From NCBI GenBank assembly GCA_934502625.1, contig CAKSUQ010000013.1, positions 1 to 63,114 on the forward strand: a stretch of 63,114 bases of DNA, written 5' to 3'. Positions 1 to 63,114 of the stretch are shown one piece after another. The notes beneath the pieces were generated by a model. It worked only from the letters and a program-made list of their open reading frames with translations, was not told the DNA's origin and did not search any database. A program made the translations under genes and the position numbers. The stretch comes from an uncultured Gemmiger sp. (GTDB taxonomy: Bacteria > Bacillota > Clostridia > Oscillospirales > Ruminococcaceae). Every line of letters starts with the position of its first letter. The stretch's first letter is position 1.

Positions 1-324
1 GTCGGGCAGACCTTTTTCCCGCAGGGCGGTGTCTGCCAGCGCGAACAGCTCACACTCCATAGCCGCCAGCACGGCAAAGCTCTGGCGCAGACGCGCGGCA
101 GTAACGCCCACCACCCGTACATGGCGGTTGGGCAGACGCTCCAGCAGCCCCTCGTTTTGCAGCTGCTGCATCGCCTCGCGCACCGGCAGACGGCTGATAC
201 CCAGCTGCGCGGCAATATCTTCCTGCCGCAGCTCGGCACCATCCGGCAGCTCACCCGCGTATATTTCCCGCCGCAATGCATCGGCGGCTTGGTCTTTTAA
301 AGGGATGATTGCAACACTTTCCAT
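1..324 (-). CDS. GntR-family transcriptional regulator, N-terminal part (cut by window edge)
   Basis: The minus strand reads open from an ATG at 324 to the window edge, giving 108 residues beginning MESVAIIPLKDQAADALRREIYAG. The sequence that follows (ELRQEDIAAQLGISRLPVREAMQQLQNEGLLERLPNRH) is the winged helix-turn-helix of the FadR/FCD branch of GntR repressors, with the typical SRxPVREA recognition helix. Residues after about 75 (LRQSFAVLAAMECELFAL) are the start of the helical effector domain. The ATG has a good AAAGGA ribosome site 7 bases upstream (332-337) and a clear promoter. The ligand cannot be told because the effector domain is missing. Confidence 0.85.
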   Translation of the reverse strand, partial: MESVAIIPLKDQAADALRREIYAGELPDGAELRQEDIAAQLGISRLPVREAMQQLQNEGLLERLPNRHVRVVGVTAARLRQSFAVLAAMECELFALADTALREKGLPD

Positions 325-350
325 GACGGCATCCTTTCTTTTTTAATGAT

Positions 351-379
351 ATTGTATCCAAAAAGAAGCCTGTCGTCAA
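351..379 (-). promoter_or_regulatory. Promoter and likely autoregulatory operator of the GntR gene
   Basis: On the minus strand TTGACG (374-379) and TACAAT (351-356) are separated by exactly 17 bases. The imperfect palindrome TTGTATCCAA (352-361) covers the -10 box; it resembles the TTGTATACAA-like sites bound by many FadR-type GntR proteins, so autorepression is inferred. Confidence 0.6.
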
Positions 380-432
380 GTGTTCCTTATAAAATGCCCC
401 TATCATCGGGCTTCGGCTTCAACTTTTACAAA

Positions 433-490
433 TATATAGACAGCGCCCCCCTGCGCAACGCCATATACGCAAGGGGGGCGTTGTCTGTAT
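433..490 (-). terminator. Hairpin terminator after the XRE repressor gene
   Basis: The arms at 438-455 and 470-487 (GACAGCGCCCCCC opposite GGGGGGCGTTGTC) form a long GC-rich hairpin directly after the repressor stop codon, followed on the minus strand by an AT-rich stretch. The T-run is weak. The hairpin could also mark the left border of the integrated cassette. Confidence 0.5.
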
Positions 491-493
491 AAT

Positions 494-1246
494 TTATTTT
501 TTTCCGCTTTCTTCGTTGATTTCCGTAATATAATCCAGCAGCGTCATATTTTTCAGGCGATAGGTGGCCTCCTTTATAGAGTCTGCGGTATCTTCCAGAT
601 ATGACCAACTTTCACCTTCAGGCATGGAACTTTCGTCCATACGTCCGTCCAAAATTTCTTTCCATAGTGCGCGTTTTTCTTTGATTTCTGCGCCCAATTC
701 TTTGGGAACTGCATAACGGCTGTTTAGAAAGCGTTCTGCTGTCAAATCAACACCATCATCCCAAGTGATTTTATCCAGCAGTTGCTTAACCGTATGGAGC
801 GTATCTGTTGCGTTTTTCGAAAATTCGTTTTTGGGGAATTTCAAGCTGATGCTGCCGTCAACCTCGACGATTTCCATACTGCCAAATTGCAGCTGCATAT
901 TCAGTAGCAACGTGGCAATTCCCTCCGGGGTGCAGGTGTCGATAGGGAATAGCATTTGCATCGGAACATCTAACGTTTGTGCGATTTTTTCCAGATTCTC
1001 CTGGCGGGGCATTTTCAAACCGTATTCGTAATGCCGCCACAGGGTCGTATTGATTCCCGTTTTTTCTGCGGCTTCCTCCTGCGTCATTTCTCGGTAAAGG
1101 CGCAGCCGTTTGATACGATTGCCCAAAATCTTCTTCTGTTCTTGAAAATCGACCGGCGTCTTATCTGCGGAGTGAGTGTAGTTTCCGAATTCATCACGCA
1201 ACAACGCAAAATCTTTGTCACTCGCAGTTGTCCAATACATTGACAT
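494..1246 (-). CDS. XRE-family helix-turn-helix repressor of the integrase cassette
   Basis: This 250-residue protein has a Cro/CI-type helix-turn-helix at about residues 40-95 (ILGNRIKRLRLYREMTQEEA, then EKTGINTTLWRHYEYGLKMP), followed by about 150 acidic residues with no recognised domain that may dimerise or sense a signal. The start at 1246 has a GGAGGG ribosome site at 1254-1259. It is divergent from the excisionase and integrase genes, the usual place for a lysogeny-type repressor. Three copies of a CTTAAAAGTAC-type sequence lie in the divergent promoters, one just after its own -10 box, so it probably represses both itself and the excisionase-integrase operon. The element it controls is small, with no cargo gene seen in the window. 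Confidence 0.75.
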   Translation of the reverse strand: MSMYWTTASDKDFALLRDEFGNYTHSADKTPVDFQEQKKILGNRIKRLRLYREMTQEEAAEKTGINTTLWRHYEYGLKMPRQENLEKIAQTLDVPMQMLFPIDTCTPEGIATLLLNMQLQFGSMEIVEVDGSISLKFPKNEFSKNATDTLHTVKQLLDKITWDDGVDLTAERFLNSRYAVPKELGAEIKEKRALWKEILDGRMDESSMPEGESWSYLEDTADSIKEATYRLKNMTLLDYITEINEESGKK

Positions 1247-1270
1247 ACCTTTACCCTCCGCCTCGGTTCT

Positions 1271-1320
1271 GTACTTTTAAGGAACAACCTCATTATAACA
1301 AACTTTTGCTATCTATACAA
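1271..1320 (-). promoter_or_regulatory. Repressor promoter with operator copy
   Basis: TTGTAT (1315-1320), a 17-base spacer and TATAAT (1292-1297) on the minus strand form a promoter. GTACTTTTAAGGAAC (1271-1285) lies at the expected start point and is an inverted-orientation copy of the sequence found twice in the facing promoter, consistent with autoregulation. Confidence 0.65.
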
Positions 1321-1369
1321 GAGCAAGAATTCTTCTTGCGTTTTCCCTAAATTATTTTTGCAAAACCCG

Positions 1370-1419
1370 TTGACAGTAACTTAAAAGTACTATATAATTT
1401 CGATGTACCTTAAAAGTAC
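1370..1419 (+). promoter_or_regulatory. Consensus promoter of the xis-int operon with two operator copies
   Basis: TTGACA (1370-1375), a 17-base spacer and TATAAT (1393-1398) match the sigma-A consensus perfectly. One operator copy, GTAACTTAAAAGTAC (1376-1390), fills the spacer and a second, GTACCTTAAAAGTAC (1405-1419), covers the start point. They are 29 bases apart. Repressor bound here would block RNA polymerase, so excision and integration functions are expected to be silent until the repressor is removed. Confidence 0.75.
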
Positions 1420-1504
1420 ATATGCATAGTACCTTGATAATCCAATATGCCAAAACTTCCGAAACAGCTTTCGCATCTGTAAAACGCGAGAAAGGACCTC
1501 TTTT

Positions 1505-1720
1505 ATGAACCGTATTCGTACCATTCAGGGCGCAGCCGATGAACTGCGCAAACGCGATCCCGGTTGTGCCATCAGCGCACACAACATCCGTCAGCTGGTG
1601 TTGCACAAGGAAATTCCCAGCCGTAAAGCCGGGTCAAAGTATCTGGTGGCGCTGGACGATGTAGAACGCTATTTCGGACTTACCATCGACGAAAACGAAC
1701 CGAACCATGGCATCGGTTGA
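1505..1720 (+). CDS. Small excisionase-like DNA-binding protein
   Basis: This 71-residue protein has a MerR-type winged helix (AISAHNIRQLVLHKEIPSRK, then AGSKYLVALDDVERYF), the form seen in small excisionases of Firmicutes integrative elements. An AAAGGA ribosome site precedes the ATG. The gene overlaps the integrase gene by 14 bases, which implies translational coupling, and it is driven by the repressor-controlled promoter upstream. Its likely role is to bind the element ends and set the direction of recombination towards excision. The assignment rests on size, fold and neighbourhood. Confidence 0.7.
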   Translation: MNRIRTIQGAADELRKRDPGCAISAHNIRQLVLHKEIPSRKAGSKYLVALDDVERYFGLTIDENEPNHGIG

Positions 1721-2948
1721 GAAGCGCTACAACAAGGCCGGAAACCTTATTTCTTTTCGTATCCACGTTTTTCACGGGAGGGACGAATTCGGCAAGCAGC
1801 TTCCGCCTTTTATCAAAACGGTCCGTGTTCCGCCCGAATTGAACGCGCGGCAGATCGAAACGCTGATCCAGCGCGAAACTGTCCATTTTGAGGAGGAGTG
1901 CGAGCTTATCACAGCCCGTGAAAAAGAAGAAGCGGCAAAAGCCGCCGAACCGAAATGTATATCGTTCGAGGATTTTGCCGTTAAGGTTATGGAAATTAAG
2001 GAGCGCACCGGCAAGGAGAAAAGCACCCTCGCACGATATCAGGATATGCTGGATTCCCGCATCAATCCGTACTTAGGCAAGACGCCCGTGGACGAAATCA
2101 CCGGCGATATGCTGGACGATTTCTACGCCATGCTGCTCAAGCCGGGGCAGAACAAGAAAACCGGCGGCGGACTTTCCCGCAAAACGGTGTTGGAACATCA
2201 CCATGTGATCTCCACCATTATGGAACACGCCATCCGCAAGCATCTGATTGCGTTCAACCCCTGCCGTGATGCCACGCCGCCCGTGGCAGACCCGCCGATG
2301 CCGAACTACTATCAGCCCACCGACTTATCGCTGATCCGTCAGGCGCTGGAGAACGAGAGCGTCAAGTGGTACACACTGATCCATGTGCTGATGCTCTACG
2401 GCATCCGGCGCGGGGAGTGCGCGGGCATCAAGCTGAGTGCCGTAGACCTGAGGGGCAAGACCATCACCATCTGTTCCTGCGTCATGTACGACCCCAAGAA
2501 CGGTGTGTACGAGAAGCCCTACCCCAAAAAGCGCAAGCCGCGCCAGCTGCCGATTACCCCGCAGATGGACGAAATCCTGCGCCGCTACCTAAAGTGGCGC
2601 GGCGAACAGCCGGAATGGTATGGGGATCTCTGGCAGGAAAGTGGCTACCTGTTTACCAATGAGTACGGTGGACCTATGAATCCGGACAACATTACACAGT
2701 ATCTGAACCGCATGGGGGACAGGCTGCAAAAGGAAAATCCGAATTTTCCCCACCTGAACCCCCACGCCTTCCGCCATGCGGTGGCATCCATCCTTGTGGC
2801 GAACGGTACCGACATTGTGACGACAGCTGCCTTTATCGGTGACAAACCCGCCACCGTATCCGAGCGTTACGCCCACATCATCGACTCCGCCAAAATCAGG
2901 GCAGGGGACACCCTGAGCAGCGTGATTTTCGGAGATGGTAACAAATGA
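1707..2948 (+). CDS. Tyrosine site-specific recombinase (integrase)
   Basis: This 413-residue integrase has an N-terminal arm-binding region (1-75), a SAM-like core-binding domain (about 85-190) and a C-terminal catalytic domain. Visible catalytic residues are the first Arg in YGIRRGE (234 or 235), the HAFR motif (His353, Arg356) and the nucleophile Tyr388 in SERYAHII. The usual LGH box is replaced by IGDK, so the second active-site His/Trp position carries Asp379. The protein would recombine an attachment site near the initiator tRNA gene that starts 85 bases downstream. No integrated cargo is visible in the window, so the cassette is either minimal or the remainder of a larger element. Confidence 0.85.
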   Translation: MASVEKRYNKAGNLISFRIHVFHGRDEFGKQLPPFIKTVRVPPELNARQIETLIQRETVHFEEECELITAREKEEAAKAAEPKCISFEDFAVKVMEIKERTGKEKSTLARYQDMLDSRINPYLGKTPVDEITGDMLDDFYAMLLKPGQNKKTGGGLSRKTVLEHHHVISTIMEHAIRKHLIAFNPCRDATPPVADPPMPNYYQPTDLSLIRQALENESVKWYTLIHVLMLYGIRRGECAGIKLSAVDLRGKTITICSCVMYDPKNGVYEKPYPKKRKPRQLPITPQMDEILRRYLKWRGEQPEWYGDLWQESGYLFTNEYGGPMNPDNITQYLNRMGDRLQKENPNFPHLNPHAFRHAVASILVANGTDIVTTAAFIGDKPATVSERYAHIIDSAKIRAGDTLSSVIFGDGNK

Positions 2949-2949
2949 G

Positions 2950-2970
2950 TTACCACTTTGTTACCACTTT
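2950..2970 (+). repeat. TTACCACTTT direct repeat after the integrase gene
   Basis: Two copies of TTACCACTTT occur 11 bases apart, with TACCAC cores at 2951 and 2962. They lie between the integrase stop and the tRNA and may be arm-type integrase binding sites. A similarly spaced TACCAC pair occurs beside tRNA-Glu at 51104-51120. Confidence 0.5.
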
Positions 2971-2995
2971 TCTTTTTTTGCGGTCTGCAAAAGAA

Positions 2996-3030
2996 AAAGA
3001 ACGGTAAAACTTGACGTCTTACCGTTCTTT
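2996..3030 (-). terminator. Terminator of the initiator tRNA gene, possibly shared with the integrase
   Basis: Arms AAAGAACGGTAA (2996-3007) and TTACCGTTCTTT (3019-3030) form a 12-pair hairpin. On the minus strand it is followed by TTTTTCTTTT, a good T-run for the tRNA transcript. It can also stop integrase transcription from the other side. Confidence 0.75.
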
Positions 3031-3032
3031 GT

Positions 3033-3108
<76 letters not shown>

Positions 3109-3144
3109 ATATATGACACACACGCTGTTTCGCGGTGCTTGATT

Positions 3145-3173
3145 ATAATACCACAGCACGGCGTATGTGTCAA
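3145..3173 (-). promoter_or_regulatory. Promoter of the initiator tRNA
   Basis: TTGACA (3168-3173) and TATTAT (3145-3150) are spaced by 17 bases on the minus strand, with an extended -10 TGTGG directly before the TATTAT box. The strength suits a stable RNA gene. Confidence 0.7.
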
Positions 3174-3244
3174 TAGGTTTTACGAAAAAATCCTGCCAAA
3201 AATCTTACGATTTTTATGCAAGGGCTTTACGTCTGATAACCCGA

Positions 3245-4615
<1,371 letters not shown>

Positions 4616-4630
4616 TCAAACACCGCCTTC

Positions 4631-4659
4631 ATGTTACCACCACAAAAGAAATTTTTCAA
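4631..4659 (-). promoter_or_regulatory. Promoter of gdhA
   Basis: On the minus strand TTGAAA (4654-4659) and TAACAT (4631-4636) are spaced by 17 bases, about 40 bases before the gdhA start. The rest of the 4592-4760 gap holds no recognised feature. Confidence 0.5.
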
Positions 4660-4760
4660 GAGTTTTTTGTTTACTTTTCAAAATTTTGTTTGCAGCAGGC
4701 GCGCCGGTGTGCTTGTCCCGTGGACAGAATGTAAAACCGGAGTGCATAATTATACGCCGC

Positions 4761-6215
4761 TCACGGCCACATTTCCACCGGCGCATAGTCGGTGCTGCCC
4801 TGCAAAAACGCCTGCGGATCGATCAGACCGTAATCGCAGCGGTCATTGTGGACGTTGGTATGCGGCTTATAGCCAACCAGCCAGCGGCCGTCGTTCGTCT
4901 CGGCCATCAGGCTCACGCCCATGTACATGCCATCGCGGCTCTGCTGCTGGGTGACCCGCGTCGCCTCGCCGGTGTCCAGATCATAGAGGTAGTTTGTCTC
5001 GCGGGAATTGTTGTCAAGCAGCTGCACCCAGACGCTATTGCGCTGCCTGCCGGAGAAAGTCGGCATAAACCCGCTGTCGGTTTCCGGCAGATAGGCGCTG
5101 CCGGGCAGGTCATCCACCAGCTCGGTGCGGGTGCCGTCGGGTTCGTAGTAGCTCAGGCTGCTTTGGCTGTCCCATTCGCCCAGCTGCCGCCAGTTGTCCT
5201 GCACATAGATGCGGTCTTTATACAGGCTGTTCACATACTGGAGGCCGTTTTCGACCGGGATGGAAAACACCTTCTGCCGTTCCAGCGTCTGCGGGTCGTA
5301 CCAACTGTACTCGTAGGCCGCGTTTTGCAGGGCGGCTTGGTAGGCGTCCCAATCGTTGTTATCCGGGAGGGGCGCGTCGGACACAAGCCGCGCGGTCAGG
5401 AAGCGATGGTTCGCTGCCGCCATAACGACCTCGGAATTTTCCAGCGGGATGGTGTCCAGCGTGCCGTCCGTCAGATTCAGCCGATACATTTTGCTGCCCG
5501 CGCTCGTATTGCCGAATCTGCCGCCATTGGTGTACAGCGCGTTCTCGTCGCAGTAGGTGAAATACGTCTCGGACGGGAGCTGATTTTCCAGCGTCGCAAC
5601 GGTGGTGCGGACGGTCAGGTCGTCGCTGAGCCTTTCCAGCGTCGTGGGGCGGCTGTCCAGCTCATAATTATGGCGGCAGTAGTCAATGTAAGCCTCCTCG
5701 TCGGGGAAGTCCTGCGCATAGCCCTGCTCGAAAAATTCGCGGCTTTGCTTTTCCACCTCGTCCCAAGGCTGTACATCATCCAGCCCCGTATAAAATAGGT
5801 AGATGCCGCCGGGCATCACCAGCAGATCGGTGCGCGCCCAATCCTCCAGCCACGCGGGGCAGGCGGCGTTGTCGTGGGTGCAGCCCGGCACGTTGCAGAG
5901 CACGGTCTGCCGACCGGCGGCGTAGTCGGTCTTCAGCAGCAGGGCGTGCATGCTGCTGTTGTCGCCCTCCTCGTACTGGCGGGCAATTTCGTAGTAGGCG
6001 TCGCCGGTGTTCCAGCCCCAATAGCCGCCGCAGGTGCTGGGTATGCGTTCGAGCGTACCGACGTTCGCGAAGCCGGGCGTGGTCTGTTCCTGCGCGGGTT
6101 GCACGGCGGCCTCCGCCGTCTCGACGGTAGCCTCCGGCCGGGCAGCCGCGGGTTGTGCTGCACAGCCCGCCAGCAGCGCCAGCGCGGCCCATGTACAGGT
6201 CACTTTTTTCAGCAT
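4761..6215 (-). CDS. Lipoprotein of unknown function, distal gene of the two-component operon
   Basis: The 484-residue product starts at the ATG at 6215, chosen because a perfect AGGAGGT ribosome site lies just upstream and the first residues (MLKKVTCTWAALALLAGC) form a lipoprotein signal with LAGC as the lipobox. After a linker rich in Ala, Glu and Gln, the chain contains many short beta-rich segments with alternating Tyr and Asp residues, such as SKMYRLNLTDGTLDTIPLEN and TNYLYDLDTGEATRVTQQQ, as in propeller-like surface lipoproteins. No enzyme motif is seen. It follows the 272-residue exported protein and is co-oriented with the sensor kinase and regulator, so a role in sensing or in the response at the membrane is inferred. 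Confidence 0.75.
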   Translation of the reverse strand: MLKKVTCTWAALALLAGCAAQPAAARPEATVETAEAAVQPAQEQTTPGFANVGTLERIPSTCGGYWGWNTGDAYYEIARQYEEGDNSSMHALLLKTDYAAGRQTVLCNVPGCTHDNAACPAWLEDWARTDLLVMPGGIYLFYTGLDDVQPWDEVEKQSREFFEQGYAQDFPDEEAYIDYCRHNYELDSRPTTLERLSDDLTVRTTVATLENQLPSETYFTYCDENALYTNGGRFGNTSAGSKMYRLNLTDGTLDTIPLENSEVVMAAANHRFLTARLVSDAPLPDNNDWDAYQAALQNAAYEYSWYDPQTLERQKVFSIPVENGLQYVNSLYKDRIYVQDNWRQLGEWDSQSSLSYYEPDGTRTELVDDLPGSAYLPETDSGFMPTFSGRQRNSVWVQLLDNNSRETNYLYDLDTGEATRVTQQQSRDGMYMGVSLMAETNDGRWLVGYKPHTNVHNDRCDYGLIDPQAFLQGSTDYAPVEMWP

Positions 6216-6235
6216 GATGTACCTCCTGTCTGTTG

Positions 6236-7054
6236 TTATGGATTTTCCAGCGAAAGGGCGATGGAATAATACTGCCGTTCCACGCCGTTCGTCTTGTAGG
6301 GTTTGTGGGCGGCGGCCACGACCGCGCCGCCGTTTTGGCTGTACAGCGCCGTTGTGTAGCTCCAGTCCGTGCGCGTTGCCCAGTCGCCGAGGCTTGCCAG
6401 CCCGGCCTGCTCGGTGAAGGCCGTCAGCGCGGTTTCGTCGGCGTCTGGCAGGTCTTTTTCGCCCGGTGCCGAGATCCACACCGAGATAACCTGCCCCGTG
6501 CGGCTGTCCATCGTCAGCGAGAGCGCCGTGCAGACGCTGCCGTCCAGCACCATGCAACGGCGCAGCACCAGCACGCCCACGCTGTCAAAGGTGTAATACA
6601 CGGTGTTCATCGGGTAATAGGAGCCGCTGTAGTCGGTATAATCCGGGCTTTCGGTGTCCGTCCAGTCCAGCGCGCAGTCCACCCACGGCCGGGGGATCGC
6701 GCCCGCGTCGGCCAGACTTTGCAGCGCGTCTGCCACGGTGATCTTGTAGTCGGTGTTCCAGTCCATGCTGCCGAAGTAGCTGGCATTCTGGCTGATGTAA
6801 ATTTGCGGGCGCATCGGCGCTGCTTCGGCGGGTTCGGCCTCCACGGCGGTGCGCTGGGTCTGCCGCGCGCGCAGCTGGCGCAGCAGGTAGTAATCCTTGC
6901 CGGTGGGCGTCGGCGCGGTGTAGGGATCGGCCACGGTTTGCTGCCTACCGAAGTAGGCTGCATCCACGCCGCGCAGAAACACTGCCGGTGCCGCTGCACA
7001 GACGGCCACTGCCGCCGCGCAGAGCAGATAGGCCATGCCTTGCTTTCTTGTCAT
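6236..7054 (-). CDS. Exported or membrane-anchored protein of unknown function
   Basis: The 272-residue product starts with a signal anchor (residues 5-27, GMAYLLCAAAVAVCAAAPAV) and has an extracellular domain rich in Tyr, Asp and Thr. No known motif was recognised. Its ATG overlaps the stop of the histidine kinase gene by four bases (7051-7054), so the two are translationally coupled, and the lipoprotein gene follows after about 20 bases. This arrangement of regulator, kinase and exported accessory proteins suggests that it modulates or serves the kinase signal, but this is inference only. Confidence 0.7.
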   Translation of the reverse strand: MTRKQGMAYLLCAAAVAVCAAAPAVFLRGVDAAYFGRQQTVADPYTAPTPTGKDYYLLRQLRARQTQRTAVEAEPAEAAPMRPQIYISQNASYFGSMDWNTDYKITVADALQSLADAGAIPRPWVDCALDWTDTESPDYTDYSGSYYPMNTVYYTFDSVGVLVLRRCMVLDGSVCTALSLTMDSRTGQVISVWISAPGEKDLPDADETALTAFTEQAGLASLGDWATRTDWSYTTALYSQNGGAVVAAAHKPYKTNGVERQYYSIALSLENP

Positions 7055-8388
7055 TCCGCCGCCCCCTTTCGCAGCCAGACCGTCACGCGGGTACCCTGCC
7101 CCGGCGCACTTTCGATCTGCAAGGTGCTGCCGTGTACCTCGGCGATGCGCTTGCAGAGCGCCAGACCCAGACCGCTGCCGCCCTGCTTGCGCGCGCGGGA
7201 TTTGTCCACCATGTAAAACGGCTCGGTCACCCGCGCCAGCTGTTCGGGTGGGATGCCGCAGCCGTGGTCGGCCACGGTCAGGCGCACCGTTTCGCCGTCC
7301 GGTTCTGCCGTGACGGAAATCGGGTCGCCGGGTGCCCCGGCCTTGACGGCATTGCCGACAAGGTTGCAGAGCAAGTCCAGCAGCAAATCGGGGTCAGCCT
7401 GCACGACGGTGCCGCTTTCGGGCAGCTGCAAAGCTGCCGCAGGGCAGGCCGCCCGCAGCTTCGGCCAGAGGGTGCGCAGCACGGTCGGCTGTAAGGTGAT
7501 GTGCTCCTCCCCCAGACCCAGCAGCGCCAGCAACTTGCCGCTCAGGGCTTCCAGCCGCCGCCCCTCGTGGACGATGGCGGACGCGGCCTCGCGCTGTTCC
7601 TCCGGGTCGGTCTGCATCGTGTAGAGCATGTCCGCATAGCCGATGATCGAGGTCATCGGGGTTTTCAGCTCGTGGGCGAACGCCCCCATGAAGTCCTCGC
7701 GGCTGCGCACGTCGTTTTCCAGCGCCGTGATCTTTTCCTGCACGGCATCCGCCATCTTGTCAAAGCTGCGGCTCACGGTCTCGATCTCGTCGCCGGTGCG
7801 CAGGGCGGTGCGGCGGGTGTAGTCGCCGTCCGCGATCTCGGCGCTGACGGCGGTCAGGGTGCGCAGCGGGCGGGTCATGCGCCCGGCCAGCAGCGCCGTC
7901 ACGGCGGTACCGGCGGCCAGCACCGCCGCCTCCAGCAGCAAAAACCGCCGCAGTGCCGCGCCGCGTGCCCGGTACAGCTCGGTCAGATCGTAGCAGGTCA
8001 CCAGCTGCAAGCCGCCCTGCAGGTCACTGCCGTAGCAGGCGACGACCGCGCCGCCGCTGCGCAAGACCTGCATGGCCGCGTCGGGCAGCGGGGCGGGCGC
8101 CAGCGGGTTTTCGGCAATTAGCACGCCGTCGCGCCAGAGGGCGGCGGTATCATACTGCTGCACCAGCGCTGCCAGCGCGGCGTCATCCAGTGCCTCGCCC
8201 CGGCGCTGGCGGTCTAGGATTTCGTTTTGCAAAAGGGTGCAGGTCTGCCGGTGGGTGTCCGCGTTGACGGCCTCGGTGCGGCGCAGCTGGCTGGCGAAAT
8301 CGCTGTAGAGCAGCACGCACCCGCCCAGACCGAAGGACGCCGCCAGCACCAGCACCAGCAGGCAGATCATTTTTTGGGCGTATCGCAT
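7051..8388 (-). CDS. Sensor histidine kinase
   Basis: This 445-residue membrane kinase has an N-terminal membrane helix (about 8-28), an extracellular sensor (30-145), a second helix (148-168), a HAMP linker (170-222) and the transmitter. His239 in AFAHELKTPMTS is the phosphorylated residue. The ATP-binding domain shows the N box (CNLVGNAVKAG, Asn346), the G1 box DHGCGIP (374-380) and the G2 box GGSGLGLAL (403-411). The gene overlaps the response-regulator gene by 22 bases and the next exported-protein gene by four. The sensed signal is unknown. Confidence 0.93.
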   Translation of the reverse strand: MRYAQKMICLLVLVLAASFGLGGCVLLYSDFASQLRRTEAVNADTHRQTCTLLQNEILDRQRRGEALDDAALAALVQQYDTAALWRDGVLIAENPLAPAPLPDAAMQVLRSGGAVVACYGSDLQGGLQLVTCYDLTELYRARGAALRRFLLLEAAVLAAGTAVTALLAGRMTRPLRTLTAVSAEIADGDYTRRTALRTGDEIETVSRSFDKMADAVQEKITALENDVRSREDFMGAFAHELKTPMTSIIGYADMLYTMQTDPEEQREAASAIVHEGRRLEALSGKLLALLGLGEEHITLQPTVLRTLWPKLRAACPAAALQLPESGTVVQADPDLLLDLLCNLVGNAVKAGAPGDPISVTAEPDGETVRLTVADHGCGIPPEQLARVTEPFYMVDKSRARKQGGSGLGLALCKRIAEVHGSTLQIESAPGQGTRVTVWLRKGAAE

Positions 8389-9050
8389 GGTGACTCCTTT
8401 CGCAGGCGGTATCCGATTTTGAAAACGGTCTCGATCCGGTCGCCCCAGCCGAGCTTCTTGCGCAGCCGGGCGATGTGGGTGTCGACGGTGCGCAGGCTTT
8501 CGCTGTCGGGCAGGCCGCCCCAGACGCGCTCGTAGATCACGTCGCGGTAGAGCGCCGCGCCCCGGTTGCGCATCAGCAGCTCCAGCAGGTCAAATTCCAG
8601 CCGCCGCAGCTCCAGCGGCTCGCCGTTCTGCCGCGCCACGCGGTCGACTGTGTCGAGCACCACGTCGTAGGCGGCCAGCTCCCGCCCGCCGCGCCCGGTG
8701 CGGCGCAGCACCGTCTCCATGCGGGCGACAAGCTCCTCCGCCGCGAAGGGCTTTGTGATGTAGTCGTCCGCGCCCAGCCGCAGCCCCAGCACGCGGTCTT
8801 TCACAGCGCTTTTCGCCGTCAGGAAGATGACCGGCACCCCCTGCGGCCGCAGACATTCCAGCAGCTCGTACCCGTCCAAGCCGGGCAGCATGACATCCAG
8901 AATTGCCATGTCAAAATCGATTTTCTCTATTAAGTCTGCCGCCGTCTGGCCGTCCTCGGCCACGGTGCAGCGGTATCCGGCGCGGGTCAGCGTCATCTCA
9001 ATGAGCCGTGCGATCAGGTGCTCATCCTCCACGATCAGTATATGGGTCAT
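8367..9050 (-). CDS. OmpR/PhoB-family response regulator
   Basis: The 227-residue regulator has a receiver domain with acidic residues near the start (VEDE), phospho-acceptor Asp52 (ILDVMLPGLDG), Thr78 (FLTAKS) and Lys100 (ITKPF), followed by a winged-helix DNA-binding domain from about residue 125 (LRTVDTHIARLRKKLG, KIGYRLRKE). It is the first gene of the operon and would be phosphorylated by the kinase encoded directly after it. Two 11-base direct repeats overlapping its own -35 region look like its binding site. Confidence 0.94.
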   Translation of the reverse strand: MTHILIVEDEHLIARLIEMTLTRAGYRCTVAEDGQTAADLIEKIDFDMAILDVMLPGLDGYELLECLRPQGVPVIFLTAKSAVKDRVLGLRLGADDYITKPFAAEELVARMETVLRRTGRGGRELAAYDVVLDTVDRVARQNGEPLELRRLEFDLLELLMRNRGAALYRDVIYERVWGGLPDSESLRTVDTHIARLRKKLGWGDRIETVFKIGYRLRKESPCDTPKK

Positions 9051-9072
9051 CTGTATCCCTCTCTTTGGCGGT

Positions 9073-9105
9073 ATTGTATCCCCCGGATGTGTCCCGGTTG
9101 TGTCC
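9073..9105 (-). promoter_or_regulatory. Promoter of the two-component operon with tandem 11-base repeats
   Basis: On the plus strand CGGATGTGTCC (9084-9094) is directly followed by CGGTTGTGTCC (9095-9105), repeated with an 11-base period. The minus-strand -10 box TACAAT lies at 9073-9078, so the repeats cover the spacer and the -35 position. Tandem repeats of this period are typical OmpR/PhoB-family sites, and autoregulation is inferred. Confidence 0.5.
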
Positions 9106-9285
9106 TGCCCGCTTTTATTTTACATCTTTTGGGGGATTTTGGAAGGGGGCATATCGCAGAAGTCTGCGTCCGCCCACGCCGCTATAAAACTGCCACCGCA
9201 AATTCACAAATTTTTATTTCTTTTTCCCCTTCTGTCGTGCTATAATGTGGAAAACTGCACACGCTATTATAAAAGGAGAATCACG

Positions 9286-11550
9286 ATGAACGCTACTGTG
9301 CAAGAGCTTGTGGCTGCGCTGACACTGGAGGAAAAGGCCGGGCTGTGCTCCGGCGAGGATTTCTGGCATACCAAGGCAGTTGCGCGGCTCGGCATCCCGG
9401 CCATCAAGGTCAGCGACGGCCCCCACGGCCTGCGCACCCAAAAAGAGGGCAGCGCCGACCCCAACGACAGCATCCGCGCAGTCTGCTTCCCGGCAGGGTG
9501 CGCGGCGGCGGCCTCGTTTGACCCGGCGCTGACCCGCCGCATGGGCGCGGCACTGGGGCGCGAAGCGCGCGCCGAGGGCGTGCAGGTGCTGCTGGGCCCC
9601 GCCGTCAATATCAAGCGCAGCCCGCTGTGCGGCCGCAACTTTGAATATTATTCCGAAGACCCCTATCTGGCCGGGCAGCTGGCCGCAGGGTTCATCGGCG
9701 GCGTGCAGAGCGAGGGCGTCGGCACAAGCATCAAGCACTTTGCCGCCAACGATCAGGAGACGCGCCGCCTTTCGGTGAACAGCCGCATCGACGAGCGCAC
9801 CCTGCACGAAATCTACCTGCCCGCGTTCGAGACCGCCGTCAAGCAGTCCCAGCCGTGGACGGTCATGTGCAGCTACAACCGGGTCAACGGCGACTACGCC
9901 AGCGAAAACCGCACGCTGCTGACCGACATCCTGCGCGATGCGTGGGGCTTCGAAGGCTTCGTCATGTCCGACTGGGGCGCGGTGAACGACCGCGTCAAGG
10001 GCGTGGCAGCCGGGCTGGAGCTGGAAATGCCCGGCTCGCAGGGGGTGAACGACCGCAAGCTGGCGGAGGCTGTGCGCAGCGGCGCGCTGGACGAAGCCGT
10101 GCTTGACCGCGCCGTGACCCGTATTTTGAACATCGTGCTGCGGGCGGCCGACCTTGCCAAAACGCCCGCCGTGTTTGACCGTTCCGCCGATCATCGGCTG
10201 GCCGTCGACCTTGCGACCCAGAGCGGCGTGCTGCTGCGCAATCTCGGCGCGCTGCCGCTGCACAAGGGGCAGAAGGTCGTCTACATCGGCGCGTTCGCCG
10301 ACAAGCCGCGCTATCAGGGCGGCGGGTCGAGCCACGTGAACACGACGCCGGTCAGCGCGATGGACTCCGCGCTGCTGAACGACCGCCTTGTCAACTATGT
10401 CGAGGGTTTCCCCGCCGACCGCGACCAGCGCGACGAGGAGGAATTTTTGCGCGCGGTGACGGCGGCCGAGAACGCCGACGTGGCCGTCATTTTTGCCGGG
10501 CTGCCGGAGAGCTTCGAGAGCGAGGGCGGCGACCGCCGCCACATGCGGCTGCCCGACTGCCAGAACAACCTGATCGCCCGCGTGGCCGCTGTGCAGAAAA
10601 ACACCGTCGTCGTGCTGCACACCGGCTCGCCGGTGGAATGCCCGTGGGCAGAGGACGTGTCGGCGGTGCTGTGCATGTACTTGGCGGGCGAGGGCGTCGG
10701 CGAAGCCACCGACGCGCTGCTGTGGGGCAACGCCGACCCCTGCGGCCGTCTGCCCGAAACGTGGCCGCTGCGGCTGGAGGACACGCCCTGCTACCTTGAC
10801 TTTCCCGGCGACGGCGTGACCGCCGACTACCGCGAGGGCGTCTACGTCGGCTACCGCTGGTACGATGCCCGCAAGATGCCGGTGCGCTGGCCGTTCGGCC
10901 ACGGGCTGAGCTACACGGGCTACGTCTACCGCGACGCTGCCCTGAGCGCCGACACACTGGAAGCCGACGGCAGTGTGACCGTACAGGTGCGGGTGAAAAA
11001 CAGCGGCGCAATGCGCGGCGCGGAAGTCGTGCAGCTGTATGTTTCCGACGCGACAGGCAAGCCTGTTCCGGGCGGCCGGGTGCCGCAGCAGCTGCGCAGG
11101 TTTAAGAAAATCGACCTGCAGCCGGGCGAGGAACAGGTCGTGACCTTCACGCTGACGCCGCGCGATTTAAGCCGCTACAGCGCCGAGGCGCACGACTGGT
11201 ACGCCGCGCCGGGCAAATATGAGATCCGCATCGGGCATTCGAGCCGCGACATCCGGGCGACGCTGCCGCTGCAATACGCGGGCGGCAAGCCGCTGCCGCT
11301 GGACGTGGACGAGACGACGCCGATGGGGATCTTGCTGGCCGACGAGCGCACAGCGCCGATCGTGCGGAAGATCATCGACGCGAGCAATCACGCGATGGAG
11401 AATGGCGGCGGCAGCGACCTGATGCCGCCGGAAGCCTTGGCGCAGATGTTCGACGCGACAACGCTGCGCACTATGATCAATTTCGGCGGGCCGCAGGTGG
11501 AAAAGCTGCTGCCGGAGGTTTTGGCCGAGCTGAAAAAAGCCGTACAATAA
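9286..11550 (+). CDS. Glycoside hydrolase family 3, beta-glucosidase-like
   Basis: This 754-residue enzyme releases terminal sugar residues from beta-linked saccharides. The start at 9286 has an AAAGGAG ribosome site; longer upstream open sequence is antisense to the response regulator. The N-terminal barrel carries KHFAAND (150-156), the substrate loop RSPLCGRNFEYYSEDP (111-126) and the nucleophile Asp229 in VMSDWG. A C-terminal alpha/beta domain and a fibronectin-III-like domain (about 575-660) follow. The last 80 residues extend beyond the usual end. There is no signal peptide, so it probably acts on imported oligosaccharides. An extended -10 box (TGCTATAAT, ending 9246) lies upstream. Substrate specificity is undetermined. 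Confidence 0.92.
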   Translation: MNATVQELVAALTLEEKAGLCSGEDFWHTKAVARLGIPAIKVSDGPHGLRTQKEGSADPNDSIRAVCFPAGCAAAASFDPALTRRMGAALGREARAEGVQVLLGPAVNIKRSPLCGRNFEYYSEDPYLAGQLAAGFIGGVQSEGVGTSIKHFAANDQETRRLSVNSRIDERTLHEIYLPAFETAVKQSQPWTVMCSYNRVNGDYASENRTLLTDILRDAWGFEGFVMSDWGAVNDRVKGVAAGLELEMPGSQGVNDRKLAEAVRSGALDEAVLDRAVTRILNIVLRAADLAKTPAVFDRSADHRLAVDLATQSGVLLRNLGALPLHKGQKVVYIGAFADKPRYQGGGSSHVNTTPVSAMDSALLNDRLVNYVEGFPADRDQRDEEEFLRAVTAAENADVAVIFAGLPESFESEGGDRRHMRLPDCQNNLIARVAAVQKNTVVVLHTGSPVECPWAEDVSAVLCMYLAGEGVGEATDALLWGNADPCGRLPETWPLRLEDTPCYLDFPGDGVTADYREGVYVGYRWYDARKMPVRWPFGHGLSYTGYVYRDAALSADTLEADGSVTVQVRVKNSGAMRGAEVVQLYVSDATGKPVPGGRVPQQLRRFKKIDLQPGEEQVVTFTLTPRDLSRYSAEAHDWYAAPGKYEIRIGHSSRDIRATLPLQYAGGKPLPLDVDETTPMGILLADERTAPIVRKIIDASNHAMENGGGSDLMPPEALAQMFDATTLRTMINFGGPQVEKLLPEVLAELKKAVQ

Positions 11551-11564
11551 AAAGGAGATGCGAT

Positions 11565-11885
11565 ATGTCTATCAAAATCACGGAAGCAAATTTTGACGCA
11601 GAGGTTCTGCAGAGCAATCTGCCCGTTGTGGTAGATTTCTGGGCGGACTGGTGCGGTCCCTGCAAGATGATGGGTCCCGTGCTGGAGGAGCTGGCCGCTG
11701 CACACCCCACCGTGAAGGTGTGCAAGGTGAACACCGACGAGAATATGAAGCTGGCGCTGGGATATAAGATCGACGCCATCCCCGCACTGCTGCTGTTCAA
11801 GAACGGCGAGGTCGCCAGCCGGTCGGTCGGGTATCGGCAGACCGGGGAACTGGAAGCATGGCTGAAAGAGAACGGCGCACTGTAA
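11565..11885 (+). CDS. trxA: Thioredoxin
   Basis: This 106-residue thiol-disulfide oxidoreductase has the canonical active site WCGPCK at about residues 28-33 within FWADWCGPCKMMGP, and the cis-proline segment IDAIPALLLF. Length and sequence fit a standard cytosolic thioredoxin. It follows the GH3 gene by 14 bases with a strong AAAGGAG ribosome site, so it may be cotranscribed, and it ends at a clear terminator. No thioredoxin reductase gene is in the window. Confidence 0.96.
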   Translation: MSIKITEANFDAEVLQSNLPVVVDFWADWCGPCKMMGPVLEELAAAHPTVKVCKVNTDENMKLALGYKIDAIPALLLFKNGEVASRSVGYRQTGELEAWLKENGAL

Positions 11886-11900
11886 TTGCATAATAAAAAG

Positions 11901-11932
11901 CACCTGCTTACGAGAAATAAGCAGGTGTTTTT
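11901..11932 (+). terminator. Terminator after trxA
   Basis: CACCTGCTTA (11901-11910) and TAAGCAGGTG (11918-11927) form a perfect 10-pair stem followed by TTTTT. Confidence 0.9.
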
Positions 11933-11957
11933 GTGTTGTGTGATGGAAAGCTTCTTT

Positions 11958-11985
11958 GCTTACTTTCTTCTCGAAGAAAGTAAGC
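11958..11985. repeat. ACTTTCTT-AAGAAAGT palindrome
   Basis: GCTTACTTTCTTC and GAAGAAAGTAAGC form a perfect inverted repeat. Related palindromes follow the stop codons of dnaA and gyrA, so this is one copy of a dispersed family. Confidence 0.7.
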
Positions 11986-12032
11986 GAGAAAGGGAAGGTG
12001 GCCGGGCGAAGTGATGGTCGGAGGGATTTCCG

Positions 12033-12941
12033 TCAGCGCCGCGTCCCGGACAACCCGCGCAGCGCTTCCTTTATTTCTTCCTCCGTCAGCTTCTTCCTTA
12101 CCGGCTGCGGCTCTTTGTCGTCCTCGCGCAACGGCATGACCCAATAATCCAGATCCAGCCATTGCCCGAACTTATACCCTGTATGCCGCTCTGTCGCCAT
12201 TTTTTTGAATCCGAGCGCCTTGTGGAAGACATTGCTCTGCTTGTTGCTGCCGGTCACGAGGGCGAAGGCGTTGTAGTAGCCCTGCTTTTTCAGCAGCGCC
12301 AGCAGCGCGCGGTAGAGCCGCCCGCCGACGCCCTGACCGACGCAGTCGGGTGCGCAGTAGACCGTCGTCTCGACGTCCCACGCGTAGGCCTCGCGCTCGT
12401 GCCAGAGGTGCGCGCAGGCAAAGCCCTGCAAGCGCCCGTCGGCGCTTTCGGCCAGAAGGAACGGCGCGTTTTCCAGCACATGCGCGATGTGCGCGCGGTA
12501 TTCCTCCACCGTGGAAAGCGCGTACTGGAACGTCTGCACGCCGTGACGCACGTACCAGTTGTACAGCTCACAGACGGCGGCGGCATCGTCGGGCGTCGCC
12601 ATCCGCAGCGTAATTTTGTTGTCGGCGCTCCACTTTGCGGCCAGCGCCTCTTTTTCAGCCTTCGGCAGTTTTTTGATCGCTGCTTCGCGCTTTAAGGCCG
12701 CGCTTTTGTCGGCACACTTCTCGGCATAGGCCAAGCGCACGGCGTCGCGGCCATGGCTTTTTGTGTACTTCGCGCCGTTTTTGCCGCTGCGGTGAGCCTT
12801 CAGGCGGCGGGCAAGGTCGTTCGTCCAGCCGCCGTACAGGCTGCCGTCCGGGCAGCGCAGCAGGTAGACCCACGCGTCTGCGGGGGTCGGTGCGCAGTCG
12901 GCGGCGGTGCTGGGTGCTGTGCCGTAAAGCTCGGCGCTCAT
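12033..12941 (-). CDS. GIY-YIG nuclease domain fused to a GNAT acetyltransferase
   Basis: The 302-residue product joins two domains. Residues about 22-105 (WVYLLRCPDGSLYGGWTNDL, then RRLKAHRSGKNGAKYTKSHG) match the small GIY-YIG nuclease family represented by YhbQ, including the GxxxNDLxRRLxxH pattern and a conserved downstream Glu (KREAAIKKL). Residues about 107-265 (ITLRMATPDDAAAVCELYNW, VGQGVGGRLYRALL) are a GNAT domain most like phosphinothricin-type N-acetyltransferases. The ATG at 12941 overlaps the stop of the MYG1-like gene by four bases; no in-frame stop separates the domains. Substrates of either domain are unknown. Confidence 0.82.
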   Translation of the reverse strand: MSAELYGTAPSTAADCAPTPADAWVYLLRCPDGSLYGGWTNDLARRLKAHRSGKNGAKYTKSHGRDAVRLAYAEKCADKSAALKREAAIKKLPKAEKEALAAKWSADNKITLRMATPDDAAAVCELYNWYVRHGVQTFQYALSTVEEYRAHIAHVLENAPFLLAESADGRLQGFACAHLWHEREAYAWDVETTVYCAPDCVGQGVGGRLYRALLALLKKQGYYNAFALVTGSNKQSNVFHKALGFKKMATERHTGYKFGQWLDLDYWVMPLREDDKEPQPVRKKLTEEEIKEALRGLSGTRR

Positions 12942-13771
12942 TCGCTCACCGGCCTTCCGGCGGCACGCAGGGTGCGGCGACAAGCCTCGATGGCCGTCGC
13001 CTTGTCGTCCGCCGTGATCAGGAAGCGGCTGGGGTGGCAGAACCGCAGCCCAAGGCCGCTGATCCGGCGCAGCTGTTCCTCCGGCTTGCCCGCCCATGCG
13101 ACCGGGAAGGGCTGCTTGCTGCGCTTGGTGCGGTGGTCGTTGACGCACTGGGCGCTGTAGCCGCCGCGCTGGCTGGGGTAGACGACGAAGATCGCGTCGG
13201 TCTTGTACAGGCCGTTTTTCCACGGCATGTAGGACGGCAGCACGACGATGCCGTCGCGCATATTGGCATAGGCCTTGCGGACGGTGTCGTCGGCGCGGTT
13301 CACAGCGTTGGCGGCGGCGATCTCGTTCTCCAGAATCTGCTTTGCCACCGGCACAGCGCGCCAGAAGCAGGCGTCGGGCTCGTCCTTCGAGTCCCACAGG
13401 GGGTTGAAGCTGCCGATGGCGTCGGCCAGCGAGTTCTGCTCGCCGGTGTTGTCGTTCAGGTCAAGCGGCTGGATAAAGTTTTCGTCCAGCAGGCGCGCCT
13501 GATGCTCGCCGACGAGCTGCGCGCCCAGCACCCGCCACAGCAGACCGAACGCCGCGTAGGGCACGCCGTTGGGGCGGCACTCGCGCGGCTCGGAGTGGTG
13601 GTCGAACATGCCGCCGCCGACGTCATAGACGATGCCGTCGAAGTCATCGGGCACGACAAAGCCGCGTGTGACTTGGATGTCCGGGCGGAGAATTTGCAGC
13701 AGTGCGGTCGAAAAAACATCGTCCGCATGAAATTTTCCGCCGTGGGTAAAGCCTTTTGCAGGGATTTTCAT
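12938..13771 (-). CDS. MYG1-family (UPF0160) DHH-like phosphoesterase or exonuclease
   Basis: This 277-residue protein begins MKIPAKGFTHGGKFHADDVF; the HGGxFHADD motif and the later VYDVGGGMFDHHSE motif (a DHH-type metal site) identify the MYG1 family. Eukaryotic MYG1 is a 3'-5' exoribonuclease; the bacterial members are poorly characterised. The start at 13771 was chosen for its AGGAGA ribosome site and because family similarity begins there. It overlaps and is translationally coupled to the GIY-YIG/GNAT fusion downstream. Confidence 0.88.
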   Translation of the reverse strand: MKIPAKGFTHGGKFHADDVFSTALLQILRPDIQVTRGFVVPDDFDGIVYDVGGGMFDHHSEPRECRPNGVPYAAFGLLWRVLGAQLVGEHQARLLDENFIQPLDLNDNTGEQNSLADAIGSFNPLWDSKDEPDACFWRAVPVAKQILENEIAAANAVNRADDTVRKAYANMRDGIVVLPSYMPWKNGLYKTDAIFVVYPSQRGGYSAQCVNDHRTKRSKQPFPVAWAGKPEEQLRRISGLGLRFCHPSRFLITADDKATAIEACRRTLRAAGRPVSE

Positions 13772-13820
13772 GGGTGGTCTCCTACTTCTATCATCAAATC
13801 GCAAATTGCCGGATTGCTCT

Positions 13821-13898
13821 GTAGGGAGGGGTCTTGACCCCTCCGGACACTGTGCGGCAGCCGCCGCGCGCCACGGAGCGGTCAAGACCGCTCCCTAC
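13821..13898. repeat. Facing pair of GTAG-foot palindromes (REP-like)
   Basis: GTAGGGAGGGGTCTTGACCC (first 20 bases of 13821-13844) opens a hairpin, and its mirror-oriented partner at 13875-13898 ends CCGCTCCCTAC. The feet GTAG and CTAC face outward, as in paired REP units. Confidence 0.75.
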
Positions 13899-13927
13899 AA
13901 GTCTGCCGGAAATCAGCTGCTATTTTT

Positions 13928-14473
13928 TTACAGTTCCAGCGTATGATACGCTGCCCCGTCCAAAGCCTTCCACGTAAACACGCCCTCCTCCAGCGTCATA
14001 TAGCTGCGGGGGGTGTTTTCCTTCGGGATGGACACCGAGCCGGGGTTGAGGTAGTAGTTATCTTCGCCGAAGGGCTTCCACGCGGGGACGTGGGTGTGGC
14101 CGTGCAGCAAAATGTCTCCCGGCTGCAGCGGCGGCAGGTGAGCGGTGTTGTAGACGTGGCCATGGGTGGCGTAGATGAGCCGCGCACCCGCCGTGAACAC
14201 CGCGTAGTCCGCCAGCACGGGGAAGTCCAGCACCATCTGGTCGACCTCCGTGTCGCAGTTGCCGCGCACACAGAAAATTTTGTCCTTCTGCGCGTTCAGC
14301 AGCGCGATGACCTCTTTTGGCGCGTAGTCGGGCGGCAGGTCGTTGCGCGGGCCGTGGTAGAGAATATCGCCCAACAGCAGCAGGCGGTCGGCGTTCTCCC
14401 GCGCGGCGGCGTCCAGCAGGCGGCGGCAGCAGTCCGCCGCGCCGTGGATGTCCGATGCGATCAGCAGTTTCAT
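13928..14473 (-). CDS. yfcE: YfcE/MJ0936-type metallophosphoesterase
   Basis: This 181-residue phosphodiesterase contains the family metal-binding motifs in order: SDIHG (residues 6-10), LLLLGDILYHG, VRGNCDTEVD, YATHGH and HGHTHVPAW. The family hydrolyses phosphodiester model substrates with Mn2+; the physiological substrate is unclear. The ATG at 14473 has a GAGGTG ribosome site, and family similarity starts at this MKLLIASDIHG. It is followed by a pair of REP-like palindromes. Confidence 0.9.
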   Translation of the reverse strand: MKLLIASDIHGAADCCRRLLDAAARENADRLLLLGDILYHGPRNDLPPDYAPKEVIALLNAQKDKIFCVRGNCDTEVDQMVLDFPVLADYAVFTAGARLIYATHGHVYNTAHLPPLQPGDILLHGHTHVPAWKPFGEDNYYLNPGSVSIPKENTPRSYMTLEEGVFTWKALDGAAYHTLEL

Positions 14474-14528
14474 GGCATTCACCTCGGATACTATTGTACC
14501 CGCTGGCCGGGGATTTTGCAAGGAAAAT

Positions 14529-14555
14529 AAAAACCTCCCCGCTGGGGGAGGTTTT
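14529..14555 (-). terminator. Terminator downstream of the C39-like gene
   Basis: AACCTCCCC and GGGGAGGTT form a tight stem with a four-base loop. On the minus strand it is followed by TTTATTTT. It lies beyond the 146-base repeat that follows the 14706-16019 gene and would end that transcript. Confidence 0.75.
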
Positions 14556-14701
14556 GGCTTCCCCTGCGGGGGAAGCTGTCACCGAAGGTGACTGATGAGG
14601 GGCGGCTTGGCCATTATCACCCGGTAATGGGTTATCGCGGGAGCTTCGCCCCTCATCCGACCTCGCTTCGCTCGGCCACCTTCCCCCATGGGGGGAAGGC
14701 T
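14556..14701. repeat. Long palindromic repeat, copy 1
   Basis: The unit runs from GGCTTCCCC through GATGAGGGGC and GCCCCTCATC to GGGGAAGGC. Outer arms pair with each other and contain their own small hairpins. Six more copies occur in the window. Confidence 0.85.
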
Positions 14702-14705
14702 TTTC

Positions 14706-16019
14706 TTACACCGTCACATCCCCGACAATCATATGGCCAGCGGTGTCGATAGCGTAGACCGTGTACTTGCGGGTCGTCTCGCCGCGCGGCAGGCGGACGC
14801 CGCCCTGCTCCGGCTCGATGAACTCGAACCTGCGGTGCGCCGTCGTCGCGTGGGGGTGGTCGTCGGGCAGACTGTAGGCCAGCACGCCGCCCTGCGCGCA
14901 GAAATCGTCGGCCAGCGTGTGCTCCTCGCCGTTGATGTACAGCCGGTAGATGTCCGGCGCGTCGGTGCCCACCGGGCGGATCCACGCACAGCAGCGGGTG
15001 CGCCCCAGCGGCGGGATGTTCGACTTGCGCTGGCGCATCAGCAGCGCCACACCGTCCCAGCCGACCATGAATTCATCCAGCGGCATCGCGGTCTCGCAGT
15101 CAAAATCATTTTCACTTGCATAGGGGTCGCAGAGCAATACCTGCGGGCTGCCGTCGATGGCCGCAAAGCCGCGCACCGTCACGCAGCGGCGCTCCGGCAC
15201 ACCGGCGGCGACCTGCGCCGCGCCGGATTGCAGCGTGACGACCGCGCCGCAGCCCGCGCGCATCTCGGCGCGCAGCAGCGCCAAGTCGCCGTAGGCCACC
15301 CACGCCGGGAAACCCCACTGCGCGGCGGCCGCCGCCGCAAAGCAGAAGTTGCGCGGGTCGAAGTCGTCGGGCGCGCGCCAGTCCCGCAGCACCTGCGCAA
15401 ACTCCTCCGGCAAGAGGTCTGCGCCCCAGCGATTCGTCAGGCTTGCCATGGCGATCGCCAGCCCCATCCACGGCCGCAGCGCCGGGGCGCGCCGCGCGAT
15501 GGCGTAGGGCATCAGGTGCAGCCGGGCGTTTACCGGCCGCCCGTGGGCGGGGATGACATCCACCACCCGGACGCTGACCCCCAGCAGCATGACGGCGGGG
15601 GTCCGCTTTTCATTTTTAGAGTACAGGTAGATGCGCAGCTGCGCCTGCGTGCCGCATTTGCTGTCCAGCAGCAGGCAGTCGGGGCAGCGCTGCAGGGGAC
15701 CGCGCTCCTGATAGGGTGCGCCCTCGCGGTGCAGTTCGGGACTCCACTTGCCAAAGCTGACCCACGGCGTCCAGTTGCCGTCCACCATGACACGCACCTG
15801 TGCTTCGACGGCGGTGCCTTCGGGCGCAGCGGCGTTCCAGCTGACCCGCAGCGCGTCGAACAGCGGCAGCGGGAACGGCGCGCTGGTGTAGCAGCCGTAG
15901 GGCACATAGCTGCCCTGCACCAAATCGAGCACGACGCTGTTCATCGACACGGTGACGTTGTCCAGTTCGCCGCGCATAAACGCCTCGGTCTCCTGCAAAA
16001 GTACGGTATTTCTCTCCAT
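14706..16019 (-). CDS. C39-like peptidase fold protein, catalytic residues apparently missing
   Basis: The 437-residue product has an N-terminal beta-rich region (1-150) and a region (about 165-330) that resembles the papain-like C39 peptidase fold: RPWMGLAIAMASLTNRWGAD, RNFCFAAAAAAQWGFPAWVA, CGAVVTLQSG, then VRGFAAIDGSPQVLLCDPYA. In active relatives the first segment carries a Cys (pattern WCSPTS) and the later one a His before the VRGF strand; here these positions read Met-Gly and Arg-Cys. No signal peptide is evident. The ATG at 16019 was preferred over a GTG nine bases upstream because AAGGTGG precedes it. Function is unknown. Confidence 0.6.
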   Translation of the reverse strand: MERNTVLLQETEAFMRGELDNVTVSMNSVVLDLVQGSYVPYGCYTSAPFPLPLFDALRVSWNAAAPEGTAVEAQVRVMVDGNWTPWVSFGKWSPELHREGAPYQERGPLQRCPDCLLLDSKCGTQAQLRIYLYSKNEKRTPAVMLLGVSVRVVDVIPAHGRPVNARLHLMPYAIARRAPALRPWMGLAIAMASLTNRWGADLLPEEFAQVLRDWRAPDDFDPRNFCFAAAAAAQWGFPAWVAYGDLALLRAEMRAGCGAVVTLQSGAAQVAAGVPERRCVTVRGFAAIDGSPQVLLCDPYASENDFDCETAMPLDEFMVGWDGVALLMRQRKSNIPPLGRTRCCAWIRPVGTDAPDIYRLYINGEEHTLADDFCAQGGVLAYSLPDDHPHATTAHRRFEFIEPEQGGVRLPRGETTRKYTVYAIDTAGHMIVGDVTV

Positions 16020-16115
16020 GCGCCCCACCTTGCCTTTCTGTTTCTATCATACCCTGTTTGCGCGGTGCTTGCAAGGCGTGGTCAAAATAAGTTTACAATT
16101 TGTCCGGCCGCTTTG

Positions 16116-16124
16116 TGGTATAAT
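16116..16124 (+). promoter_or_regulatory. Extended -10 promoter
   Basis: TGGTATAAT (TATAAT at 16119-16124) lies 36 bases before the next start codon. The same TGTGGTATA context occurs before dnaA and the initiator tRNA. Confidence 0.5.
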
Positions 16125-16159
16125 AGGTAGAATAATGTTGGTAAGGAGCGTATCCACCT

Positions 16160-16921
16160 ATGGCATGGGTCACAAAGGACAGCATTGAAACCTACGATCA
16201 GACACCGGAGCCGCCGCGCGAGTACACAAAAAAGGAAAAAGCCCAGAACTGGTGGCACTACCACTGGGCCACCGTCGTGGTGGCGATTCTCTGCGTTTTG
16301 TTTGTCGCGTGGGTCGTCAAGGACATTTTCTTCCAAGTGAAGCCCGATGTGCAGATTGCCTATGTGGGCACGGCGTCGCTGCCCGCCGATACGGTCACGG
16401 CGCTGGAGGACGCGCTGACGCCCTACGGTTCGGATGTGAACGGCGACGGCAAAGTCATTGTACAGGTGGACACCTACACGATCGATTTTGACAGCGAGTC
16501 GCAGGATTCCACCGACGCCTACAACCAGATGGCGGGCGTGACCCGGCTGAACGGCGATCTTTCCAGCGGCAGCAAAACCTGCATTTTCCTGCTGGAAGAC
16601 CCCGAAAATTTTGAGAAGATGACCGGCGCACTGCGGTATCTGGACGGCACGACGCCCGAAGATCAGGACGGCGCAGCGGCGGACTGGCAGCAGATGGTCT
16701 ACCGCTGGACGGACTGCCCCGTGCTGACCGGGCTGGACTTGGGCAATTTTGAGGGCTATACGGCGCTGGATGACATCACCGACACGAACCAGAACGCGCT
16801 GGCGCACCTGTATGTGGGCTGCCGCGGCGTCTGGGGCAATGACCAAGCCGAGGCCTTCGCCGACGGCTTTGCGCTGTGGGACACCCTGACCGCAGGGGCA
16901 GTCTCCACCGTCGCCGAATGA
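16160..16921 (+). CDS. Single-pass membrane protein of unknown function
   Basis: The 253-residue product has a charged N-terminus (residues 1-33), one transmembrane helix (about 36-58, WATVVVAILCVLFVAWVVKD) and an extracellular or luminal alpha/beta domain with no motif that I recognise. The gene starts with an AAGGAG ribosome site and overlaps the following 55-codon gene by four bases (ATGA), which suggests that the two proteins are made together. Confidence 0.7.
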   Translation: MAWVTKDSIETYDQTPEPPREYTKKEKAQNWWHYHWATVVVAILCVLFVAWVVKDIFFQVKPDVQIAYVGTASLPADTVTALEDALTPYGSDVNGDGKVIVQVDTYTIDFDSESQDSTDAYNQMAGVTRLNGDLSSGSKTCIFLLEDPENFEKMTGALRYLDGTTPEDQDGAAADWQQMVYRWTDCPVLTGLDLGNFEGYTALDDITDTNQNALAHLYVGCRGVWGNDQAEAFADGFALWDTLTAGAVSTVAE

Positions 16922-17085
16922 GCCGGGCGCTGCCGCCCCTGCGGGGGCATCTGCGGCGGAAGATGCCGGATACACCGGCGAAGGTGCCACAACCCAAAAC
17001 GCCGCCGCTGCCGGATAATCCGTATAAGAGGTTTTTTACGGAGAACCGGAGTTTTGAGGAGCTGGCAAGAAAAAGGAAATTGTAA
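16918..17085 (+). CDS. Small Pro- and Arg-rich protein, translationally coupled
   Basis: This 55-residue open frame starts inside the stop codon of the preceding membrane-protein gene (ATGA). The product is basic, with a proline-rich middle (PAKVPQPKTPPLPDNP) and a conserved-looking end (YKRFFTENRSFEELARKRKL). It has no predicted membrane helix. The coupling and the intact frame support a real gene, but no family was recognised. Confidence 0.5.
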   Translation: MSRALPPLRGHLRRKMPDTPAKVPQPKTPPLPDNPYKRFFTENRSFEELARKRKL

Positions 17086-17179
17086 ATTCGTCGCATCCCC
17101 CACGGGAAGCGACATTTTTTATGCCTTCTCTCCGCTACAATAAAGCCTGTAATGACTTTTTTACGGAGGGATCCTTTCC

Positions 17180-17827
17180 ATGCTGCAAACTTTGGAACGT
17201 ACCAACACTTTTGATGCCCGCGTACTTACCGCCGACCACGCTGCCGCCCTGCGCGCCCTGACCGGGGCGGGCGGGCTGCCGCTGCTGCCCTGCCTGCACC
17301 CCGCGTTGGAGGAGGGGCAGATCGTCGGCGATTATGCCGGGCAGCCGGACTTACAGGCCGCCGCCGCACTGCTGCCGCTGTATGCCGACGATCCGCTGCC
17401 CACCAGCCTGCGCGCGGCGGGCTACGGCGCGGACGGGCAGGGCGCGGTGCTGACGCCGCCGGTGCTCGCCGAGGATTACACGCAGCTGCGTCATTTTCTG
17501 CGGCTGGCGCTGCGCTGGGCGACCGAGCGCTATGCCAGCTACCATGTCTGGGCGGTGCTGCCGCTGGACTTAGAACGCCCGGAGACGTGTGATGATCTGT
17601 GTGCCCAATATCTGTCCGCCGGCTTGACGCTGCGCGGGATGCGCCCGATGGCCGGGGCGGATCAGATGCTGATTTTTTCGGCGCGCAGCATGACGACCTG
17701 GCGCGACCCGCTGCGGCGGTGTCATTTGGCCGACCCGGCCTTGCCCCGCATTTTGGAGCGCGGGTATGTGGCCGGTGATTTCGGCTGGGGCAAAGACGGG
17801 TTGGAGCTGGTGCTGAGGCCGGTGTAA
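17180..17827 (+). CDS. Protein of unknown function, 215 residues
   Basis: The product is Leu- and Ala-rich and soluble, with segments such as YHVWAVLPLDLERPETCDDL and LTLRGMRPMAGADQMLIFSA that hint at an acetyltransferase-like alpha/beta fold; no cofactor motif can be pointed to. The ATG has a GGAGGGAT ribosome site. It stands alone before a shared terminator and faces the pyruvate:ferredoxin oxidoreductase gene tail to tail. Confidence 0.65.
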   Translation: MLQTLERTNTFDARVLTADHAAALRALTGAGGLPLLPCLHPALEEGQIVGDYAGQPDLQAAAALLPLYADDPLPTSLRAAGYGADGQGAVLTPPVLAEDYTQLRHFLRLALRWATERYASYHVWAVLPLDLERPETCDDLCAQYLSAGLTLRGMRPMAGADQMLIFSARSMTTWRDPLRRCHLADPALPRILERGYVAGDFGWGKDGLELVLRPV

Positions 17828-17837
17828 TATGCAAAAA

Positions 17838-17867
17838 AGCGCCCCACGCTTTGCAGCGTGGGGCGCT
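17838..17867 (-). terminator. Bidirectional terminator between convergent genes
   Basis: AGCGCCCCACGCT (17838-17850) and AGCGTGGGGCGCT (17855-17867) form a perfect 13-pair stem. On the minus strand TTTTTT follows, ending the oxidoreductase gene; on the plus strand the T-run is poor. Confidence 0.9.
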
Positions 17868-17888
17868 AAAATTATGCTACCTTACAAA

Positions 17889-20800
17889 TTACTTGTACAG
17901 GTCGACCAGCTTGGTCAGATGCTCGTAACGGGCATCGGCGGCAGCCTGGTTCTTCTCGAACAGAGCCTTGGCGCGATCCGGGAAGGCGCGAGCCAGACGG
18001 CTGTAACGAGTCTCGTTGGCGAGGAAGTCCTGATACTTGCTCATGTCGCCAGCCTTGGAGGTCAGGGTGAACGGGTTCTTGCCCTCGGCCTTCGCAGCGG
18101 GGTTGAAGCTGAACAGGTTCCAGTAACCGGCGGCGACTGCCTTCTTCATCTCGTTCTGGCAGTTCGTCATGCCGCCCTTGACACCGTGCAGCTCGCAGGG
18201 AGCGTAGCCGATGATGAGGGACGGGCCGGGATAAGCCTCGGCCTCAGCGATGACCTTGACAGCCTGTGCCATGTTGGCGCCCAGAGCGATCTGAGCAACA
18301 TAGATGTAGCCGTAGGTCATGCAGATCTCAGCCAGAGACTTCTTGCTGATCTCCTTACCGGCAGCAGCGAACTGGCAGACCTCACCGATGTTGGAGGCCT
18401 TGGAAGCCTGTCCGCCAGTGTTGGAGTACATCTCGGTGTCGAAGACCATAACGTTGACATCACGGCCGGAAGCCAGAACGTGATCCAGACCGCCGTAACC
18501 GATGTCGTATGCCCAGCCGTCGCCGCCGAAGATCCAGAAGCTCTTCTTGGCCAGATACTGCTTGTCCTTCAGGATCTCCTTGGACTCATCGCAGCCGCAA
18601 GCCTCCAAAGCAGCGATCAGAGCCTTTGCGGGCTCGTCGTTGGCCTTGGTGTTGTTCTTGGTCTCCAAGAACTTGTCGATGACAGCGTCCAGCTCAGCAG
18701 ACTTGCCCTTCAGAGCCTCGACCTTGGTCAGCAGGTTCTCGCGGACGGTCTCGTAGCCGATCTGCATGCCCAGACCGTGCTCGGCGTTGTCCTCAAACAG
18801 GGAGTTGATCCAAGCGGGGCCGTGGCCGGAAGCCTTGTTGGTGGTGTACGGGCTGATGGAAGCGGTGCCGCCCCAGATGGAGGAGCAGCCGGTGGCGTTG
18901 GAGATGAACATCTTCTCGCCGAACAGCTGGGTGATCAGGCGGGCGTAAGAAGTCTCGGCGCAGCCTGCGCAGGAGCCGGAGAACTCAAGCAGCGGCTGGT
19001 TGAACTGAGAACCCTTGACGGAAACCTCGGAAACGACGCCGGGGATGTTGTCCTTCTTGCGGATGTTCTCGACGCAATAGTCGAAAGCAGCCTGCTGCTC
19101 GGACTGGCTCTCCTGCGGCTTCATCTCGATGGCAGCAGTCGGGCAGACGGTGACGCACTCGCCGCAGCCCATGCAGTCCAGCGGAGAAACAGCCATGGTG
19201 AACTTGTATGCGCTTGCCTTGGGCTTGGTGTCAGCCAGCTTGGTGCTTGCGGGAGCAGCAGCGGCCTCATCAGCGGTCAGGCAGAACGGGCGGATGGTGG
19301 CGTGAGAGCAGACAAAGGCGCACTGGTTGCACTGGATGCACTTCTCAGCGTTCCACTCAGGAACCATAACGGCCGTGCCGCGCTTCTCGTAAGCGGAAGC
19401 ACCCTGCTCCCACTCGCCGTTGACGTTGCCCTCGAAGGCGGAAACAGGCAGGCTGTCGCCGTCCATACGAGCGATGGGCTCCATAACGTCGCGGATCTGC
19501 TTGACCAGAGCCTCAGGTCCCTTCAGGGCCTTCGGGGCGGGATCAGCAGCGGGGTTGGACCAGGAGGCGGGGACCTCGACCTTATGGACAGCGTCCAGAC
19601 CGGCGTCGATAGCCTTCCAGTTCATCTGGACAACGGCGTCGCCCTTCTTGCCGTAGCTCTTCTTGGCAGCGGCCTTCATGTACTCGACAGCGTCGTCGAT
19701 GGGCATAACGTCAGCCAGCTTGAAGAAAGCGGACTGCAGGATCGTGTTGGTGCGCTTGCCCATACCGATCTCGATAGCCTTGTCGATAGCGTTGATGGTG
19801 TACAGCTGGATGTTGTTGTCGGCAATGTACTTCTTGTCGGCAGCGTTCAGGTGCTCGTCCAGCTCAGCGTCAGTCCACTGGCAGTTGATCATGAAGACGC
19901 CGCCCGGCTTGACATCCTGAACCATCTTCATGCCCATGTGGATGTAAGCGGGGTTGTGGCAGGCAACGAAGTCAGCCTGGTTGATGTAGTAGGGGCTGCG
20001 GATGGGCTTGTCGCCGAAACGCAGGTGGCTGATGGTGACACCGCCGGTCTTCTTGGAGTCATACTGGAAGTACGCCTGAATGTACTTGTCGGTATGGTCG
20101 CCGATGATCTTGGTGGAGTTCTTGTTTGCGCCGACAGTGCCGTCGCCGCCGAGACCCCAGAACTTGCACTCCTTGGTGCCGGGGGCGGAGGTGATGGGCG
20201 CGGGCTTGACCTCAGGCAGGCTGAGGTTGGTCACGTCGTCGGTGATGCCGATGGTGAAGCGGGGCTTCGGGGCATCCTTCTGCAGCTCGGTGTAGATGGC
20301 GAAGACAGAGGACGGCGGGGTGTCCTTGGAGCCGAGGCCGTAGCGGCCGCCGGTCAGGACGACGTCGTTCATGCCGGCCTCACGCAGGGTGGTGGCGACA
20401 TCCAGATACAGGGGCTCGCCCAGAGAGCCGGGCTCCTTGGTGCGATCCAGAACGGCGATCTTCTTGACGGTCTTGGGCAGAACCTTCAGCAGAGCGGAGG
20501 ACACCCAAGGACGATACAGGCGAACCAGAACCAGACCGACCTTCTCGCCCTTGGCGGTCAGGTAGTCAACGACTTCCTCAGCAACGTCGCAGATGGAGCC
20601 CATCGCGATGATAACGCGGTCAGCATCCTCGGCGCCGTAGTAGTTGAACAGGTCGTAGTTGGTGCCCAGCTTCTCGTTGATCTTGGCCATGTACTTCTCA
20701 ACAACGGCGGGCAGAGCCTCGTAAGCGGGGTTGCAGGCCTCACGATGCTGGAAGAAGACGTCGCCGTTCTCGTGAGAACCGCGCATCTTGGGGTGCTCGG

Positions 20801-21428
20801 GGTTCAGAGCCTTGGCACGGAACTCCTCGACAGCCTCCATGTTGCACATTTCCTTCAGGTCCTCGTAGTCCCACTTCTCGATCTTCTGGATCTCGTGGGA
20901 GGTACGGAAGCCGTCGAAGAAGTTCACGAACGGAACGTGGCCCTCGATAGCGGACAGGTGAGCAACGGGAGACAGGTCCATGACCTCCTGCGGGTTGCTC
21001 TCGGCCAGCATGGCAAAGCCGGTCTGACGAACGGCCATAACGTCGCTGTGGTCACCGAAGATGTTCAGGGACTGGGTAGCAACGGTACGGGCAGAAACGT
21101 CGAAGACGCAGGGCAGCTGCTCAGCGGCGATCTTGTACATGTTGGGGATCATCAGCAGAAGACCCTGGGAAGCGGTAAAGGTGGTGGTGATGGCACCGGT
21201 ACCGAGAGAACCGTGGACAGCGCCTGCGGCGCCGGCCTCGGACTCCATCTCAACAACCTTGACCTGGTTGCCGAAGATGTTCTTCAGGCCTGCAGCGCTC
21301 CACTGGTCAACGGTGTCGGCCATGGGGCTGGAGGGGGTGATGGGGTAGATGGCAGCCACGTCGGTGAATGCATAAGCTACATGCGCCGCAGCGGTGTTGC
21401 CGTCCATAGACTGTTTAGCTCTGGGCAT
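17889..21428 (-). CDS. nifJ: Pyruvate:ferredoxin (flavodoxin) oxidoreductase
   Basis: This 1179-residue single-chain enzyme oxidises pyruvate and CoA to acetyl-CoA and CO2 and passes electrons to ferredoxin, a central step of anaerobic fermentation. Domains run from the N-terminal pyrimidine-binding region (YPITPSSPMAD) through the gamma-type domain (VVEMESEAGAAGAVHGSLG lies in domain I) to two 4Fe-4S clusters (CIQCNQCAFVC and CMGCGECVTVCP), a third cluster cysteine set (CAGCAETSYARL, NATGCSSIWGG) and the thiamine diphosphate site GGDGWAYDIGYGG. Length matches the family. The start at 21428 follows a GGAGG site. Its 5' leader is about 130 bases. Confidence 0.97.
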   Translation of the reverse strand: MPRAKQSMDGNTAAAHVAYAFTDVAAIYPITPSSPMADTVDQWSAAGLKNIFGNQVKVVEMESEAGAAGAVHGSLGTGAITTTFTASQGLLLMIPNMYKIAAEQLPCVFDVSARTVATQSLNIFGDHSDVMAVRQTGFAMLAESNPQEVMDLSPVAHLSAIEGHVPFVNFFDGFRTSHEIQKIEKWDYEDLKEMCNMEAVEEFRAKALNPEHPKMRGSHENGDVFFQHREACNPAYEALPAVVEKYMAKINEKLGTNYDLFNYYGAEDADRVIIAMGSICDVAEEVVDYLTAKGEKVGLVLVRLYRPWVSSALLKVLPKTVKKIAVLDRTKEPGSLGEPLYLDVATTLREAGMNDVVLTGGRYGLGSKDTPPSSVFAIYTELQKDAPKPRFTIGITDDVTNLSLPEVKPAPITSAPGTKECKFWGLGGDGTVGANKNSTKIIGDHTDKYIQAYFQYDSKKTGGVTISHLRFGDKPIRSPYYINQADFVACHNPAYIHMGMKMVQDVKPGGVFMINCQWTDAELDEHLNAADKKYIADNNIQLYTINAIDKAIEIGMGKRTNTILQSAFFKLADVMPIDDAVEYMKAAAKKSYGKKGDAVVQMNWKAIDAGLDAVHKVEVPASWSNPAADPAPKALKGPEALVKQIRDVMEPIARMDGDSLPVSAFEGNVNGEWEQGASAYEKRGTAVMVPEWNAEKCIQCNQCAFVCSHATIRPFCLTADEAAAAPASTKLADTKPKASAYKFTMAVSPLDCMGCGECVTVCPTAAIEMKPQESQSEQQAAFDYCVENIRKKDNIPGVVSEVSVKGSQFNQPLLEFSGSCAGCAETSYARLITQLFGEKMFISNATGCSSIWGGTASISPYTTNKASGHGPAWINSLFEDNAEHGLGMQIGYETVRENLLTKVEALKGKSAELDAVIDKFLETKNNTKANDEPAKALIAALEACGCDESKEILKDKQYLAKKSFWIFGGDGWAYDIGYGGLDHVLASGRDVNVMVFDTEMYSNTGGQASKASNIGEVCQFAAAGKEISKKSLAEICMTYGYIYVAQIALGANMAQAVKVIAEAEAYPGPSLIIGYAPCELHGVKGGMTNCQNEMKKAVAAGYWNLFSFNPAAKAEGKNPFTLTSKAGDMSKYQDFLANETRYSRLARAFPDRAKALFEKNQAAADARYEHLTKLVDLYK

Positions 21429-21564
21429 TTTCTTTCCTCCGTTTTTATTAGAGTTTTGCATAAAAGCTGTGCGGGTGTCAAAACCGCACAAAGCCCGCGT
21501 TATTTGGCACGTGCCCCAATGTTGCTCCGGGCATAGTTCCAGATAAACGCTTTTGCATAGCTTT

Positions 21565-21593
21565 ATTGTACCAAAAACCCCCTTTTTCGTAAA
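21565..21593 (-). promoter_or_regulatory. Probable promoter of the oxidoreductase gene
   Basis: TTTACG (21588-21593) and TACAAT (21565-21570) on the minus strand are 17 bases apart. The spacer contains an AAAACCCC/GGGGTTTT inverted repeat, and the palindrome GGCACGTGCC (21512-21521) lies in the leader. Either could be a regulator site. The remaining gap up to 21727 shows nothing else recognised. Confidence 0.45.
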
Positions 21594-21727
21594 GGGGTTT
21601 TGTTCAGAAAGTTGCACAGATTTTTAAAACTGTTGTGTGCATTTTGACCACAATGACGAAGACCCCGCATTTTCGGGCGTTTTGGGGTACGGTTTATTGG
21701 ATAGTGTTCCGCATTGCGGAATTTTTT

Positions 21728-22405
21728 TCAGGAAATTTCCGTCACAGTCAACGCGTCCCCGTCGACGGTAAATTTTACGGTATGGCCGCCGAAATCCAGC
21801 GCGTAGACCCGCGCGGGGTCGTGCTGGTAGGCAGGGCGGGGGTCGTTCTTCAGCACACCCAGCAGCGCGGCGCGCTTTTCTTCCGGCACCTTGCACAAAA
21901 GCGCGTCGGAACAATTTACGTCCAGCGCGTAGGTTTTTGTAGCATCGGTAAAGCCGCCCCGCGCGTCGGGGTGGGCGTCAACGTAGGGCAGATACGGCTT
22001 GATGTCGAAGATCGGCGTGCCGTCCAGCAAGTCCGCGCCGCGCACAATCAGCTCGCCGTTCTCGACACCCGCCAGCTCGACGCAGGAAAGGGCGAGGGCG
22101 TTGGGACGGTAGGGGCTGCGGGTGGCAAAGACGCCGCGGCGCTCGTTGCCGCCAAGGCGCGGCGGGCGCACGGTGGGACGCCAGCTTTTGCCGGCGGCGT
22201 ACTCGGCCGCGACGGTGGAGAATTGCCAGATGAGCCAGAGCCGGTCGTAGCCCTCGATGCCCACAAGGGCGTTGGGATCGCGGTATTCCGGCTCAAAGAC
22301 GATGCGGGCGGTCAGCTCCGGCACAAGCCCGCTCTGGCGCGGGATGCCGAATTTATCGGTAAAATCCGTGCGGATGTGCGCGATGGGATGAATGATGTAG
22401 TCCAT
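21728..22405 (-). CDS. trmO: TsaA/TrmO-family tRNA methyltransferase
   Basis: The 225-residue protein matches the TsaA-like (VirR) fold: MDYIIHPIAHIRTDFTDKFG, LVGIEGYDRLWLIWQFS, and the hallmark block GVFATRSPYRPNALALSCVE. Characterised members methylate N6 of threonylcarbamoyladenosine at position 37 of some tRNAs using S-adenosylmethionine. The C-terminal domain (from about residue 140) is the usual accessory region. The ATG at 22405 is where family similarity begins and follows a purine-rich GGGGGAA. A cluster of REP-like palindromes lies upstream. Confidence 0.88.
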   Translation of the reverse strand: MDYIIHPIAHIRTDFTDKFGIPRQSGLVPELTARIVFEPEYRDPNALVGIEGYDRLWLIWQFSTVAAEYAAGKSWRPTVRPPRLGGNERRGVFATRSPYRPNALALSCVELAGVENGELIVRGADLLDGTPIFDIKPYLPYVDAHPDARGGFTDATKTYALDVNCSDALLCKVPEEKRAALLGVLKNDPRPAYQHDPARVYALDFGGHTVKFTVDGDALTVTEIS

Positions 22406-22483
22406 GGTGATAGTTCCCCCTTTTGCGGTTACCATTATATAGGAAAGGAAATAAAAAGGGAAGCATGGAGTTTTCCGGGGCTT

Positions 22484-22665
22484 GTAGGGCGGCCTGCCCT
22501 CAGGCCGCCGCAGGCGTTTGCGGTCACGAAAAAGTTTGCGGGTCACCACTGTAGGGGGCGGCGTCCCCGACGCCCCGCGGCGGGGTGAGGGCACCCCGCC
22601 CTACAATGCCAAAAATAAATGGGCGGCACAGGTAAAGCTGCGGGTCGGGCATGCCCGACCCCTAC
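22484..22665. repeat. Cluster of four REP-like palindromes
   Basis: Units lie at 22484-22509, 22551-22576, 22579-22604 (mirror orientation, ends CCTAC) and 22642-22665 (mirror orientation; GGTCGGGCATGCCCGACC core). The cluster fills most of the gap between trmO and the ABC operon. Confidence 0.75.
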
Positions 22666-22750
22666 GCTGCGCTCTAATTTTTACATTTCCCCATCTTCCC
22701 CTTATCGTCGAATTATGGTAGAATATGAGGTATATCGAAGCAAGGGGGGA

Positions 22751-23539
<789 letters not shown>

Positions 23540-23548
<9 letters not shown>

Positions 23549-23678
23549 TAGATAAAAGATAAGAAAAAAGGTGGAGTTTTGGCCGAAGGCCAAAACAAAA
23601 CGTAGGGACGTTTCGAGCGGTGCGCAGCGCCGCGATCCACCACTTTTATTATCTATTATCTTTTATCTATTATCTAAA
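23540..23678. mobile_element. Repeat-bounded element, copy A (no gene)
   Basis: AATAATAGATAAAAGATAAG at the left and TTATCTATTATCTTTTATCT at the right form inverted terminal repeats. Inside them the core begins GTGGAGTTTTGGCC and ends GCGCCGCGATCCAC. It separates two genes of one operon, overlaps the 3' end of the ATPase gene and lies just before the ribosome site of the next gene. Copies B and C occur at 30441-30662 and 42697-43216. Confidence 0.7.
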
Positions 23679-23693
23679 TGGAGGTACACACAC

Positions 23694-25169
23694 TTGAAAC
23701 GCCTATTCACCTTACTTACTGCCTTACTGCTGGCGGCGGCGCTCTGTGCGCCGGTGCTGGCGGATGACAGCTCTAACAGCGTCATCGACAACGGCGGCGA
23801 TACCACCGCTGTCGCGACACCCACGCCGACGCCCACCATCGACACCACCGCGTCCGACGGCGTCTATGTCTCGGCCTACACCATCACCGACACGGCCGGC
23901 GGCGAAATTTCCACCGTCGAAGTCGGCGACAAGATCAACATTGTGCTCAAGGTCGTCGACCACGCCTCGGCGCGGTACTGCGTCAAGCCGGAGGAGATTT
24001 CCGCCCGCATCAACTCGGCGGTCTTTACCTACACCGGCATCGGCGAGATCGGCCAGCTGTTCGACAGCAACGACGACCCCAACGCCACCCGGCTGGAGAA
24101 TGTCCGCAACGGCTCGGCCAGTGCGGAGGAGATCACCCAGAACGCGCAGTACCACTATTATAGTTATGTGCTGCTGTTCCGCAACGTCGTCTACAACGGC
24201 GGCGGCAACACGCTGCCCATCAACCTGTCCTACCTCGACACCTCGAAGCCGCTGCAGCAGTTCAGTGTCACCCTCGGCCAGTGCGTCGACAAGGATCAGA
24301 CCACCTCGCCCAACCTCGTCGTGCGCACATCCAGCTACGGCGACAGCGTCGTCGCGGGCACGGCGTTCCCGCTGTCCCTCGGCGTTTACGCCACCGACGG
24401 CAGCGAGGAGCTGCACGACGTCATCGTCTCGCTGACGCTGCCGGAGAACCTCTCGCTGAGCGGCGGCAGCCTGTCGACCTACATCGGCAACGTCGCGCCC
24501 AAGCAGATTTGCAACGTTGCGTTTGACATCCTGCCCTCGGCGGGCTTCACCGGCACGGTGGCGAACATCACCGTCAACATGGAGGGCACCGGCGCCATCA
24601 CCGGCAAGGCCGTCACCGGCACAACGACGATCTCGGTACCCGTCAGCCAGCCCGACCGCTTCGAGGTCGGCCAGCTGGAGCTGTCCAGCGACACGATCTA
24701 TGTCGGCGACACGGGCAGCGTCACGCTGAGCTATGTCAACAAGGGCAAGAACCCCGTCAGCAACTTGGAAGCCCGCCTGACCGGCACAAACCTCGGCGCG
24801 GGCGGCTACCAGTACCTCGGCAACCTGAACGCAGGCACCGAGGGCAGCGTCGATTTCGACATTGCCCCCGACGCCGCAGGCACGGTTTCCGGCGTTATCA
24901 CGCTGAATTATGAGGATGCCTCCGGCAACCCGCAGACGATTTCGAAGGACTTCTCGGTCAGCGCCGAGGAGATGCAGATGGACGACTTCTACGACCCGAC
25001 CATGGACGACGACCAGCCCGAACAGACCGGTATGCCGATTTGGGCGTGGGTGCTCATCGGCGGATGCGGCGTTGTGGTCGTGATCGTCGTAGTGGTCGTC
25101 GTTCGCAAGCGCAGGAAGGCAAAGGCGCTCGCCGCGCTGGAAGCAGAGGACAGCGATGAAGATCTCTGA
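23694..25169 (+). CDS. Exported, membrane-anchored CARDB-like protein of an ABC export system
   Basis: The 491-residue product starts at a TTG (23694) with GGAGGT nine bases upstream; no ATG gives a sensible signal peptide. Residues 1-22 (KRLFTLLTALLLAAALCAPVLA) are a signal sequence. Then come a Thr-Pro-rich stretch and several beta-sandwich repeats of the CARDB/NEW3 kind (FEVGQLELSSDTIYVGDTGS, VTLSYVNKGKNPVSNLEARL). A C-terminal helix (about 443-468, MPIWAWVLIGGCGVVVVIVV) with a basic tail anchors it. It is flanked by the ATPase and the permease and overlaps the latter by 14 bases, so it is probably the extracytoplasmic adaptor of that transporter. Confidence 0.82.
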   Translation: MKRLFTLLTALLLAAALCAPVLADDSSNSVIDNGGDTTAVATPTPTPTIDTTASDGVYVSAYTITDTAGGEISTVEVGDKINIVLKVVDHASARYCVKPEEISARINSAVFTYTGIGEIGQLFDSNDDPNATRLENVRNGSASAEEITQNAQYHYYSYVLLFRNVVYNGGGNTLPINLSYLDTSKPLQQFSVTLGQCVDKDQTTSPNLVVRTSSYGDSVVAGTAFPLSLGVYATDGSEELHDVIVSLTLPENLSLSGGSLSTYIGNVAPKQICNVAFDILPSAGFTGTVANITVNMEGTGAITGKAVTGTTTISVPVSQPDRFEVGQLELSSDTIYVGDTGSVTLSYVNKGKNPVSNLEARLTGTNLGAGGYQYLGNLNAGTEGSVDFDIAPDAAGTVSGVITLNYEDASGNPQTISKDFSVSAEEMQMDDFYDPTMDDDQPEQTGMPIWAWVLIGGCGVVVVIVVVVVVRKRRKAKALAALEAEDSDEDL

Positions 25170-26562
25170 TGAAATCAGCCTGTCGGCGCGCAACCTGCTG
25201 CGCCGCAAGGGCCGCACGGCGCTGACGCTGGTCGGCGTCGTCATCGGCACCTGCATGGTGGTGCTGATGATCTCGCTGGGCATCGCCCAGACCAAAACCA
25301 ATGAAGAAATGTTGCAAAGCTGGGGCGACCTGACCCAGATCCAGGTCTACGGCTACGGCACGATGCAGGGCAGCGACGGCAAGCCGCTGTATCTGGACGA
25401 TGCCGCCATCGCAAACCTGAAGCAGATTCCCCACGTGGCCGCCGCGACGCCCTACGCCCAAGGCTACAATCTGGAGGGCACGATCTCGGCCGGGCGCAAC
25501 GGGCGCTACACCACCGGCATCTACAACCTTGTGGGCATCGACCCCACCGCGCTGGAGCCGATGGGCTTCGCCCTGCAAAGCGGCAGCTGGCCGACAAATA
25601 CGCCCGCCAGCGAGAAATCCACGAAATTGCAGGTGCTTGTCGGCGCATCGACAGGGTATTCCTTCGAGGATTCCCGCAAAAGCAGCAACAGCCCCAAGCG
25701 CTACCGCTACGAGGGGCAGACTGATGCCTCCGGCAAAGAGCTGCCGCCGTTTGTCGACATCGACAAGGACACGATGACGCTGACGATCACGACCGGCGAG
25801 GGCTCGACCGAAAAATCCCGCAGCTGGGAGCTGGACGTCGTGGGCGTGCTGGTGCCCGACGGCGCGAAGGGCTACTGGACGCAAAGCGGCATTGTGATGC
25901 GCATTCAGGATGTACAAATGCTGCAAAAAGTCTACAATGACATGACGAAAACCAAGACCGAAAACAAAAGCTACGATCAGGTCTACGTCAAGGTCGACGA
26001 CCTTGCCAACGTCTCCGACGTCGAGACGGCCATTCACGATTTGGGCTTCACGAACACCTATTCGATGAACCAGCAGCGCGAGGAAATGCAGCAGCAGGTC
26101 ATGAAGAGCCAGATGATCTTTGGCGGCATCGCGGCCGTGTCGCTGCTGGTGGCGGCCATCAACATCATCAACACGATGACGATGGCAATTTACGAGCGCA
26201 CCCGCGAGATCGGCGTCATGAAGGTGCTGGGCTGCGAGCTGGGCAACATCCGCACGATGTTTCTGCTGGAAAGCTCGACCATCGGGTTCATCGGCGGGCT
26301 GATCGGGCTGGGCGTCAGCCTGCTTGCCAGCTTTGTTCTGAACAATCTGTCAATGTTCGGGCAGGGGCTTGATTTGTCCGGCGTGATGGGCGGCGGGTAC
26401 TACTACATGGGCGACAGCGGCAGCGCGGCCATTTCCATCATCCCGCCGTGGCTGATGCTGGCGGCGCTGGTGTTTGCCACGCTGGTGGGTCTGGTGGCCG
26501 GCATCCTGCCCGCGAACAAGGCGGTCAAGATCAGCGCGCTGGAAGCTATCCGGCATGATTAA
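25156..26562 (+). CDS. ABC transporter permease, MacB/FtsX type
   Basis: The 468-residue permease has one N-terminal helix (about 22-45, TLVGVVIGTCMVVLMISLGI), a large extracytoplasmic domain (46-325) and three C-terminal helices, including the FtsX-type core AAVSLLVAAINIINTMTMAI followed by YERTREIGVMKVLGCELGNI. This topology is typical of MacB-type mechanotransmission exporters. It overlaps the preceding gene and completes the three-gene operon. Cargo is unknown; antimicrobial or lipoprotein-related export is the usual role of the group. Confidence 0.92.
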   Translation: MKISDEISLSARNLLRRKGRTALTLVGVVIGTCMVVLMISLGIAQTKTNEEMLQSWGDLTQIQVYGYGTMQGSDGKPLYLDDAAIANLKQIPHVAAATPYAQGYNLEGTISAGRNGRYTTGIYNLVGIDPTALEPMGFALQSGSWPTNTPASEKSTKLQVLVGASTGYSFEDSRKSSNSPKRYRYEGQTDASGKELPPFVDIDKDTMTLTITTGEGSTEKSRSWELDVVGVLVPDGAKGYWTQSGIVMRIQDVQMLQKVYNDMTKTKTENKSYDQVYVKVDDLANVSDVETAIHDLGFTNTYSMNQQREEMQQQVMKSQMIFGGIAAVSLLVAAINIINTMTMAIYERTREIGVMKVLGCELGNIRTMFLLESSTIGFIGGLIGLGVSLLASFVLNNLSMFGQGLDLSGVMGGGYYYMGDSGSAAISIIPPWLMLAALVFATLVGLVAGILPANKAVKISALEAIRHD

Positions 26563-26582
26563 ATAATAATACCCGATGTTTT

Positions 26583-26617
26583 GCAGGGGGCGCACAGTGT
26601 GCGCCCCCTGCGCTTTT
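26583..26617 (+). terminator. Terminator of the ABC operon
   Basis: GCAGGGGGCGCACA and TGTGCGCCCCCTGC (26583-26611) form a perfect stem followed by GCTTTTTCT. Confidence 0.9.
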
Positions 26618-26638
26618 TCTGCTGCCGTGACGCTCCAC

Positions 26639-26752
26639 GGGTCGTCGGGGACGCCGACCCCTACAGCGCCGTAGGGGCGGGGCTCTGCTCCGCCCGTGGA
26701 ATTGTGCGGCAGTCGCCCAGTTCCACGGCGGGATGAGGGCATCCCGCCCTAC
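26639..26752. repeat. Cluster of three REP-like palindromes
   Basis: Units at 26639-26664 (mirror, ends CCCCTAC), 26671-26695 (starts GTAGGGGCGGGG) and 26727-26752 (mirror, ends CCCTAC). Stem sequences differ but remain self-complementary and keep the GTAG/CTAC foot. Confidence 0.75.
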
Positions 26753-26787
26753 AGGTGTGTGCACTATATGCACACACCTGTTTTTTT
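26752..26787 (+). terminator. Second terminator-like hairpin
   Basis: CAGGTGTGTGCA and TGCACACACCTG (26752-26780) form a perfect stem followed by TTTTTTT. It would isolate the DnaA-box array that starts 16 bases later from transcription. Confidence 0.8.
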
Positions 26788-26802
26788 AACAACTAATCGG
26801 AC

Positions 26803-27141
26803 TTTTCCACCGCGGGTTTCCACAACTAAAGGAAGTTTTCAACATTTTCAACAGAAAAATCGGAAAATCCGGGCGCTATCTCGCGGCAGATGATGTACTT
26901 TTCCGCGCAGTATCGTAGTTTTATAGTTTTCAACATTTTTCACGGGTTTTCCACAGGGAAAAGTCGAGAACGCGGTGGAAAAGGGGATTCTTGGTGGAAA
27001 ATGTGCACCTGTAGGGGTGTGCGCCCTCATTTGCGCCTAGATATTGTTGCAAAATGCCGCTTTCCGCCCCCATGGATAGCCGGTTGTAGTCGGTGGAAAA
27101 ATAAGAGTTTTCAACACGATTGTGGAAAAGGGTGTGGAAAC
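26803..27141. other. Array of 12 DnaA-box-like sites downstream of jag
   Basis: No gene lies between 26563 and 27229. Nonamers of the form TTTTCMACA (one or two mismatches to TTATCCACA) start at 26803, 26816, 26836, 26845, 26927 and 26947 on the plus strand, then at 26974, 26993 and 27092 on the minus strand, 27108 on plus, and 27121 and 27133 on minus. The density exceeds that of the clusters flanking dnaA. A truncated REP-like GTAGGGGTGTGCGCCC (27010-27025) sits inside. This may be a third part of the origin or a DnaA-titrating region. Confidence 0.65.
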
Positions 27142-27147
27142 CTTACA

Positions 27148-27168
27148 GCCTTCCCCTAGGGGGAAGCC
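27148..27168. repeat. Solo end of the long palindromic repeat
   Basis: GCCTTCCCC and GGGGAAGCC flank TAG, as in the terminal hairpins of the 140-150 base repeat family, but the rest of the unit is absent. Confidence 0.55.
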
Positions 27169-27177
27169 AGATAAACA

Positions 27178-27217
27178 AAAAATGCAGGCACCCCAGCGCT
27201 GGGGTACCTGCATTTTT
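27178..27217 (-). terminator. Terminator of the rnpA-yidD-yidC-jag operon
   Basis: AATGCAGG and CCTGCATT enclose CCCCAGCGCTGGGG, giving a long stem; on the minus strand it ends in TTTTTTG. Confidence 0.9.
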
Positions 27218-27229
27218 CAACATATTGGT

Positions 27230-28360
27230 TTAAAACTCGATCTTGCCAAACGCGAAATCGTCGCCGTCGTGGATGCGCTCGGTGGTTTTGGGTGCCATCG
27301 GCTTGGCATCCGGGTCACGCGGGCGGTCGGCAAAGTCGCGGCCGGGCACGCTGGAACGGGGGCCGCCGTAGCGCGGGCCGCGGTCATTGCGGTCGCGGCG
27401 GGGTGCGCCGTAGCGGGGCCCACGGCCGCCCTCACGCGGGGGTCTGGGGCCGCGCGGGCCGCGGTTGTCGCGGCGGGGACCGTGCGGGCCGTCACGGCGG
27501 GGGCCGCGCTGGTTGCGGGCATTGTCGCGGTCGGGCAGGTTGCAGGCGTCGGGATCGGTGGAGTACAGCACCACATGGCGGGCGGGGCCGTCACCCTTGC
27601 TCTCGCTGCGCACACCCTCCATATCCGCAACAGCGGTGTGGATGATGTGGCGCTCGTAGGGGTTCATCGGCTCCATCTCATAGTAGCAGCCCGTGCGGAT
27701 GACGCGGTCTGCAATGCGCTTGGCAAGGGCAGAGAGGTCGTCCTCGCGCTTGTTGCGGTAGCCGCCTACATCCAGCCCCAGCTTGACGTAGGGGCCTTCC
27801 ATGCGGTTTACAACGAGGCTGGCGAGGTAGGACAGAGATTCCATCGTCTCGCCGCGGCGGCCGATCAGCGCGCCCATATGCTCGCCGGAGACCTTCAGGA
27901 TAGTGGCAGCGCCCTTCTTGACGGCGCTGAAGGTGAAGTTTTCGACGCCCATCAGGTTGAAGATGGGGGTCAGGTAGTCGACGGCAGCCTGCAGGCGCGG
28001 GTCGGCGGCGATGTCGAGGGGAATCTCGACGTCCTCGCCGGGGACGGGGGCAAGCTCGGCGTCCTCGACCATTTCCTCGACGACCTCTTTCGCGATCTCC
28101 GGGGCGGTCTCGTCCGAGATTTCAACAACCTCGGCGGGTTTTGTGGAAACTTCGGCGGGCTTTTCCTCGGCGACGGGGGCAGCCTCCGGCTCCTCGACCT
28201 TTACGAGGACTTTCGCGGGGATGGTTTTAAACAGCTTACGGGTGGGAAATTCCAGCACTTCGTAGCTGACGTTGATGTCGTCACGGTCAACGCCGAGAGC
28301 CTCGCAAGCGGCCTGTACGGCGGCCTCCACGGTCTTGGCGCTCATTTCCATACTGCGCAT
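27230..28360 (-). CDS. jag: Jag/KhpB RNA-binding protein with Arg-Gly-rich tail
   Basis: The 376-residue protein has a Jag N-terminal domain (about 4-50), an acidic linker (55-118), a KH domain (about 125-200; GEHMGALIGRRGETM at 159-173) and an R3H domain (about 205-265; NPYERHIIH). KhpB proteins bind RNA and affect cell elongation in streptococci. Unusually, residues 285-345 form a tail rich in Arg, Gly and Pro (RGPRRDGPHGPRRDNRGPRG) like disordered RGG RNA-binding tails. The gene is last of the rnpA-yidD-yidC-jag cluster, reading away from the origin. The ATG at 28360 follows GGAGG. Confidence 0.93.
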   Translation of the reverse strand: MRSMEMSAKTVEAAVQAACEALGVDRDDINVSYEVLEFPTRKLFKTIPAKVLVKVEEPEAAPVAEEKPAEVSTKPAEVVEISDETAPEIAKEVVEEMVEDAELAPVPGEDVEIPLDIAADPRLQAAVDYLTPIFNLMGVENFTFSAVKKGAATILKVSGEHMGALIGRRGETMESLSYLASLVVNRMEGPYVKLGLDVGGYRNKREDDLSALAKRIADRVIRTGCYYEMEPMNPYERHIIHTAVADMEGVRSESKGDGPARHVVLYSTDPDACNLPDRDNARNQRGPRRDGPHGPRRDNRGPRGPRPPREGGRGPRYGAPRRDRNDRGPRYGGPRSSVPGRDFADRPRDPDAKPMAPKTTERIHDGDDFAFGKIEF

Positions 28361-28415
28361 ATTGGGGAACCTCCTTCTTAGTTTGTATCTCTATACAGCG
28401 TTTGAATCTTTGTAC

Positions 28416-28524
28416 GTAGGGGCGCACCTATGTGTGCGCCCGTGGATGTTTGCCTGTATCGCGCTTTCCCGGAAAAGGTCTGCACCTTTCAGGTTGGCGG
28501 GCGCACACACAGGTGCGCCCCTAC
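28416..28524. repeat. Facing pair of REP-like palindromes
   Basis: 28416-28441 starts GTAGGGGCGCACC; 28499-28524 is its mirror partner ending GCGCCCCTAC. They lie between jag and yidC with feet outward. Confidence 0.75.
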
Positions 28525-28552
28525 ATCCGGCACATCCAATTTATACAAAAAA

Positions 28553-29572
28553 TCAATCCTTCTTCAGCGGGGTGGTGCGCTCGTCCTTGTAGAGCTCGGC
28601 TTCGCGCTGGCGGGCACGCTCCAAACGCAGCTTGTTGGCCTCGCCCAGCGTGACTTCCTTCTCGATGGTCTTGCCGTTCTGCTCGATGGTGACGGTGTGT
28701 TTTTTCTTCTTCTCGGCGCGCTTGGCGGCCAGCTCGGCCTCATATTGCGCCTTGAACTTTTCGGGGCTGTAGATCTTGTAGGTGATGAACGCCTGCACGA
28801 TCTGGAACAGGTTGGACACGCCGTAGTACAGCGAGAAGCCGACCGGGGCGTTGAAGCAGAAGGTAACGAACATCAGGTTCATGACGAGCATCATGATCTT
28901 CATGCTGCCCTGCATCTGGGCGTCCATGCCGGAGAGCTTCTGGGTGATGAAGTAGCTGACGAACATCGTGACCGTCGCAATGGCGGGGAAGATGGCGATC
29001 GGCGTCAGGTGGAAACCGGGGATATCGCACATATCCATGCCGAAGAAACCGGTGTTGAAGTTCTGGATCTCGGCAACAACGCTGGCGGAGATGACAGACG
29101 GGTCGATGGCCGCGCCGTTGTGGATGGCCTGAATCAGCGCAGTCTGCATCGTGGAAGCGTTGCCCGCAATGCCCAACGCCTCGCATGCTGCCTTGACGGC
29201 GGCGTTGTCCACGCCGAAGATGTAATGCACGGGGTAGTACACAACGCCGAGGAAGCCGAACAGAACCAGCATCGTCAGCAGCATGGGCAGGCAGCCGCCC
29301 ATGGGGTTGAAGCCGTGCTCCTGCTGGAGCTTCATCAGCTCCTCCTGCTGTTTCTGGGGGTCGTTTTTGTACTTCTGCTGAATTTCATTCATCAGTGGCT
29401 GGAAGACCGACATCTTTGCCGAGGACTTCTGCTGATGGATGCTCAGGGGGAAGAGCAGCAGTTTCAGGATGAGGGTGGCAACGATCATCGTTGCCGCGTA
29501 GTTGCCGATGAAGCTGTAGAGGATCTTCACCAGCGGGCCAATCAATATGGCCAGGAAGTACATAAAGTTCAT
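28553..29572 (-). CDS. yidC: Membrane protein insertase YidC/Oxa1
   Basis: The 339-residue insertase integrates membrane proteins alone or with SecYEG. The start at 29572 (MNFMYFLAILIGPLVKILYS) follows AAGGAAAGG; an upstream in-frame ATG has no ribosome site and falls in unrelated sequence. Conserved pieces are the SSAKMSVFQPLMNEIQQKYK coiled loop, the GCLPMLLTMLVLFGFLGVVY helix and the C-terminal pair around FNAPVGFSLYYGVSNLFQIV. The basic, Glu-rich tail from about residue 275 (KRAEKKKKHTVTI) may contact ribosomes. It is a Gram-positive type without the large periplasmic domain. Confidence 0.95.
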   Translation of the reverse strand: MNFMYFLAILIGPLVKILYSFIGNYAATMIVATLILKLLLFPLSIHQQKSSAKMSVFQPLMNEIQQKYKNDPQKQQEELMKLQQEHGFNPMGGCLPMLLTMLVLFGFLGVVYYPVHYIFGVDNAAVKAACEALGIAGNASTMQTALIQAIHNGAAIDPSVISASVVAEIQNFNTGFFGMDMCDIPGFHLTPIAIFPAIATVTMFVSYFITQKLSGMDAQMQGSMKIMMLVMNLMFVTFCFNAPVGFSLYYGVSNLFQIVQAFITYKIYSPEKFKAQYEAELAAKRAEKKKKHTVTIEQNGKTIEKEVTLGEANKLRLERARQREAELYKDERTTPLKKD

Positions 29573-29663
29573 AGCCTTTCCTTCTGTCCCGTCTGCGCCC
29601 GGAACCTTTATTTTTATGTAGGTCTCTGCTGCGCAGTGCAAAGACATGAGAAGCGATGTTAAA

Positions 29664-29808
29664 AGCCTTCCCCTCGTGGGGGAAGGTGGCCGAAGGCCGG
29701 ATGAGGGGCGGCTTTGCCACGATTGCCCCTAAACGGGTTATTGTGGGAAGTCTGCCCCTCATCAGTCAGCGGGCGGAGCCGCTGACAGCTTCCCCCTCAG
29801 GGGAAGCC
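29664..29808. repeat. Long palindromic repeat, copy 2
   Basis: The unit runs GCCTTCCCC to GGGGAAGCC with inner GATGAGGGGC and GCCCCTCATC blocks. Its last base is the first base of the yidD stop codon (complement of CTA, 29808-29810), so the insertion touches the gene end. Confidence 0.85.
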
Positions 29809-30065
29809 TACCCTCGCGTCAGCCTGCGTTCCGGGTTTACCCACATTCCCTTTTCGGGTACCGGGTCATAGCCGAACTTTGCGAAGGGCTGGCAGCGGAG
29901 AAGCCGCCAGATCGTCAGGATCAGGCCTTTTATAAGCCCGTGGGTCGCCAAGGCCTGCATAGCGTACTCGCTGCAGGTGGGGACAAAGCGGCAATGGTGG
30001 CCGAGGTGCGGGCTGATATGCTTTTTATAGCCGCGCAAAAGGGCGATGAGAAGCCGCGCGATCAT
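29808..30065 (-). CDS. yidD: Membrane protein insertion efficiency factor YidD
   Basis: The 85-residue protein carries the family signature GYKKHISPHLGHHCRFVPTC followed by SEYAMQAL and WRLLRCQPFAKFGYDPVP. It is thought to assist YidC-dependent insertion at the membrane surface through an amphipathic helix. Its start overlaps the stop of rnpA by four bases. The stop codon directly abuts a long palindromic repeat. Confidence 0.95.
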   Translation of the reverse strand: MIARLLIALLRGYKKHISPHLGHHCRFVPTCSEYAMQALATHGLIKGLILTIWRLLRCQPFAKFGYDPVPEKGMWVNPERRLTRG

Positions 30066-30424
30066 GGCGCAGGCGTCTCGGCGGGGGCAGCCTTGTCGGG
30101 CAGGCCGGCTTTCGCAAACAGCTTGCCCAGCGTTTTGCTCAGCTGGGTGCTTTTCAAGCGCGGGGTCTGGCCGCGCGCCACCAGTATTATATCATACCCG
30201 CCGATATTTTGCGACAGGTGCTCGGCCAAGGCGGCGCGCATAACGCGCCGGGCGCGGTTGCGCTGCACGGCATGGCCGACCTTTTTCGTGGCCGTCAGCC
30301 CGATGCGGGTATAGCCCAGACGGTTTTTCGCCACGTACAAAACGCAGTGCGGATGCACATAGCTTTTGCCCCGGCCATACACCCGGTTGAACTGCCAGTT
30401 TTTATTTAAAGTGCGGTAACGCAT
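30062..30424 (-). CDS. rnpA: Ribonuclease P protein component
   Basis: The 120-residue protein binds RNase P RNA and helps cut 5' leaders from pre-tRNA. The family signature KKVGHAVQRNRARRVMRAA lies at about residues 47-65, preceded by the FNRVYGRGKS strand. The C-terminus (AGLPDKAAPAETPAP) is a disordered extension. The gene normally follows rpmH closely; here a terminator and repeat element B stand between them. Confidence 0.95.
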   Translation of the reverse strand: MRYRTLNKNWQFNRVYGRGKSYVHPHCVLYVAKNRLGYTRIGLTATKKVGHAVQRNRARRVMRAALAEHLSQNIGGYDIILVARGQTPRLKSTQLSKTLGKLFAKAGLPDKAAPAETPAP

Positions 30425-30440
30425 AGGTGAAGTCCTTTTT

Positions 30441-30662
30441 AGATAAAAGATAAAAGATAAAAGATAAAAAATAAGGTGGAACGCGGCGCTTGCGCACCGC
30501 TTAAAATACTCTGCTGCCGTAGGGGCGCATTCTATATGCGCCCGTGCAGCTTACGGCAGGTACCGCGGGCGGATATGGAATCCGCCCCTACGTTCTGTTT
30601 TGGCCCCTCAGGGCCAAAACTCCACATTTTTTATTATCTATTATCTTTTATCTATTATCTAA
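30441..30662. mobile_element. Repeat-bounded element, copy B (contains two REP-like palindromes)
   Basis: Left arm AGATAAAAGATAAAAGATAA and right arm TTATCTATTATCTTTTATCT flank a core starting GTGGAACGCGGCGC and ending GGCCAAAACTCCAC, i.e. the core of copy A in the other orientation. Two REP-like units (30519-30543 and 30567-30591, feet outward) sit inside it, a nested arrangement. It lies between rpmH and rnpA. Confidence 0.7.
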
Positions 30663-30699
30663 TACTTTTCCTGTTCTGTAAAGATACAATTTGAAAAAA

Positions 30700-30727
30700 G
30701 GGCTGCTGATTTTTCAACCAGCAACCC
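30700..30727 (-). terminator. Terminator after rpmH
   Basis: On the minus strand GGGTTGCTG pairs with CAGCAGCCC (one G-U pair) and is followed by TTTTTT (30694-30699). Confidence 0.85.
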
Positions 30728-30755
30728 TTTTGTTCGCAATATTTCTGATAGTAGA

Positions 30756-30890
30756 TCAGACAGTCAGGCTCTTGCGGCCCTTCGCACGGCGGCGGGCGAT
30801 GACCTTGCGGCCGTTCTTGGTAGCCATGCGGTTCAGGAAACCGTGGACGCGGCTGCGCTGACGCTTCTTGGGCTGGAAAGTACGCTTCAT
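30756..30890 (-). CDS. rpmH: 50S ribosomal protein L34
   Basis: The 44-residue basic protein begins [20 protein letters not shown] and ends [18 protein letters not shown], the full L34 sequence pattern. An AGGAGG-type ribosome site lies before the ATG (30890). Its position next to rnpA and divergent from dnaA is the standard origin arrangement. It has its own terminator, so it is probably transcribed apart from rnpA here. Confidence 0.97.
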
Positions 30891-31058
30891 TTTTCATTCC
30901 TCCTGTTGAAATCCCGGTATGGGCTGTTTGCTCAGGGCTTCACCCATACACTAGGGCAGCCTTGCAGAGTTAGATTATACGCGATTTGCTATCCGTTTGT
31001 CAAGGGGTTTTGCGCAGAATTTTTCGCTCTCGCGTCAAAGAATTGCCGCTACAGACAG

Positions 31059-31150
31059 TTATCCACTACATTTTGTACTATTTACAGTTGAAAAATACAC
31101 TTCTTGTGGAAAACTTTTCTTCTATATTTTTCTTCTAAAAATTTTCAACA
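31059..31150. other. DnaA-box cluster upstream of dnaA
   Basis: The gene-free gap 30891-31291 contains TTATCCACT (31059), minus-strand boxes AGTTGAAAA (31086) and TGTGGAAAA (31105), and TTTTCAACA (31142), with AT-rich sequence at 31114-31200. This matches the upstream half of a bipartite Firmicutes oriC and also sits where DnaA would regulate its own promoter. Confidence 0.75.
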
Positions 31151-31193
31151 ATTTCACCGCAGAAAAAAGCTCCTACTTTATTATATATAGGTG

Positions 31194-31222
31194 TTGTTTA
31201 AAACCCGGTTTTGTGGTATACT
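31194..31222 (+). promoter_or_regulatory. Promoter of dnaA
   Basis: TTGTTT (31194-31199), a 17-base spacer and TATACT (31217-31222) with an extended TGTGG context precede the dnaA start by 70 bases. Confidence 0.6.
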
Positions 31223-31291
31223 GTATGTAGTATTTTTGCGCCCTTCTGCGGCGCTCCATTTATAAACAGGAAGTGGGGAGTAACGAAATTC

Positions 31292-32611
31292 ATGGATTCC
31301 ATCAACGAGGTAATGGAAGCGGTCAAGGCCTATTGCAAGGAGCAGACCTCCGACGCGACCTATGGATTTTACATCAAGGACATCCGTGCGGTCAGCTTTG
31401 AAAATTCCAAGGTCATCACACTGGAGCTGCGCACGGATTTTATCCGCAATATCGTATCCGACCGCTACGCCGCACTGCTGAAGGAGGCCTTCAAGTCGGT
31501 GCTCGGCTTTGACGTCGACATCAACTTTGTGACGGCTGCGCCCGCCGAGGGCGGCGACAAGGCCGACAAGCCGAAGCTGGACGAGAGCTCGCTGCCCAGC
31601 GGGCGCTACGACTTCACCTTTGAAAACTTCATCAAAGGCCCGTCGAACCAGTTTGCGTTTGCGGCCGCGCAGGCCGTCGCAGCGAACCCGTCCGGCGCGT
31701 ACAACCCGCTGTTCATCTACGGGCCGTCTGGCTTGGGCAAGACGCATTTGCTGAACGCCATCAAGATTGAAATCCAGAAAAACCACCCGGATTTCAACAT
31801 CGTTTACGTCGACTGTGAAAAGTTTACGAACGAGACGATCACGGCCATCAAGACGGCCACGATGGAGCAGTTCCGCCAGACCTACCGCAAGGCGGACGTG
31901 CTGCTGATCGACGACATCCAGTTCCTTGCGGGCAAGGAGAGCACGCAGGAGGAATTTTTCCACACCTTCAACACGCTGCACAACGACGGTCGGCAGATCG
32001 TCATCGCGTCCGATCGTCCCGCGAAGGAAATCAAATCGCTGGAGGAGCGTCTGCGCACCCGTTTTGAGTGGGGTCTGACCGCCGACATCCAGCCGCCGGA
32101 TTTCGAGACCCGCGTTGCCATCGTCAAGCGCAAGGCCGAGCTGTTGAATCTCGACCTGCCGAACGACGTGGCCGAGTACATCGCGAATCATCTGAAGCAG
32201 AACATCCGCCAGCTGGAGGGCGCAGTCAAGAAATTGAACGCCTACTACATGCTGGAGGGCATCGAGCCGTGCATCGGCGTAACGACGACGGCCATCAAGG
32301 ATACGCTGAACGACAGCCAGCCGATCCCGGTGACCATTGAAAAGATCCTGAACGAGGTCGCCCGCACCTACAATGTGATGCCGGCGGACATCCGGGGCAA
32401 GAAGCGCAACGCGAACGTGAGCGCGGCGCGGCAGATGACGATGTACATCATCCGCGAGGTGACGGGCATGAGCATGGAGTCCATCGGGCAGGAGTTCCAG
32501 CGCGATCATTCCACGGTGGTCTATTCCATCAAAACGATGGAGGAGAACATCAACCGCGACCAGCACCTGAAGGAAATGTGCAGTGACATCATGAAGAACG
32601 TCCGCACCTAG
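31292..32611 (+). CDS. dnaA: Chromosomal replication initiator protein DnaA
   Basis: The 439-residue AAA+ ATPase binds DnaA boxes and opens the origin. Domain I is residues 1-80, the linker is short (82-105), Walker A is GPSGLGKTH (144-152), Walker B is VLLIDDIQFL, and the C-terminal helix-turn-helix has the signature SAARQMTMYIIREVTGMSME followed by FQRDHSTVVYSIK. The ATG at 31292 has GGGGAG about 12 bases upstream; similarity begins at this codon. All genes to the right run in the same direction away from the origin. Confidence 0.98.
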   Translation: MDSINEVMEAVKAYCKEQTSDATYGFYIKDIRAVSFENSKVITLELRTDFIRNIVSDRYAALLKEAFKSVLGFDVDINFVTAAPAEGGDKADKPKLDESSLPSGRYDFTFENFIKGPSNQFAFAAAQAVAANPSGAYNPLFIYGPSGLGKTHLLNAIKIEIQKNHPDFNIVYVDCEKFTNETITAIKTATMEQFRQTYRKADVLLIDDIQFLAGKESTQEEFFHTFNTLHNDGRQIVIASDRPAKEIKSLEERLRTRFEWGLTADIQPPDFETRVAIVKRKAELLNLDLPNDVAEYIANHLKQNIRQLEGAVKKLNAYYMLEGIEPCIGVTTTAIKDTLNDSQPIPVTIEKILNEVARTYNVMPADIRGKKRNANVSAARQMTMYIIREVTGMSMESIGQEFQRDHSTVVYSIKTMEENINRDQHLKEMCSDIMKNVRT

Positions 32612-32757
32612 TTCCTTTCTTGAAAGAAAGGAACCAAAGAACTTTTAATGTCATGACCCGTGGATGGGATGCGCAGAAATCAACGATATACCAGCAACTA
32701 TTTAACGGGTTATGGGATTGGAATTTCTTTGGTTACTTTCTTTGCAAAGAAAGTAAC
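32611..32757. repeat. Two AAGAAAG-type palindromes after dnaA
   Basis: GTTCCTTTCTT and AAGAAAGGAAC (32611-32634) start at the dnaA stop; GTTACTTTCTTTG and CAAAGAAAGTAAC (32732-32757) end just before the first DnaA box of the next cluster. Together they bracket a 97-base spacer. They belong to the family seen after gyrA and trxA. Confidence 0.7.
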
Positions 32758-32758
32758 T

Positions 32759-33024
32759 TTTTCAACATAGTTTTCAGTTATCAACCGCCGGTATTCCACC
32801 GCGCGTGTTGAAAAACGGCGGAAAATGAGTTTTCCACAAGAACGTCCACAGACTGTTCAAAAGTTTCCACGCGTGATTTTCCGCGGCGGAATCGGAACTT
32901 GCAGAGTTTTCCACGAAATTAACAGCCCCTACTACTACTACTACCAAAGTTAATAGTTTCTGCGAACAGAGCGCAGGTATAAACCCTCTGCAACTACCCC
33001 TAAAGCAGCGACCTTTGTGGAAAA
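32759..33024. other. oriC unwinding region between dnaA and dnaN
   Basis: DnaA-box-like nonamers start at 32759, 32778, 32792, 32806 (minus), 32830, 32863, 32907 and 33016 (minus). The box TTTTCCACG at 32907-32915 is followed by a GC-rich GCCCC and five TAC triplets, TACTACTACTACTAC (32930-32944). Box, GC-cluster and DnaA-trio in this order match the basal unwinding system described for Bacillus subtilis, so strand opening is expected at or just after 32930. The rest of the 32612-33109 gap is without genes. Confidence 0.85.
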
Positions 33025-33109
33025 CCCGAAATATACAAATTGTAGAGTAAATTTTTAAGTTTTTTGCCGAGGCTTTTTTCCAAAAAAGCCGGAAAGAAAG
33101 AGTAAAGCC

Positions 33110-34219
33110 ATGAAATTTGAATGCGAAAAGACGCTGCTTGCCAGCGCCATCGACGGCGTTTCCCGCGCGATCACCAACCGCGCCGCCATCCCCGTGCTGG
33201 AAGGCATCTACATGAAGGCCGAAGGCTTCAGCCTGACGCTGACCGGCTACGATATGGAAATGGGCATCACGACGACTATTGAATGCAACGTGCTTGTACC
33301 CGGTGAAACGGTACTGGATGCGAAACTGCTCAGCGCCATGGTGAACCGTATGCCTGCAGGCGACGTCTGCATCGAGCTGAACGACGAGGGTCAGGCAAAA
33401 ATCAGCGGTGGTGTGGCAGAATTTGAGATTCCTGCGCTGAACGCCAGCGACTATCCCAGCCTGCCCGTGACCGGCGCGGACAACACCATGACTGTCAAGT
33501 GCGGCATGCTGCGCGAGATGATCGAAAAGACCATCTACGCCGTCAGTCAGGACGACAAAAAGCCCGCCCATACCGGCGAGCTCTTCGTCATTGAGCCGGG
33601 CAGCCTGACGATCGTGGCGCTGGACGGCTACCGGTTGGCCATCATCCAGCGCGACGTCGAGTGCAGCCGCGACATCCGCATCATCATCCCGGCCAAGACG
33701 CTGCAGGAGCTGCTGAAGATCATGGGCGGCGCGGACGACGACGTGAAGATCGACGCGAACCGCCGGTATGTCGTCTTCACCTCGAACGGCTACACGATCA
33801 TGAGCCGTTTGATCGAGGGCGACTTCCTCAACTACGAGAGCGTCATCCCGAAGGACAAAAAAACGCGTGTCACCGTTGAATGTAAGACTTTTATCGACAC
33901 GATTGAGCGCGCGTCCCTCATTATCACCGAGCGCCTGAAGAACCCGCTGCGCATCAGCTTCGGAGAGGAGAAGATCACGGTGCGCTGTCAGACCCCGCTG
34001 GGCAAGGTCGTCGATGAGTTCGCACCCGCCCAGATGGAGGGCGACGCCGTCGAGATCGGCTTCAACAACCGCTACCTGCTGGATGCGCTGCGCTACTCGA
34101 AGTGTGAACGGATGGTGCTGGAGATCAACGGCCCCCTGAGCCCGGTCAAGCTGCTGCCGGAGGATGGGAAGGACTTTATCTATCTGGTGCTGCCGGTACG
34201 GTTTAAGAACGAGGGTTGA
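33110..34219 (+). CDS. dnaN: DNA polymerase III beta subunit (sliding clamp)
   Basis: The 369-residue clamp protein forms a ring that holds DNA polymerase on the template. Three repeated clamp domains are visible by spacing, with conserved pieces [20 protein letters not shown] (domain 1), [20 protein letters not shown] (domain 2) and the C-terminal [20 protein letters not shown]. Length is standard. A purine-rich GGAAAGAAAGAG precedes the ATG. It follows oriC and probably shares an operon with the S4 protein, recF and remB. Confidence 0.97.
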
Positions 34220-34221
34220 TT

Positions 34222-34437
34222 ATGGAAAAAATTCGTATTACCACCGAATTTATCAAACTCGATGCTTTGCTGAAGTTCGCCGGTCTGTGCGAGACGGGCG
34301 GCGAGGCCAAAGAGCTGATCCAAGGCGGCGCGGTCAAGGTCAACGGCGAGGTCTGCACGATGCGCGGCAAGAAATGCCGCGCGGGCGACACCGTCGAGCT
34401 GGACGGCCAGACGGTGCAGATCGCGGAGGGCGCGTAA
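34222..34437 (+). CDS. yaaA: S4-domain RNA-binding protein, YaaA type
   Basis: The 71-residue protein is a single S4 domain ([40 protein letters not shown]). This gene occupies the standard place between dnaN and recF in Firmicutes, where YaaA is linked to ribosome assembly. The ATG at 34222 with GAGG upstream is used; a TTG six bases before overlaps the dnaN stop. Its stop overlaps the recF start by one base. Confidence 0.9.
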
Positions 34438-35528
34438 TGCGCTTAACGCACCTAGAATTAAAGGATCATCGCAATATTGTCCATGCGGAATTGACGCCTG
34501 ACCCACATTTGACCGTGCTGTGCGGCCCCAACGGGCAGGGCAAAACGAACCTGCTGGAGGCCATCTGGCTGCTGACCGGCGGCAAGAGCTTCCGCGGGGC
34601 AAAGGACGCCGAGCTGATCCGCCGCGGGCAGGAGTTCTCGGTCATCGAGGGCGCGTTTGAGACACAGGACGCCGAAAAATCCATCCGCCTGACCGTGGGC
34701 AGCAAGGGCAGCCAGCGGCCGGGGCGCACCGGCAAGCTGAACGGCGCAGACATTGGCCGTGCCGCTGCGCTGGCAGGCAATTTTCAGGCCGTCGTGTTCG
34801 AGCCGGATCTGCTGAGCCTTGTAAAAGGCGGCCCCGACGGGCGGCGGCGGTTTCTTGACTCGGCACTGTGTCAGGTGTATCGGCCGTACTTGGTGGCGCT
34901 GCGGCGCTATATGCGCTTGACCGCGCAGAAGAATGCGCTGCTGAAAAGCTACGATATAACGCCGAACGGCGGCATGCTGCTGGACACCTACGACGAGCAG
35001 CTGGCCGAGTACGGCGCGCTGATCATGGAACACCGCTGCAAGTTTCTGGCTGCGGTGTCGCCCATCGCGGCGCAGAATTACCGGGATATTTCCCACGGCG
35101 CCGAGACACTGGAGCTGCACTATCAGATGTGTACCGAAACGCCGACCGCCGCCGCGCTGACCGAAAAGCTGCACGCCATACGCCCCGCCGAGCTGCGCGC
35201 GGGGTTCTGCTTGGCGGGGCCGCACCGCGAGGACTTGGAAATTTTGCTGGACGGCCAGCCCGCCCGCATCTTTGGCAGCCAAGGCCAGCAGCGCAGCTGC
35301 GTGCTGGCGCTGAAGCTGGCCGAGGCCACCGTCGTGGGGGAACTGTTCGGCGAGCACCCGGTGCTTTTGCTGGACGATGTGCTGAGTGAGCTGGACGACG
35401 AGAGGCAGACCTATCTGCTGACCCGCATGGGCGAGCACCAGACCATCGTCACGACCTGCGACACTGCCGCATTTTCAAGGACGAATGGCAAAATCGTGAT
35501 GGTGAAGGGCGGAGAAGTGACGGAGTAG
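34437..35528 (+). CDS. recF: DNA replication and repair protein RecF
   Basis: The 363-residue SMC-like ATPase helps load RecA at gaps. Walker A is GPNGQGKTNLLEAI (about 30-43), the signature is FGSQGQQRSCVLALKLAEA, and Walker B is VLLLDDVLSELDDERQ. RNIVHAEL at the start is the family's KNY(R)N-type motif. The ATG overlaps the stop of the S4 gene, showing tight coupling. Confidence 0.97.
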   Translation: MRLTHLELKDHRNIVHAELTPDPHLTVLCGPNGQGKTNLLEAIWLLTGGKSFRGAKDAELIRRGQEFSVIEGAFETQDAEKSIRLTVGSKGSQRPGRTGKLNGADIGRAAALAGNFQAVVFEPDLLSLVKGGPDGRRRFLDSALCQVYRPYLVALRRYMRLTAQKNALLKSYDITPNGGMLLDTYDEQLAEYGALIMEHRCKFLAAVSPIAAQNYRDISHGAETLELHYQMCTETPTAAALTEKLHAIRPAELRAGFCLAGPHREDLEILLDGQPARIFGSQGQQRSCVLALKLAEATVVGELFGEHPVLLLDDVLSELDDERQTYLLTRMGEHQTIVTTCDTAAFSRTNGKIVMVKGGEVTE

Positions 35529-35531
35529 CGT

Positions 35532-35792
35532 ATGTATTTTCACGCAGGACAGGATTTTGTAATGAATACGCGGGACGTCATCGGCGTGTTTGATCTGGAC
35601 ACGGCCGGGGCGTCACGGCGGACGGAGGAATATTTCCGCCATGCCGAGGAAGAGGGCGCGGTCGTTGATCTGTGCGCCCCCGGCACCCTGCCCAAGAGCT
35701 TCATGGTCACCGATTTCCCCGACGAGACCGTCTATATCAGCCAGCTTTCGCCCGCCGCGTTGAAGAAGAGGGCGGAAAAATTAGAATTTTAA
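35532..35792 (+). CDS. remB: DUF370/RemB-like regulator
   Basis: The 86-residue protein begins MYFHAGQDFVMNTRDVIGVF and carries a short DUF370-type region. In B. subtilis the corresponding gene between recF and gyrB (yaaB/remB) is linked to matrix regulation with RemA. The gene starts three bases after the recF stop, so cotranscription is expected. The C-terminal VYISQLSPAALKKRAEKLE is a helix rich in charge. Confidence 0.88.
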   Translation: MYFHAGQDFVMNTRDVIGVFDLDTAGASRRTEEYFRHAEEEGAVVDLCAPGTLPKSFMVTDFPDETVYISQLSPAALKKRAEKLEF

Positions 35793-35820
35793 AATTATGG
35801 CTGCCGTTTATTTTTGATTT

Positions 35821-35892
35821 GTAGGGAGGGGTCTTGACCCCTCCGCATACAGGCAGCCACGTAAACACGGAGGGGTCAAGACCCCTCCTTAC
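35821..35892. repeat. Facing pair of REP-like palindromes
   Basis: 35821-35844 opens GTAGGGAGGGGTC; 35869-35892 is the mirror unit ending CCCCTCCTTAC. The stem AGGGGTC-TTGACCCCT is the same as at 13821 and 62959. Confidence 0.75.
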
Positions 35893-35918
35893 AGAACATC
35901 CATAAAAGGGATGTATAG

Positions 35919-37934
<2,016 letters not shown>

Positions 37935-37953
37935 TACATCATACGCCGCCCAT

Positions 37954-37977
37954 GTAGGGGCCGGGCATGCCCGGCCC
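37954..37977 (+). repeat. REP palindrome, left flank of the RAYT gene
   Basis: GTAG foot followed by the perfect palindrome GGGCCGGGCATGCCCGGCCC, 41 bases before the RAYT start. Confidence 0.85.
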
Positions 37978-38017
37978 GCCGCATAAAAACCACCGCCCCG
38001 TTTATGGTGTATGAATC

Positions 38018-38479
38018 ATGGATTATACGATTTTATGCACGCGCAAAAATCCCCGTTTGCAAAATTATGATTATAGAAGAGAAAATTATTATTTTGTGAC
38101 CGTATGTGCGCATCATAAACAATGTGTGTTTGGCGCGGCAGGAAAACCAAATGACGTCGGACAAATGGCTGCACAAGGAATAAAGGATATTTCCAGACAT
38201 TTTCCCGGTGTGGATGTGGATGAATATGTGGTAATGCCAAATCATGTTCATATGATATTGGTTTTTCCGCAGGAACAATGTAATTTGTCCGCCGTAGTGG
38301 GAAGCTACAAGTCGTATGTGTCCAAAATGTTCCATGTGGAACATCCGGGTGTGACATTGTGGCAGCGTTCATTTTATGATCATATTATTCGTGATGAAAA
38401 CGCGTATTGTGAAATAAAAAGATATATTCAGGAAAATCCGTTGAAATGGAATTTGGATGAATATAACCCACACGCATAG
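38018..38479 (+). CDS. REP-associated tyrosine transposase (RAYT, IS200-like Y1 fold)
   Basis: The 153-residue product has the Y1-transposase arrangement: an RRENYYFVTVCAHHK strand, the metal-binding HxH in VMPNHVHMILVFP, a basic SFYDHIIRDENAYCEIKRYI helix with the candidate catalytic Tyr, and ENPLKW, equivalent to the Y-I-xx-NP motif of RAYTs. RAYTs nick single-stranded REP hairpins next to a conserved tetranucleotide. The gene is AT-rich compared with gyrB and gyrA, is flanked on both sides by GTAG-foot palindromes, and contains a parS-like site. It appears intact. It could be domesticated rather than actively mobile. Confidence 0.88.
   Translation: MDYTILCTRKNPRLQNYDYRRENYYFVTVCAHHKQCVFGAAGKPNDVGQMAAQGIKDISRHFPGVDVDEYVVMPNHVHMILVFPQEQCNLSAVVGSYKSYVSKMFHVEHPGVTLWQRSFYDHIIRDENAYCEIKRYIQENPLKWNLDEYNPHA
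38328..38343. promoter_or_regulatory. parS-like site inside the RAYT gene
   Basis: TGTTCCATGTGGAACA differs from the palindrome TGTTCCACGTGGAACA at one central base. It encodes the MFHVEHP part of the transposase. Confidence 0.65.
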
Positions 38480-38480
38480 C

Positions 38481-38575
38481 GTAGGGGCCGGGCATGCCCG
38501 GCCCGCAGCGTACAAGCAACGACCCGTTTGTGGGCAATAACGCAAAGTTGAGGGCCGGGCATGCCCGGCCCCTAC
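38481..38575. repeat. Paired REP palindromes (BIME-like), right flank of the RAYT gene
   Basis: 38481-38504 starts GTAG and 38552-38575 is the exact mirror unit ending CTAC; both have the core GGCCGGGCATGCCCGGCC found to the left of the RAYT gene. Confidence 0.85.
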
Positions 38576-38624
38576 GGTGCAGTAAAATTAATAAGTTCAA
38601 GTAAGATTGAGTTAAGGTGATACA

Positions 38625-41207
38625 ATGGAAGAAAACATCATCATGGTGCCGGGGTCCGGTACCAAGGTCATTGTGCGCGATGTGAAGCAGGAGATCGAGA
38701 CGGCGTTCCTTGACTACTCGATGTCTGTTATCGTGGCGCGCGCTCTGCCCGATGTGCGCGACGGCCTGAAGCCCGTCCACCGCCGCATCCTGTACACGAT
38801 GCACGAGCGCGGCAACGACCCGCAGCACCCCTACCGCAAATCCGCCGATACCGTCGGTGCGGTGCTGGGCTCGTACCACCCGCACGGCGATTCCTCGGTC
38901 TATGATGCCATGGTGCGTCTGGCACAGGATTTCAGCCTGCGTTACCCGCTGGTGGACGGCCAGGGCAACTTCGGCTCCGTGGACGGCGACCCCCCGGCTG
39001 CTTACCGTTACACCGAGGCCCGCATGTCCAAGATGGCCTGCGAGATGCTGACCGACATTGAAAAAGACACCATCGACTGGGACCCCAACTTTGACGAGAC
39101 CAAGAAGGAGCCCCACGTCCTGCCCAGCCGCTTCCCGAACCTGCTGGTCAACGGCAGTCAGGGCATCGCCGTCGGCATGGCGACGAACATCCCGCCCCAC
39201 AACCTGCGCGAGATCGTCAACGGCATGGTCGCCATGATGGACGACCCCGAGATCGACCTGGCCGGGCTGATGGAGTACGTCAAGGGCCCCGACTTCCCGA
39301 CGGGCGGCATCATCATGGGCCGCAGCGGCATCCGCGCCGCCTACGCCACGGGCCGCGGCAAAATCACGCTGCGGGGCCGTGCCGAGATCGTCGAGAAGAA
39401 GAACGGCCGCTACGAGATCCTCATCTCCGAAATCCCCTACATGGTCAACAAGACCCGCCTGATCGAGTCCATCGCTGACCTTGTGAAGGACAAGCGCATC
39501 GAGGGCATCAGCGACCTGAACGACGAGTCCTCGAGCCGCACCGGCATGAAGATCGTCATTGAGATCAAGAAGGACGCGAACCCCCAGGTCGTGCTGAACC
39601 AGCTCTACCGCTTCACCCAGCTGCAGGACACCGTCGGCGTCATCATGCTGGCGCTGGACGACGGCGTGCCCAAGATCATGAGCCTGAAAACCATGATGGA
39701 GCGCTATATTGAGTTCCAGATGCAGGTCATCCGCCGCCGCACCGCGTTTGAGCTGAAGAAGGCAAAGGAGCGCGAGCACATCCTCGAGGGCCTGCACAAG
39801 GCCGTTGACATCGTCGATGAGATCATCGCGACGATCCGCGCCTGCAAGGGCGGCTTTGCCGAAGCGCGGCAGGCCGTCATGGACAACTTCGGTTTTGACG
39901 AGCTGCAGGCGGACGCCATTGTCAAGCTGCAATTGGGCCGTCTGGCCGGTTTGGAGATCCTCAAAATCGAGCAGGAGTTGGGCGAGCTGCGCGAGGCCAT
40001 CGCCGATTATGAGGACATTCTGGCCAACGACGAGCACGTCAAGCGCATCGTCAAGACCGACCTGACCGCGCTGGCCGACAAGTACGGCGACGAGCGCCGC
40101 ACCTCCATCGAGGCTGTGTCCGGAGAGGTCGACATTGAGGATCTGATCCCGGAGGAGACATGCGTCTTCACGCTGACCCACGAGGGCTACATCAAGCGCA
40201 CGACGCTGGACACCTATCAGGCACAGAACCGCGGCGGCCGCGGTGTGCAGGGCATGACCCAAAAGGACGACGACTTCACCGAGGAGCTGTTCGTCGGTTC
40301 GACCCATGACTATATGCTGTTCATGACGAATCAGGGCCGCGTCTACCGCCTGAAGGGCTATCAGGTGCCGGAGGGCAGCCGCACGGCCAAGGGCAGCCAT
40401 ATCGTGAACCTGCTGCAATTGCAGGAGGGCGAAAAGGTTACCCTGATGCTGCAGCAGAAGGCCGGCGTCGACGAGGAGAACACCTACGCGACGATGATCA
40501 CGAAGCAGGGTCTTATCAAGCGCACGCCGCTGTCCCAGTTCCGAAACATCCGCAAGGCAGGTCTGATCGCCATTGCGCTGAACGAGGGTGACAGCCTTGT
40601 GTGGAGCCACCTGACGAAGGGCGACGACGAGATCATCGTCGCCACCCACGACGGCGCGGCCATCCACTTCACCGAGGACGGTGCCCGCTCGATGGGGCGT
40701 ACCGGCCACGGCGTCCGCGTCATTAAGCTGCGCGAGGGCGACTATGTCGTCGGTGCAGGCGTCTGCCGCCCCGGTGCGACGGTGCTTACCATCAGCGAGG
40801 AAGGCAAGGGGCGCCGCAGCCGCATCGATGATTACCGCATCACGAAGCGCGGCGGCTTGGGCATCCGCAACTACTCCAACGGCGACGTGGCGGGCATCAA
40901 GATCGTGGACGACACCGACGATTTGATTTTGATCAGCCAGAACGGCATACTCATCCGCATTCACGCGTCGGACATCAACATCCAGAGCCGCTACGGCAGC
41001 GGCGTCCGCGTCATGCGTCTGGTCGAGGACGACAAGGTGGCCGTGGTTGCCCGCGTCGACCGCGACAACGAGGCCGAGACCGCGAAGATCGAGGACGCAG
41101 GCGAGACCGACCCGACCCCGGAAGAGTTGGCAGCCATCGAGGCCGAGGAGTTGGCGCAGGAGGCCGCGGAGGATAACGCAGCACCCGAAAACGATAACGA
41201 GGAGTGA
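38625..41207 (+). CDS. gyrA: DNA gyrase subunit A
   Basis: The 860-residue subunit cuts and rejoins DNA through Tyr129 in [12 protein letters not shown]. The GyrA box is [11 protein letters not shown], and C-terminal beta-pinwheel blades follow. The quinolone-determining region reads [15 protein letters not shown]: Ser90 and Asp94, equivalents of E. coli Ser83 and Asp87, are unchanged. The C-terminus has an acidic tail ([20 protein letters not shown]). The start at 38625 is where family similarity begins. The gene ends in a perfect ACTTTCTTTG palindrome. Confidence 0.98.
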
Positions 41208-41280
41208 CATACTTTCTTTGCAAAGAAAGTATGCAAAGAAACTCCAATAAAATAGGGAGGGGTAGTGATACCTCTCCCTA
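41208..41280. repeat. Two palindromes between gyrA and mnmE
   Basis: CATACTTTCTTTG and CAAAGAAAGTATG (41208-41233) start at the gyrA stop and form a perfect inverted repeat. TAGGGAGGGGTAG and TACCTCTCCCTA (41253-41280) form a REP-like hairpin with an ATAG instead of GTAG foot. Confidence 0.7.
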
Positions 41281-41305
41281 TTCATGGTATAAAAGGAGCA
41301 TCCAC

Positions 41306-42694
41306 ATGGAACTGCACACAACCATCTGCGCGCTGGCGACGCCACCGGGCGAGGGCGGTATTGCCACCGTCCGCGTGTCCGGCGCGGACGCCTACGGCAT
41401 CGTTGGCAAAATATTTGCGCCGGTGCGGCAGGGCAGGCGCGTCGCCGATGCCAAGGGCTACACCGCGATGCTCGGCCACTATCTGCTGCGCGGCGAGGAG
41501 ATGGACGAGTGCGTGGCGCTGTTTTTCCGCGCACCGCACTCCTACACCGGCGAGGATGTGATAGAGTTGTCCGTCCACGGCGGCACGGCCATGGCCGATG
41601 GCCTGCTGGAGGCACTGATTCTGGCGGGCTGCACGCCCGCCGCACCCGGCGAGTTCACCCGCCGCGCGCTGGAAAACGGCCGCATGTCGCTGACACAGGC
41701 CGAGGCCGTGATGGAGGTTATCGCGGCGAACGGGCGGCAGGGGGCGGCGCTGGCAAAATCAGCGCTGGACGGGCGGCTGGCAAAGCGCATCGGGCGCATC
41801 CAGACCGCGCTGCAAACGCTGAACGCCCACCTGACTGCGTGGGTCGACTACCCGGAGGAGGATGTGCCCGAACTGTCCGACGAGGCGTTTGTCGCCACGC
41901 TGACCGCGCAGAAAGCCGAGCTGGACGCGCTGATCTCCGGCTACAGCGCAGGCGCGGTGCTGCGGCACGGCGTCGACTGCGTGCTGCTGGGGCGGCCGAA
42001 CGTGGGCAAAAGCACATTGCTGAACCTGCTGGCAGGGTTCGACCGCGCCATCGTCACGCCGGTGGCGGGCACGACCCGCGATATTGTGGAGCAGGCCGTC
42101 CAACTGGGCAGCGTGCGGCTGAACCTGTTTGACACCGCCGGTGTGCGGGAGGTCGGCGCGGACGGCGATGCCATCGAGGCCGAGGGCATCCGCCGCAGCT
42201 GGAAAAAGCTCGACGAGGCCGGGCTGGTGCTGGCGGTGTTCGACGCCGCGCAGCCGCTGTGCGACGACGATTTAGAGCTGGCACGCAAGTGCCGGGGCCG
42301 CCCGGCAATCGCCGTTTTGAATAAGCAGGACTTGGCGGGGGAGCAGAAGGTTCCACGTGGAACATTGGAGCCGTATTTTAAGAAAATCGTCCCCATGTGT
42401 GCGAAGGACGCCGTGGGCTTGCAGGCCTTGACCGACGCCGTAGCTGACTTGCTGGGCACGGCGCAGCTTGACCCCGGCGCGGCCCAGCTGTGCAGCGCAA
42501 GACAGTTGGCGGCGGCGACCCGTGCCCGTGATGCGCTGGCCGAAGCGATAGCAGCGAAACAAGATGGTTTTGGGCTGGATGCTGCGGCGGTGTGTTTGAC
42601 CGATGCCTTACAAGCCCTGTATGATTTAACCGGCGAGGATGCGACAGCGGCAACAATCGATGAAGTATTTGAAACGTTCTGTGTGGGCAAATAA
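41306..42694 (+). CDS. mnmE: tRNA modification GTPase MnmE
   Basis: The 462-residue GTPase works with MnmG to add a (carboxymethyl)aminomethyl group to wobble uridine 34 of certain tRNAs. The N-terminal folate-binding domain (TICALATPPGEGGIATVRVS), the G domain (GRPNVGKSTLLN, DTAGVRE, NKQD) and the C-terminal FCVGK end with the catalytic Cys are present. The ATG follows AAAAGGAG. A parS-like site (42349-42364) is embedded in the coding sequence. The gene is normally beside mnmG; repeat element C intervenes. Confidence 0.97.
   Translation: MELHTTICALATPPGEGGIATVRVSGADAYGIVGKIFAPVRQGRRVADAKGYTAMLGHYLLRGEEMDECVALFFRAPHSYTGEDVIELSVHGGTAMADGLLEALILAGCTPAAPGEFTRRALENGRMSLTQAEAVMEVIAANGRQGAALAKSALDGRLAKRIGRIQTALQTLNAHLTAWVDYPEEDVPELSDEAFVATLTAQKAELDALISGYSAGAVLRHGVDCVLLGRPNVGKSTLLNLLAGFDRAIVTPVAGTTRDIVEQAVQLGSVRLNLFDTAGVREVGADGDAIEAEGIRRSWKKLDEAGLVLAVFDAAQPLCDDDLELARKCRGRPAIAVLNKQDLAGEQKVPRGTLEPYFKKIVPMCAKDAVGLQALTDAVADLLGTAQLDPGAAQLCSARQLAAATRARDALAEAIAAKQDGFGLDAAAVCLTDALQALYDLTGEDATAATIDEVFETFCVGK
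42349..42364. promoter_or_regulatory. parS-like site in mnmE
   Basis: GGTTCCACGTGGAACA matches the palindrome TGTTCCACGTGGAACA at 15 of 16 positions. Confidence 0.7.
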
Positions 42695-42696
42695 AA

Positions 42697-43216
42697 AAAG
42701 ATAAAAGATAATAGATAAAAGATAATAAAAAAAGTGGATCGCGGCGCGGAGCGCCGCTCAAATTCGGAGGGCGGCAATGGAGAAAAATACGCTTAAGGAT
42801 AAAACTTTTCAGCTATCTGTATCTGTTATTTACTTGTATCGCCAGCTGTGCAATAATAGTGGTGACGAGGTATTGGCTCGCCAACTATTGCGTAGTGCAA
42901 CTTCAATTGGTGCAAATGTGCGGGAAGCTGTGTACGGCGTAAGCCGACCAGATTTTATAGCAAAACTGCAAATTGCATTGAAAGAAACCGCAGAAACTGA
43001 ATATTGGATAGAACTTTTGCAGGAGACAGGAACAGTAAAACCGGAAAGTGGTGAAAAGCTAAAAAGAGACTGCATTGAGATAAAGCGTATACTGATCGCC
43101 ACACTGAAAAGCAGTAAATCTAACGCTCAATGAAAAAGATGTGATGAACGTATTATAAATTTGCGCGCACGGCGCGCATCCAATTTTATTATCTATTATC
43201 TTTTATCTATTATCTA
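42697..43216. mobile_element. Repeat-bounded element, copy C (carries a four-helix-bundle gene)
   Basis: Left arm AGATAAAAGATAATAGATAA with the core start GTGGATCGCGGCGC (42734-), right arm ATTATCTTTTATCTATTATC with the core end GCGCGCATCCA (43172-43182). Between them lies one AT-rich gene with its own GGAGGG ribosome site. The element separates mnmE from mnmG. Confidence 0.7.
42777..43133 (+). CDS. Four-helix-bundle protein (23S rRNA intervening-sequence protein family)
   Basis: The 118-residue protein has the family pattern: DKTFQLSVSVIYLYRQLC, LARQLLRSATSIGANVREAV, FIAKLQIALKETAETEYWIE, and a fourth helix KLKRDCIEIKRILIATLK. The family includes proteins encoded in 23S rRNA intervening sequences and the Avd proteins of diversity-generating retroelements, some of which bind nucleic acid. 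Here it is free-standing, AT-rich and the only gene inside a repeat-bounded element. No reverse transcriptase or variable repeat is near, so its role is unknown. Confidence 0.85.
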   Translation: MEKNTLKDKTFQLSVSVIYLYRQLCNNSGDEVLARQLLRSATSIGANVREAVYGVSRPDFIAKLQIALKETAETEYWIELLQETGTVKPESGEKLKRDCIEIKRILIATLKSSKSNAQ

Positions 43217-43236
43217 AAAAAGAGGAACCACAAACC

Positions 43237-45102
43237 ATGGACAAACTAGCAACCTACGACGTCATTGTGATCGGCGCGGGGCACGCGGGGATCGAGGCGG
43301 CGCATGCGGCGGCACGGCTGGGGGCAAAGACCGCTGTCTTTACATTGTCGCTGGATTTCATCGGCAATATGCCCTGCAACCCGTCAATCGGCGGCACGGC
43401 CAAAGGGCACCTTGTGCGCGAGGTCGATGCCCTCGGCGGATTGATGGGAATCGCCGCTGATGCCACCTACCTGCAAAGCCGGATGCTCAACCGCGGCAAA
43501 GGCCCCGCCGTGCACAGTCTGCGCGTCCAGACCGACCGCAAGCGCTACCACATCTGGATGAAGCATGCGCTGGAAAAAACCGCAAACCTCGACATCCATC
43601 AGGGCGAGATCGTCGGTGTCGACGTGCAGGACGGCAGGGTCGTCGGCGTCATCACGAACCTGCACGGCTACTATGCCTGCAAGGCCGTCGTTATCGCCAC
43701 CGGCACCAATCTGGGCGGCCGCATCTTCGTCGGCGACGCCCACTATGACAGCGGCCCCGATGGCACCCACGCTGCCACCGCGCTGACAAAGTGCCTTGTA
43801 GCCAACGGCTTCACGCTGCGCCGCTTCAAGACCGGCACGCCCGCCCGCGTCCACCGCCGCAGCATCGATTTCTCGAAGCTGGAATGTCAGCCCGGCGACC
43901 CCGACGACGAGCTGCAGCCGTTCAGCTTTATGACCCGCGTGCCGATGCACAACAAGGTCAACTGCTACATCGCCTACACAAACCCCGCGACCCATAAGGT
44001 CATTCTCGACAACCTGCACCGCTCGCCGCTCTACGGCGGCGACATTCAGGGCGTCGGCCCGCGGTACTGCCCGTCCATTGAGGACAAGGTCGTCCGCTTT
44101 AAGGAGAAGGAGCGCCACCCGGTCTTTGTGGAGCCCTGCGGCGAGGACACCGAGGAAATGTACCTGCAGGGCCTTTCGTCCAGCCTGCCCGAGGCCGTGC
44201 AGAACGAGATGTACCGCACGATTGCCGGGTTTGAGCATCTCGAAATCATGCGCCCGGCCTACGCCATCGAGTACGACTGCGTGGACCCCACCACGCTCAA
44301 GCCCACGCTGGAAAGCAAGGTCGTGGGCGGCATCTACGGCGCGGGGCAGTTCAACGGCACCTCCGGCTATGAGGAGGCCGCTGCGCAGGGGCTGCTGGCC
44401 GGTCTGAACGCCGCCCGCCACGCGCTGGGCAGGGAAGAGCTGGTGCTGGCGCGGCACACAAGCTACCTCGGCACGCTGGTGGACGACCTTGTCACCAAGG
44501 GCGTCATGGACCCCTACCGCATGATGACGAGCCGCAGCGAGTACCGCCTGAGCCTGCGCCAGGACAACGCCGACGAGCGGCTGACCCCGATTGGCCGCGA
44601 GTACGGGCTGGTGGACGATGACCGCTGGGCACTGTTCTGCCGTGACCGCGAGGTCAAGCAGGCCGAGCTGCACCGGCTGGAAACGACGAGCATCAAATTG
44701 GCCGACCTGCGCGCCGCCGCCCCCGAAGGCGCGGAGCTGGGCGAGATCGGCGGCTCGGCCATCGAGCTGATGCGGCGGCCCTACATCAGCTATGATCTGA
44801 TCGCGAAGGTCATTGGCCGCGGCGAGGGCGTGACCCCCGCCATGGCGCAGCGCATCGAGACGGAAATTCGGTATGCAGGGTACATTGCCCGCGAGGAGCG
44901 CATCATCCGGGACATCCAGCGGCACGAGAATGTGAAGATCCCCGACGACTTTGACTACGCGCCGATAGAGACGATGACGCTGGAATCCCGCGAGAAGCTG
45001 ACGAAGATACGCCCCCGCACGCTGGCGCAGGCCGGGCGGATACCGGGTGTATCGCCCAGCGATCTGGCGCAGTTGAGTATTGTGCTGCTGAAGCTGAAAT
45101 AA
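43237..45102 (+). CDS. mnmG: tRNA uridine 5-carboxymethylaminomethyl modification enzyme MnmG
   Basis: The 621-residue FAD protein partners MnmE in wobble uridine modification. The N-terminal dinucleotide fold [20 protein letters not shown] and the conserved blocks NCPSIGG-like [24 protein letters not shown]-type [13 protein letters not shown] and the C-terminal helical domain ending in [19 protein letters not shown] are all present. Length is standard. The ATG follows AGAGGAA, immediately right of repeat element C. Confidence 0.97.
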
Positions 45103-45109
45103 ACAGGAT

Positions 45110-45258
45110 GCCTTCTCCCGCGAGGGAGAAGGTGCCCGAGGCCCCGCCCGAGGGCGGATGAGGGCCGAGTATATCGATTTCACCCGCAACCGGGCAGCCA
45201 CATACAGTCTGCCCTCATCAGCCGCCTGCGGGCGGCAGCTTCCCCCGAGGGGGAAGCC
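45110..45258. repeat. Long palindromic repeat, copy 3
   Basis: GCCTTCTCCC to GGGGGAAGCC, with inner GATGAGGGC and GCCCTCATC. It sits between mnmG and rsmG and ends 11 bases before the rsmG start, so it contributes the AAGGAG ribosome site flank. Confidence 0.85.
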
Positions 45259-45269
45259 AAGGAGACGCT

Positions 45270-45974
45270 ATGATTGATAAAAACAGATTACAAGCCAAAT
45301 GTTCCACGTGGAACATTGAATTGACCGGCGCACAGATGGACCTGCTGGACAGGTACGCCGAGCTGCTGGTCAGCTATAACGAGAAGGTCAACCTGACCGC
45401 CATCACCAGCCCCGAGGGCATCGAGGACCGCCACTTTGCGGACAGCCTGCTGTTTGCGGCGCAGCCCGAGGTACAGGGTAAGCTGGTGGATGTCGGCACC
45501 GGTGCGGGCTTCCCGGGCATTGTGGCAAAAATCTACAAGCCCGATCTGGAACTGACGCTGATGGAGCCGACGGGCAAGCGCGTGGACTTTTTACGCTACG
45601 CCTGTGCCGAGCTGGGTCTGACCGGCGTCGAGTTTGCGAAGGAGCGCGCCGAGGAGGCTGCCCGCAAGATTTGGCGCGAGCAGTTCGACGTGGCCAGCGC
45701 CCGCGCGGTGGCGGCGCTGCCCGTGCTGTGCGAATACTGCCTGCCGCTGGTCAAAGTCGGCGGACGGTTCATTGCGATGAAAGGCCCCGAGGCGGACGCC
45801 GAAGCAAAAGCCGCCGCCAACGCGCTGAAAAAGCTGGGCGGCCAATATGAGGAAACGCGCGCCTTCACGTTGCCGGACGGCAGTGCCCGCGGGCTGGTGT
45901 TCTGCAAAAAAATATCGCAGACTCCGACGGTTTACCCCCGAAACGGCGGAAAAATTGCAAAGAAACCGTTGTAA
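45270..45974 (+). CDS. rsmG: 16S rRNA (guanine527-N7)-methyltransferase
   Basis: The 234-residue enzyme methylates G527 of 16S rRNA with S-adenosylmethionine. VDVGTGAGFPGI is the cofactor motif, followed by LTLMEPTGKRVDFLRYAC and the FDVASARAVAALPVLCEYCL block. Codons 11-16 (CSTWNI) are written by a perfect parS site, so the N-terminus has been shaped by it. AAGGAG precedes the ATG. Confidence 0.96.
   Translation: MIDKNRLQAKCSTWNIELTGAQMDLLDRYAELLVSYNEKVNLTAITSPEGIEDRHFADSLLFAAQPEVQGKLVDVGTGAGFPGIVAKIYKPDLELTLMEPTGKRVDFLRYACAELGLTGVEFAKERAEEAARKIWREQFDVASARAVAALPVLCEYCLPLVKVGGRFIAMKGPEADAEAKAAANALKKLGGQYEETRAFTLPDGSARGLVFCKKISQTPTVYPRNGGKIAKKPL
45300..45315. promoter_or_regulatory. parS site in rsmG
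   Basis: TGTTCCACGTGGAACA, a perfect 16-base palindrome of the Firmicutes parS type. Confidence 0.9.
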
Positions 45975-46080
45975 CAGCGCGAAAAAGTAAACATACGGGC
46001 GAACGATTTTTCTTCCCCGAAACTGCGGTTTATGCTATGCTTTTTGTAGAAAAGCATAGCATTTTTTGTAGGCCGCTTTG

Positions 46081-46104
46081 GTAGGGGCCGGGCATGCCCG
46101 GCCC
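46081..46104 (+). repeat. REP palindrome
   Basis: GTAG foot plus GGGCCGGGCATGCCCGGCCC, identical to the copies flanking the RAYT gene. It lies in the gap before noc. Confidence 0.85.
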
Positions 46105-46149
46105 TCAACTTTGCGGCAGGCACACTGAACCCAAGGGGAGGAACCGAAA

Positions 46150-47004
46150 TTGCCTAGAAATGATATACAAAAGCAGGGACGCATTCTGATGCTGCCTGTG
46201 GACTGCATCGAGCCGTCGCCCTATCAGGCGCGCACCGCCTTCGACGAGCCGGAGATCGCCGCGCTGGCGGTCAGCATTTTGCAAAACGGGCTGCTGCAGC
46301 CCATCTGCGTGCGCAAGGTCGGGCTGCGCAAATATCAGCTTGTGGCGGGGGAGCGCCGCCTGCGCGCCTGCCGTCTGGCAAAGCTGGACAAGGTGCCCGC
46401 CATCCTTGCCGACTACGACGACAGCGAGTCCGCCGCGCTGGGGCTTTTGGAAAATTTGCAGCGCAGCCAGCTTGACCCCTTCGACACGGCGCGGGGCATC
46501 AAGGAGGTCATCCGGCTGTGGGGCTGCACGCAGGCCGAGGCCGCGCGGCGTCTGGGGCTGAGCCAGCCCGCCCTCGCCAACAAGCTGCGGCTGCTGACCC
46601 TGACGCCGGAACAGCAGCAGCTTTGCACGGCCAACCACCTGAGCGAGCGCCACGCCCGCGCCGCCCTGCGCCTGCCCGAAGGCCGCCGCACCCCCGCACT
46701 GGAAAAGATGGCGCGGGATAAGCTCAGCGTGCGGCAGGCCGACAAGCTCGTCGATCAGATGCTGGCTGCGCCCAACGCCCCCAGCCCCTGCCGCCGCACG
46801 ATCCCCATGGTGCGGGATGTGCGGTTCTTCGTGAACACGCTGCAGCACGCGGTCGACCTGATGACCCAGAAGGGGATAGCCGCCACGACCCGCTGTGATA
46901 AGCACGACGGGTGTTTGGAGTACATAGTGCGGATACCCGTCAGCAGTGACGGGACAGCGGGAAAGATGGATGAGGAGAAGGAAGGGTTTGAGGTAAAGGT
47001 GTGA
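46150..47004 (+). CDS. noc: Noc-like ParB-family protein
   Basis: The 284-residue protein is the first of two ParB paralogues. It has the CTPase/N-engagement motif LVAGERRLRACRLA, a helix-turn-helix (TQAEAARRLGLSQPALANKL) and a C-terminal dimer domain. The AxANKLRLL wording of the recognition helix and the position between rsmG and soj fit Noc, which in Bacillus blocks division over the chromosome. It starts with TTG, supported by AAGGGGAGG upstream. No TATTTCCCGGGAAATA-like Noc site was seen in the window. Confidence 0.85.
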   Translation: MPRNDIQKQGRILMLPVDCIEPSPYQARTAFDEPEIAALAVSILQNGLLQPICVRKVGLRKYQLVAGERRLRACRLAKLDKVPAILADYDDSESAALGLLENLQRSQLDPFDTARGIKEVIRLWGCTQAEAARRLGLSQPALANKLRLLTLTPEQQQLCTANHLSERHARAALRLPEGRRTPALEKMARDKLSVRQADKLVDQMLAAPNAPSPCRRTIPMVRDVRFFVNTLQHAVDLMTQKGIAATTRCDKHDGCLEYIVRIPVSSDGTAGKMDEEKEGFEVKV

Positions 47005-47021
47005 TAGGGAAGGCTTGCGAA

Positions 47022-47172
47022 GCCTTCCCCCACGAGGGGGAAGGTGTCTGCGGCCCCGACCGCAGACGGATGAGGGCCGATGGTTTTGCAGATACCCAAT
47101 ATAAAAAGCAATAGAGATAACTCCGCCCCTCATCAGTCACCTTCGGTGACAGCTTCCCCCCAAGGGGAAGCC
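47022..47172. repeat. Long palindromic repeat, copy 4
   Basis: GCCTTCCCC to GGGGAAGCC, preceded by an extra small hairpin GGGAAGGCTTGCGAAGCC (from 47008). It directly precedes the parS-containing terminator. Confidence 0.85.
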
Positions 47173-47179
47173 TTTTAAA

Positions 47180-47226
47180 AAGCCCCCTTAAATGTTCCAC
47201 GTGGAACATTTAGGGGGGCTTTTTTG
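47180..47226 (+). terminator. Terminator with parS at its centre
   Basis: AGCCCCCTTAAA and TTTAGGGGGGCT flank TGTTCCACGTGGAACA, so the whole 40-base stem is palindromic, followed by TTTTTT. It lies between noc and soj. Confidence 0.85.
47193..47208. promoter_or_regulatory. parS site before soj
   Basis: Perfect TGTTCCACGTGGAACA in the apical part of the terminator hairpin. Confidence 0.9.
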
Positions 47227-47257
47227 TATTTAACCCCTTTTTTATCCCTGTATTCTG

Positions 47258-47266
47258 TGCTATAAT
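47258..47266 (+). promoter_or_regulatory. Extended -10 promoter of soj-spo0J
   Basis: TGCTATAAT, with TATAAT at 47261-47266, lies 54 bases before the soj start. Confidence 0.6.
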
Positions 47267-47320
47267 AGTACCAAGCGGCTGTCTGCCGCCGAAAAAACGC
47301 AAAAACAGGGGAGGTACGGC

Positions 47321-48085
47321 GTGGCAAAAGTCATCGCAATAGCAAACCAAAAGGGCGGCGTTGGCAAAACCACCACCGCCGTAAATCTCAGCGCCTGTGT
47401 GGCGGCGCTCGGCAAAAAAGTGCTGATCGTCGATCTTGACCCACAGGGCAACACCACTTCCGCCTACGGTGTGTCGAAAAATAAGGTCGAATCCGACACC
47501 TACACCTGCCTGATCGACGACGAGGACGTCCGCGAGGCCATCGTAAAAACCGAGTACAACGCGGACATCCTGCCCTCCAATACCCAGCTGGCGGGCGCGC
47601 CCATCGAGCTTGTCTCGGTGCCCCGGCGCGAGATGCGCCTGCGCACCGTGTTGGCACCGGTCGTGCCGCTGTACGACTACATCTTCATCGACTGTGCGCC
47701 GTCGCTGGATCTGCTGACCGTCAACGCCCTCTGCGCGGCGGACACGGTCATCATCCCGATGCAGTGCGAGTTTTTCGCGCTGGAGGGGCTGAGCGAGCTG
47801 ATGACGACCCTCAAGACCGTGCGCAAGAAGTACAACCGCTACTTGGACATTGAGGGCGTGCTGTTCACGATGTATTCCGGGCGGCTGAATTTGACGATGC
47901 AGGTCGTCGCGCAGGTGAAAAAGTACTTTGGCGACAAGGTCTACCGGGCGGTCATCCCCCGCACCGTGCGCCTGAGCGAAGCGCCCAGCTTCGGCATGCC
48001 CATCAACTTCTACGAGCCGAACGGCAAGGGCTGCGAGGCCTATATGGAGCTGGCGCGGGAATTTTTAGCCAACAACGAACGATAA
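47321..48085 (+). CDS. soj: Chromosome partitioning ATPase Soj (ParA)
   Basis: The 254-residue deviant Walker ATPase has NQKGGVGKTTTAVNLSA (9-25), the LIVDLDPQGNTTSA block and FIDCAPSLDLLTVNAL. It drives origin segregation with Spo0J and can influence DnaA. It starts with GTG after GGGGAGG. A parS-bearing terminator and an extended -10 promoter lie upstream, so Spo0J spreading from that parS could affect soj expression. Confidence 0.96.
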   Translation: MAKVIAIANQKGGVGKTTTAVNLSACVAALGKKVLIVDLDPQGNTTSAYGVSKNKVESDTYTCLIDDEDVREAIVKTEYNADILPSNTQLAGAPIELVSVPRREMRLRTVLAPVVPLYDYIFIDCAPSLDLLTVNALCAADTVIIPMQCEFFALEGLSELMTTLKTVRKKYNRYLDIEGVLFTMYSGRLNLTMQVVAQVKKYFGDKVYRAVIPRTVRLSEAPSFGMPINFYEPNGKGCEAYMELAREFLANNER

Positions 48086-48097
48086 GGAGGGACGCCG

Positions 48098-48982
48098 ATG
48101 GCCAAAAAGAAGCTGGGTGGGCTGGGCAAAGGGCTGGACAGCCTGTTTGCCGACCTGCCCAATGACGCCGGCGGCGAGGCGTCCAGCTCGACGCTGCCGC
48201 TGCGCGAGATCGAGCCGGACCCCGAACAGCCCCGCAAACGGTTCGACGACGACGCGCTGAACCAGCTGGCCGACAGCATCACCGAGAACGGCTTATTGCA
48301 GCCCATCGCGGTGCGGCCGAAGCGGGTCGGGCGCGGGTACATCATCATCGCGGGCGAGCGCCGCTGGCGCGCCGCGCGTCTGGCCGGGCTGGACGAGGTG
48401 CCGGTCATCATCAAGGATGTGACCGACGAGCAGGCCGCCGCGCTGGCGCTGATTGAAAATCTGCAGCGCGAGGACCTCGACCCCATCGAGGTCGCAGAGG
48501 GCTGCCGGCAGCTGATCGACAAGTACGGCTTAACGCAGGAATCCGCCGCGAAAAAGCTGGGCAAGAGCCGCAGCGCCGTGACCAACAGCCTGCGCCTGCT
48601 GGCTCTGCCCGAGGATGTGCGCCGCATGGTCAGCGCCGGGCAGCTGAGCTTTGGCCACGCCAAGGTCCTGCTGGGGCTGCCCAACGAGGACCTGATGCGG
48701 CAGGCCGCGGCGGAGGTCGCGGCGCAGAATCTGAACGTGCGCCAGACCGAGGCCCTCTGCAAAAAGCTGACGAAGCCCGCCAAACCGACCAAGGCGAAGG
48801 ACGATAACTTCACCCGCCCGAAGCGTGCGATTGAAGTGGAGGCGGCCTTGAAGGAGGTCACCGGCAGCGAGGTCCATGTTGACTACAAGGACGGCAAGGG
48901 CTCGCTGAAAATCGACTTTTACAGCGATGATATGCTGCAAAAGTTCGTGAGCCTGCTGGGTATGTATGACCCGGAAAATTGA
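48098..48982 (+). CDS. spo0J: Chromosome partitioning protein Spo0J (ParB)
   Basis: The 294-residue parS-binding CTPase starts MAKKKLGGLGKGLDSLFADL, the usual ParA-interacting N-terminus. It has IIAGERRWRAARLAGLDEVP and the helix-turn-helix TQESAAKKLGKSRSAVTNSL, with the SR and VTNSLR features of parS binders, then a C-terminal dimer domain. It follows soj by 12 bases. Four candidate parS sites lie within 10 kb on its upstream side. Confidence 0.96.
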   Translation: MAKKKLGGLGKGLDSLFADLPNDAGGEASSSTLPLREIEPDPEQPRKRFDDDALNQLADSITENGLLQPIAVRPKRVGRGYIIIAGERRWRAARLAGLDEVPVIIKDVTDEQAAALALIENLQREDLDPIEVAEGCRQLIDKYGLTQESAAKKLGKSRSAVTNSLRLLALPEDVRRMVSAGQLSFGHAKVLLGLPNEDLMRQAAAEVAAQNLNVRQTEALCKKLTKPAKPTKAKDDNFTRPKRAIEVEAALKEVTGSEVHVDYKDGKGSLKIDFYSDDMLQKFVSLLGMYDPEN

Positions 48983-48985
48983 GGT

Positions 48986-49169
48986 GTAGGGGCGGATGCT
49001 TGCATCCGCCCGCGGGTCGATGCGAGCATCGACCCCTACAGAACAGCAGCCGCTCCAAAGGCTTCCCCCTCGGGGGAAGCCTTGTAGGGGCGGGGCATGC
49101 CCCGCCCGCAACCAACCCATAAACGCTATTTGTTTGTAAAGCCGCGGGCCGGACATGTCCGGCCCCTAC
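48986..49169. repeat. Cluster of four REP-like palindromes and a solo repeat end
   Basis: Pairs 48986-49011 with 49014-49039 and 49084-49107 with 49146-49169, each starting GTAG and ending CTAC. Between them, at 49055-49082, is GGCTTCCCCCTCGGGGGAAG, a terminal hairpin of the long repeat family. The cluster fills the gap between spo0J and serS. Confidence 0.8.
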
Positions 49170-49200
49170 AAAAGCAAATATTGAATAGAGGAGTACCACT

Positions 49201-50505
49201 ATGTTAGACATTCGTTTTGTCCGTGAAAACCCGGACGCCGTCAAGGAGAACATCAGGAAGAAGTTCCAGGACGCCAAGCTGCCCCTCGTCGATGAGGTCA
49301 TCGCGCTTGACGCCGAGTACCGCGCCGCCATCGGTGAGGCCAGCGACCTGCGCGCAAACCGCAACAAGCTGTCCAAGCAGATTGGCGCGCTGATGGGCCA
49401 GGCCAAGAAGGACCCCTCCAAGGCTGCCGAGGCCGAGGAGATCAAGAAGCAGGTCACGGCCCAGGCTGACCGCCTGAAGGAGCTGGAGGCCAAGGAGACC
49501 GAGCTGCAGGCCAAGATTCAGGAGATCATGTACACGATCCCCCAGATGATCGACCCCAGCGTGCCCATCGGCCCCGACGACAGCCATAACGTCGAGGTCC
49601 AGCGCTTCGGCGAGCCCGTTGTGCCCGACTACCCCATCCCGTACCACGTGGACATCATGGAGAGCTTCGACGGCATCGACCTCGACGCCGCAGGCCGCGT
49701 CTCCGGCAACGGCTTCTACTACCTGCTGGGCGACATCGCCCGCCTGCACGAGGCCGTGCTGGCCTACGCCCGCGATTTCATGATCGACAAGGGCTTTACC
49801 TACGTCATCCCCCCGTTCATGATGCACGGCGACGTGGTCAAGGGTGTTATGTCCTTCCCTGAAATGGACGCTATGATGTACAAAATCGAGGGCGAGGACC
49901 TGTACCTGATCGGCACGTCCGAGCACACGATGATCGGCCGCTTCATCGACCAGACGCTGGACGGCGCCAAGCTGCCCCTGACCCTGACCAGCTACAGCCC
50001 CTGCTTCCGCAAGGAGAAGGGCGCCCACGGCATCGAGGAGCGCGGCATCTACCGCATCCACCAGTTCGAGAAGCAGGAGATGATCGTCGTCTGCAAGCCT
50101 GAGGACAGCATGAGCTGGTACGACAAGCTGTGGAAGAACTCGGTCGAGCTGTTCCGCTCCATGGAGATCCCCGTCCGCCAGCTGGAGTGCTGCTCCGGCG
50201 ACTTGGCCGATCTGAAGGTCAAGAGCTGCGACATTGAGGCATGGAGCCCCCGCCAGCAGAAGTACTTCGAGGTTTGCTCCTGCTCGAATCTGGGCGACGC
50301 ACAGGCGCGCCGCCTGCACATCCGCTTCAAGGATGAAAACGGCAAGACCCAGCTGGCGCATACCCTGAACAACACCTGCGTTGCGCCGCCGCGTATGCTG
50401 ATCGCCTTCTTGGAGAACCACCTGCAGGCCGACGGCACCGTCACCATCCCCGAAGTCCTGCGCCCCTACATGGGCGGCAAGGAAGTTCTGGTGCCGAAGA
50501 AGTAA
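49201..50505 (+). CDS. serS: Seryl-tRNA synthetase
   Basis: The 434-residue class II synthetase charges tRNA-Ser. Residues 1-110 form the long coiled-coil arm that holds the tRNA (ASDLRANRNKLSKQIGALMG). Motif 2 reads CFRKEKGAHGIEERGIYRIH and motif 3 lies near LAHTLNNTCVAPPRMLIAFL. The AHGIEERG wording is a clostridial variant of the usual AGSAGRDTRG loop. The gene has an AGAGGAG ribosome site; no T-box leader was seen in its short upstream region. Confidence 0.96.
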   Translation: MLDIRFVRENPDAVKENIRKKFQDAKLPLVDEVIALDAEYRAAIGEASDLRANRNKLSKQIGALMGQAKKDPSKAAEAEEIKKQVTAQADRLKELEAKETELQAKIQEIMYTIPQMIDPSVPIGPDDSHNVEVQRFGEPVVPDYPIPYHVDIMESFDGIDLDAAGRVSGNGFYYLLGDIARLHEAVLAYARDFMIDKGFTYVIPPFMMHGDVVKGVMSFPEMDAMMYKIEGEDLYLIGTSEHTMIGRFIDQTLDGAKLPLTLTSYSPCFRKEKGAHGIEERGIYRIHQFEKQEMIVVCKPEDSMSWYDKLWKNSVELFRSMEIPVRQLECCSGDLADLKVKSCDIEAWSPRQQKYFEVCSCSNLGDAQARRLHIRFKDENGKTQLAHTLNNTCVAPPRMLIAFLENHLQADGTVTIPEVLRPYMGGKEVLVPKK

Positions 50506-50515
50506 TTTTGAAAGA

Positions 50516-50652
50516 GCCTTCCCCTGAGGGGGAAGGTGGCCGAAGGCCGGATGAGGGGCAAAGTTTTTGCAGTATCCCTTTGACGGGTTATAGAGACAGC
50601 GCCGCCCCTCATCAGTCGCCTTTGGCGACAGCTTCCCCCTGAGGGGGAAGCC
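50516..50652. repeat. Long palindromic repeat, copy 5
   Basis: GCCTTCCCC to GGGGAAGCC with inner GGATGAGGGGC and GCCCCTCATC, starting 11 bases after the serS stop. Confidence 0.85.
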
Positions 50653-50729
50653 TATAAGCGTAAAATTCCACATTGCACCCGCAATGCGGAATTTTTTTGT
50701 ATTTTTTGAACTTTTTCGGGGAAAAATAC

Positions 50730-50758
50730 TTGACAGAAGCCCATGCATTGGCTATAAT
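50730..50758 (+). promoter_or_regulatory. Consensus promoter of the tRNA-Met/tRNA-Glu operon
   Basis: TTGACA (50730-50735), 17 bases and TATAAT (50753-50758). A leader hairpin GCGCTTTCGAGAGCGC (50764-50779) follows. Confidence 0.85.
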
Positions 50759-50791
50759 AATAGAGCGCTTTCGAGAGCGCCTTACAAATGT

Positions 50792-50868
50792 GGCGGTATA
50801 GCTCAGTTGGCTAGAGCATTCGGTTCATACCCGAAGTGTCACCGGTTCAAATCCAGTTACCGCTACCA
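50792..50868 (+). tRNA. tRNA-Met (CAT), elongator type
   Basis: The 77-base cloverleaf has acceptor GGCGGTA/TACCGCT and the anticodon stem-loop TTCGGTTCATACCCGAA with anticodon CAT; CCA is encoded. It lacks the initiator C1-A72 and GGG/CCC features. A CAT tRNA could also be the lysidine-modified Ile2 type, but the acceptor and context fit Met better. Confidence 0.88.
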
Positions 50869-50872
50869 CGTT

Positions 50873-50951
50873 ACAGAGTTTCGCTAAGATAAGGGGGACG
50901 GTCGTCCGCAATAGTGGATGATGGAAGTCGGAGGTTTTAGCGAAGCTCTGT
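50873..50951 (+). other. Hairpin spacer between two tRNAs
   Basis: ACAGAGTTTCGCTAA (50873-50887) pairs with TTAGCGAAGCTCTGT (50937-50951) over 15 bases with a single G-U pair. The 49-base loop contains GGACGGTCGTCC. It would be transcribed between the two tRNAs. Confidence 0.6.
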
Positions 50952-50959
50952 ATTTATAA

Positions 50960-51034
50960 GGCCCGTTGGTCAAGCGGTTAAGACACGGCCCTTTCACGGC
51001 TGTAACATGGGTTCGATTCCCGTACGGGTCACCA
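50960..51034 (+). tRNA. tRNA-Glu (TTC)
   Basis: The 75-base cloverleaf has acceptor GGCCCGT/ACGGGTC, anticodon TTC in the loop CTTTCAC, GGTTCGATTCC in the T arm and an encoded CCA. It is the second gene of the two-tRNA operon and the 5' neighbour of element scars. Confidence 0.93.
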
Positions 51035-51039
51035 AATGT

Positions 51040-51090
51040 AGTCCTTAATTTTTAACGAAGATTCGTTAGAAATTGAGGACTTTTTCTTTT
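51040..51090 (+). terminator. Terminator of the tRNA operon
   Basis: AGTCCTTAATTTTTAACGAA (51040-51059) pairs with TTCGTTAGAAATTGAGGACT (51062-51081), followed by TTTTTCTTTT. Confidence 0.88.
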
Positions 51091-51103
51091 GCCTTTTGAC
51101 GTG

Positions 51104-51120
51104 TACCACAATCGTACCAC
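51104..51120 (+). repeat. TACCAC direct repeat beside tRNA-Glu
   Basis: TACCAC cores at 51104 and 51115 are 11 bases apart, as after the integrase gene at 2951 and 2962, and are also followed by CTTTC. This suggests an attachment-site scar without its integrase. Confidence 0.5.
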
Positions 51121-51152
51121 ACTTTCAGAAAAAAATCAATCTTTCCAAGAGG

Positions 51153-51202
51153 GTAGACGTGCTGCGTAAAAGCCTTTATAAGCGCAGCACGTCTACTTTT
51201 TT
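51153..51202 (+). terminator. Strong terminator-like hairpin in the tRNA-Glu island
   Basis: GTAGACGTGCTGCG (51153-51166) and CGCAGCACGTCTAC (51183-51196) form a perfect 14-pair stem followed by TTTTTT. No intact gene precedes it, so it is probably left over from an element. Confidence 0.8.
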
Positions 51203-51247
51203 GTTGTTCCCCGCCTAATTATAAAACCGTGAAATGCCGAACAGTAA

Positions 51248-51352
51248 AGGGGCTTTCGCGGCATATGCCCCTGCTGCGGTAACAGCGTGAGGGCAACCAA
51301 GACAGTACACATTCTGTGCATGGACTGCAACAAGCCAATGTTGCCACAATAA
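51248..51352 (+). pseudogene. Zinc-ribbon fragment without a start codon
   Basis: After an in-frame stop, the frame reads RGFRGICPCCGNSVRATKTV, then HILCMDCNKPMLPQ. The CPxC and CMDC pairs form a zinc ribbon of the kind found in small proteins of conjugative elements. No start codon precedes the first pair, so it is called a remnant. Confidence 0.5.
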
Positions 51353-51361
51353 AAGGAAACT

Positions 51362-51394
51362 ATGGGAGCAATTCAGCACCCAGAGCTTTTTTGA
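51362..51394 (+). pseudogene. Truncated gene start (MGAIQHPELF)
   Basis: An ATG with AAAAGGA upstream opens a 10-codon frame right after the zinc-ribbon fragment and before the restriction-modification gene end. It looks like the first codons of an element gene whose remainder has been deleted. Confidence 0.3.
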
Positions 51395-51413
51395 TGTTAA
51401 CTTTTCAATAAGG

Positions 51414-54218
51414 TTATTTGGATTGTGCGGCAGACACCTTTTGCTGGTAAAGTTTCATTAACTCGGCAACACAGGCGCTTTCGCTGGTTCTGGCGGCAGT
51501 TCCCTTTGTAAATCCGTAGGCGTCCATAACGGCACGGTCATTGTCTTGATGGGCTTTGCGGAGTTCCGGCGGCATGGTCAGTTCATCATACAGGTCGGCA
51601 AGGCTGCTGTCCGGGTAAAGAGCGCGTGCGTCCAGAATCGCTTGCGCGGTCTGTTCAATTTTGGCTTTCTGCTGTTCGGTTGGTGTAGGCCACGGGAAGT
51701 TGTTGTAGACAATATTAACAGAATATGTAAAATCAGACTTTAATCTTCCAGCAAATGCCCGAACCCAAGCGTTATGGCAGTTAGACATCATAATGCCGAA
51801 AATAAACAAATTAGAATCAGGCATTATTAGAAGTTTGTCGCTTGCAATGATTTCGTGCGAATAAAATCCGAAAGGAATATACTTCCGTTTTCCAGACGAA
51901 ACCTGCGGACCGACCAACATCATACCAGTTTGAGGTTGAGTTATTGTAAAAAATAAGGTTGGGGTATCAGCCTTTTGCACAGTAGCTTTTGCGGAACTTG
52001 ATAGTCGTGATTGCCGTACTGCTTCTACTCTTTTTCTAACTAAGGGCATCTTTGCTAAATCACTCGGACTAGCACCAACTAACCATAAGCAATATCGTTC
52101 TTGATTCCGAAGGAAATCGACACCGCCAGAGTATTTCCGAATATATTTTTCTGCCAGAGGTTCAGACTTAATTAGAAAATCTTTTTCCTCTCTCGATAAA
52201 ATCAAATTTCCGCCATCACTCGGCTTACTGCCATGAATGATACGAGGCATTTTACACAGATTAGTAGCACGACTTTCGATAAATACATTAGGTGCATCAA
52301 TCAAATAAGGGTTTATGTTTTCATATTCGCCTGTCAATCCATTATCATACACGATTTTGCTTTTGCCTTTGGAGTTCTTTATTGAAAAGCCAATGATAAC
52401 AACATGAACATGAGCTTTTGAGGATGCTTCGCTTTCCCAAATGAAGGTTTTATATGCAAAATCGATTTCAATGTTGAATCTTTCTATAAGCGTCCCCCAG
52501 ATAGGAGCAACTTGCTCTCCTTGGGTGATGCTGTTTGTAGATACGAATGCACAACAAATAGGAGTCCCCTTAATCATGTCACAAGCCTTATAATACCAAC
52601 CAGCAACATAATCAAGGCTATTAGAAAGTTTTATCTTTCCGTATAGGCTGGATACGTCTTGTTTTTGTGAAGTAGAGCAGTACGACGCCCCCACAAACGG
52701 CGGATTCCCCATAATATAATTCAGCTTACTTTTGGAAACCACGCTCTCCCAATCCACCCGCAGGGCGTTGCCCTCTACAATATAGGCATTGGTTTTCAAC
52801 GGCAGAAATTCGAGCGGGACGAGCAGGATTTTCTCCGTTTCTTTCATCATCTGGCTTTCCGCAATCCAGAGCGCGGTTTTTGCAACTGTCACAGCAAAGT
52901 CGTTGATTTCGATGCCGTAAAACTGGCTGATGGAAACCTGTATCGGGCTTTCGCTGGCGGAGTACATCGTAACCTGACCGTGGGAGAGTTCCACCAAAAT
53001 CTTGTTTTCCAAGCGGCGCAGGCTCAAATAGGTTTCGGTCAAAAAGTTTCCGCTGCCGCACGCGGGGTCTAAGAATGTGAGCGATGCCAGCTTGCGTTGG
53101 AATGTCCGCAGCTTTGCCGTTCTGCTGCGTTCAATGGGAATAGCGCATATCTCGTCAAACTCGGTTTTCAGCTTGTCCAAAAACAGCGGGTCAATGACCT
53201 TGTGGATATTTTCAATGCTGGTATAGTGCATACCGCCGCTGCGGCGGGTTTCGGGGTTCAGGGTGCTTTCAAACACCGCGCCGAAAATGGTAGGGCTGAT
53301 TTCCGACCAGTTGAAGTTTTCGCTGGCTTTCTCCAGCAGCAGGTTTCGGATTTCATCGGTGAACGGCGGTATCTCGATATTCTCATCGCTGAAAAGCCCG
53401 CCATTCACGTAGGGAAACGCCGCCAATTCCGGGTTGTCATCTTTCAAATAGGGGTCACGGTCTTGCGGCTTGGTATCCAACACGCGGAACAAATCTACCA
53501 GCCCCTTGCGAAGTCCGCGTGTGTCGAAGCCCTTAAGGTAGTCGTGGAACATACCGTGATGCCCAAAAATCCCGGCATCCTCGGCATACAGGCAAAATAC
53601 CAAGCGAACGCACAGCTTGTTCAGACTTTTCAGCGAATGTTCGGATTCCGGGTTTGCGTACTGCTTGTAAAAGGCATCATACAGCAAGCCGACAATTTCA
53701 CCTGCCGCAATGGAGACTTCCATTTCCCGCTTGAGGTGTTCGTTTCCGGCATCGACAAGAAATTGAAGCCGATAGTATTCCTTTTCCAGATTGGCAAGTT
53801 CGATGATTTCAGGCTCACCGCGCGGGCGCTCCATATCGTACACATAGAACGTGCTGAAATTGCAGGTCACGACCCAGCGCGGGTGCTGCGATACGGGCAA
53901 TTCCAAAATGTACCGCTTGGCCTGTTCAAAAGGTGTCAGCAGCGCCCCGTCTGATTGCTTGATAGGCTTGTTCAAATCTTTGCCCAGTCCTTTTTGTTCA
54001 ATCAGAACATGGGTAGCGGGAATCGTACCGTCAATGAAGCTGGTGTGGTCGAGGTGGACTTGCTCCTCAAACTGAATGAATTGCTCCGGGTGTTCGACCC
54101 CGTACACATCACGAAGCAGCGACAGCCAGAAAGGTTGACTTTCGCCCTTTTCGTAGCCCTTATCTTTCCAGTAGGCGGCAAAATTCTTTGCGGCCTGTTG
54201 CTGCTGCGCAGCGGTCAT
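51414..54218 (-). CDS. MmeI-like single-chain restriction-modification protein
   Basis: This 934-residue protein combines nuclease, methyltransferase and target recognition. The N-terminus has a PD-ExK-type set Asp63, Glu74, Lys76 in FIDGTIPATHVLIEQKGLGK; a helical spacer follows; then motif I FLDPACGSGNFL (383-394) and motif IV NPPF (505-508) of an adenine-N6 methyltransferase. Residues about 511-830 would hold target recognition. The start at 54218 has GAGGTG before it, and similarity starts with MTAAQQQQ. The enzyme would methylate host DNA and cut unmodified DNA. Composition drops to AT-rich in the recognition part. It lies in the tRNA-Glu island and reads against the surrounding plus-strand genes. 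Confidence 0.88.
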   Translation of the reverse strand: MTAAQQQQAAKNFAAYWKDKGYEKGESQPFWLSLLRDVYGVEHPEQFIQFEEQVHLDHTSFIDGTIPATHVLIEQKGLGKDLNKPIKQSDGALLTPFEQAKRYILELPVSQHPRWVVTCNFSTFYVYDMERPRGEPEIIELANLEKEYYRLQFLVDAGNEHLKREMEVSIAAGEIVGLLYDAFYKQYANPESEHSLKSLNKLCVRLVFCLYAEDAGIFGHHGMFHDYLKGFDTRGLRKGLVDLFRVLDTKPQDRDPYLKDDNPELAAFPYVNGGLFSDENIEIPPFTDEIRNLLLEKASENFNWSEISPTIFGAVFESTLNPETRRSGGMHYTSIENIHKVIDPLFLDKLKTEFDEICAIPIERSRTAKLRTFQRKLASLTFLDPACGSGNFLTETYLSLRRLENKILVELSHGQVTMYSASESPIQVSISQFYGIEINDFAVTVAKTALWIAESQMMKETEKILLVPLEFLPLKTNAYIVEGNALRVDWESVVSKSKLNYIMGNPPFVGASYCSTSQKQDVSSLYGKIKLSNSLDYVAGWYYKACDMIKGTPICCAFVSTNSITQGEQVAPIWGTLIERFNIEIDFAYKTFIWESEASSKAHVHVVIIGFSIKNSKGKSKIVYDNGLTGEYENINPYLIDAPNVFIESRATNLCKMPRIIHGSKPSDGGNLILSREEKDFLIKSEPLAEKYIRKYSGGVDFLRNQERYCLWLVGASPSDLAKMPLVRKRVEAVRQSRLSSSAKATVQKADTPTLFFTITQPQTGMMLVGPQVSSGKRKYIPFGFYSHEIIASDKLLIMPDSNLFIFGIMMSNCHNAWVRAFAGRLKSDFTYSVNIVYNNFPWPTPTEQQKAKIEQTAQAILDARALYPDSSLADLYDELTMPPELRKAHQDNDRAVMDAYGFTKGTAARTSESACVAELMKLYQQKVSAAQSK

Positions 54219-54252
54219 AGCGGTCACCTCATAGCACAATGTCTTTATCATT

Positions 54253-54281
54253 ATCATAGCATAAACCCCTGTTTACGGCAA
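54253..54281 (-). promoter_or_regulatory. Promoter of the restriction-modification gene
   Basis: TTGCCG (54276-54281), a 17-base spacer and TATGAT (54253-54258) with an extended TGC context on the minus strand. Confidence 0.5.
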
Positions 54282-54325
54282 TAAGGCTGCAACCTTAAAA
54301 TAGTACGCCTGAAACACCGTGCCAT

Positions 54326-54346
54326 GTAGGGGCGAGCATGGTTCGC
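54326..54346 (+). repeat. Decayed REP-like unit
   Basis: GTAGGGGCGAGCATGGTTCGC keeps the foot but the stem is imperfect. It lies between the restriction-modification gene and the LtaS-like gene; the rest of that gap shows AT-rich promoter-like sequence (TGGTATACT near 54430). Confidence 0.5.
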
Positions 54347-54494
54347 GGAGCACAGAGCCGCGAGTTATTGGGGAAACATCCATTCGTGGTGGGTAGGAGG
54401 CTTACAGTTCTTTTCTTTTTCTCGCCGGTATGGTATACTATAAATTGTATAATTATGTACAAATCCAAAAAAGAAAGGTATCATATCAAAACCA

Positions 54495-56384
54495 ATGCAG
54501 CACTTCAAAAATTTTGACTGGAAGAAATTCCTCCTGCAGGGGGTCGTGCCCTGTCTGCTGGCGGTGGCGGTGGGCTTCATCTCCCGCTATCAGCTGGAAC
54601 TGTCCGACGGCGTCACGCCGAGCTTTCTGGAACTGCAGTGGCCGCTGTACGCGCCGCTGAACGCCCTGACTGCCTTCTGCCTGACGCTGATCCTTTTTGC
54701 CGTTTTGGGCAAGTGGAGCCTCTCCACCGGCATTTCCGGCGCGGTGTTCACCATCGTCGCGCTCATCAACTACTACACGCGCGACCTGCACGGCTCGGCG
54801 CTGATGCCGCAGGACATTTTGAACCTCGGCACTGCCGCGGAGGTCATGGGCAGCTACACCCTGAAAATCACGCAGGATGTTGTTAAAATCGCCCTGCTCT
54901 ACCTGCCCATCCTCGCCATTGCCTTTGTGCAGGCGTGGTGCGCCAAGGGCACGCCGAAGCGCGCGGGCTGGAAAGCCCGCGGCGTCCGCGTGGCGGGCAG
55001 CGCACTGGGAGTCTTTCTCGTCATGTTCTTCGGCTATTTCGGCCCCGTGACGATCAAGCCCAAGACGACCTACGGCTGGGCGTGGCAGAACACCTACTAC
55101 ACCTACGGCTACCTCGCGGGCACCATCGAGGCCACGAGCCTGATGGCTGACCCCATCATCGAGCCGGAGGGCTACAGCGATGCAGCGGCCGACACCGCCG
55201 CCCAGATGGCCGCCGATTATTCCGGCCCCGCCGCCACGGCCGAGAGCGCCCAAGACTACCCCGACGTTGTGCTCATCCTGTCCGAGAGCTTCTACGACTT
55301 CGACCTCGTGACCGACCTGCAGGCCGACACCGACATCATCACGGTCACGAAGAACCTGCCCAACTCGGTCTACGGCCACACGATCAGCCCCCACGTCGGC
55401 GGCGGCACGAACTCCAGCGAGTACGAGATGCTGACCTCCAACTCGCTGATCCTGATGCCCAGCATCACGCCGTTCAACTGGCTGAATCTCTACAACGCCA
55501 ACAGCCTCGTCAGCTACCTCAAGGGCTTCGGCTACTCGACGATGGCCGCCCACCCCTACACGAACTCCAACTACCGCCGAGACTCCGCGTGGATGGCGCT
55601 GGGCTTCGACGAGACCCACTTTGAGGACGACTTCACGAGCGAGGAATACTACGGCAGCCGCCCCTACCAGACCGACTCAGCTACCTACAAGGATTGGGAG
55701 AAGATGTACGAGGCCATGCCGGAGGACAAGCCCCGGTTCAGCTTCCTTGTCTCGATCCAGAGCCACGGCGACTACGATATGAACGATGCCTCGCTGGACA
55801 TCGTCCACGCCGCGACCGACTACGGCGAGTACGACGAGCTGATGGACGAGTACCTCAGCTGCATCAAGATGACCGATGCCGCCGTGCAGGAACTGTGCGA
55901 CTACTTCACCGAGCAATACGAAAAGACCGGCCGCAAGGTAATTGTTGCGCTGGCCGGTGACCACGCGCCCAGCTTCGTCAAGCATGTGGCAGATCCCAGC
56001 TTTGCCGATACGGACAATGAATTGCAGATTCTGGAGCGCAGCACGCCGTTCCTGATCTGGGCGAACTACCCGCTGGAGAACACCGACGCTGCCATCAGCA
56101 CGACCGACCCGCTGAACCGGATGGACATGGTCATGCTGGCACCGACGCTGCTGCAGCAGGCCGGTCTGCCGCTGAACGACTACTATAAATACCTGCTGGA
56201 AATGAAGCAGAACACCCCCGTTGTGACCGCCGCCAACGACTACATGAAGGTCGACGGCACGACCGCCGAGTACGGCGTCGACGAGACGCTGGACGCGTGG
56301 GTGAAGGGATACCTGAACCTTGAATACAACAACATCGGCGCACACGCCAAGCGCGACCAGAGCATCTTCACCCCCGCCGAGTGA
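54495..56384 (+). CDS. LtaS-like polyglycerolphosphate or sulfatase-fold membrane synthase
   Basis: The 629-residue protein has five N-terminal membrane helices (about 12-30, 52-72, 78-95, 128-148, 165-183) and an extracellular alkaline-phosphatase/sulfatase domain, the LtaS layout. Metal and catalytic motifs are LILSESFYDF (Glu264), GGGTNSSEYE (nucleophile Thr305) and ALAGDHAPSF. LtaS enzymes polymerise glycerol-phosphate onto a glycolipid anchor; relatives modify other surface polymers. The gene is followed after 15 bases by the pilin-like gene, so the two are probably cotranscribed. The ribosome site is distant, so the start is less sure than the assignment. Confidence 0.85.
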   Translation: MQHFKNFDWKKFLLQGVVPCLLAVAVGFISRYQLELSDGVTPSFLELQWPLYAPLNALTAFCLTLILFAVLGKWSLSTGISGAVFTIVALINYYTRDLHGSALMPQDILNLGTAAEVMGSYTLKITQDVVKIALLYLPILAIAFVQAWCAKGTPKRAGWKARGVRVAGSALGVFLVMFFGYFGPVTIKPKTTYGWAWQNTYYTYGYLAGTIEATSLMADPIIEPEGYSDAAADTAAQMAADYSGPAATAESAQDYPDVVLILSESFYDFDLVTDLQADTDIITVTKNLPNSVYGHTISPHVGGGTNSSEYEMLTSNSLILMPSITPFNWLNLYNANSLVSYLKGFGYSTMAAHPYTNSNYRRDSAWMALGFDETHFEDDFTSEEYYGSRPYQTDSATYKDWEKMYEAMPEDKPRFSFLVSIQSHGDYDMNDASLDIVHAATDYGEYDELMDEYLSCIKMTDAAVQELCDYFTEQYEKTGRKVIVALAGDHAPSFVKHVADPSFADTDNELQILERSTPFLIWANYPLENTDAAISTTDPLNRMDMVMLAPTLLQQAGLPLNDYYKYLLEMKQNTPVVTAANDYMKVDGTTAEYGVDETLDAWVKGYLNLEYNNIGAHAKRDQSIFTPAE

Positions 56385-56399
56385 CAGGAGACAACCGCT

Positions 56400-58733
56400 A
56401 TGACAGGTCTGAAACGAACCCTGCGCAGCCGCTGCGGCTTCACGCTGGTGGAGCTGGTCGTGGTGCTGGTGATCCTGGGCGTGGTGGCGGCGTTCGCCGT
56501 GCCCGCGCTGACCGGCTACATCGACAGCGCCAAGGAAAAGCAGGCGGTCAGCGAGGCGCAGGCCTGTGTCGAGACGGCAACTTCTCTGGGCGCGCGGCAG
56601 TATGCGGCGGCGCAGGAGAAAGCGGTCGAGGGCGGAGACGCGCTGAAAAATCTGGACGGCTGGCTGGCCGACCCCGATGCGGAAGCGCCCGAAGTCGGCG
56701 GGGACATTGCCCTGACCGACGGCAGCGGGCAGTATATCCTGCACGCCGAGACGACGCCGGAGGGAAACTTGGCCGCCGGTGCAAACCACCTGCTTACGGA
56801 TATTCCGACCGGCGCTGGCGTAGGCGGAACGGTTAGCGACGCGAGCTTCGCCCCCAGCGGCAGGCTGCTCTACCTCGTCTACACCAGCGCCGACGGCATC
56901 ACCGTCGTCTACACGAACAGCGCCGGCGGCGGCAGCATCCGCGTTGACACCGACGTGACCGCCGTGCCCGCGCCCAGCAGTGTGCCGGTCACCCCGGCGC
57001 CGACCCGCCAGCCCGCCGACCCGACAACGGAACCGAGCACGGAGCCGAGCGCCCGCCCTACGGCGACGCCGACAGCTACGCCTACCGCGACCCCCACGGC
57101 CAGCCCCACGCCGAAGCCGACGTTCGACCCCAGCAAACCGAAGCTCATCATCCACATGCAGGACGCACTGACGAAGAGCGCCGGAAACTTCCGGAAGCGG
57201 ACGTATACCTTCACGAACGGAAACTTCTCCTTCACCGCCGAGACGGACGAAAACGGAGACATCGAGCTTGACCTGCTGCCGCAGACCGACACCCAGCGCG
57301 CCGGGGCACTCGTGTCGTATCAAAACTATACGCTGACAGATCCATCCGTGCCGGAAGGCTACCAGCCTTTTGTCAGTATGGTGATACAGGCGGCAATCAC
57401 CGCAGACAGCAACGGCTGCAAGCTGGACAAGGTCACAGTTTGGGGCACCGGCAACAACGGCAACAGCCCCAACGCCTACATCGTCGAGAACAACTGCATC
57501 ACGATGCAGTATTTCCCGGTCGCAAAAATGTACATCAAGGCCGTCGATGAGAACAACGACCCGCTGGCGAATGTCAGCTTCCTTTTGCAGGACAGCAGCG
57601 GCCATACCATCGACACCAAGCTGACGACCGGCACCGACGGCGTCTGCGAGGCATACGTGCGGCTGCACGAGAATGACAACTTCGGCAAGAACACGCCTGT
57701 GCTGACGGTCATCGGGAACCCGACCTGCAAGCTGACGCTGAACGCTGTGCCGGAGGGGTATCAGACCGGGATCACCTGTTTGTTTAATCTGTACTACAAA
57801 GAATATCCGGGCGTCACGCCGACACCGCCCTATGAAACCGGCTTTTATGTCAATATGTATAACGGAAATCATGGCATGTTTGGCAGCTACACGGCTGACA
57901 GAGACAACGACCAGTTTACCCTGAACGTGCATGTAGCGACAAAAAAGACCTGCACGGTGACCATCCGCAAGGTGGACGACGCGGGCAACCCGGTCAACGG
58001 TGTGAGCGCTATTCTGCAGACAAGCGGCGGCAGCATCTGGCCTGATGTGAACAACGACGGCTACAAAACGCCATATCTGGACATTGACAGCAAGGGCAGC
58101 AGCAGCACGGCAGAGCTTGCCCGCGGTGCGGCCTACGAGCTGGAGGACAAAGGCGGCGGAACGTCGTATACAAGGGCAGAAAAGTTCACCTTTACTGTCG
58201 GCGACGAGACCCGCAAGACCGTTGACATCGTCGTGCATGACCGCCGGCAGACGAAATCGGACTTCGCGGTGAGGAACGTGACTTTCCTGAACGCGAACAG
58301 CTGGGCGTACCAGCTTTGCAATCAGGGCGGCACAGCGGCCACCGACAACCCCATCGACCTGAGCGGCGCGGCGGCCTACTACTGGAACGGAAAGCTCTAT
58401 TACAATTTCAAGGCGCTGCCCGGCGTGTCGAACACGAACCGGCAGCAATACAGCCAGAGCGATGCTGCGCTGAATGCCGCGCCCGACCCGGTGCAGCACC
58501 TCGAAAGCTATCTGGAGGGTGCGCACATCACCGACACGGCCAGCGCCTATCTGGTCGAGCTGACAGGCCGCGTGCTGTACACGGCGAACACCGCCGCGAC
58601 CCTGACGCGGGGCGATTTGGTCGTGGCAGGGGATGCGCTGTATGTGTACCTAGGCACGAAGGACACCCCCATGCAGGAACCGAACGGGACTTTGTTTGTA
58701 AAAGTGCCGAGCGGGCTGTATAGCTTGAAATGA
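56400..58733 (+). CDS. Type IV pilin-like N-terminus fused to SpaA/Cna-B-like domains
   Basis: The 777-residue product starts with a class III prepilin signal (LRSRCGFTLVELVVVLVILG, cleavage before Phe14, conserved Glu18) and a short pilin head. A Pro-Thr-rich linker (residues about 195-245) leads to several beta domains. Two resemble SpaA/Cna-B-type repeats (MYIKAVDENNDPLANVSFLL and CTVTIRKVDDAGNPVNGVSA). The C-terminus has no LPxTG or membrane anchor. A pilin-processed surface adhesin is inferred; no pilus assembly genes lie in the window. It follows the LtaS-like gene and ends at a strong terminator. Confidence 0.78.
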   Translation: MTGLKRTLRSRCGFTLVELVVVLVILGVVAAFAVPALTGYIDSAKEKQAVSEAQACVETATSLGARQYAAAQEKAVEGGDALKNLDGWLADPDAEAPEVGGDIALTDGSGQYILHAETTPEGNLAAGANHLLTDIPTGAGVGGTVSDASFAPSGRLLYLVYTSADGITVVYTNSAGGGSIRVDTDVTAVPAPSSVPVTPAPTRQPADPTTEPSTEPSARPTATPTATPTATPTASPTPKPTFDPSKPKLIIHMQDALTKSAGNFRKRTYTFTNGNFSFTAETDENGDIELDLLPQTDTQRAGALVSYQNYTLTDPSVPEGYQPFVSMVIQAAITADSNGCKLDKVTVWGTGNNGNSPNAYIVENNCITMQYFPVAKMYIKAVDENNDPLANVSFLLQDSSGHTIDTKLTTGTDGVCEAYVRLHENDNFGKNTPVLTVIGNPTCKLTLNAVPEGYQTGITCLFNLYYKEYPGVTPTPPYETGFYVNMYNGNHGMFGSYTADRDNDQFTLNVHVATKKTCTVTIRKVDDAGNPVNGVSAILQTSGGSIWPDVNNDGYKTPYLDIDSKGSSSTAELARGAAYELEDKGGGTSYTRAEKFTFTVGDETRKTVDIVVHDRRQTKSDFAVRNVTFLNANSWAYQLCNQGGTAATDNPIDLSGAAAYYWNGKLYYNFKALPGVSNTNRQQYSQSDAALNAAPDPVQHLESYLEGAHITDTASAYLVELTGRVLYTANTAATLTRGDLVVAGDALYVYLGTKDTPMQEPNGTLFVKVPSGLYSLK

Positions 58734-58771
58734 AAAAAGTTCCCCACGCGATACGCGTGGGGAACTTTTTT
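58733..58771 (+). terminator. Terminator after the pilin-like gene
   Basis: AGTTCCCCACGCG and CGCGTGGGGAACT form a long perfect stem flanked by A-run and TTTTTT; it can act in both directions. Confidence 0.92.
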
Positions 58772-58777
58772 GTATAA

Positions 58778-58914
58778 GCCTTCCCCCTAGGGGGAAGGTG
58801 GCGCGAAGCGCCGGATGAGGGGCAGAGCTTCCGCAGCAACCCTTTGACGGGCAATCGAGAAACCGCCGCCCCTCATCAGTCACCTTCGGTGACAGCTTCC
58901 CCCCAAGGGGAAGC
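58778..58914. repeat. Long palindromic repeat, copy 6
   Basis: GCCTTCCCCC to GGGGAAGCC, with inner GGATGAGGGGC and GCCCCTCATC. Confidence 0.85.
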
Positions 58915-58928
58915 CTTTTAGGCGGCGC

Positions 58929-59675
58929 TTACCGGAACTCCTCCAAATACACCTCGGCACTCCGGGTCATTTCCCGCGAAAAGTCGCTGGCGTATTTGCG
59001 CTTGCAGAATGCCTGCACGGCTTTGTCAAAATCGTAATCGGTCTGGCCGTTCGCGGCGGCACGGGCGGTGAAATCGGCGCGCAGCTCGGCGGGCGTGCGG
59101 TCGCGGTAGGTGTTCTCGCAGACGACGGCCTCCGGCGCAAAGCGGGCGGGCTTCGGGCGGCGGCGCTGCTGCTCGGTCGGGCGGCCAAACACCAGCATGC
59201 AGGCGGGCACAACATACTGCGGCAGATGCAGCGCGTCGCGCATGGCCTCGGCGTTCTCGATGACGTCGCCGATGTAGCAGCTGCCGATGCCCATGCTCTC
59301 GGCGGCCACGACGGCATTCTGCGCCGCGATGCAGGTGTCAGCCATCGCCAGCAGCAGATCGCCCGCACCGGGCGCGCGCACATCCTCAATACCTGCGGCG
59401 TAGTAGGTGTTCAGCCAGCGGCGGCAGTCGGCCAGAAACACCAGCACCAGCGGTGCTTTCGCGATGAACGGCTGGTGGTCGCACAGGTCGGCCAGTGTCG
59501 CCTTCAGCGCCGGGTCGGTGATGTTCAGGATCGTGTACAGCTGCTGGTTGCCCGCCGTCGGCGCCTGAAACGCCGCGTGCAGAATCGCCGCCCGCTCGTC
59601 GGCGGTGACGGCCTCGTCCGTGAATACCCGCACACTTTTGCGCGCGGAGAGGGCGGATAAAATGGTGTTTTCCAT
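58929..59675 (-). CDS. Nitroreductase-family FMN protein
   Basis: The 248-residue protein has the nitroreductase fold: RKSVRVFTDEAVTADER, FQAPTAGNQQLYTILNI and ESMGIGSCYIGDVIENAEAM, then LPQYVVPACMLVFGRP, the flavin-contact blocks of NfsA/FRP-type enzymes. It would reduce nitro- or quinone-type compounds with NAD(P)H; the physiological substrate is unknown. The ATG follows AAGGAG, 39 bases after the flippase stop, so the two may be cotranscribed. Confidence 0.9.
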   Translation of the reverse strand: MENTILSALSARKSVRVFTDEAVTADERAAILHAAFQAPTAGNQQLYTILNITDPALKATLADLCDHQPFIAKAPLVLVFLADCRRWLNTYYAAGIEDVRAPGAGDLLLAMADTCIAAQNAVVAAESMGIGSCYIGDVIENAEAMRDALHLPQYVVPACMLVFGRPTEQQRRRPKPARFAPEAVVCENTYRDRTPAELRADFTARAAANGQTDYDFDKAVQAFCKRKYASDFSREMTRSAEVYLEEFR

Positions 59676-59714
59676 GGTAAACTCCTTGTCATTGCGCCTA
59701 CGCTCTATACGATA

Positions 59715-61148
59715 TCAAGACTTTTTCTTCTTCAAAAACTTCCCAACCAGCGTCTCCATCATGCTCAGAACCTCGCGCAGGTTCATCACGCAGATCACCG
59801 CCGTGATGCCCACGACCGGCACGACCCAGTGCGCCAAGTTCATCATGCACCAGATCTCGCCCAGCACCAGCGCCAGATTCAGCACCAGCCACGCCGGGTG
59901 GAAGTCGATCTCCAGCAGCCCGCGCGTTGAGTAGGCGCGCAGCAAAAACACCAGCATCAGGCTCAGGAAGCTGGCCGGGGTGACGCCCCACGGCCCGAAA
60001 TGCAGGATAAACACGTAGTTCAGAAGCAAATTCAGCACCGCGCCCGCCAGCATCGTGAAGAGCGACCCCGTACTCCGCTTATACACGACGTAGATGCTGT
60101 TCAAAAACTGGTTCAGGCAGGTCAGCATCGAGCAGAGCGTCAAGAACGGCACAAACGTCCACGCGTCGAAATACTCGGCCTTGAACACCCGCATCAGCAC
60201 TTGGCACAGCATGATGATACCCGCCACGCAGCAGAACAAAACGCTCGCATATACGCGGAAAATCTTCGAGAAGAACGCCTCGCGGTCGGTTTCCTCGGTC
60301 ACGGCGGACAGCTGCCATGCCTCGTAGAAAATACTGCCCAGAATCGTGATGATCTGCGGCAGGAAGTACCCCGCCGACAAAAGCCCGACCCAGTGGTTGC
60401 CGCTGCGGCCGCCGTAGCTCTCGCACATGCCCTGCACAAAGAACATGTCACTGGCGTTGATGATCCAGAAGCTGATGGACGCCGGGATCATCGGCAGGCA
60501 GTAGCGCAGCATGTCCTTCCACAGCGGCAGGTTGAACGCCTTCGGCTTAAAATACCGCCAGCATCCGCCCGCGATGAAGACAAACACCATCGACGTCAGA
60601 TCGGCCAGTGCGTTCGCCAGCAAAAAGCCCGTCGCGCCCATCTTGAAGACGCTGAGGAACAGCACATAGTACAACAGCAGGCTCAGCGTCGTCAGCACGC
60701 CGTCGATGGCGACGAGCCTGTTCAGCATCCGTGAGCGGATGAACTGGGTACACAGCGTGCGCAGGCAGCTTGCCAGCACGCAGAGGTACAAAAATCCAAG
60801 GTACTCGGCCGCATTGGGAATCAGCCGCACCAGCGGCATCGCCAGCAGCAGCACGACAAAACCAAGGCTGATCGTGGCCGCGCCGTTGACAAAAACGCTG
60901 GATTTATCGGTTTCCTTATCCAACCCGAACCGGATGACCGCATACGCCACGCCGAGGCTGACGACCGGGATCAGCAGGTTTGTGGCTTGCTGCAGCAGGC
61001 TCGACACGCCCATGACGTCGGGAGAGTCCAGCGCGTAGCTCAGATACGGCCGGATGAAGAAGCTGAGCAGCTTCGAGCTGAAGTTCGAGATCGCGAACAG
61101 CAGCGTATTGCTGACCAGCGTCGTATACTTTCTTTGTGGAGATGGCAA
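59715..61148 (-). CDS. Polysaccharide flippase (Wzx/MATE-like)
   Basis: The 477-residue membrane protein has about 12-14 helices and begins LVSNTLLFAISNFSSKLLSF followed by FIRPYLSYALDSPDVMGVSS, the start typical of lipid-linked polysaccharide exporters. The TTG at 61148 was selected because GGGAGGT lies seven bases upstream; the longer open frame upstream runs through a palindromic repeat and the next gene. It would move lipid-linked sugar units across the membrane. No glycosyltransferases lie nearby in the window. The C-terminus ends in a short basic tail. Confidence 0.85.
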   Translation of the reverse strand: MPSPQRKYTTLVSNTLLFAISNFSSKLLSFFIRPYLSYALDSPDVMGVSSLLQQATNLLIPVVSLGVAYAVIRFGLDKETDKSSVFVNGAATISLGFVVLLLAMPLVRLIPNAAEYLGFLYLCVLASCLRTLCTQFIRSRMLNRLVAIDGVLTTLSLLLYYVLFLSVFKMGATGFLLANALADLTSMVFVFIAGGCWRYFKPKAFNLPLWKDMLRYCLPMIPASISFWIINASDMFFVQGMCESYGGRSGNHWVGLLSAGYFLPQIITILGSIFYEAWQLSAVTEETDREAFFSKIFRVYASVLFCCVAGIIMLCQVLMRVFKAEYFDAWTFVPFLTLCSMLTCLNQFLNSIYVVYKRSTGSLFTMLAGAVLNLLLNYVFILHFGPWGVTPASFLSLMLVFLLRAYSTRGLLEIDFHPAWLVLNLALVLGEIWCMMNLAHWVVPVVGITAVICVMNLREVLSMMETLVGKFLKKKKS

Positions 61149-61177
61149 GGTGGTACCTCCCTTTCTATATGCTCTTT

Positions 61178-61317
61178 GGCTTCCCCCGCGGGGGAAGCTG
61201 CCGCCCGCAGGCGGCTGATGAGGGGACGGCGTTTCGGCAGGAACCCGGTAATGGGCAATCGCGGCAAGTTCGCCCCTCATCCGGTGCTTCGCACCACCTT
61301 CCCCCTCAGGGGAAGGC
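61178..61317. repeat. Long palindromic repeat, copy 7
   Basis: GGCTTCCCC to GGGGAAGGC in the same orientation as copy 1, separating the metallopeptidase and flippase genes. Confidence 0.85.
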
Positions 61318-61321
61318 TTTT

Positions 61322-61888
61322 TTACCGCATCTTCAGCATCTTCTCCCGCTGCCGATAATCCGGCAGCACCCGTTCCACCGCCGCCCAAAATGCGGCGCTG
61401 TGGTTGGGGTGGGCAAAGTGGCAGAACTCGTGCACTACAACGTATTCCTGTGCGGGCAGCGGCATCACACACAGCCGCCGCGCAAAGGCCAGCGTGCCGG
61501 TGCGCAGACTGCACGACCCCCAGCGGGTGCTCATGTCCCGCACGGCAATTTTCGGCATCTGCCCGCCCGGACAAGTCGCCGCAAACTGCGGATAGTATGC
61601 CCGGCAAAGCGCCTGCATATGGGCAAGCGCCTCGGCCTTCGTCGGCAGGGCAGGGGCGTCGGCGGCCTCAAGTGCGCGCCGGGCGGCGGCACGTGCCTGC
61701 GCGGCGCGTACCCAGTCGGCGCGGGCGGTCACAAAGGCGTCCACGTAGGCAGCCGGCACGCGGGGCGACGCGCTGGCCGCTACGCTGCCGTCCGCCCGCA
61801 CCCGCAGATTGATATTGCGCACCCGTCGCCGCGTCAGCGTGTAGGTCACGCCGCCCGCGGTGCGCAGCTGCACACTTGGTGTAGCCAA
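61322..61888 (-). CDS. YgjP-like zinc metallopeptidase (DUF45)
   Basis: The 188-residue protein has the family blocks LRTAGGVTYTLTRRRVRNIN, VRDMSTRWGSCSLRTGTLAF and the zinc site VVVHEFCHFAHPNHSAAFWA with HExxH and a third His. The family is predicted to be metal-dependent hydrolases and is often paired with DNA-related genes; substrates are unknown. A TTG at 61888 follows AAAGGAGGCGG, which favours it over an ATG 45 bases upstream without a ribosome site. Confidence 0.87.
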   Translation of the reverse strand: MATPSVQLRTAGGVTYTLTRRRVRNINLRVRADGSVAASASPRVPAAYVDAFVTARADWVRAAQARAAARRALEAADAPALPTKAEALAHMQALCRAYYPQFAATCPGGQMPKIAVRDMSTRWGSCSLRTGTLAFARRLCVMPLPAQEYVVVHEFCHFAHPNHSAAFWAAVERVLPDYRQREKMLKMR

Positions 61889-61955
61889 ACCGCCGCCTCC
61901 TTTATAATAAGGAATACATCCCACATTGTACACGCATTTGCGGCCAAGTGCAAGT

Positions 61956-62735
61956 TCAGCGGCGGGCGTTCTTTTTCCAGATCGTGTACAAGCCTTCCAG
62001 AATCAGCGTCTCGCGGTATTCGATGCCGGTCGCGCAGGCCGTGCGCACGCTGTCCGGCAGGGTACCGGTAGCCACCACGGGGGCGTCGGGGGCTTCCAGA
62101 GCGGCGCGGATCTGGGCGACCATGCCGTCCAGCATGGCGGCCGTGCCGTACACGATGCCGCTGTGCAGGCAGTCGGCCGTGTTGGCGCCCAGCAGGCGGC
62201 GGGGGTGGGCTTCCAGCTCCACCTGAGGCAGCTGCGCCGTGTTGCGGATCAGCGCCCCCAGCGAGCACTGCGGTCCCGGCAGGATGCTGCCGCCCACCAA
62301 TGCCCCCGCGGCATCGACGGCCAGCAGCGTGGTGGCGGTGTCGAAGTTTGCGACCACGCAGGGCGGCGTACAGTGCTGCAGCGCGCCCACGATAGCACAC
62401 AGCAGCTCGCCGCCCAGCTGAGCAGGGTTGTCCATCCGAATGCGGACACCGCTTTTCAGGCCGGGGCCTACCTCCATGATGGGGCACTCGCACATCTTGC
62501 GCAGAGCCTCGCGCAGGCGGGGGGTCAGCGCCGGAACAACGCTGGAGAAGATGACCGCCGTGATCTGCTGCGGCTCCGCCCCGTACAGCGCCAGCATATT
62601 CACGATTTTATACAGCAGCTCGTCGCTGCTCAGCGCGGTGTCTGCAAACAGCCGCGACGAAAACACCAGCTTGCCATCCGGCGTGTACCCGCCAAACGTA
62701 ATGTTGGAGTTGCCAATGTTCAACGCTAAGATCAT
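61956..62735 (-). CDS. coaX: Type III pantothenate kinase-like protein with altered active-site motifs
   Basis: The 259-residue protein matches CoaX in length and fold: LALNIGNSNITFGGYT at the start, GGSILPGPQCSLGALIRNTA and GIVYGTAAMLDGMVAQIRAA. Active family members have Asp in GADR (or GSD) and DxGTATT motifs; here the corresponding sequences are LGGELLCAIVGA and ANFDTATTLLA, so two expected acidic positions are changed. It may be an inactive homologue, or a divergent enzyme for the first CoA step. The ATG at 62735 follows AGAGGT. Confidence 0.78.
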   Translation of the reverse strand: MILALNIGNSNITFGGYTPDGKLVFSSRLFADTALSSDELLYKIVNMLALYGAEPQQITAVIFSSVVPALTPRLREALRKMCECPIMEVGPGLKSGVRIRMDNPAQLGGELLCAIVGALQHCTPPCVVANFDTATTLLAVDAAGALVGGSILPGPQCSLGALIRNTAQLPQVELEAHPRRLLGANTADCLHSGIVYGTAAMLDGMVAQIRAALEAPDAPVVATGTLPDSVRTACATGIEYRETLILEGLYTIWKKNARR

Positions 62736-62832
62736 GGGTAGACCTCTTTTCAAATATGGTGTCTTTATACTATTATAATAAGGTAGAAATTGCAAGCACT
62801 TTCCACAAGGAGAGCGGATGAATGTTGATAAG

Positions 62833-62858
62833 CACGGGAGGGATTCATCCCTCCCGTG
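62833..62858. repeat. Palindrome upstream of coaX
   Basis: CACGGGAGGGAT and ATCCCTCCCGTG form a perfect hairpin with a two-base centre. No T-run follows, so a terminator role is doubtful. Confidence 0.5.
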
Positions 62859-62897
62859 TACCTTGCCAACATTGCCCCGTTATTCTTTCACCACCCC

Positions 62898-63064
62898 GTA
62901 GGGGCCGGGCATGCCCGGCCTGCGGCTTTCCCATTATCGCCCTTTCGTCTTTCGCATTGTAGGGAGGGGTCTTGACCCCTCCGCGGGGCGTCGAGGACGC
63001 CGCCCCCTACAAATCTCGCACGAACTTACCCACCACTCGTAGGGGCGCACCTGCGTGTGCGCCC
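62898..63064. repeat. Cluster of four REP-like palindromes at the window end
   Basis: Units at 62898-62920 (GGCCGGGCATGCCCGGCC core), 62959-62982, 62985-63010 (mirror, ends CCCCCTAC) and 63039-63064. The 62736-63114 stretch holds no recognisable gene. Confidence 0.75.
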
Positions 63065-63114
63065 GTGCCACCTTCCCATCACCACAATTTGTGCCTGCTG
63101 CATCGCCGTACCCC

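What the first reader, a model, noticed from the sequence alone, without database searches (positions are those of the whole stretch)
37954..38575. A complete RAYT/REP system inserted between gyrB and gyrA
A 153-residue Y1-type transposase (HxH in MPNHVHMIL) is bracketed by palindromes that share the stem GGGCCGGGCATGCCCGGCCC and a GTAG foot, one at its left and a mirror-image pair at its right. In enterobacteria and pseudomonads, RAYT proteins recognise REP hairpins with a conserved 5' GTAG or GGAG foot. The same arrangement inside the gyrase operon of a GC-rich Firmicute is striking, and the AT-rich gene looks acquired.
Basis: partly seen in the sequence, partly recalled or inferred. Interest (0 to 1): 0.8.

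Follow-up and report, generated by a model that had tools for sequence, protein, structure and literature searches.

The report
REP-cutting enzyme docked in gyrase operon
A small DNA-cutting enzyme gene with its own family of repeated DNA hairpins sits between the two genes for DNA gyrase in a gut bacterium, and unrelated versions of that gene turn up in the same spot in other bacteria, which hints at an unexplained link between these repeats and gyrase.

Summary
Window 37954-38575 is a RAYT (TnpA-REP) gene with a GTAG-foot REP on its left and a REPIN (two inverted REPs, 47-nt spacer) on its right, between gyrB and gyrA. NCBIfam REP_Tyr_transpos scores 79.2 bits (cut-off 80). The exact 24-nt REP occurs 91 times in the relative G001 (control 0).

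The location is the new part. In the genus of G001 a RAYT lies between gyrB and gyrA in 10 of 27 extracted junctions; an 11th has a remnant. The window's RAYT is not the genus's usual one: it falls in a clade with those of G001, G563 and G962, all three between gyrB and gyrA, though G563 and G962 are distant hosts (gyrA 63-67% identical). Five more distant genomes have a RAYT in that gap. One origin is rejected (p-AU 0.001). The cassette is 98.7% identical to G001's at third codon positions, against 78-79% in gyrB and gyrA, so it moved laterally.

A known kind of element, then, with an apparently undescribed, recurrent home in the gyrase operon. Function there is unproven.

The parts
35952..37934 (+). 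gyrB (660 aa), upstream neighbour
   Evidence: tblastn anchor
37954..37977 (+). left REP: GTAG foot + 20-nt perfect palindrome
37978..37998 (+). piece of REPIN spacer behind the left REP (half-REPIN); with the REP 84% identical over 45 nt to 38481-38525
   Evidence: family D3
38018..38479 (+). RAYT / TnpA-REP gene, 153 aa; HUH = MPNHVH, WQ....DH..R block, catalytic Tyr in YIQENP
38328..38343 (+). parS-like TGTTCCATGTGGAACA inside the RAYT ORF (1 mismatch to the pattern searched)
   Evidence: the parS identification is recalled
38481..38504 (+). middle REP (left arm of the REPIN); exactly 24 nt are absent here from G001
38505..38551 (.). 47-nt REPIN spacer
   Evidence: similar units of about 96 bp elsewhere in G001, G008 and G015
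38552..38575 (-). right REP, inverted (right arm of the REPIN, GTAG facing outwards)
38625..41207 (+). gyrA (860 aa), downstream neighbour; leader GTTAAGGTGATACA shared with G001, G008, G015
46081..46104 (+). dispersed exact copy of the same REP elsewhere in the window

Best explanation
It is a REPtron: a transposase-derived HUH/Y1 enzyme (RAYT, TnpA-REP) with its cognate GTAG-foot REP hairpins arranged as a half-REPIN and a REPIN. By homology, the enzyme binds a REP as a folded single-stranded hairpin through the GTAG foot and the stem, and nicks and rejoins DNA beside it with its tyrosine; in that way it would copy or maintain the dispersed REPs (91 exact copies in the relative G001). Shown here: gene, predicted fold, motifs, REP family and RAYT-REP co-typing. 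Inferred: the biochemistry. The cassette sits in a recurrent docking site. The gap between gyrB and gyrA has been occupied several times, in distantly related genomes of the same order, by different RAYT lineages that read in the direction of gyrase, and cassettes in it are swapped between species. The window's cassette came in laterally, probably replacing the clade A RAYT that G008 and G015 still carry (inferred). Why RAYTs gather there is also inferred: most likely the gap tolerates insertions and gives the enzyme steady co-transcription with an essential operon; a direct tie to gyrase is possible.
For: Family and fold: Pfam Y1_Tnp 41.7 bits (cut-off 23); NCBIfam NF047646 79.2 bits (cut-off 80), and 86.8 for the G563 relative; PDB 4er8 TnpArep is the best sequence hit (E 4.5e-5); model pLDDT 89; Foldseek ranks ISDra2 transposase first and 4er8 fourth by E-value, 4er8 with the highest query TM of the 50 listed (0.66, rmsd 3.0). 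REPs: 91 exact copies in G001; neighbouring REPs face GTAG outward more often than inward: 7:1 window, 16:0 in 260 kb of G001, 26:12 in 233 kb of G008, 2:1 in 51 kb of G015. Co-typing. Docking: RAYT between gyrB and gyrA in 10 of 27 extracted junctions of the genus plus 1 remnant, and in 7 genomes outside it (G563, G962, G934, G767, G907, G661, G667; gyrB and gyrA both verified), among about 244 RAYT places (compared by eye with gyrA places), where 0.12-0.16 would be expected if all gaps were equal. In 109 RAYT loci not chosen for their neighbours (51 lineages), gyrB/parE is the commonest neighbour family (9 lineages) and gyrA second (7). Several arrivals: the gyrBA label needs 7 changes, at least 4 forced by starred branches; one clade rejected, p-AU 0.0011. 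Swap: RAYT third-position identity WIN/G001 98.7% against gyrB 78.3% and gyrA 78.7%; the gyr tree puts WIN with G008 (89/91), which holds a 36%-identical RAYT; G005/G025 have gyrB and gyrA segments 99-100% identical in protein but RAYTs 49%.
Against: No biochemistry or expression data. The window's own genome is not held. The NCBIfam score for the window protein is just under its cut-off. G008 has 162 copies of the REP without the cognate RAYT. RAYTs evolve fast, so part of the scatter of gyr-located RAYTs could be one old insertion poorly resolved; the grouping of WIN with G008 on the gyr tree is not starred. A second recurrent neighbourhood exists inside the genus (histidine-operon-like, 5 lineages in 8 loci, one place fetched twice; gene names recalled from sequence), so the preference is not for gyrase alone. 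No gyrB-gyrA RAYT was found in the 22 loci taken from the wider family of G001.
Confidence: 0.82

Rival explanations
1. Functional coupling: RAYT is co-expressed with gyrase because REPs are gyrase sites or need negative supercoiling to extrude as hairpins, so REP processing and supercoiling are regulated together.
For: Recurrent docking next to type II topoisomerase genes: between gyrB and gyrA (17 genomes besides the window), upstream of gyrB (G028, G832), upstream of a parE-parC-like pair (G364), after gyrA in the opposite direction (G216). In all 17 gap cases and the window the RAYT reads with gyrase. In E. coli gyrase cleavage sites are over-represented in BIME-2 REPs (PMC6379681, passages read).
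Against: No functional data; a second favoured neighbourhood unrelated to gyrase; 17 of 27 junctions of the genus lack a RAYT, one of them with a remnant, so it is dispensable there; G808 and G468 sit near dnaN/recF, which fits 'near oriC' as well as 'near gyrase'.
Confidence: 0.3
2. One ancient insertion between gyrB and gyrA, inherited vertically with fast divergence and many losses; the separate 'lineages' are one gene.
For: RAYT diverges much faster than gyrase (G008/G015: RAYT 75% against gyr 98-99% aa); within the genus the gyr-located RAYTs other than those of the window and G001 group together.
Against: One clade rejected, p-AU 0.0028 and 0.0011; closely related species carry unrelated RAYTs in the slot while the window and G001 share a near-identical cassette.
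Confidence: 0.12
3. An active IS200/IS605 insertion sequence that happens to have landed between gyrB and gyrA.
For: Same Y1/HUH fold.
Against: NF033573 transpos_IS200 scores 31.9 bits, cut-off 55; only 2-3 Y1 genes in G001, none a close copy of another; Y motif ends NP as in class 2 (PMC6006769 Table 1, first part of section 15 read); the dispersed repeats are REPs, not whole elements.
Confidence: 0.03
4. Insertion-tolerant gap only: many kinds of repeats accumulate between gyrB and gyrA in this genus and RAYTs are simply among them.
For: Junctions without a RAYT vary from 15 to 703 nt and several look filled with other palindromic or repetitive DNA (my reading).
Against: Gap occupancy by RAYT recurs in distant hosts; gyrB/gyrA lead the neighbour list of RAYT loci. 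Other genes in such gaps were not counted.
Confidence: 0.35

Closest known systems
REPtron / RAYT (TnpA-REP) with REPINs, as in E. coli, Pseudomonas and Stenotrophomonas (PMC3733652, PMC8266576, PMC6006769)
   Same: Y1/HUH enzyme flanked by GTAG-foot palindromes; inverted REP pairs; RAYT type goes with REP type
   Different: Host is Gemmiger-like; stems are 20-nt perfect palindromes without a loop; the cassette sits in the gyrase operon and recurs there. The main text of PMC3733652 does not hold the words Firmicutes, Clostridi-, Faecalibacterium or Gemmiger.
TnpAY1 subclass 2.4 (PMC6006769 Table 1: NH[IFV]H, WQ, YIxNNP, REPs inserted in tnpAREP)
   Same: NHVH, WQ and a YIxxNP motif; about half of the related loci scanned (24 of 49) carry an inverted REP pair inside the RAYT frame
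   Different: The window gene has no internal REPs; in the gyr-located relatives with a pair it mostly brackets the HUH-coding part (6 of 7), whereas the paper places insertions generally between HuH and Y
BIME-2 / gyrase association in E. coli (PMC6379681)
   Same: REPs and gyrase meet
   Different: There the REPs are gyrase cleavage targets; here the link is genomic position only

Membership tests
RAYT / TnpA-REP | Y1/HUH transposase domain with HUH and Tyr motifs | tested here: met
   Pfam Y1_Tnp 41.7 bits, cut-off 23; H76, H78, Y136 invariant in a 49-sequence alignment; fold match
RAYT / TnpA-REP | curated REP_Tyr_transpos model | tested here: inconclusive
   79.2 bits, cut-off 80; the G563 relative passes with 86.8, the G962 relative has 74.1
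RAYT / TnpA-REP | gene flanked by GTAG-foot REPs of a family dispersed in the genome | tested here: met
   91 exact copies in G001. In the window's own genome only the 63 kb could be counted
RAYT / TnpA-REP | W, Q, E/D, H, R block that reads the GTAG foot (W94, Q95, E100, H101, R104 in E. coli) | tested here: met
   W115, Q116, R125 invariant and D121, H122 nearly so in the window and 48 relatives, with the same spacing; residue roles from PMC6006769 section 12
RAYT / TnpA-REP | cleaves and rejoins single-stranded cognate REP | not testable with these tools
   needs purified protein
REPIN | two REPs in inverted orientation, GTAG outward, with a shared spacer, dispersed | tested here: met
   38481-38575, 47-nt spacer; unit of about 96 bp found elsewhere at 72-87% identity in G001, G008 and G015; 2 exact-apex pairs in the 260 kb of G001 sampled and 4 in the 233 kb of G008, one of them overlapping
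IS200/IS605 insertion sequence | IS200 transposase model and multiple near-identical copies | tested here: not met
   31.9 bits against 55; no close copies in G001
TnpAY1 subclass 2.4 | REPs inserted within the gene | tested here: not met
   no GTAGGG or CCCTAC in the window gene; met in 7 of 10 gyr-located relatives of the genus

The most novel reading that the evidence does not exclude
RAYTs of these bacteria are part of a gyrase-linked system: they settle again and again beside type II topoisomerase genes (gyrB-gyrA, a parE-parC-like pair) because making the REP-processing enzyme together with gyrase is useful to host or element, with REP hairpins as the common substrate. The window's clade (WIN, G001, G563, G962) would be a dedicated gyrase-operon RAYT found in distant hosts.
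Probability: 0.3. Interest if true: 0.85.

Novelty: new variant of a known kind. Interest (0 to 1): 0.62.

Why it matters
What RAYTs and REPs do for a cell is an old open question, and in E. coli REPs are gyrase sites. A RAYT placed in the gyrase operon repeatedly, by unrelated lineages in distant hosts, gives a natural place to test a REP-RAYT-gyrase link. It also suggests how REP systems spread: as cassettes swapped at a fixed dock, with RAYT type and REP type changing together.

Tried and rejected

Junctions: 27 were extracted; G012's holds a run of N. G013's gap (about 270 nt by the coordinates) was not extracted, and the other genomes had no complete junction in the listed matches. Of the 17 without a RAYT, 15 longer than 60 nt were scanned for remnants: 1 hit.

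Precise mobile unit: the middle REP is absent, to the base, from G001, but the wider comparison gave no other clean case in my reading. Window REPs in G001: 8 present, 1 absent, 4 unclear, 8 without alignable flank (of 21); in G008: 8, 2, 1, 10 (of 21). Reverse, in the window: G001 8, 1, 2, 7 (of 18); G008 10, 6, 2, 26 (of 44). It stays one event, not a rule.

Viral contigs: one scan, no relative. NCBIfam on the G364 neighbours left gyrase and topoisomerase IV models all under their cut-offs, hence 'parE-parC-like'.

Rows dropped: searches left out G006C28, G023C3 and G013C106. The Mantel test used 36 RAYTs with a GTAG palindrome in or beside them that I chose; G001C90, whose internal REPs are bulged, and others without one were left out. 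One search left out six loci as duplicates, one of them (L201) in error since it is another place of the same genome, and rows under 120 aa; 104 rows gave 5 changes, 3 forced. One search used 48 rows chosen after that tree (L040 left out), so its 7 changes and p-value hold for that set. The 109 loci include several places fetched twice. Places were matched to gyrA by eye, not by script. Of 160 genomes searched for gyrA (all 91, 64, 5), 145 had a hit; places in the other 15 could not be judged. None of the 5 had a listed RAYT beside gyrA. The expected 0.12-0.16 assumes equal gaps and unrelated places, which is generous to the claim.

Papers: PMC3733652 (abstract, sections 5 and 16, passages), PMC6006769 (abstract, section 12, first part of section 15, passages), PMC8266576 (abstract, passages), PMC6379681, PMC3686654 and PMC12306157 (passages). 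All others: listing only.

Full report
WHAT IS THERE. Window 38018-38479 (+) encodes a 153-aa protein between gyrB and gyrA, all three on the same strand. REPs of identical sequence (GTAG + a 20-nt perfect palindrome) stand at 37954-37977 (+), 38481-38504 (+) and 38552-38575 (-). The right two form a REPIN, GTAG outward, with a 47-nt spacer; the left one carries part of the same spacer. Chance is excluded: the 20-mer with up to 3 mismatches occurs 8 times against 0.07 expected; GTAG is the leading foot among 256 tetranucleotides, 22 palindromes against a median of 1 for the others.

THE ENZYME. Pfam Y1_Tnp 41.7 bits, cut-off 23; REP_Tyr_transpos 79.2 bits, cut-off 80; IS200 model 31.9, cut-off 55. 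The best PDB sequence match is TnpArep 4er8. The AlphaFold model (pLDDT 89) matches IS200-type transposases; ISDra2 ranks first by E-value and 4er8 fourth, the latter with the highest query TM of the 50 listed, 0.66, rmsd 3.0. HUH (MPNHVH), catalytic Tyr (YIQENP) and the W115-Q116-D121-H122-R125 block, which has the spacing of the GTAG-reading residues listed in PMC6006769 (section 12), are conserved in an alignment with 48 relatives.

THE REPEAT FAMILY. The exact 24-mer occurs 91 times in G001 (the genome of L001, Gemmiger formicilis MCC627), 162 in G008, 4 in G015 and 0 in 32 other genomes of the genus; control 0. Neighbouring REPs tend to face outward: 7 to 1 in the window, 16 to 0 in 260 kb of G001, 26 to 12 in 233 kb of G008, 2 to 1 in 51 kb of G015. 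The window also holds other GTAG stems that resemble REPs carried by other RAYT lineages of the genus.

RAYT TYPE AND REP TYPE. With REP-encoded columns masked, RAYT distance and REP distance correlate (r 0.52, p 1e-4, 36 RAYTs; r 0.21, p 0.0026, 23 collapsed lineages). Where the REPs lie inside the gene the two are linked anyway, so the genome-wide count is the better test: the TCTTGA REP reaches at least 7 copies in 9 of 9 genomes with a clade A RAYT in the gyr gap and in 2 of 26 others (G026, G035). In G008, whose gyr RAYT carries the A/T form, 67 of the 68 listed copies (of 78) are of that form. Against: G028, whose RAYT groups with clade A but lies upstream of gyrB, has 1 copy; G005 and G025 have the TCTTGA REP although other REP types stand at their own gyr RAYT; G008 has 162 window-type REPs without a window-type RAYT.

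THE DOCK. Of 27 extracted gyrB-gyrA junctions of the genus, 10 hold a RAYT, all co-directional with gyrase; G029 keeps a 27-aa remnant. Empty junctions can be as short as 15 nt. Nine of the ten RAYTs form clade A. The window and G001 hold something else, clade B; one clade for all is rejected (p-AU 0.0028). A search of 394 genomes of the order found clade B relatives. One, in G563 (gyrB and gyrA 61% identical to the window's), lies between gyrB and gyrA with REPs that share the GGCATGCC apex. In 350 genomes of G563's family, G962 and G934 have the same arrangement. Comparing gyrA positions in the RAYT-bearing genomes added G767, G907, G661 and G667; gyrB upstream and gyrA downstream were verified in all seven. 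Nearby cases: RAYT before gyrB (G028, G832), before a parE-parC-like pair (G364), after gyrA and convergent with it (G216), between recF and gyrA with a small ORF behind it (G468), between dnaN and recF (G808). The 7 gap cases stand among about 244 RAYT places, where 0.12-0.16 would be expected if all gaps were equal and places independent. They are not all independent: the window's, G001's, G563's and G962's RAYTs share a supported clade (99/94). On a 48-row tree the gyr location needs 7 changes, 4 forced by starred branches, and one clade is rejected (p-AU 0.0011). On a 104-row quick tree it needs 5, 3 forced.

CONTROL FOR THE DOCK. In 109 RAYT loci taken as the best matches of four searches, not for their neighbours, flanking ORFs were grouped into families: gyrB/parE neighbours belong to 9 of 51 RAYT lineages and gyrA to 7. 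The next distinct neighbourhood (histidine-type genes by my reading of the sequences, all in the genus of G001) has 5. So the gyrase operon leads, but RAYTs have at least one other favoured place.

LATERAL MOVE. Between the window and G001 the slot is 98-99% identical; at third codon positions RAYT is 98.7% (n = 153), gyrB 78.3% (660), gyrA 78.7% (859); the first 276 nt of gyrA are 96%. By gyr sequence the window groups with G008 (89/91, not starred), which carries a clade A RAYT 36% identical. So the cassette between the gyrB stop and the gyrA leader was exchanged recently. G005 and G025 tell a similar story (gyr segments 99-100% in protein, RAYTs 49%). Inside the slot the middle REP is present in the window and absent, to the base, in G001. 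A metagenomic relative, P0002, reads through into the same right flank; another, P0003, runs through the REP into a different flank (my reading of the protein tails).

HOW IT LIKELY WORKS. By homology to E. coli, Stenotrophomonas and Marinomonas TnpAREP (PMC8266576, abstract and passages), the enzyme binds single-stranded REP hairpins and cuts at a dinucleotide chosen with the GTAG foot. Perfect palindromes such as these resemble the group 3 REPs there. That is inference. Placement in gyrB-gyrA would give co-transcription with an essential operon (inference). A direct link to gyrase is the bolder reading: gyrase cleavage sites are enriched in E. coli BIME-2 REPs (PMC6379681, passages).

LITERATURE. 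Searches for RAYT with gyrB and gyrA (21 papers, 10 listed), REP-associated tyrosine transposase with Firmicutes (1), a gyrase-operon transposase (0) and RAYT with gyrase and supercoiling (8) listed nothing whose title or abstract start describes this location; of the hits only PMC3686654's passages were read, and there gyrB serves as a phylogenetic marker. The library holds open-licence papers only; a 2017 paper by Bertels and colleagues on RAYT groups is known to me by recall and was not seen.

VERDICT. The element is an ordinary RAYT/REP system in kind. Its home in the gyrase operon, recurrent, cassette-like and reaching across distant hosts, is the part worth following.

Noticed in passing
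L004 (G001), L036-L044, L049, L055, L056, L100-L117: About half of the RAYT loci scanned (24 of 49; 14 of 27, 10 of 22) carry an inverted REP pair inside the RAYT frame, one on each side of the HUH-coding part in those I checked; a further bulged pair is visible in L004. Resembles subclass 2.4 of PMC6006769.
   Followed up: partly
L046 (G003 gyr RAYT): The RAYT ORF holds a tandem in-frame amplification of REPIN units with a 120-nt (40-aa) period inside its own coding sequence, giving a 253-aa gene from its first ATG.
   Followed up: no
window 38328-38343, 42349-42364, 45300-45315, 47193-47208: Four parS-like sites (TGTTCCACGTGGAACA with up to 1 mismatch; none in shuffles), one inside the RAYT ORF; in G008 and G015 a similar site lies right after the gyrB stop. 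Relatives of the window RAYT read MFHVEH or MFHMEH there. parS is recalled.
   Followed up: partly
loci L036, L037, L042, L050-L052, L054, L059 (genus of G001): A second recurrent RAYT neighbourhood next to what look like histidine biosynthesis genes (gene names by recall).
   Followed up: no
L078 (G022 gyr RAYT): HUH motif reads MPDHLQ, so the second His is lost: possibly a dying copy.
   Followed up: no
L037 (G029 C13), downstream of the RAYT: Twelve near-identical GTAG REPs in tandem with a period of about 31 nt behind a RAYT gene.
   Followed up: no
G907:C17:23069-23506: A second RAYT match lies on the gyrA contig of G907, roughly 4 kb from the gyrA start on the far side from the gap copy.
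   Followed up: no
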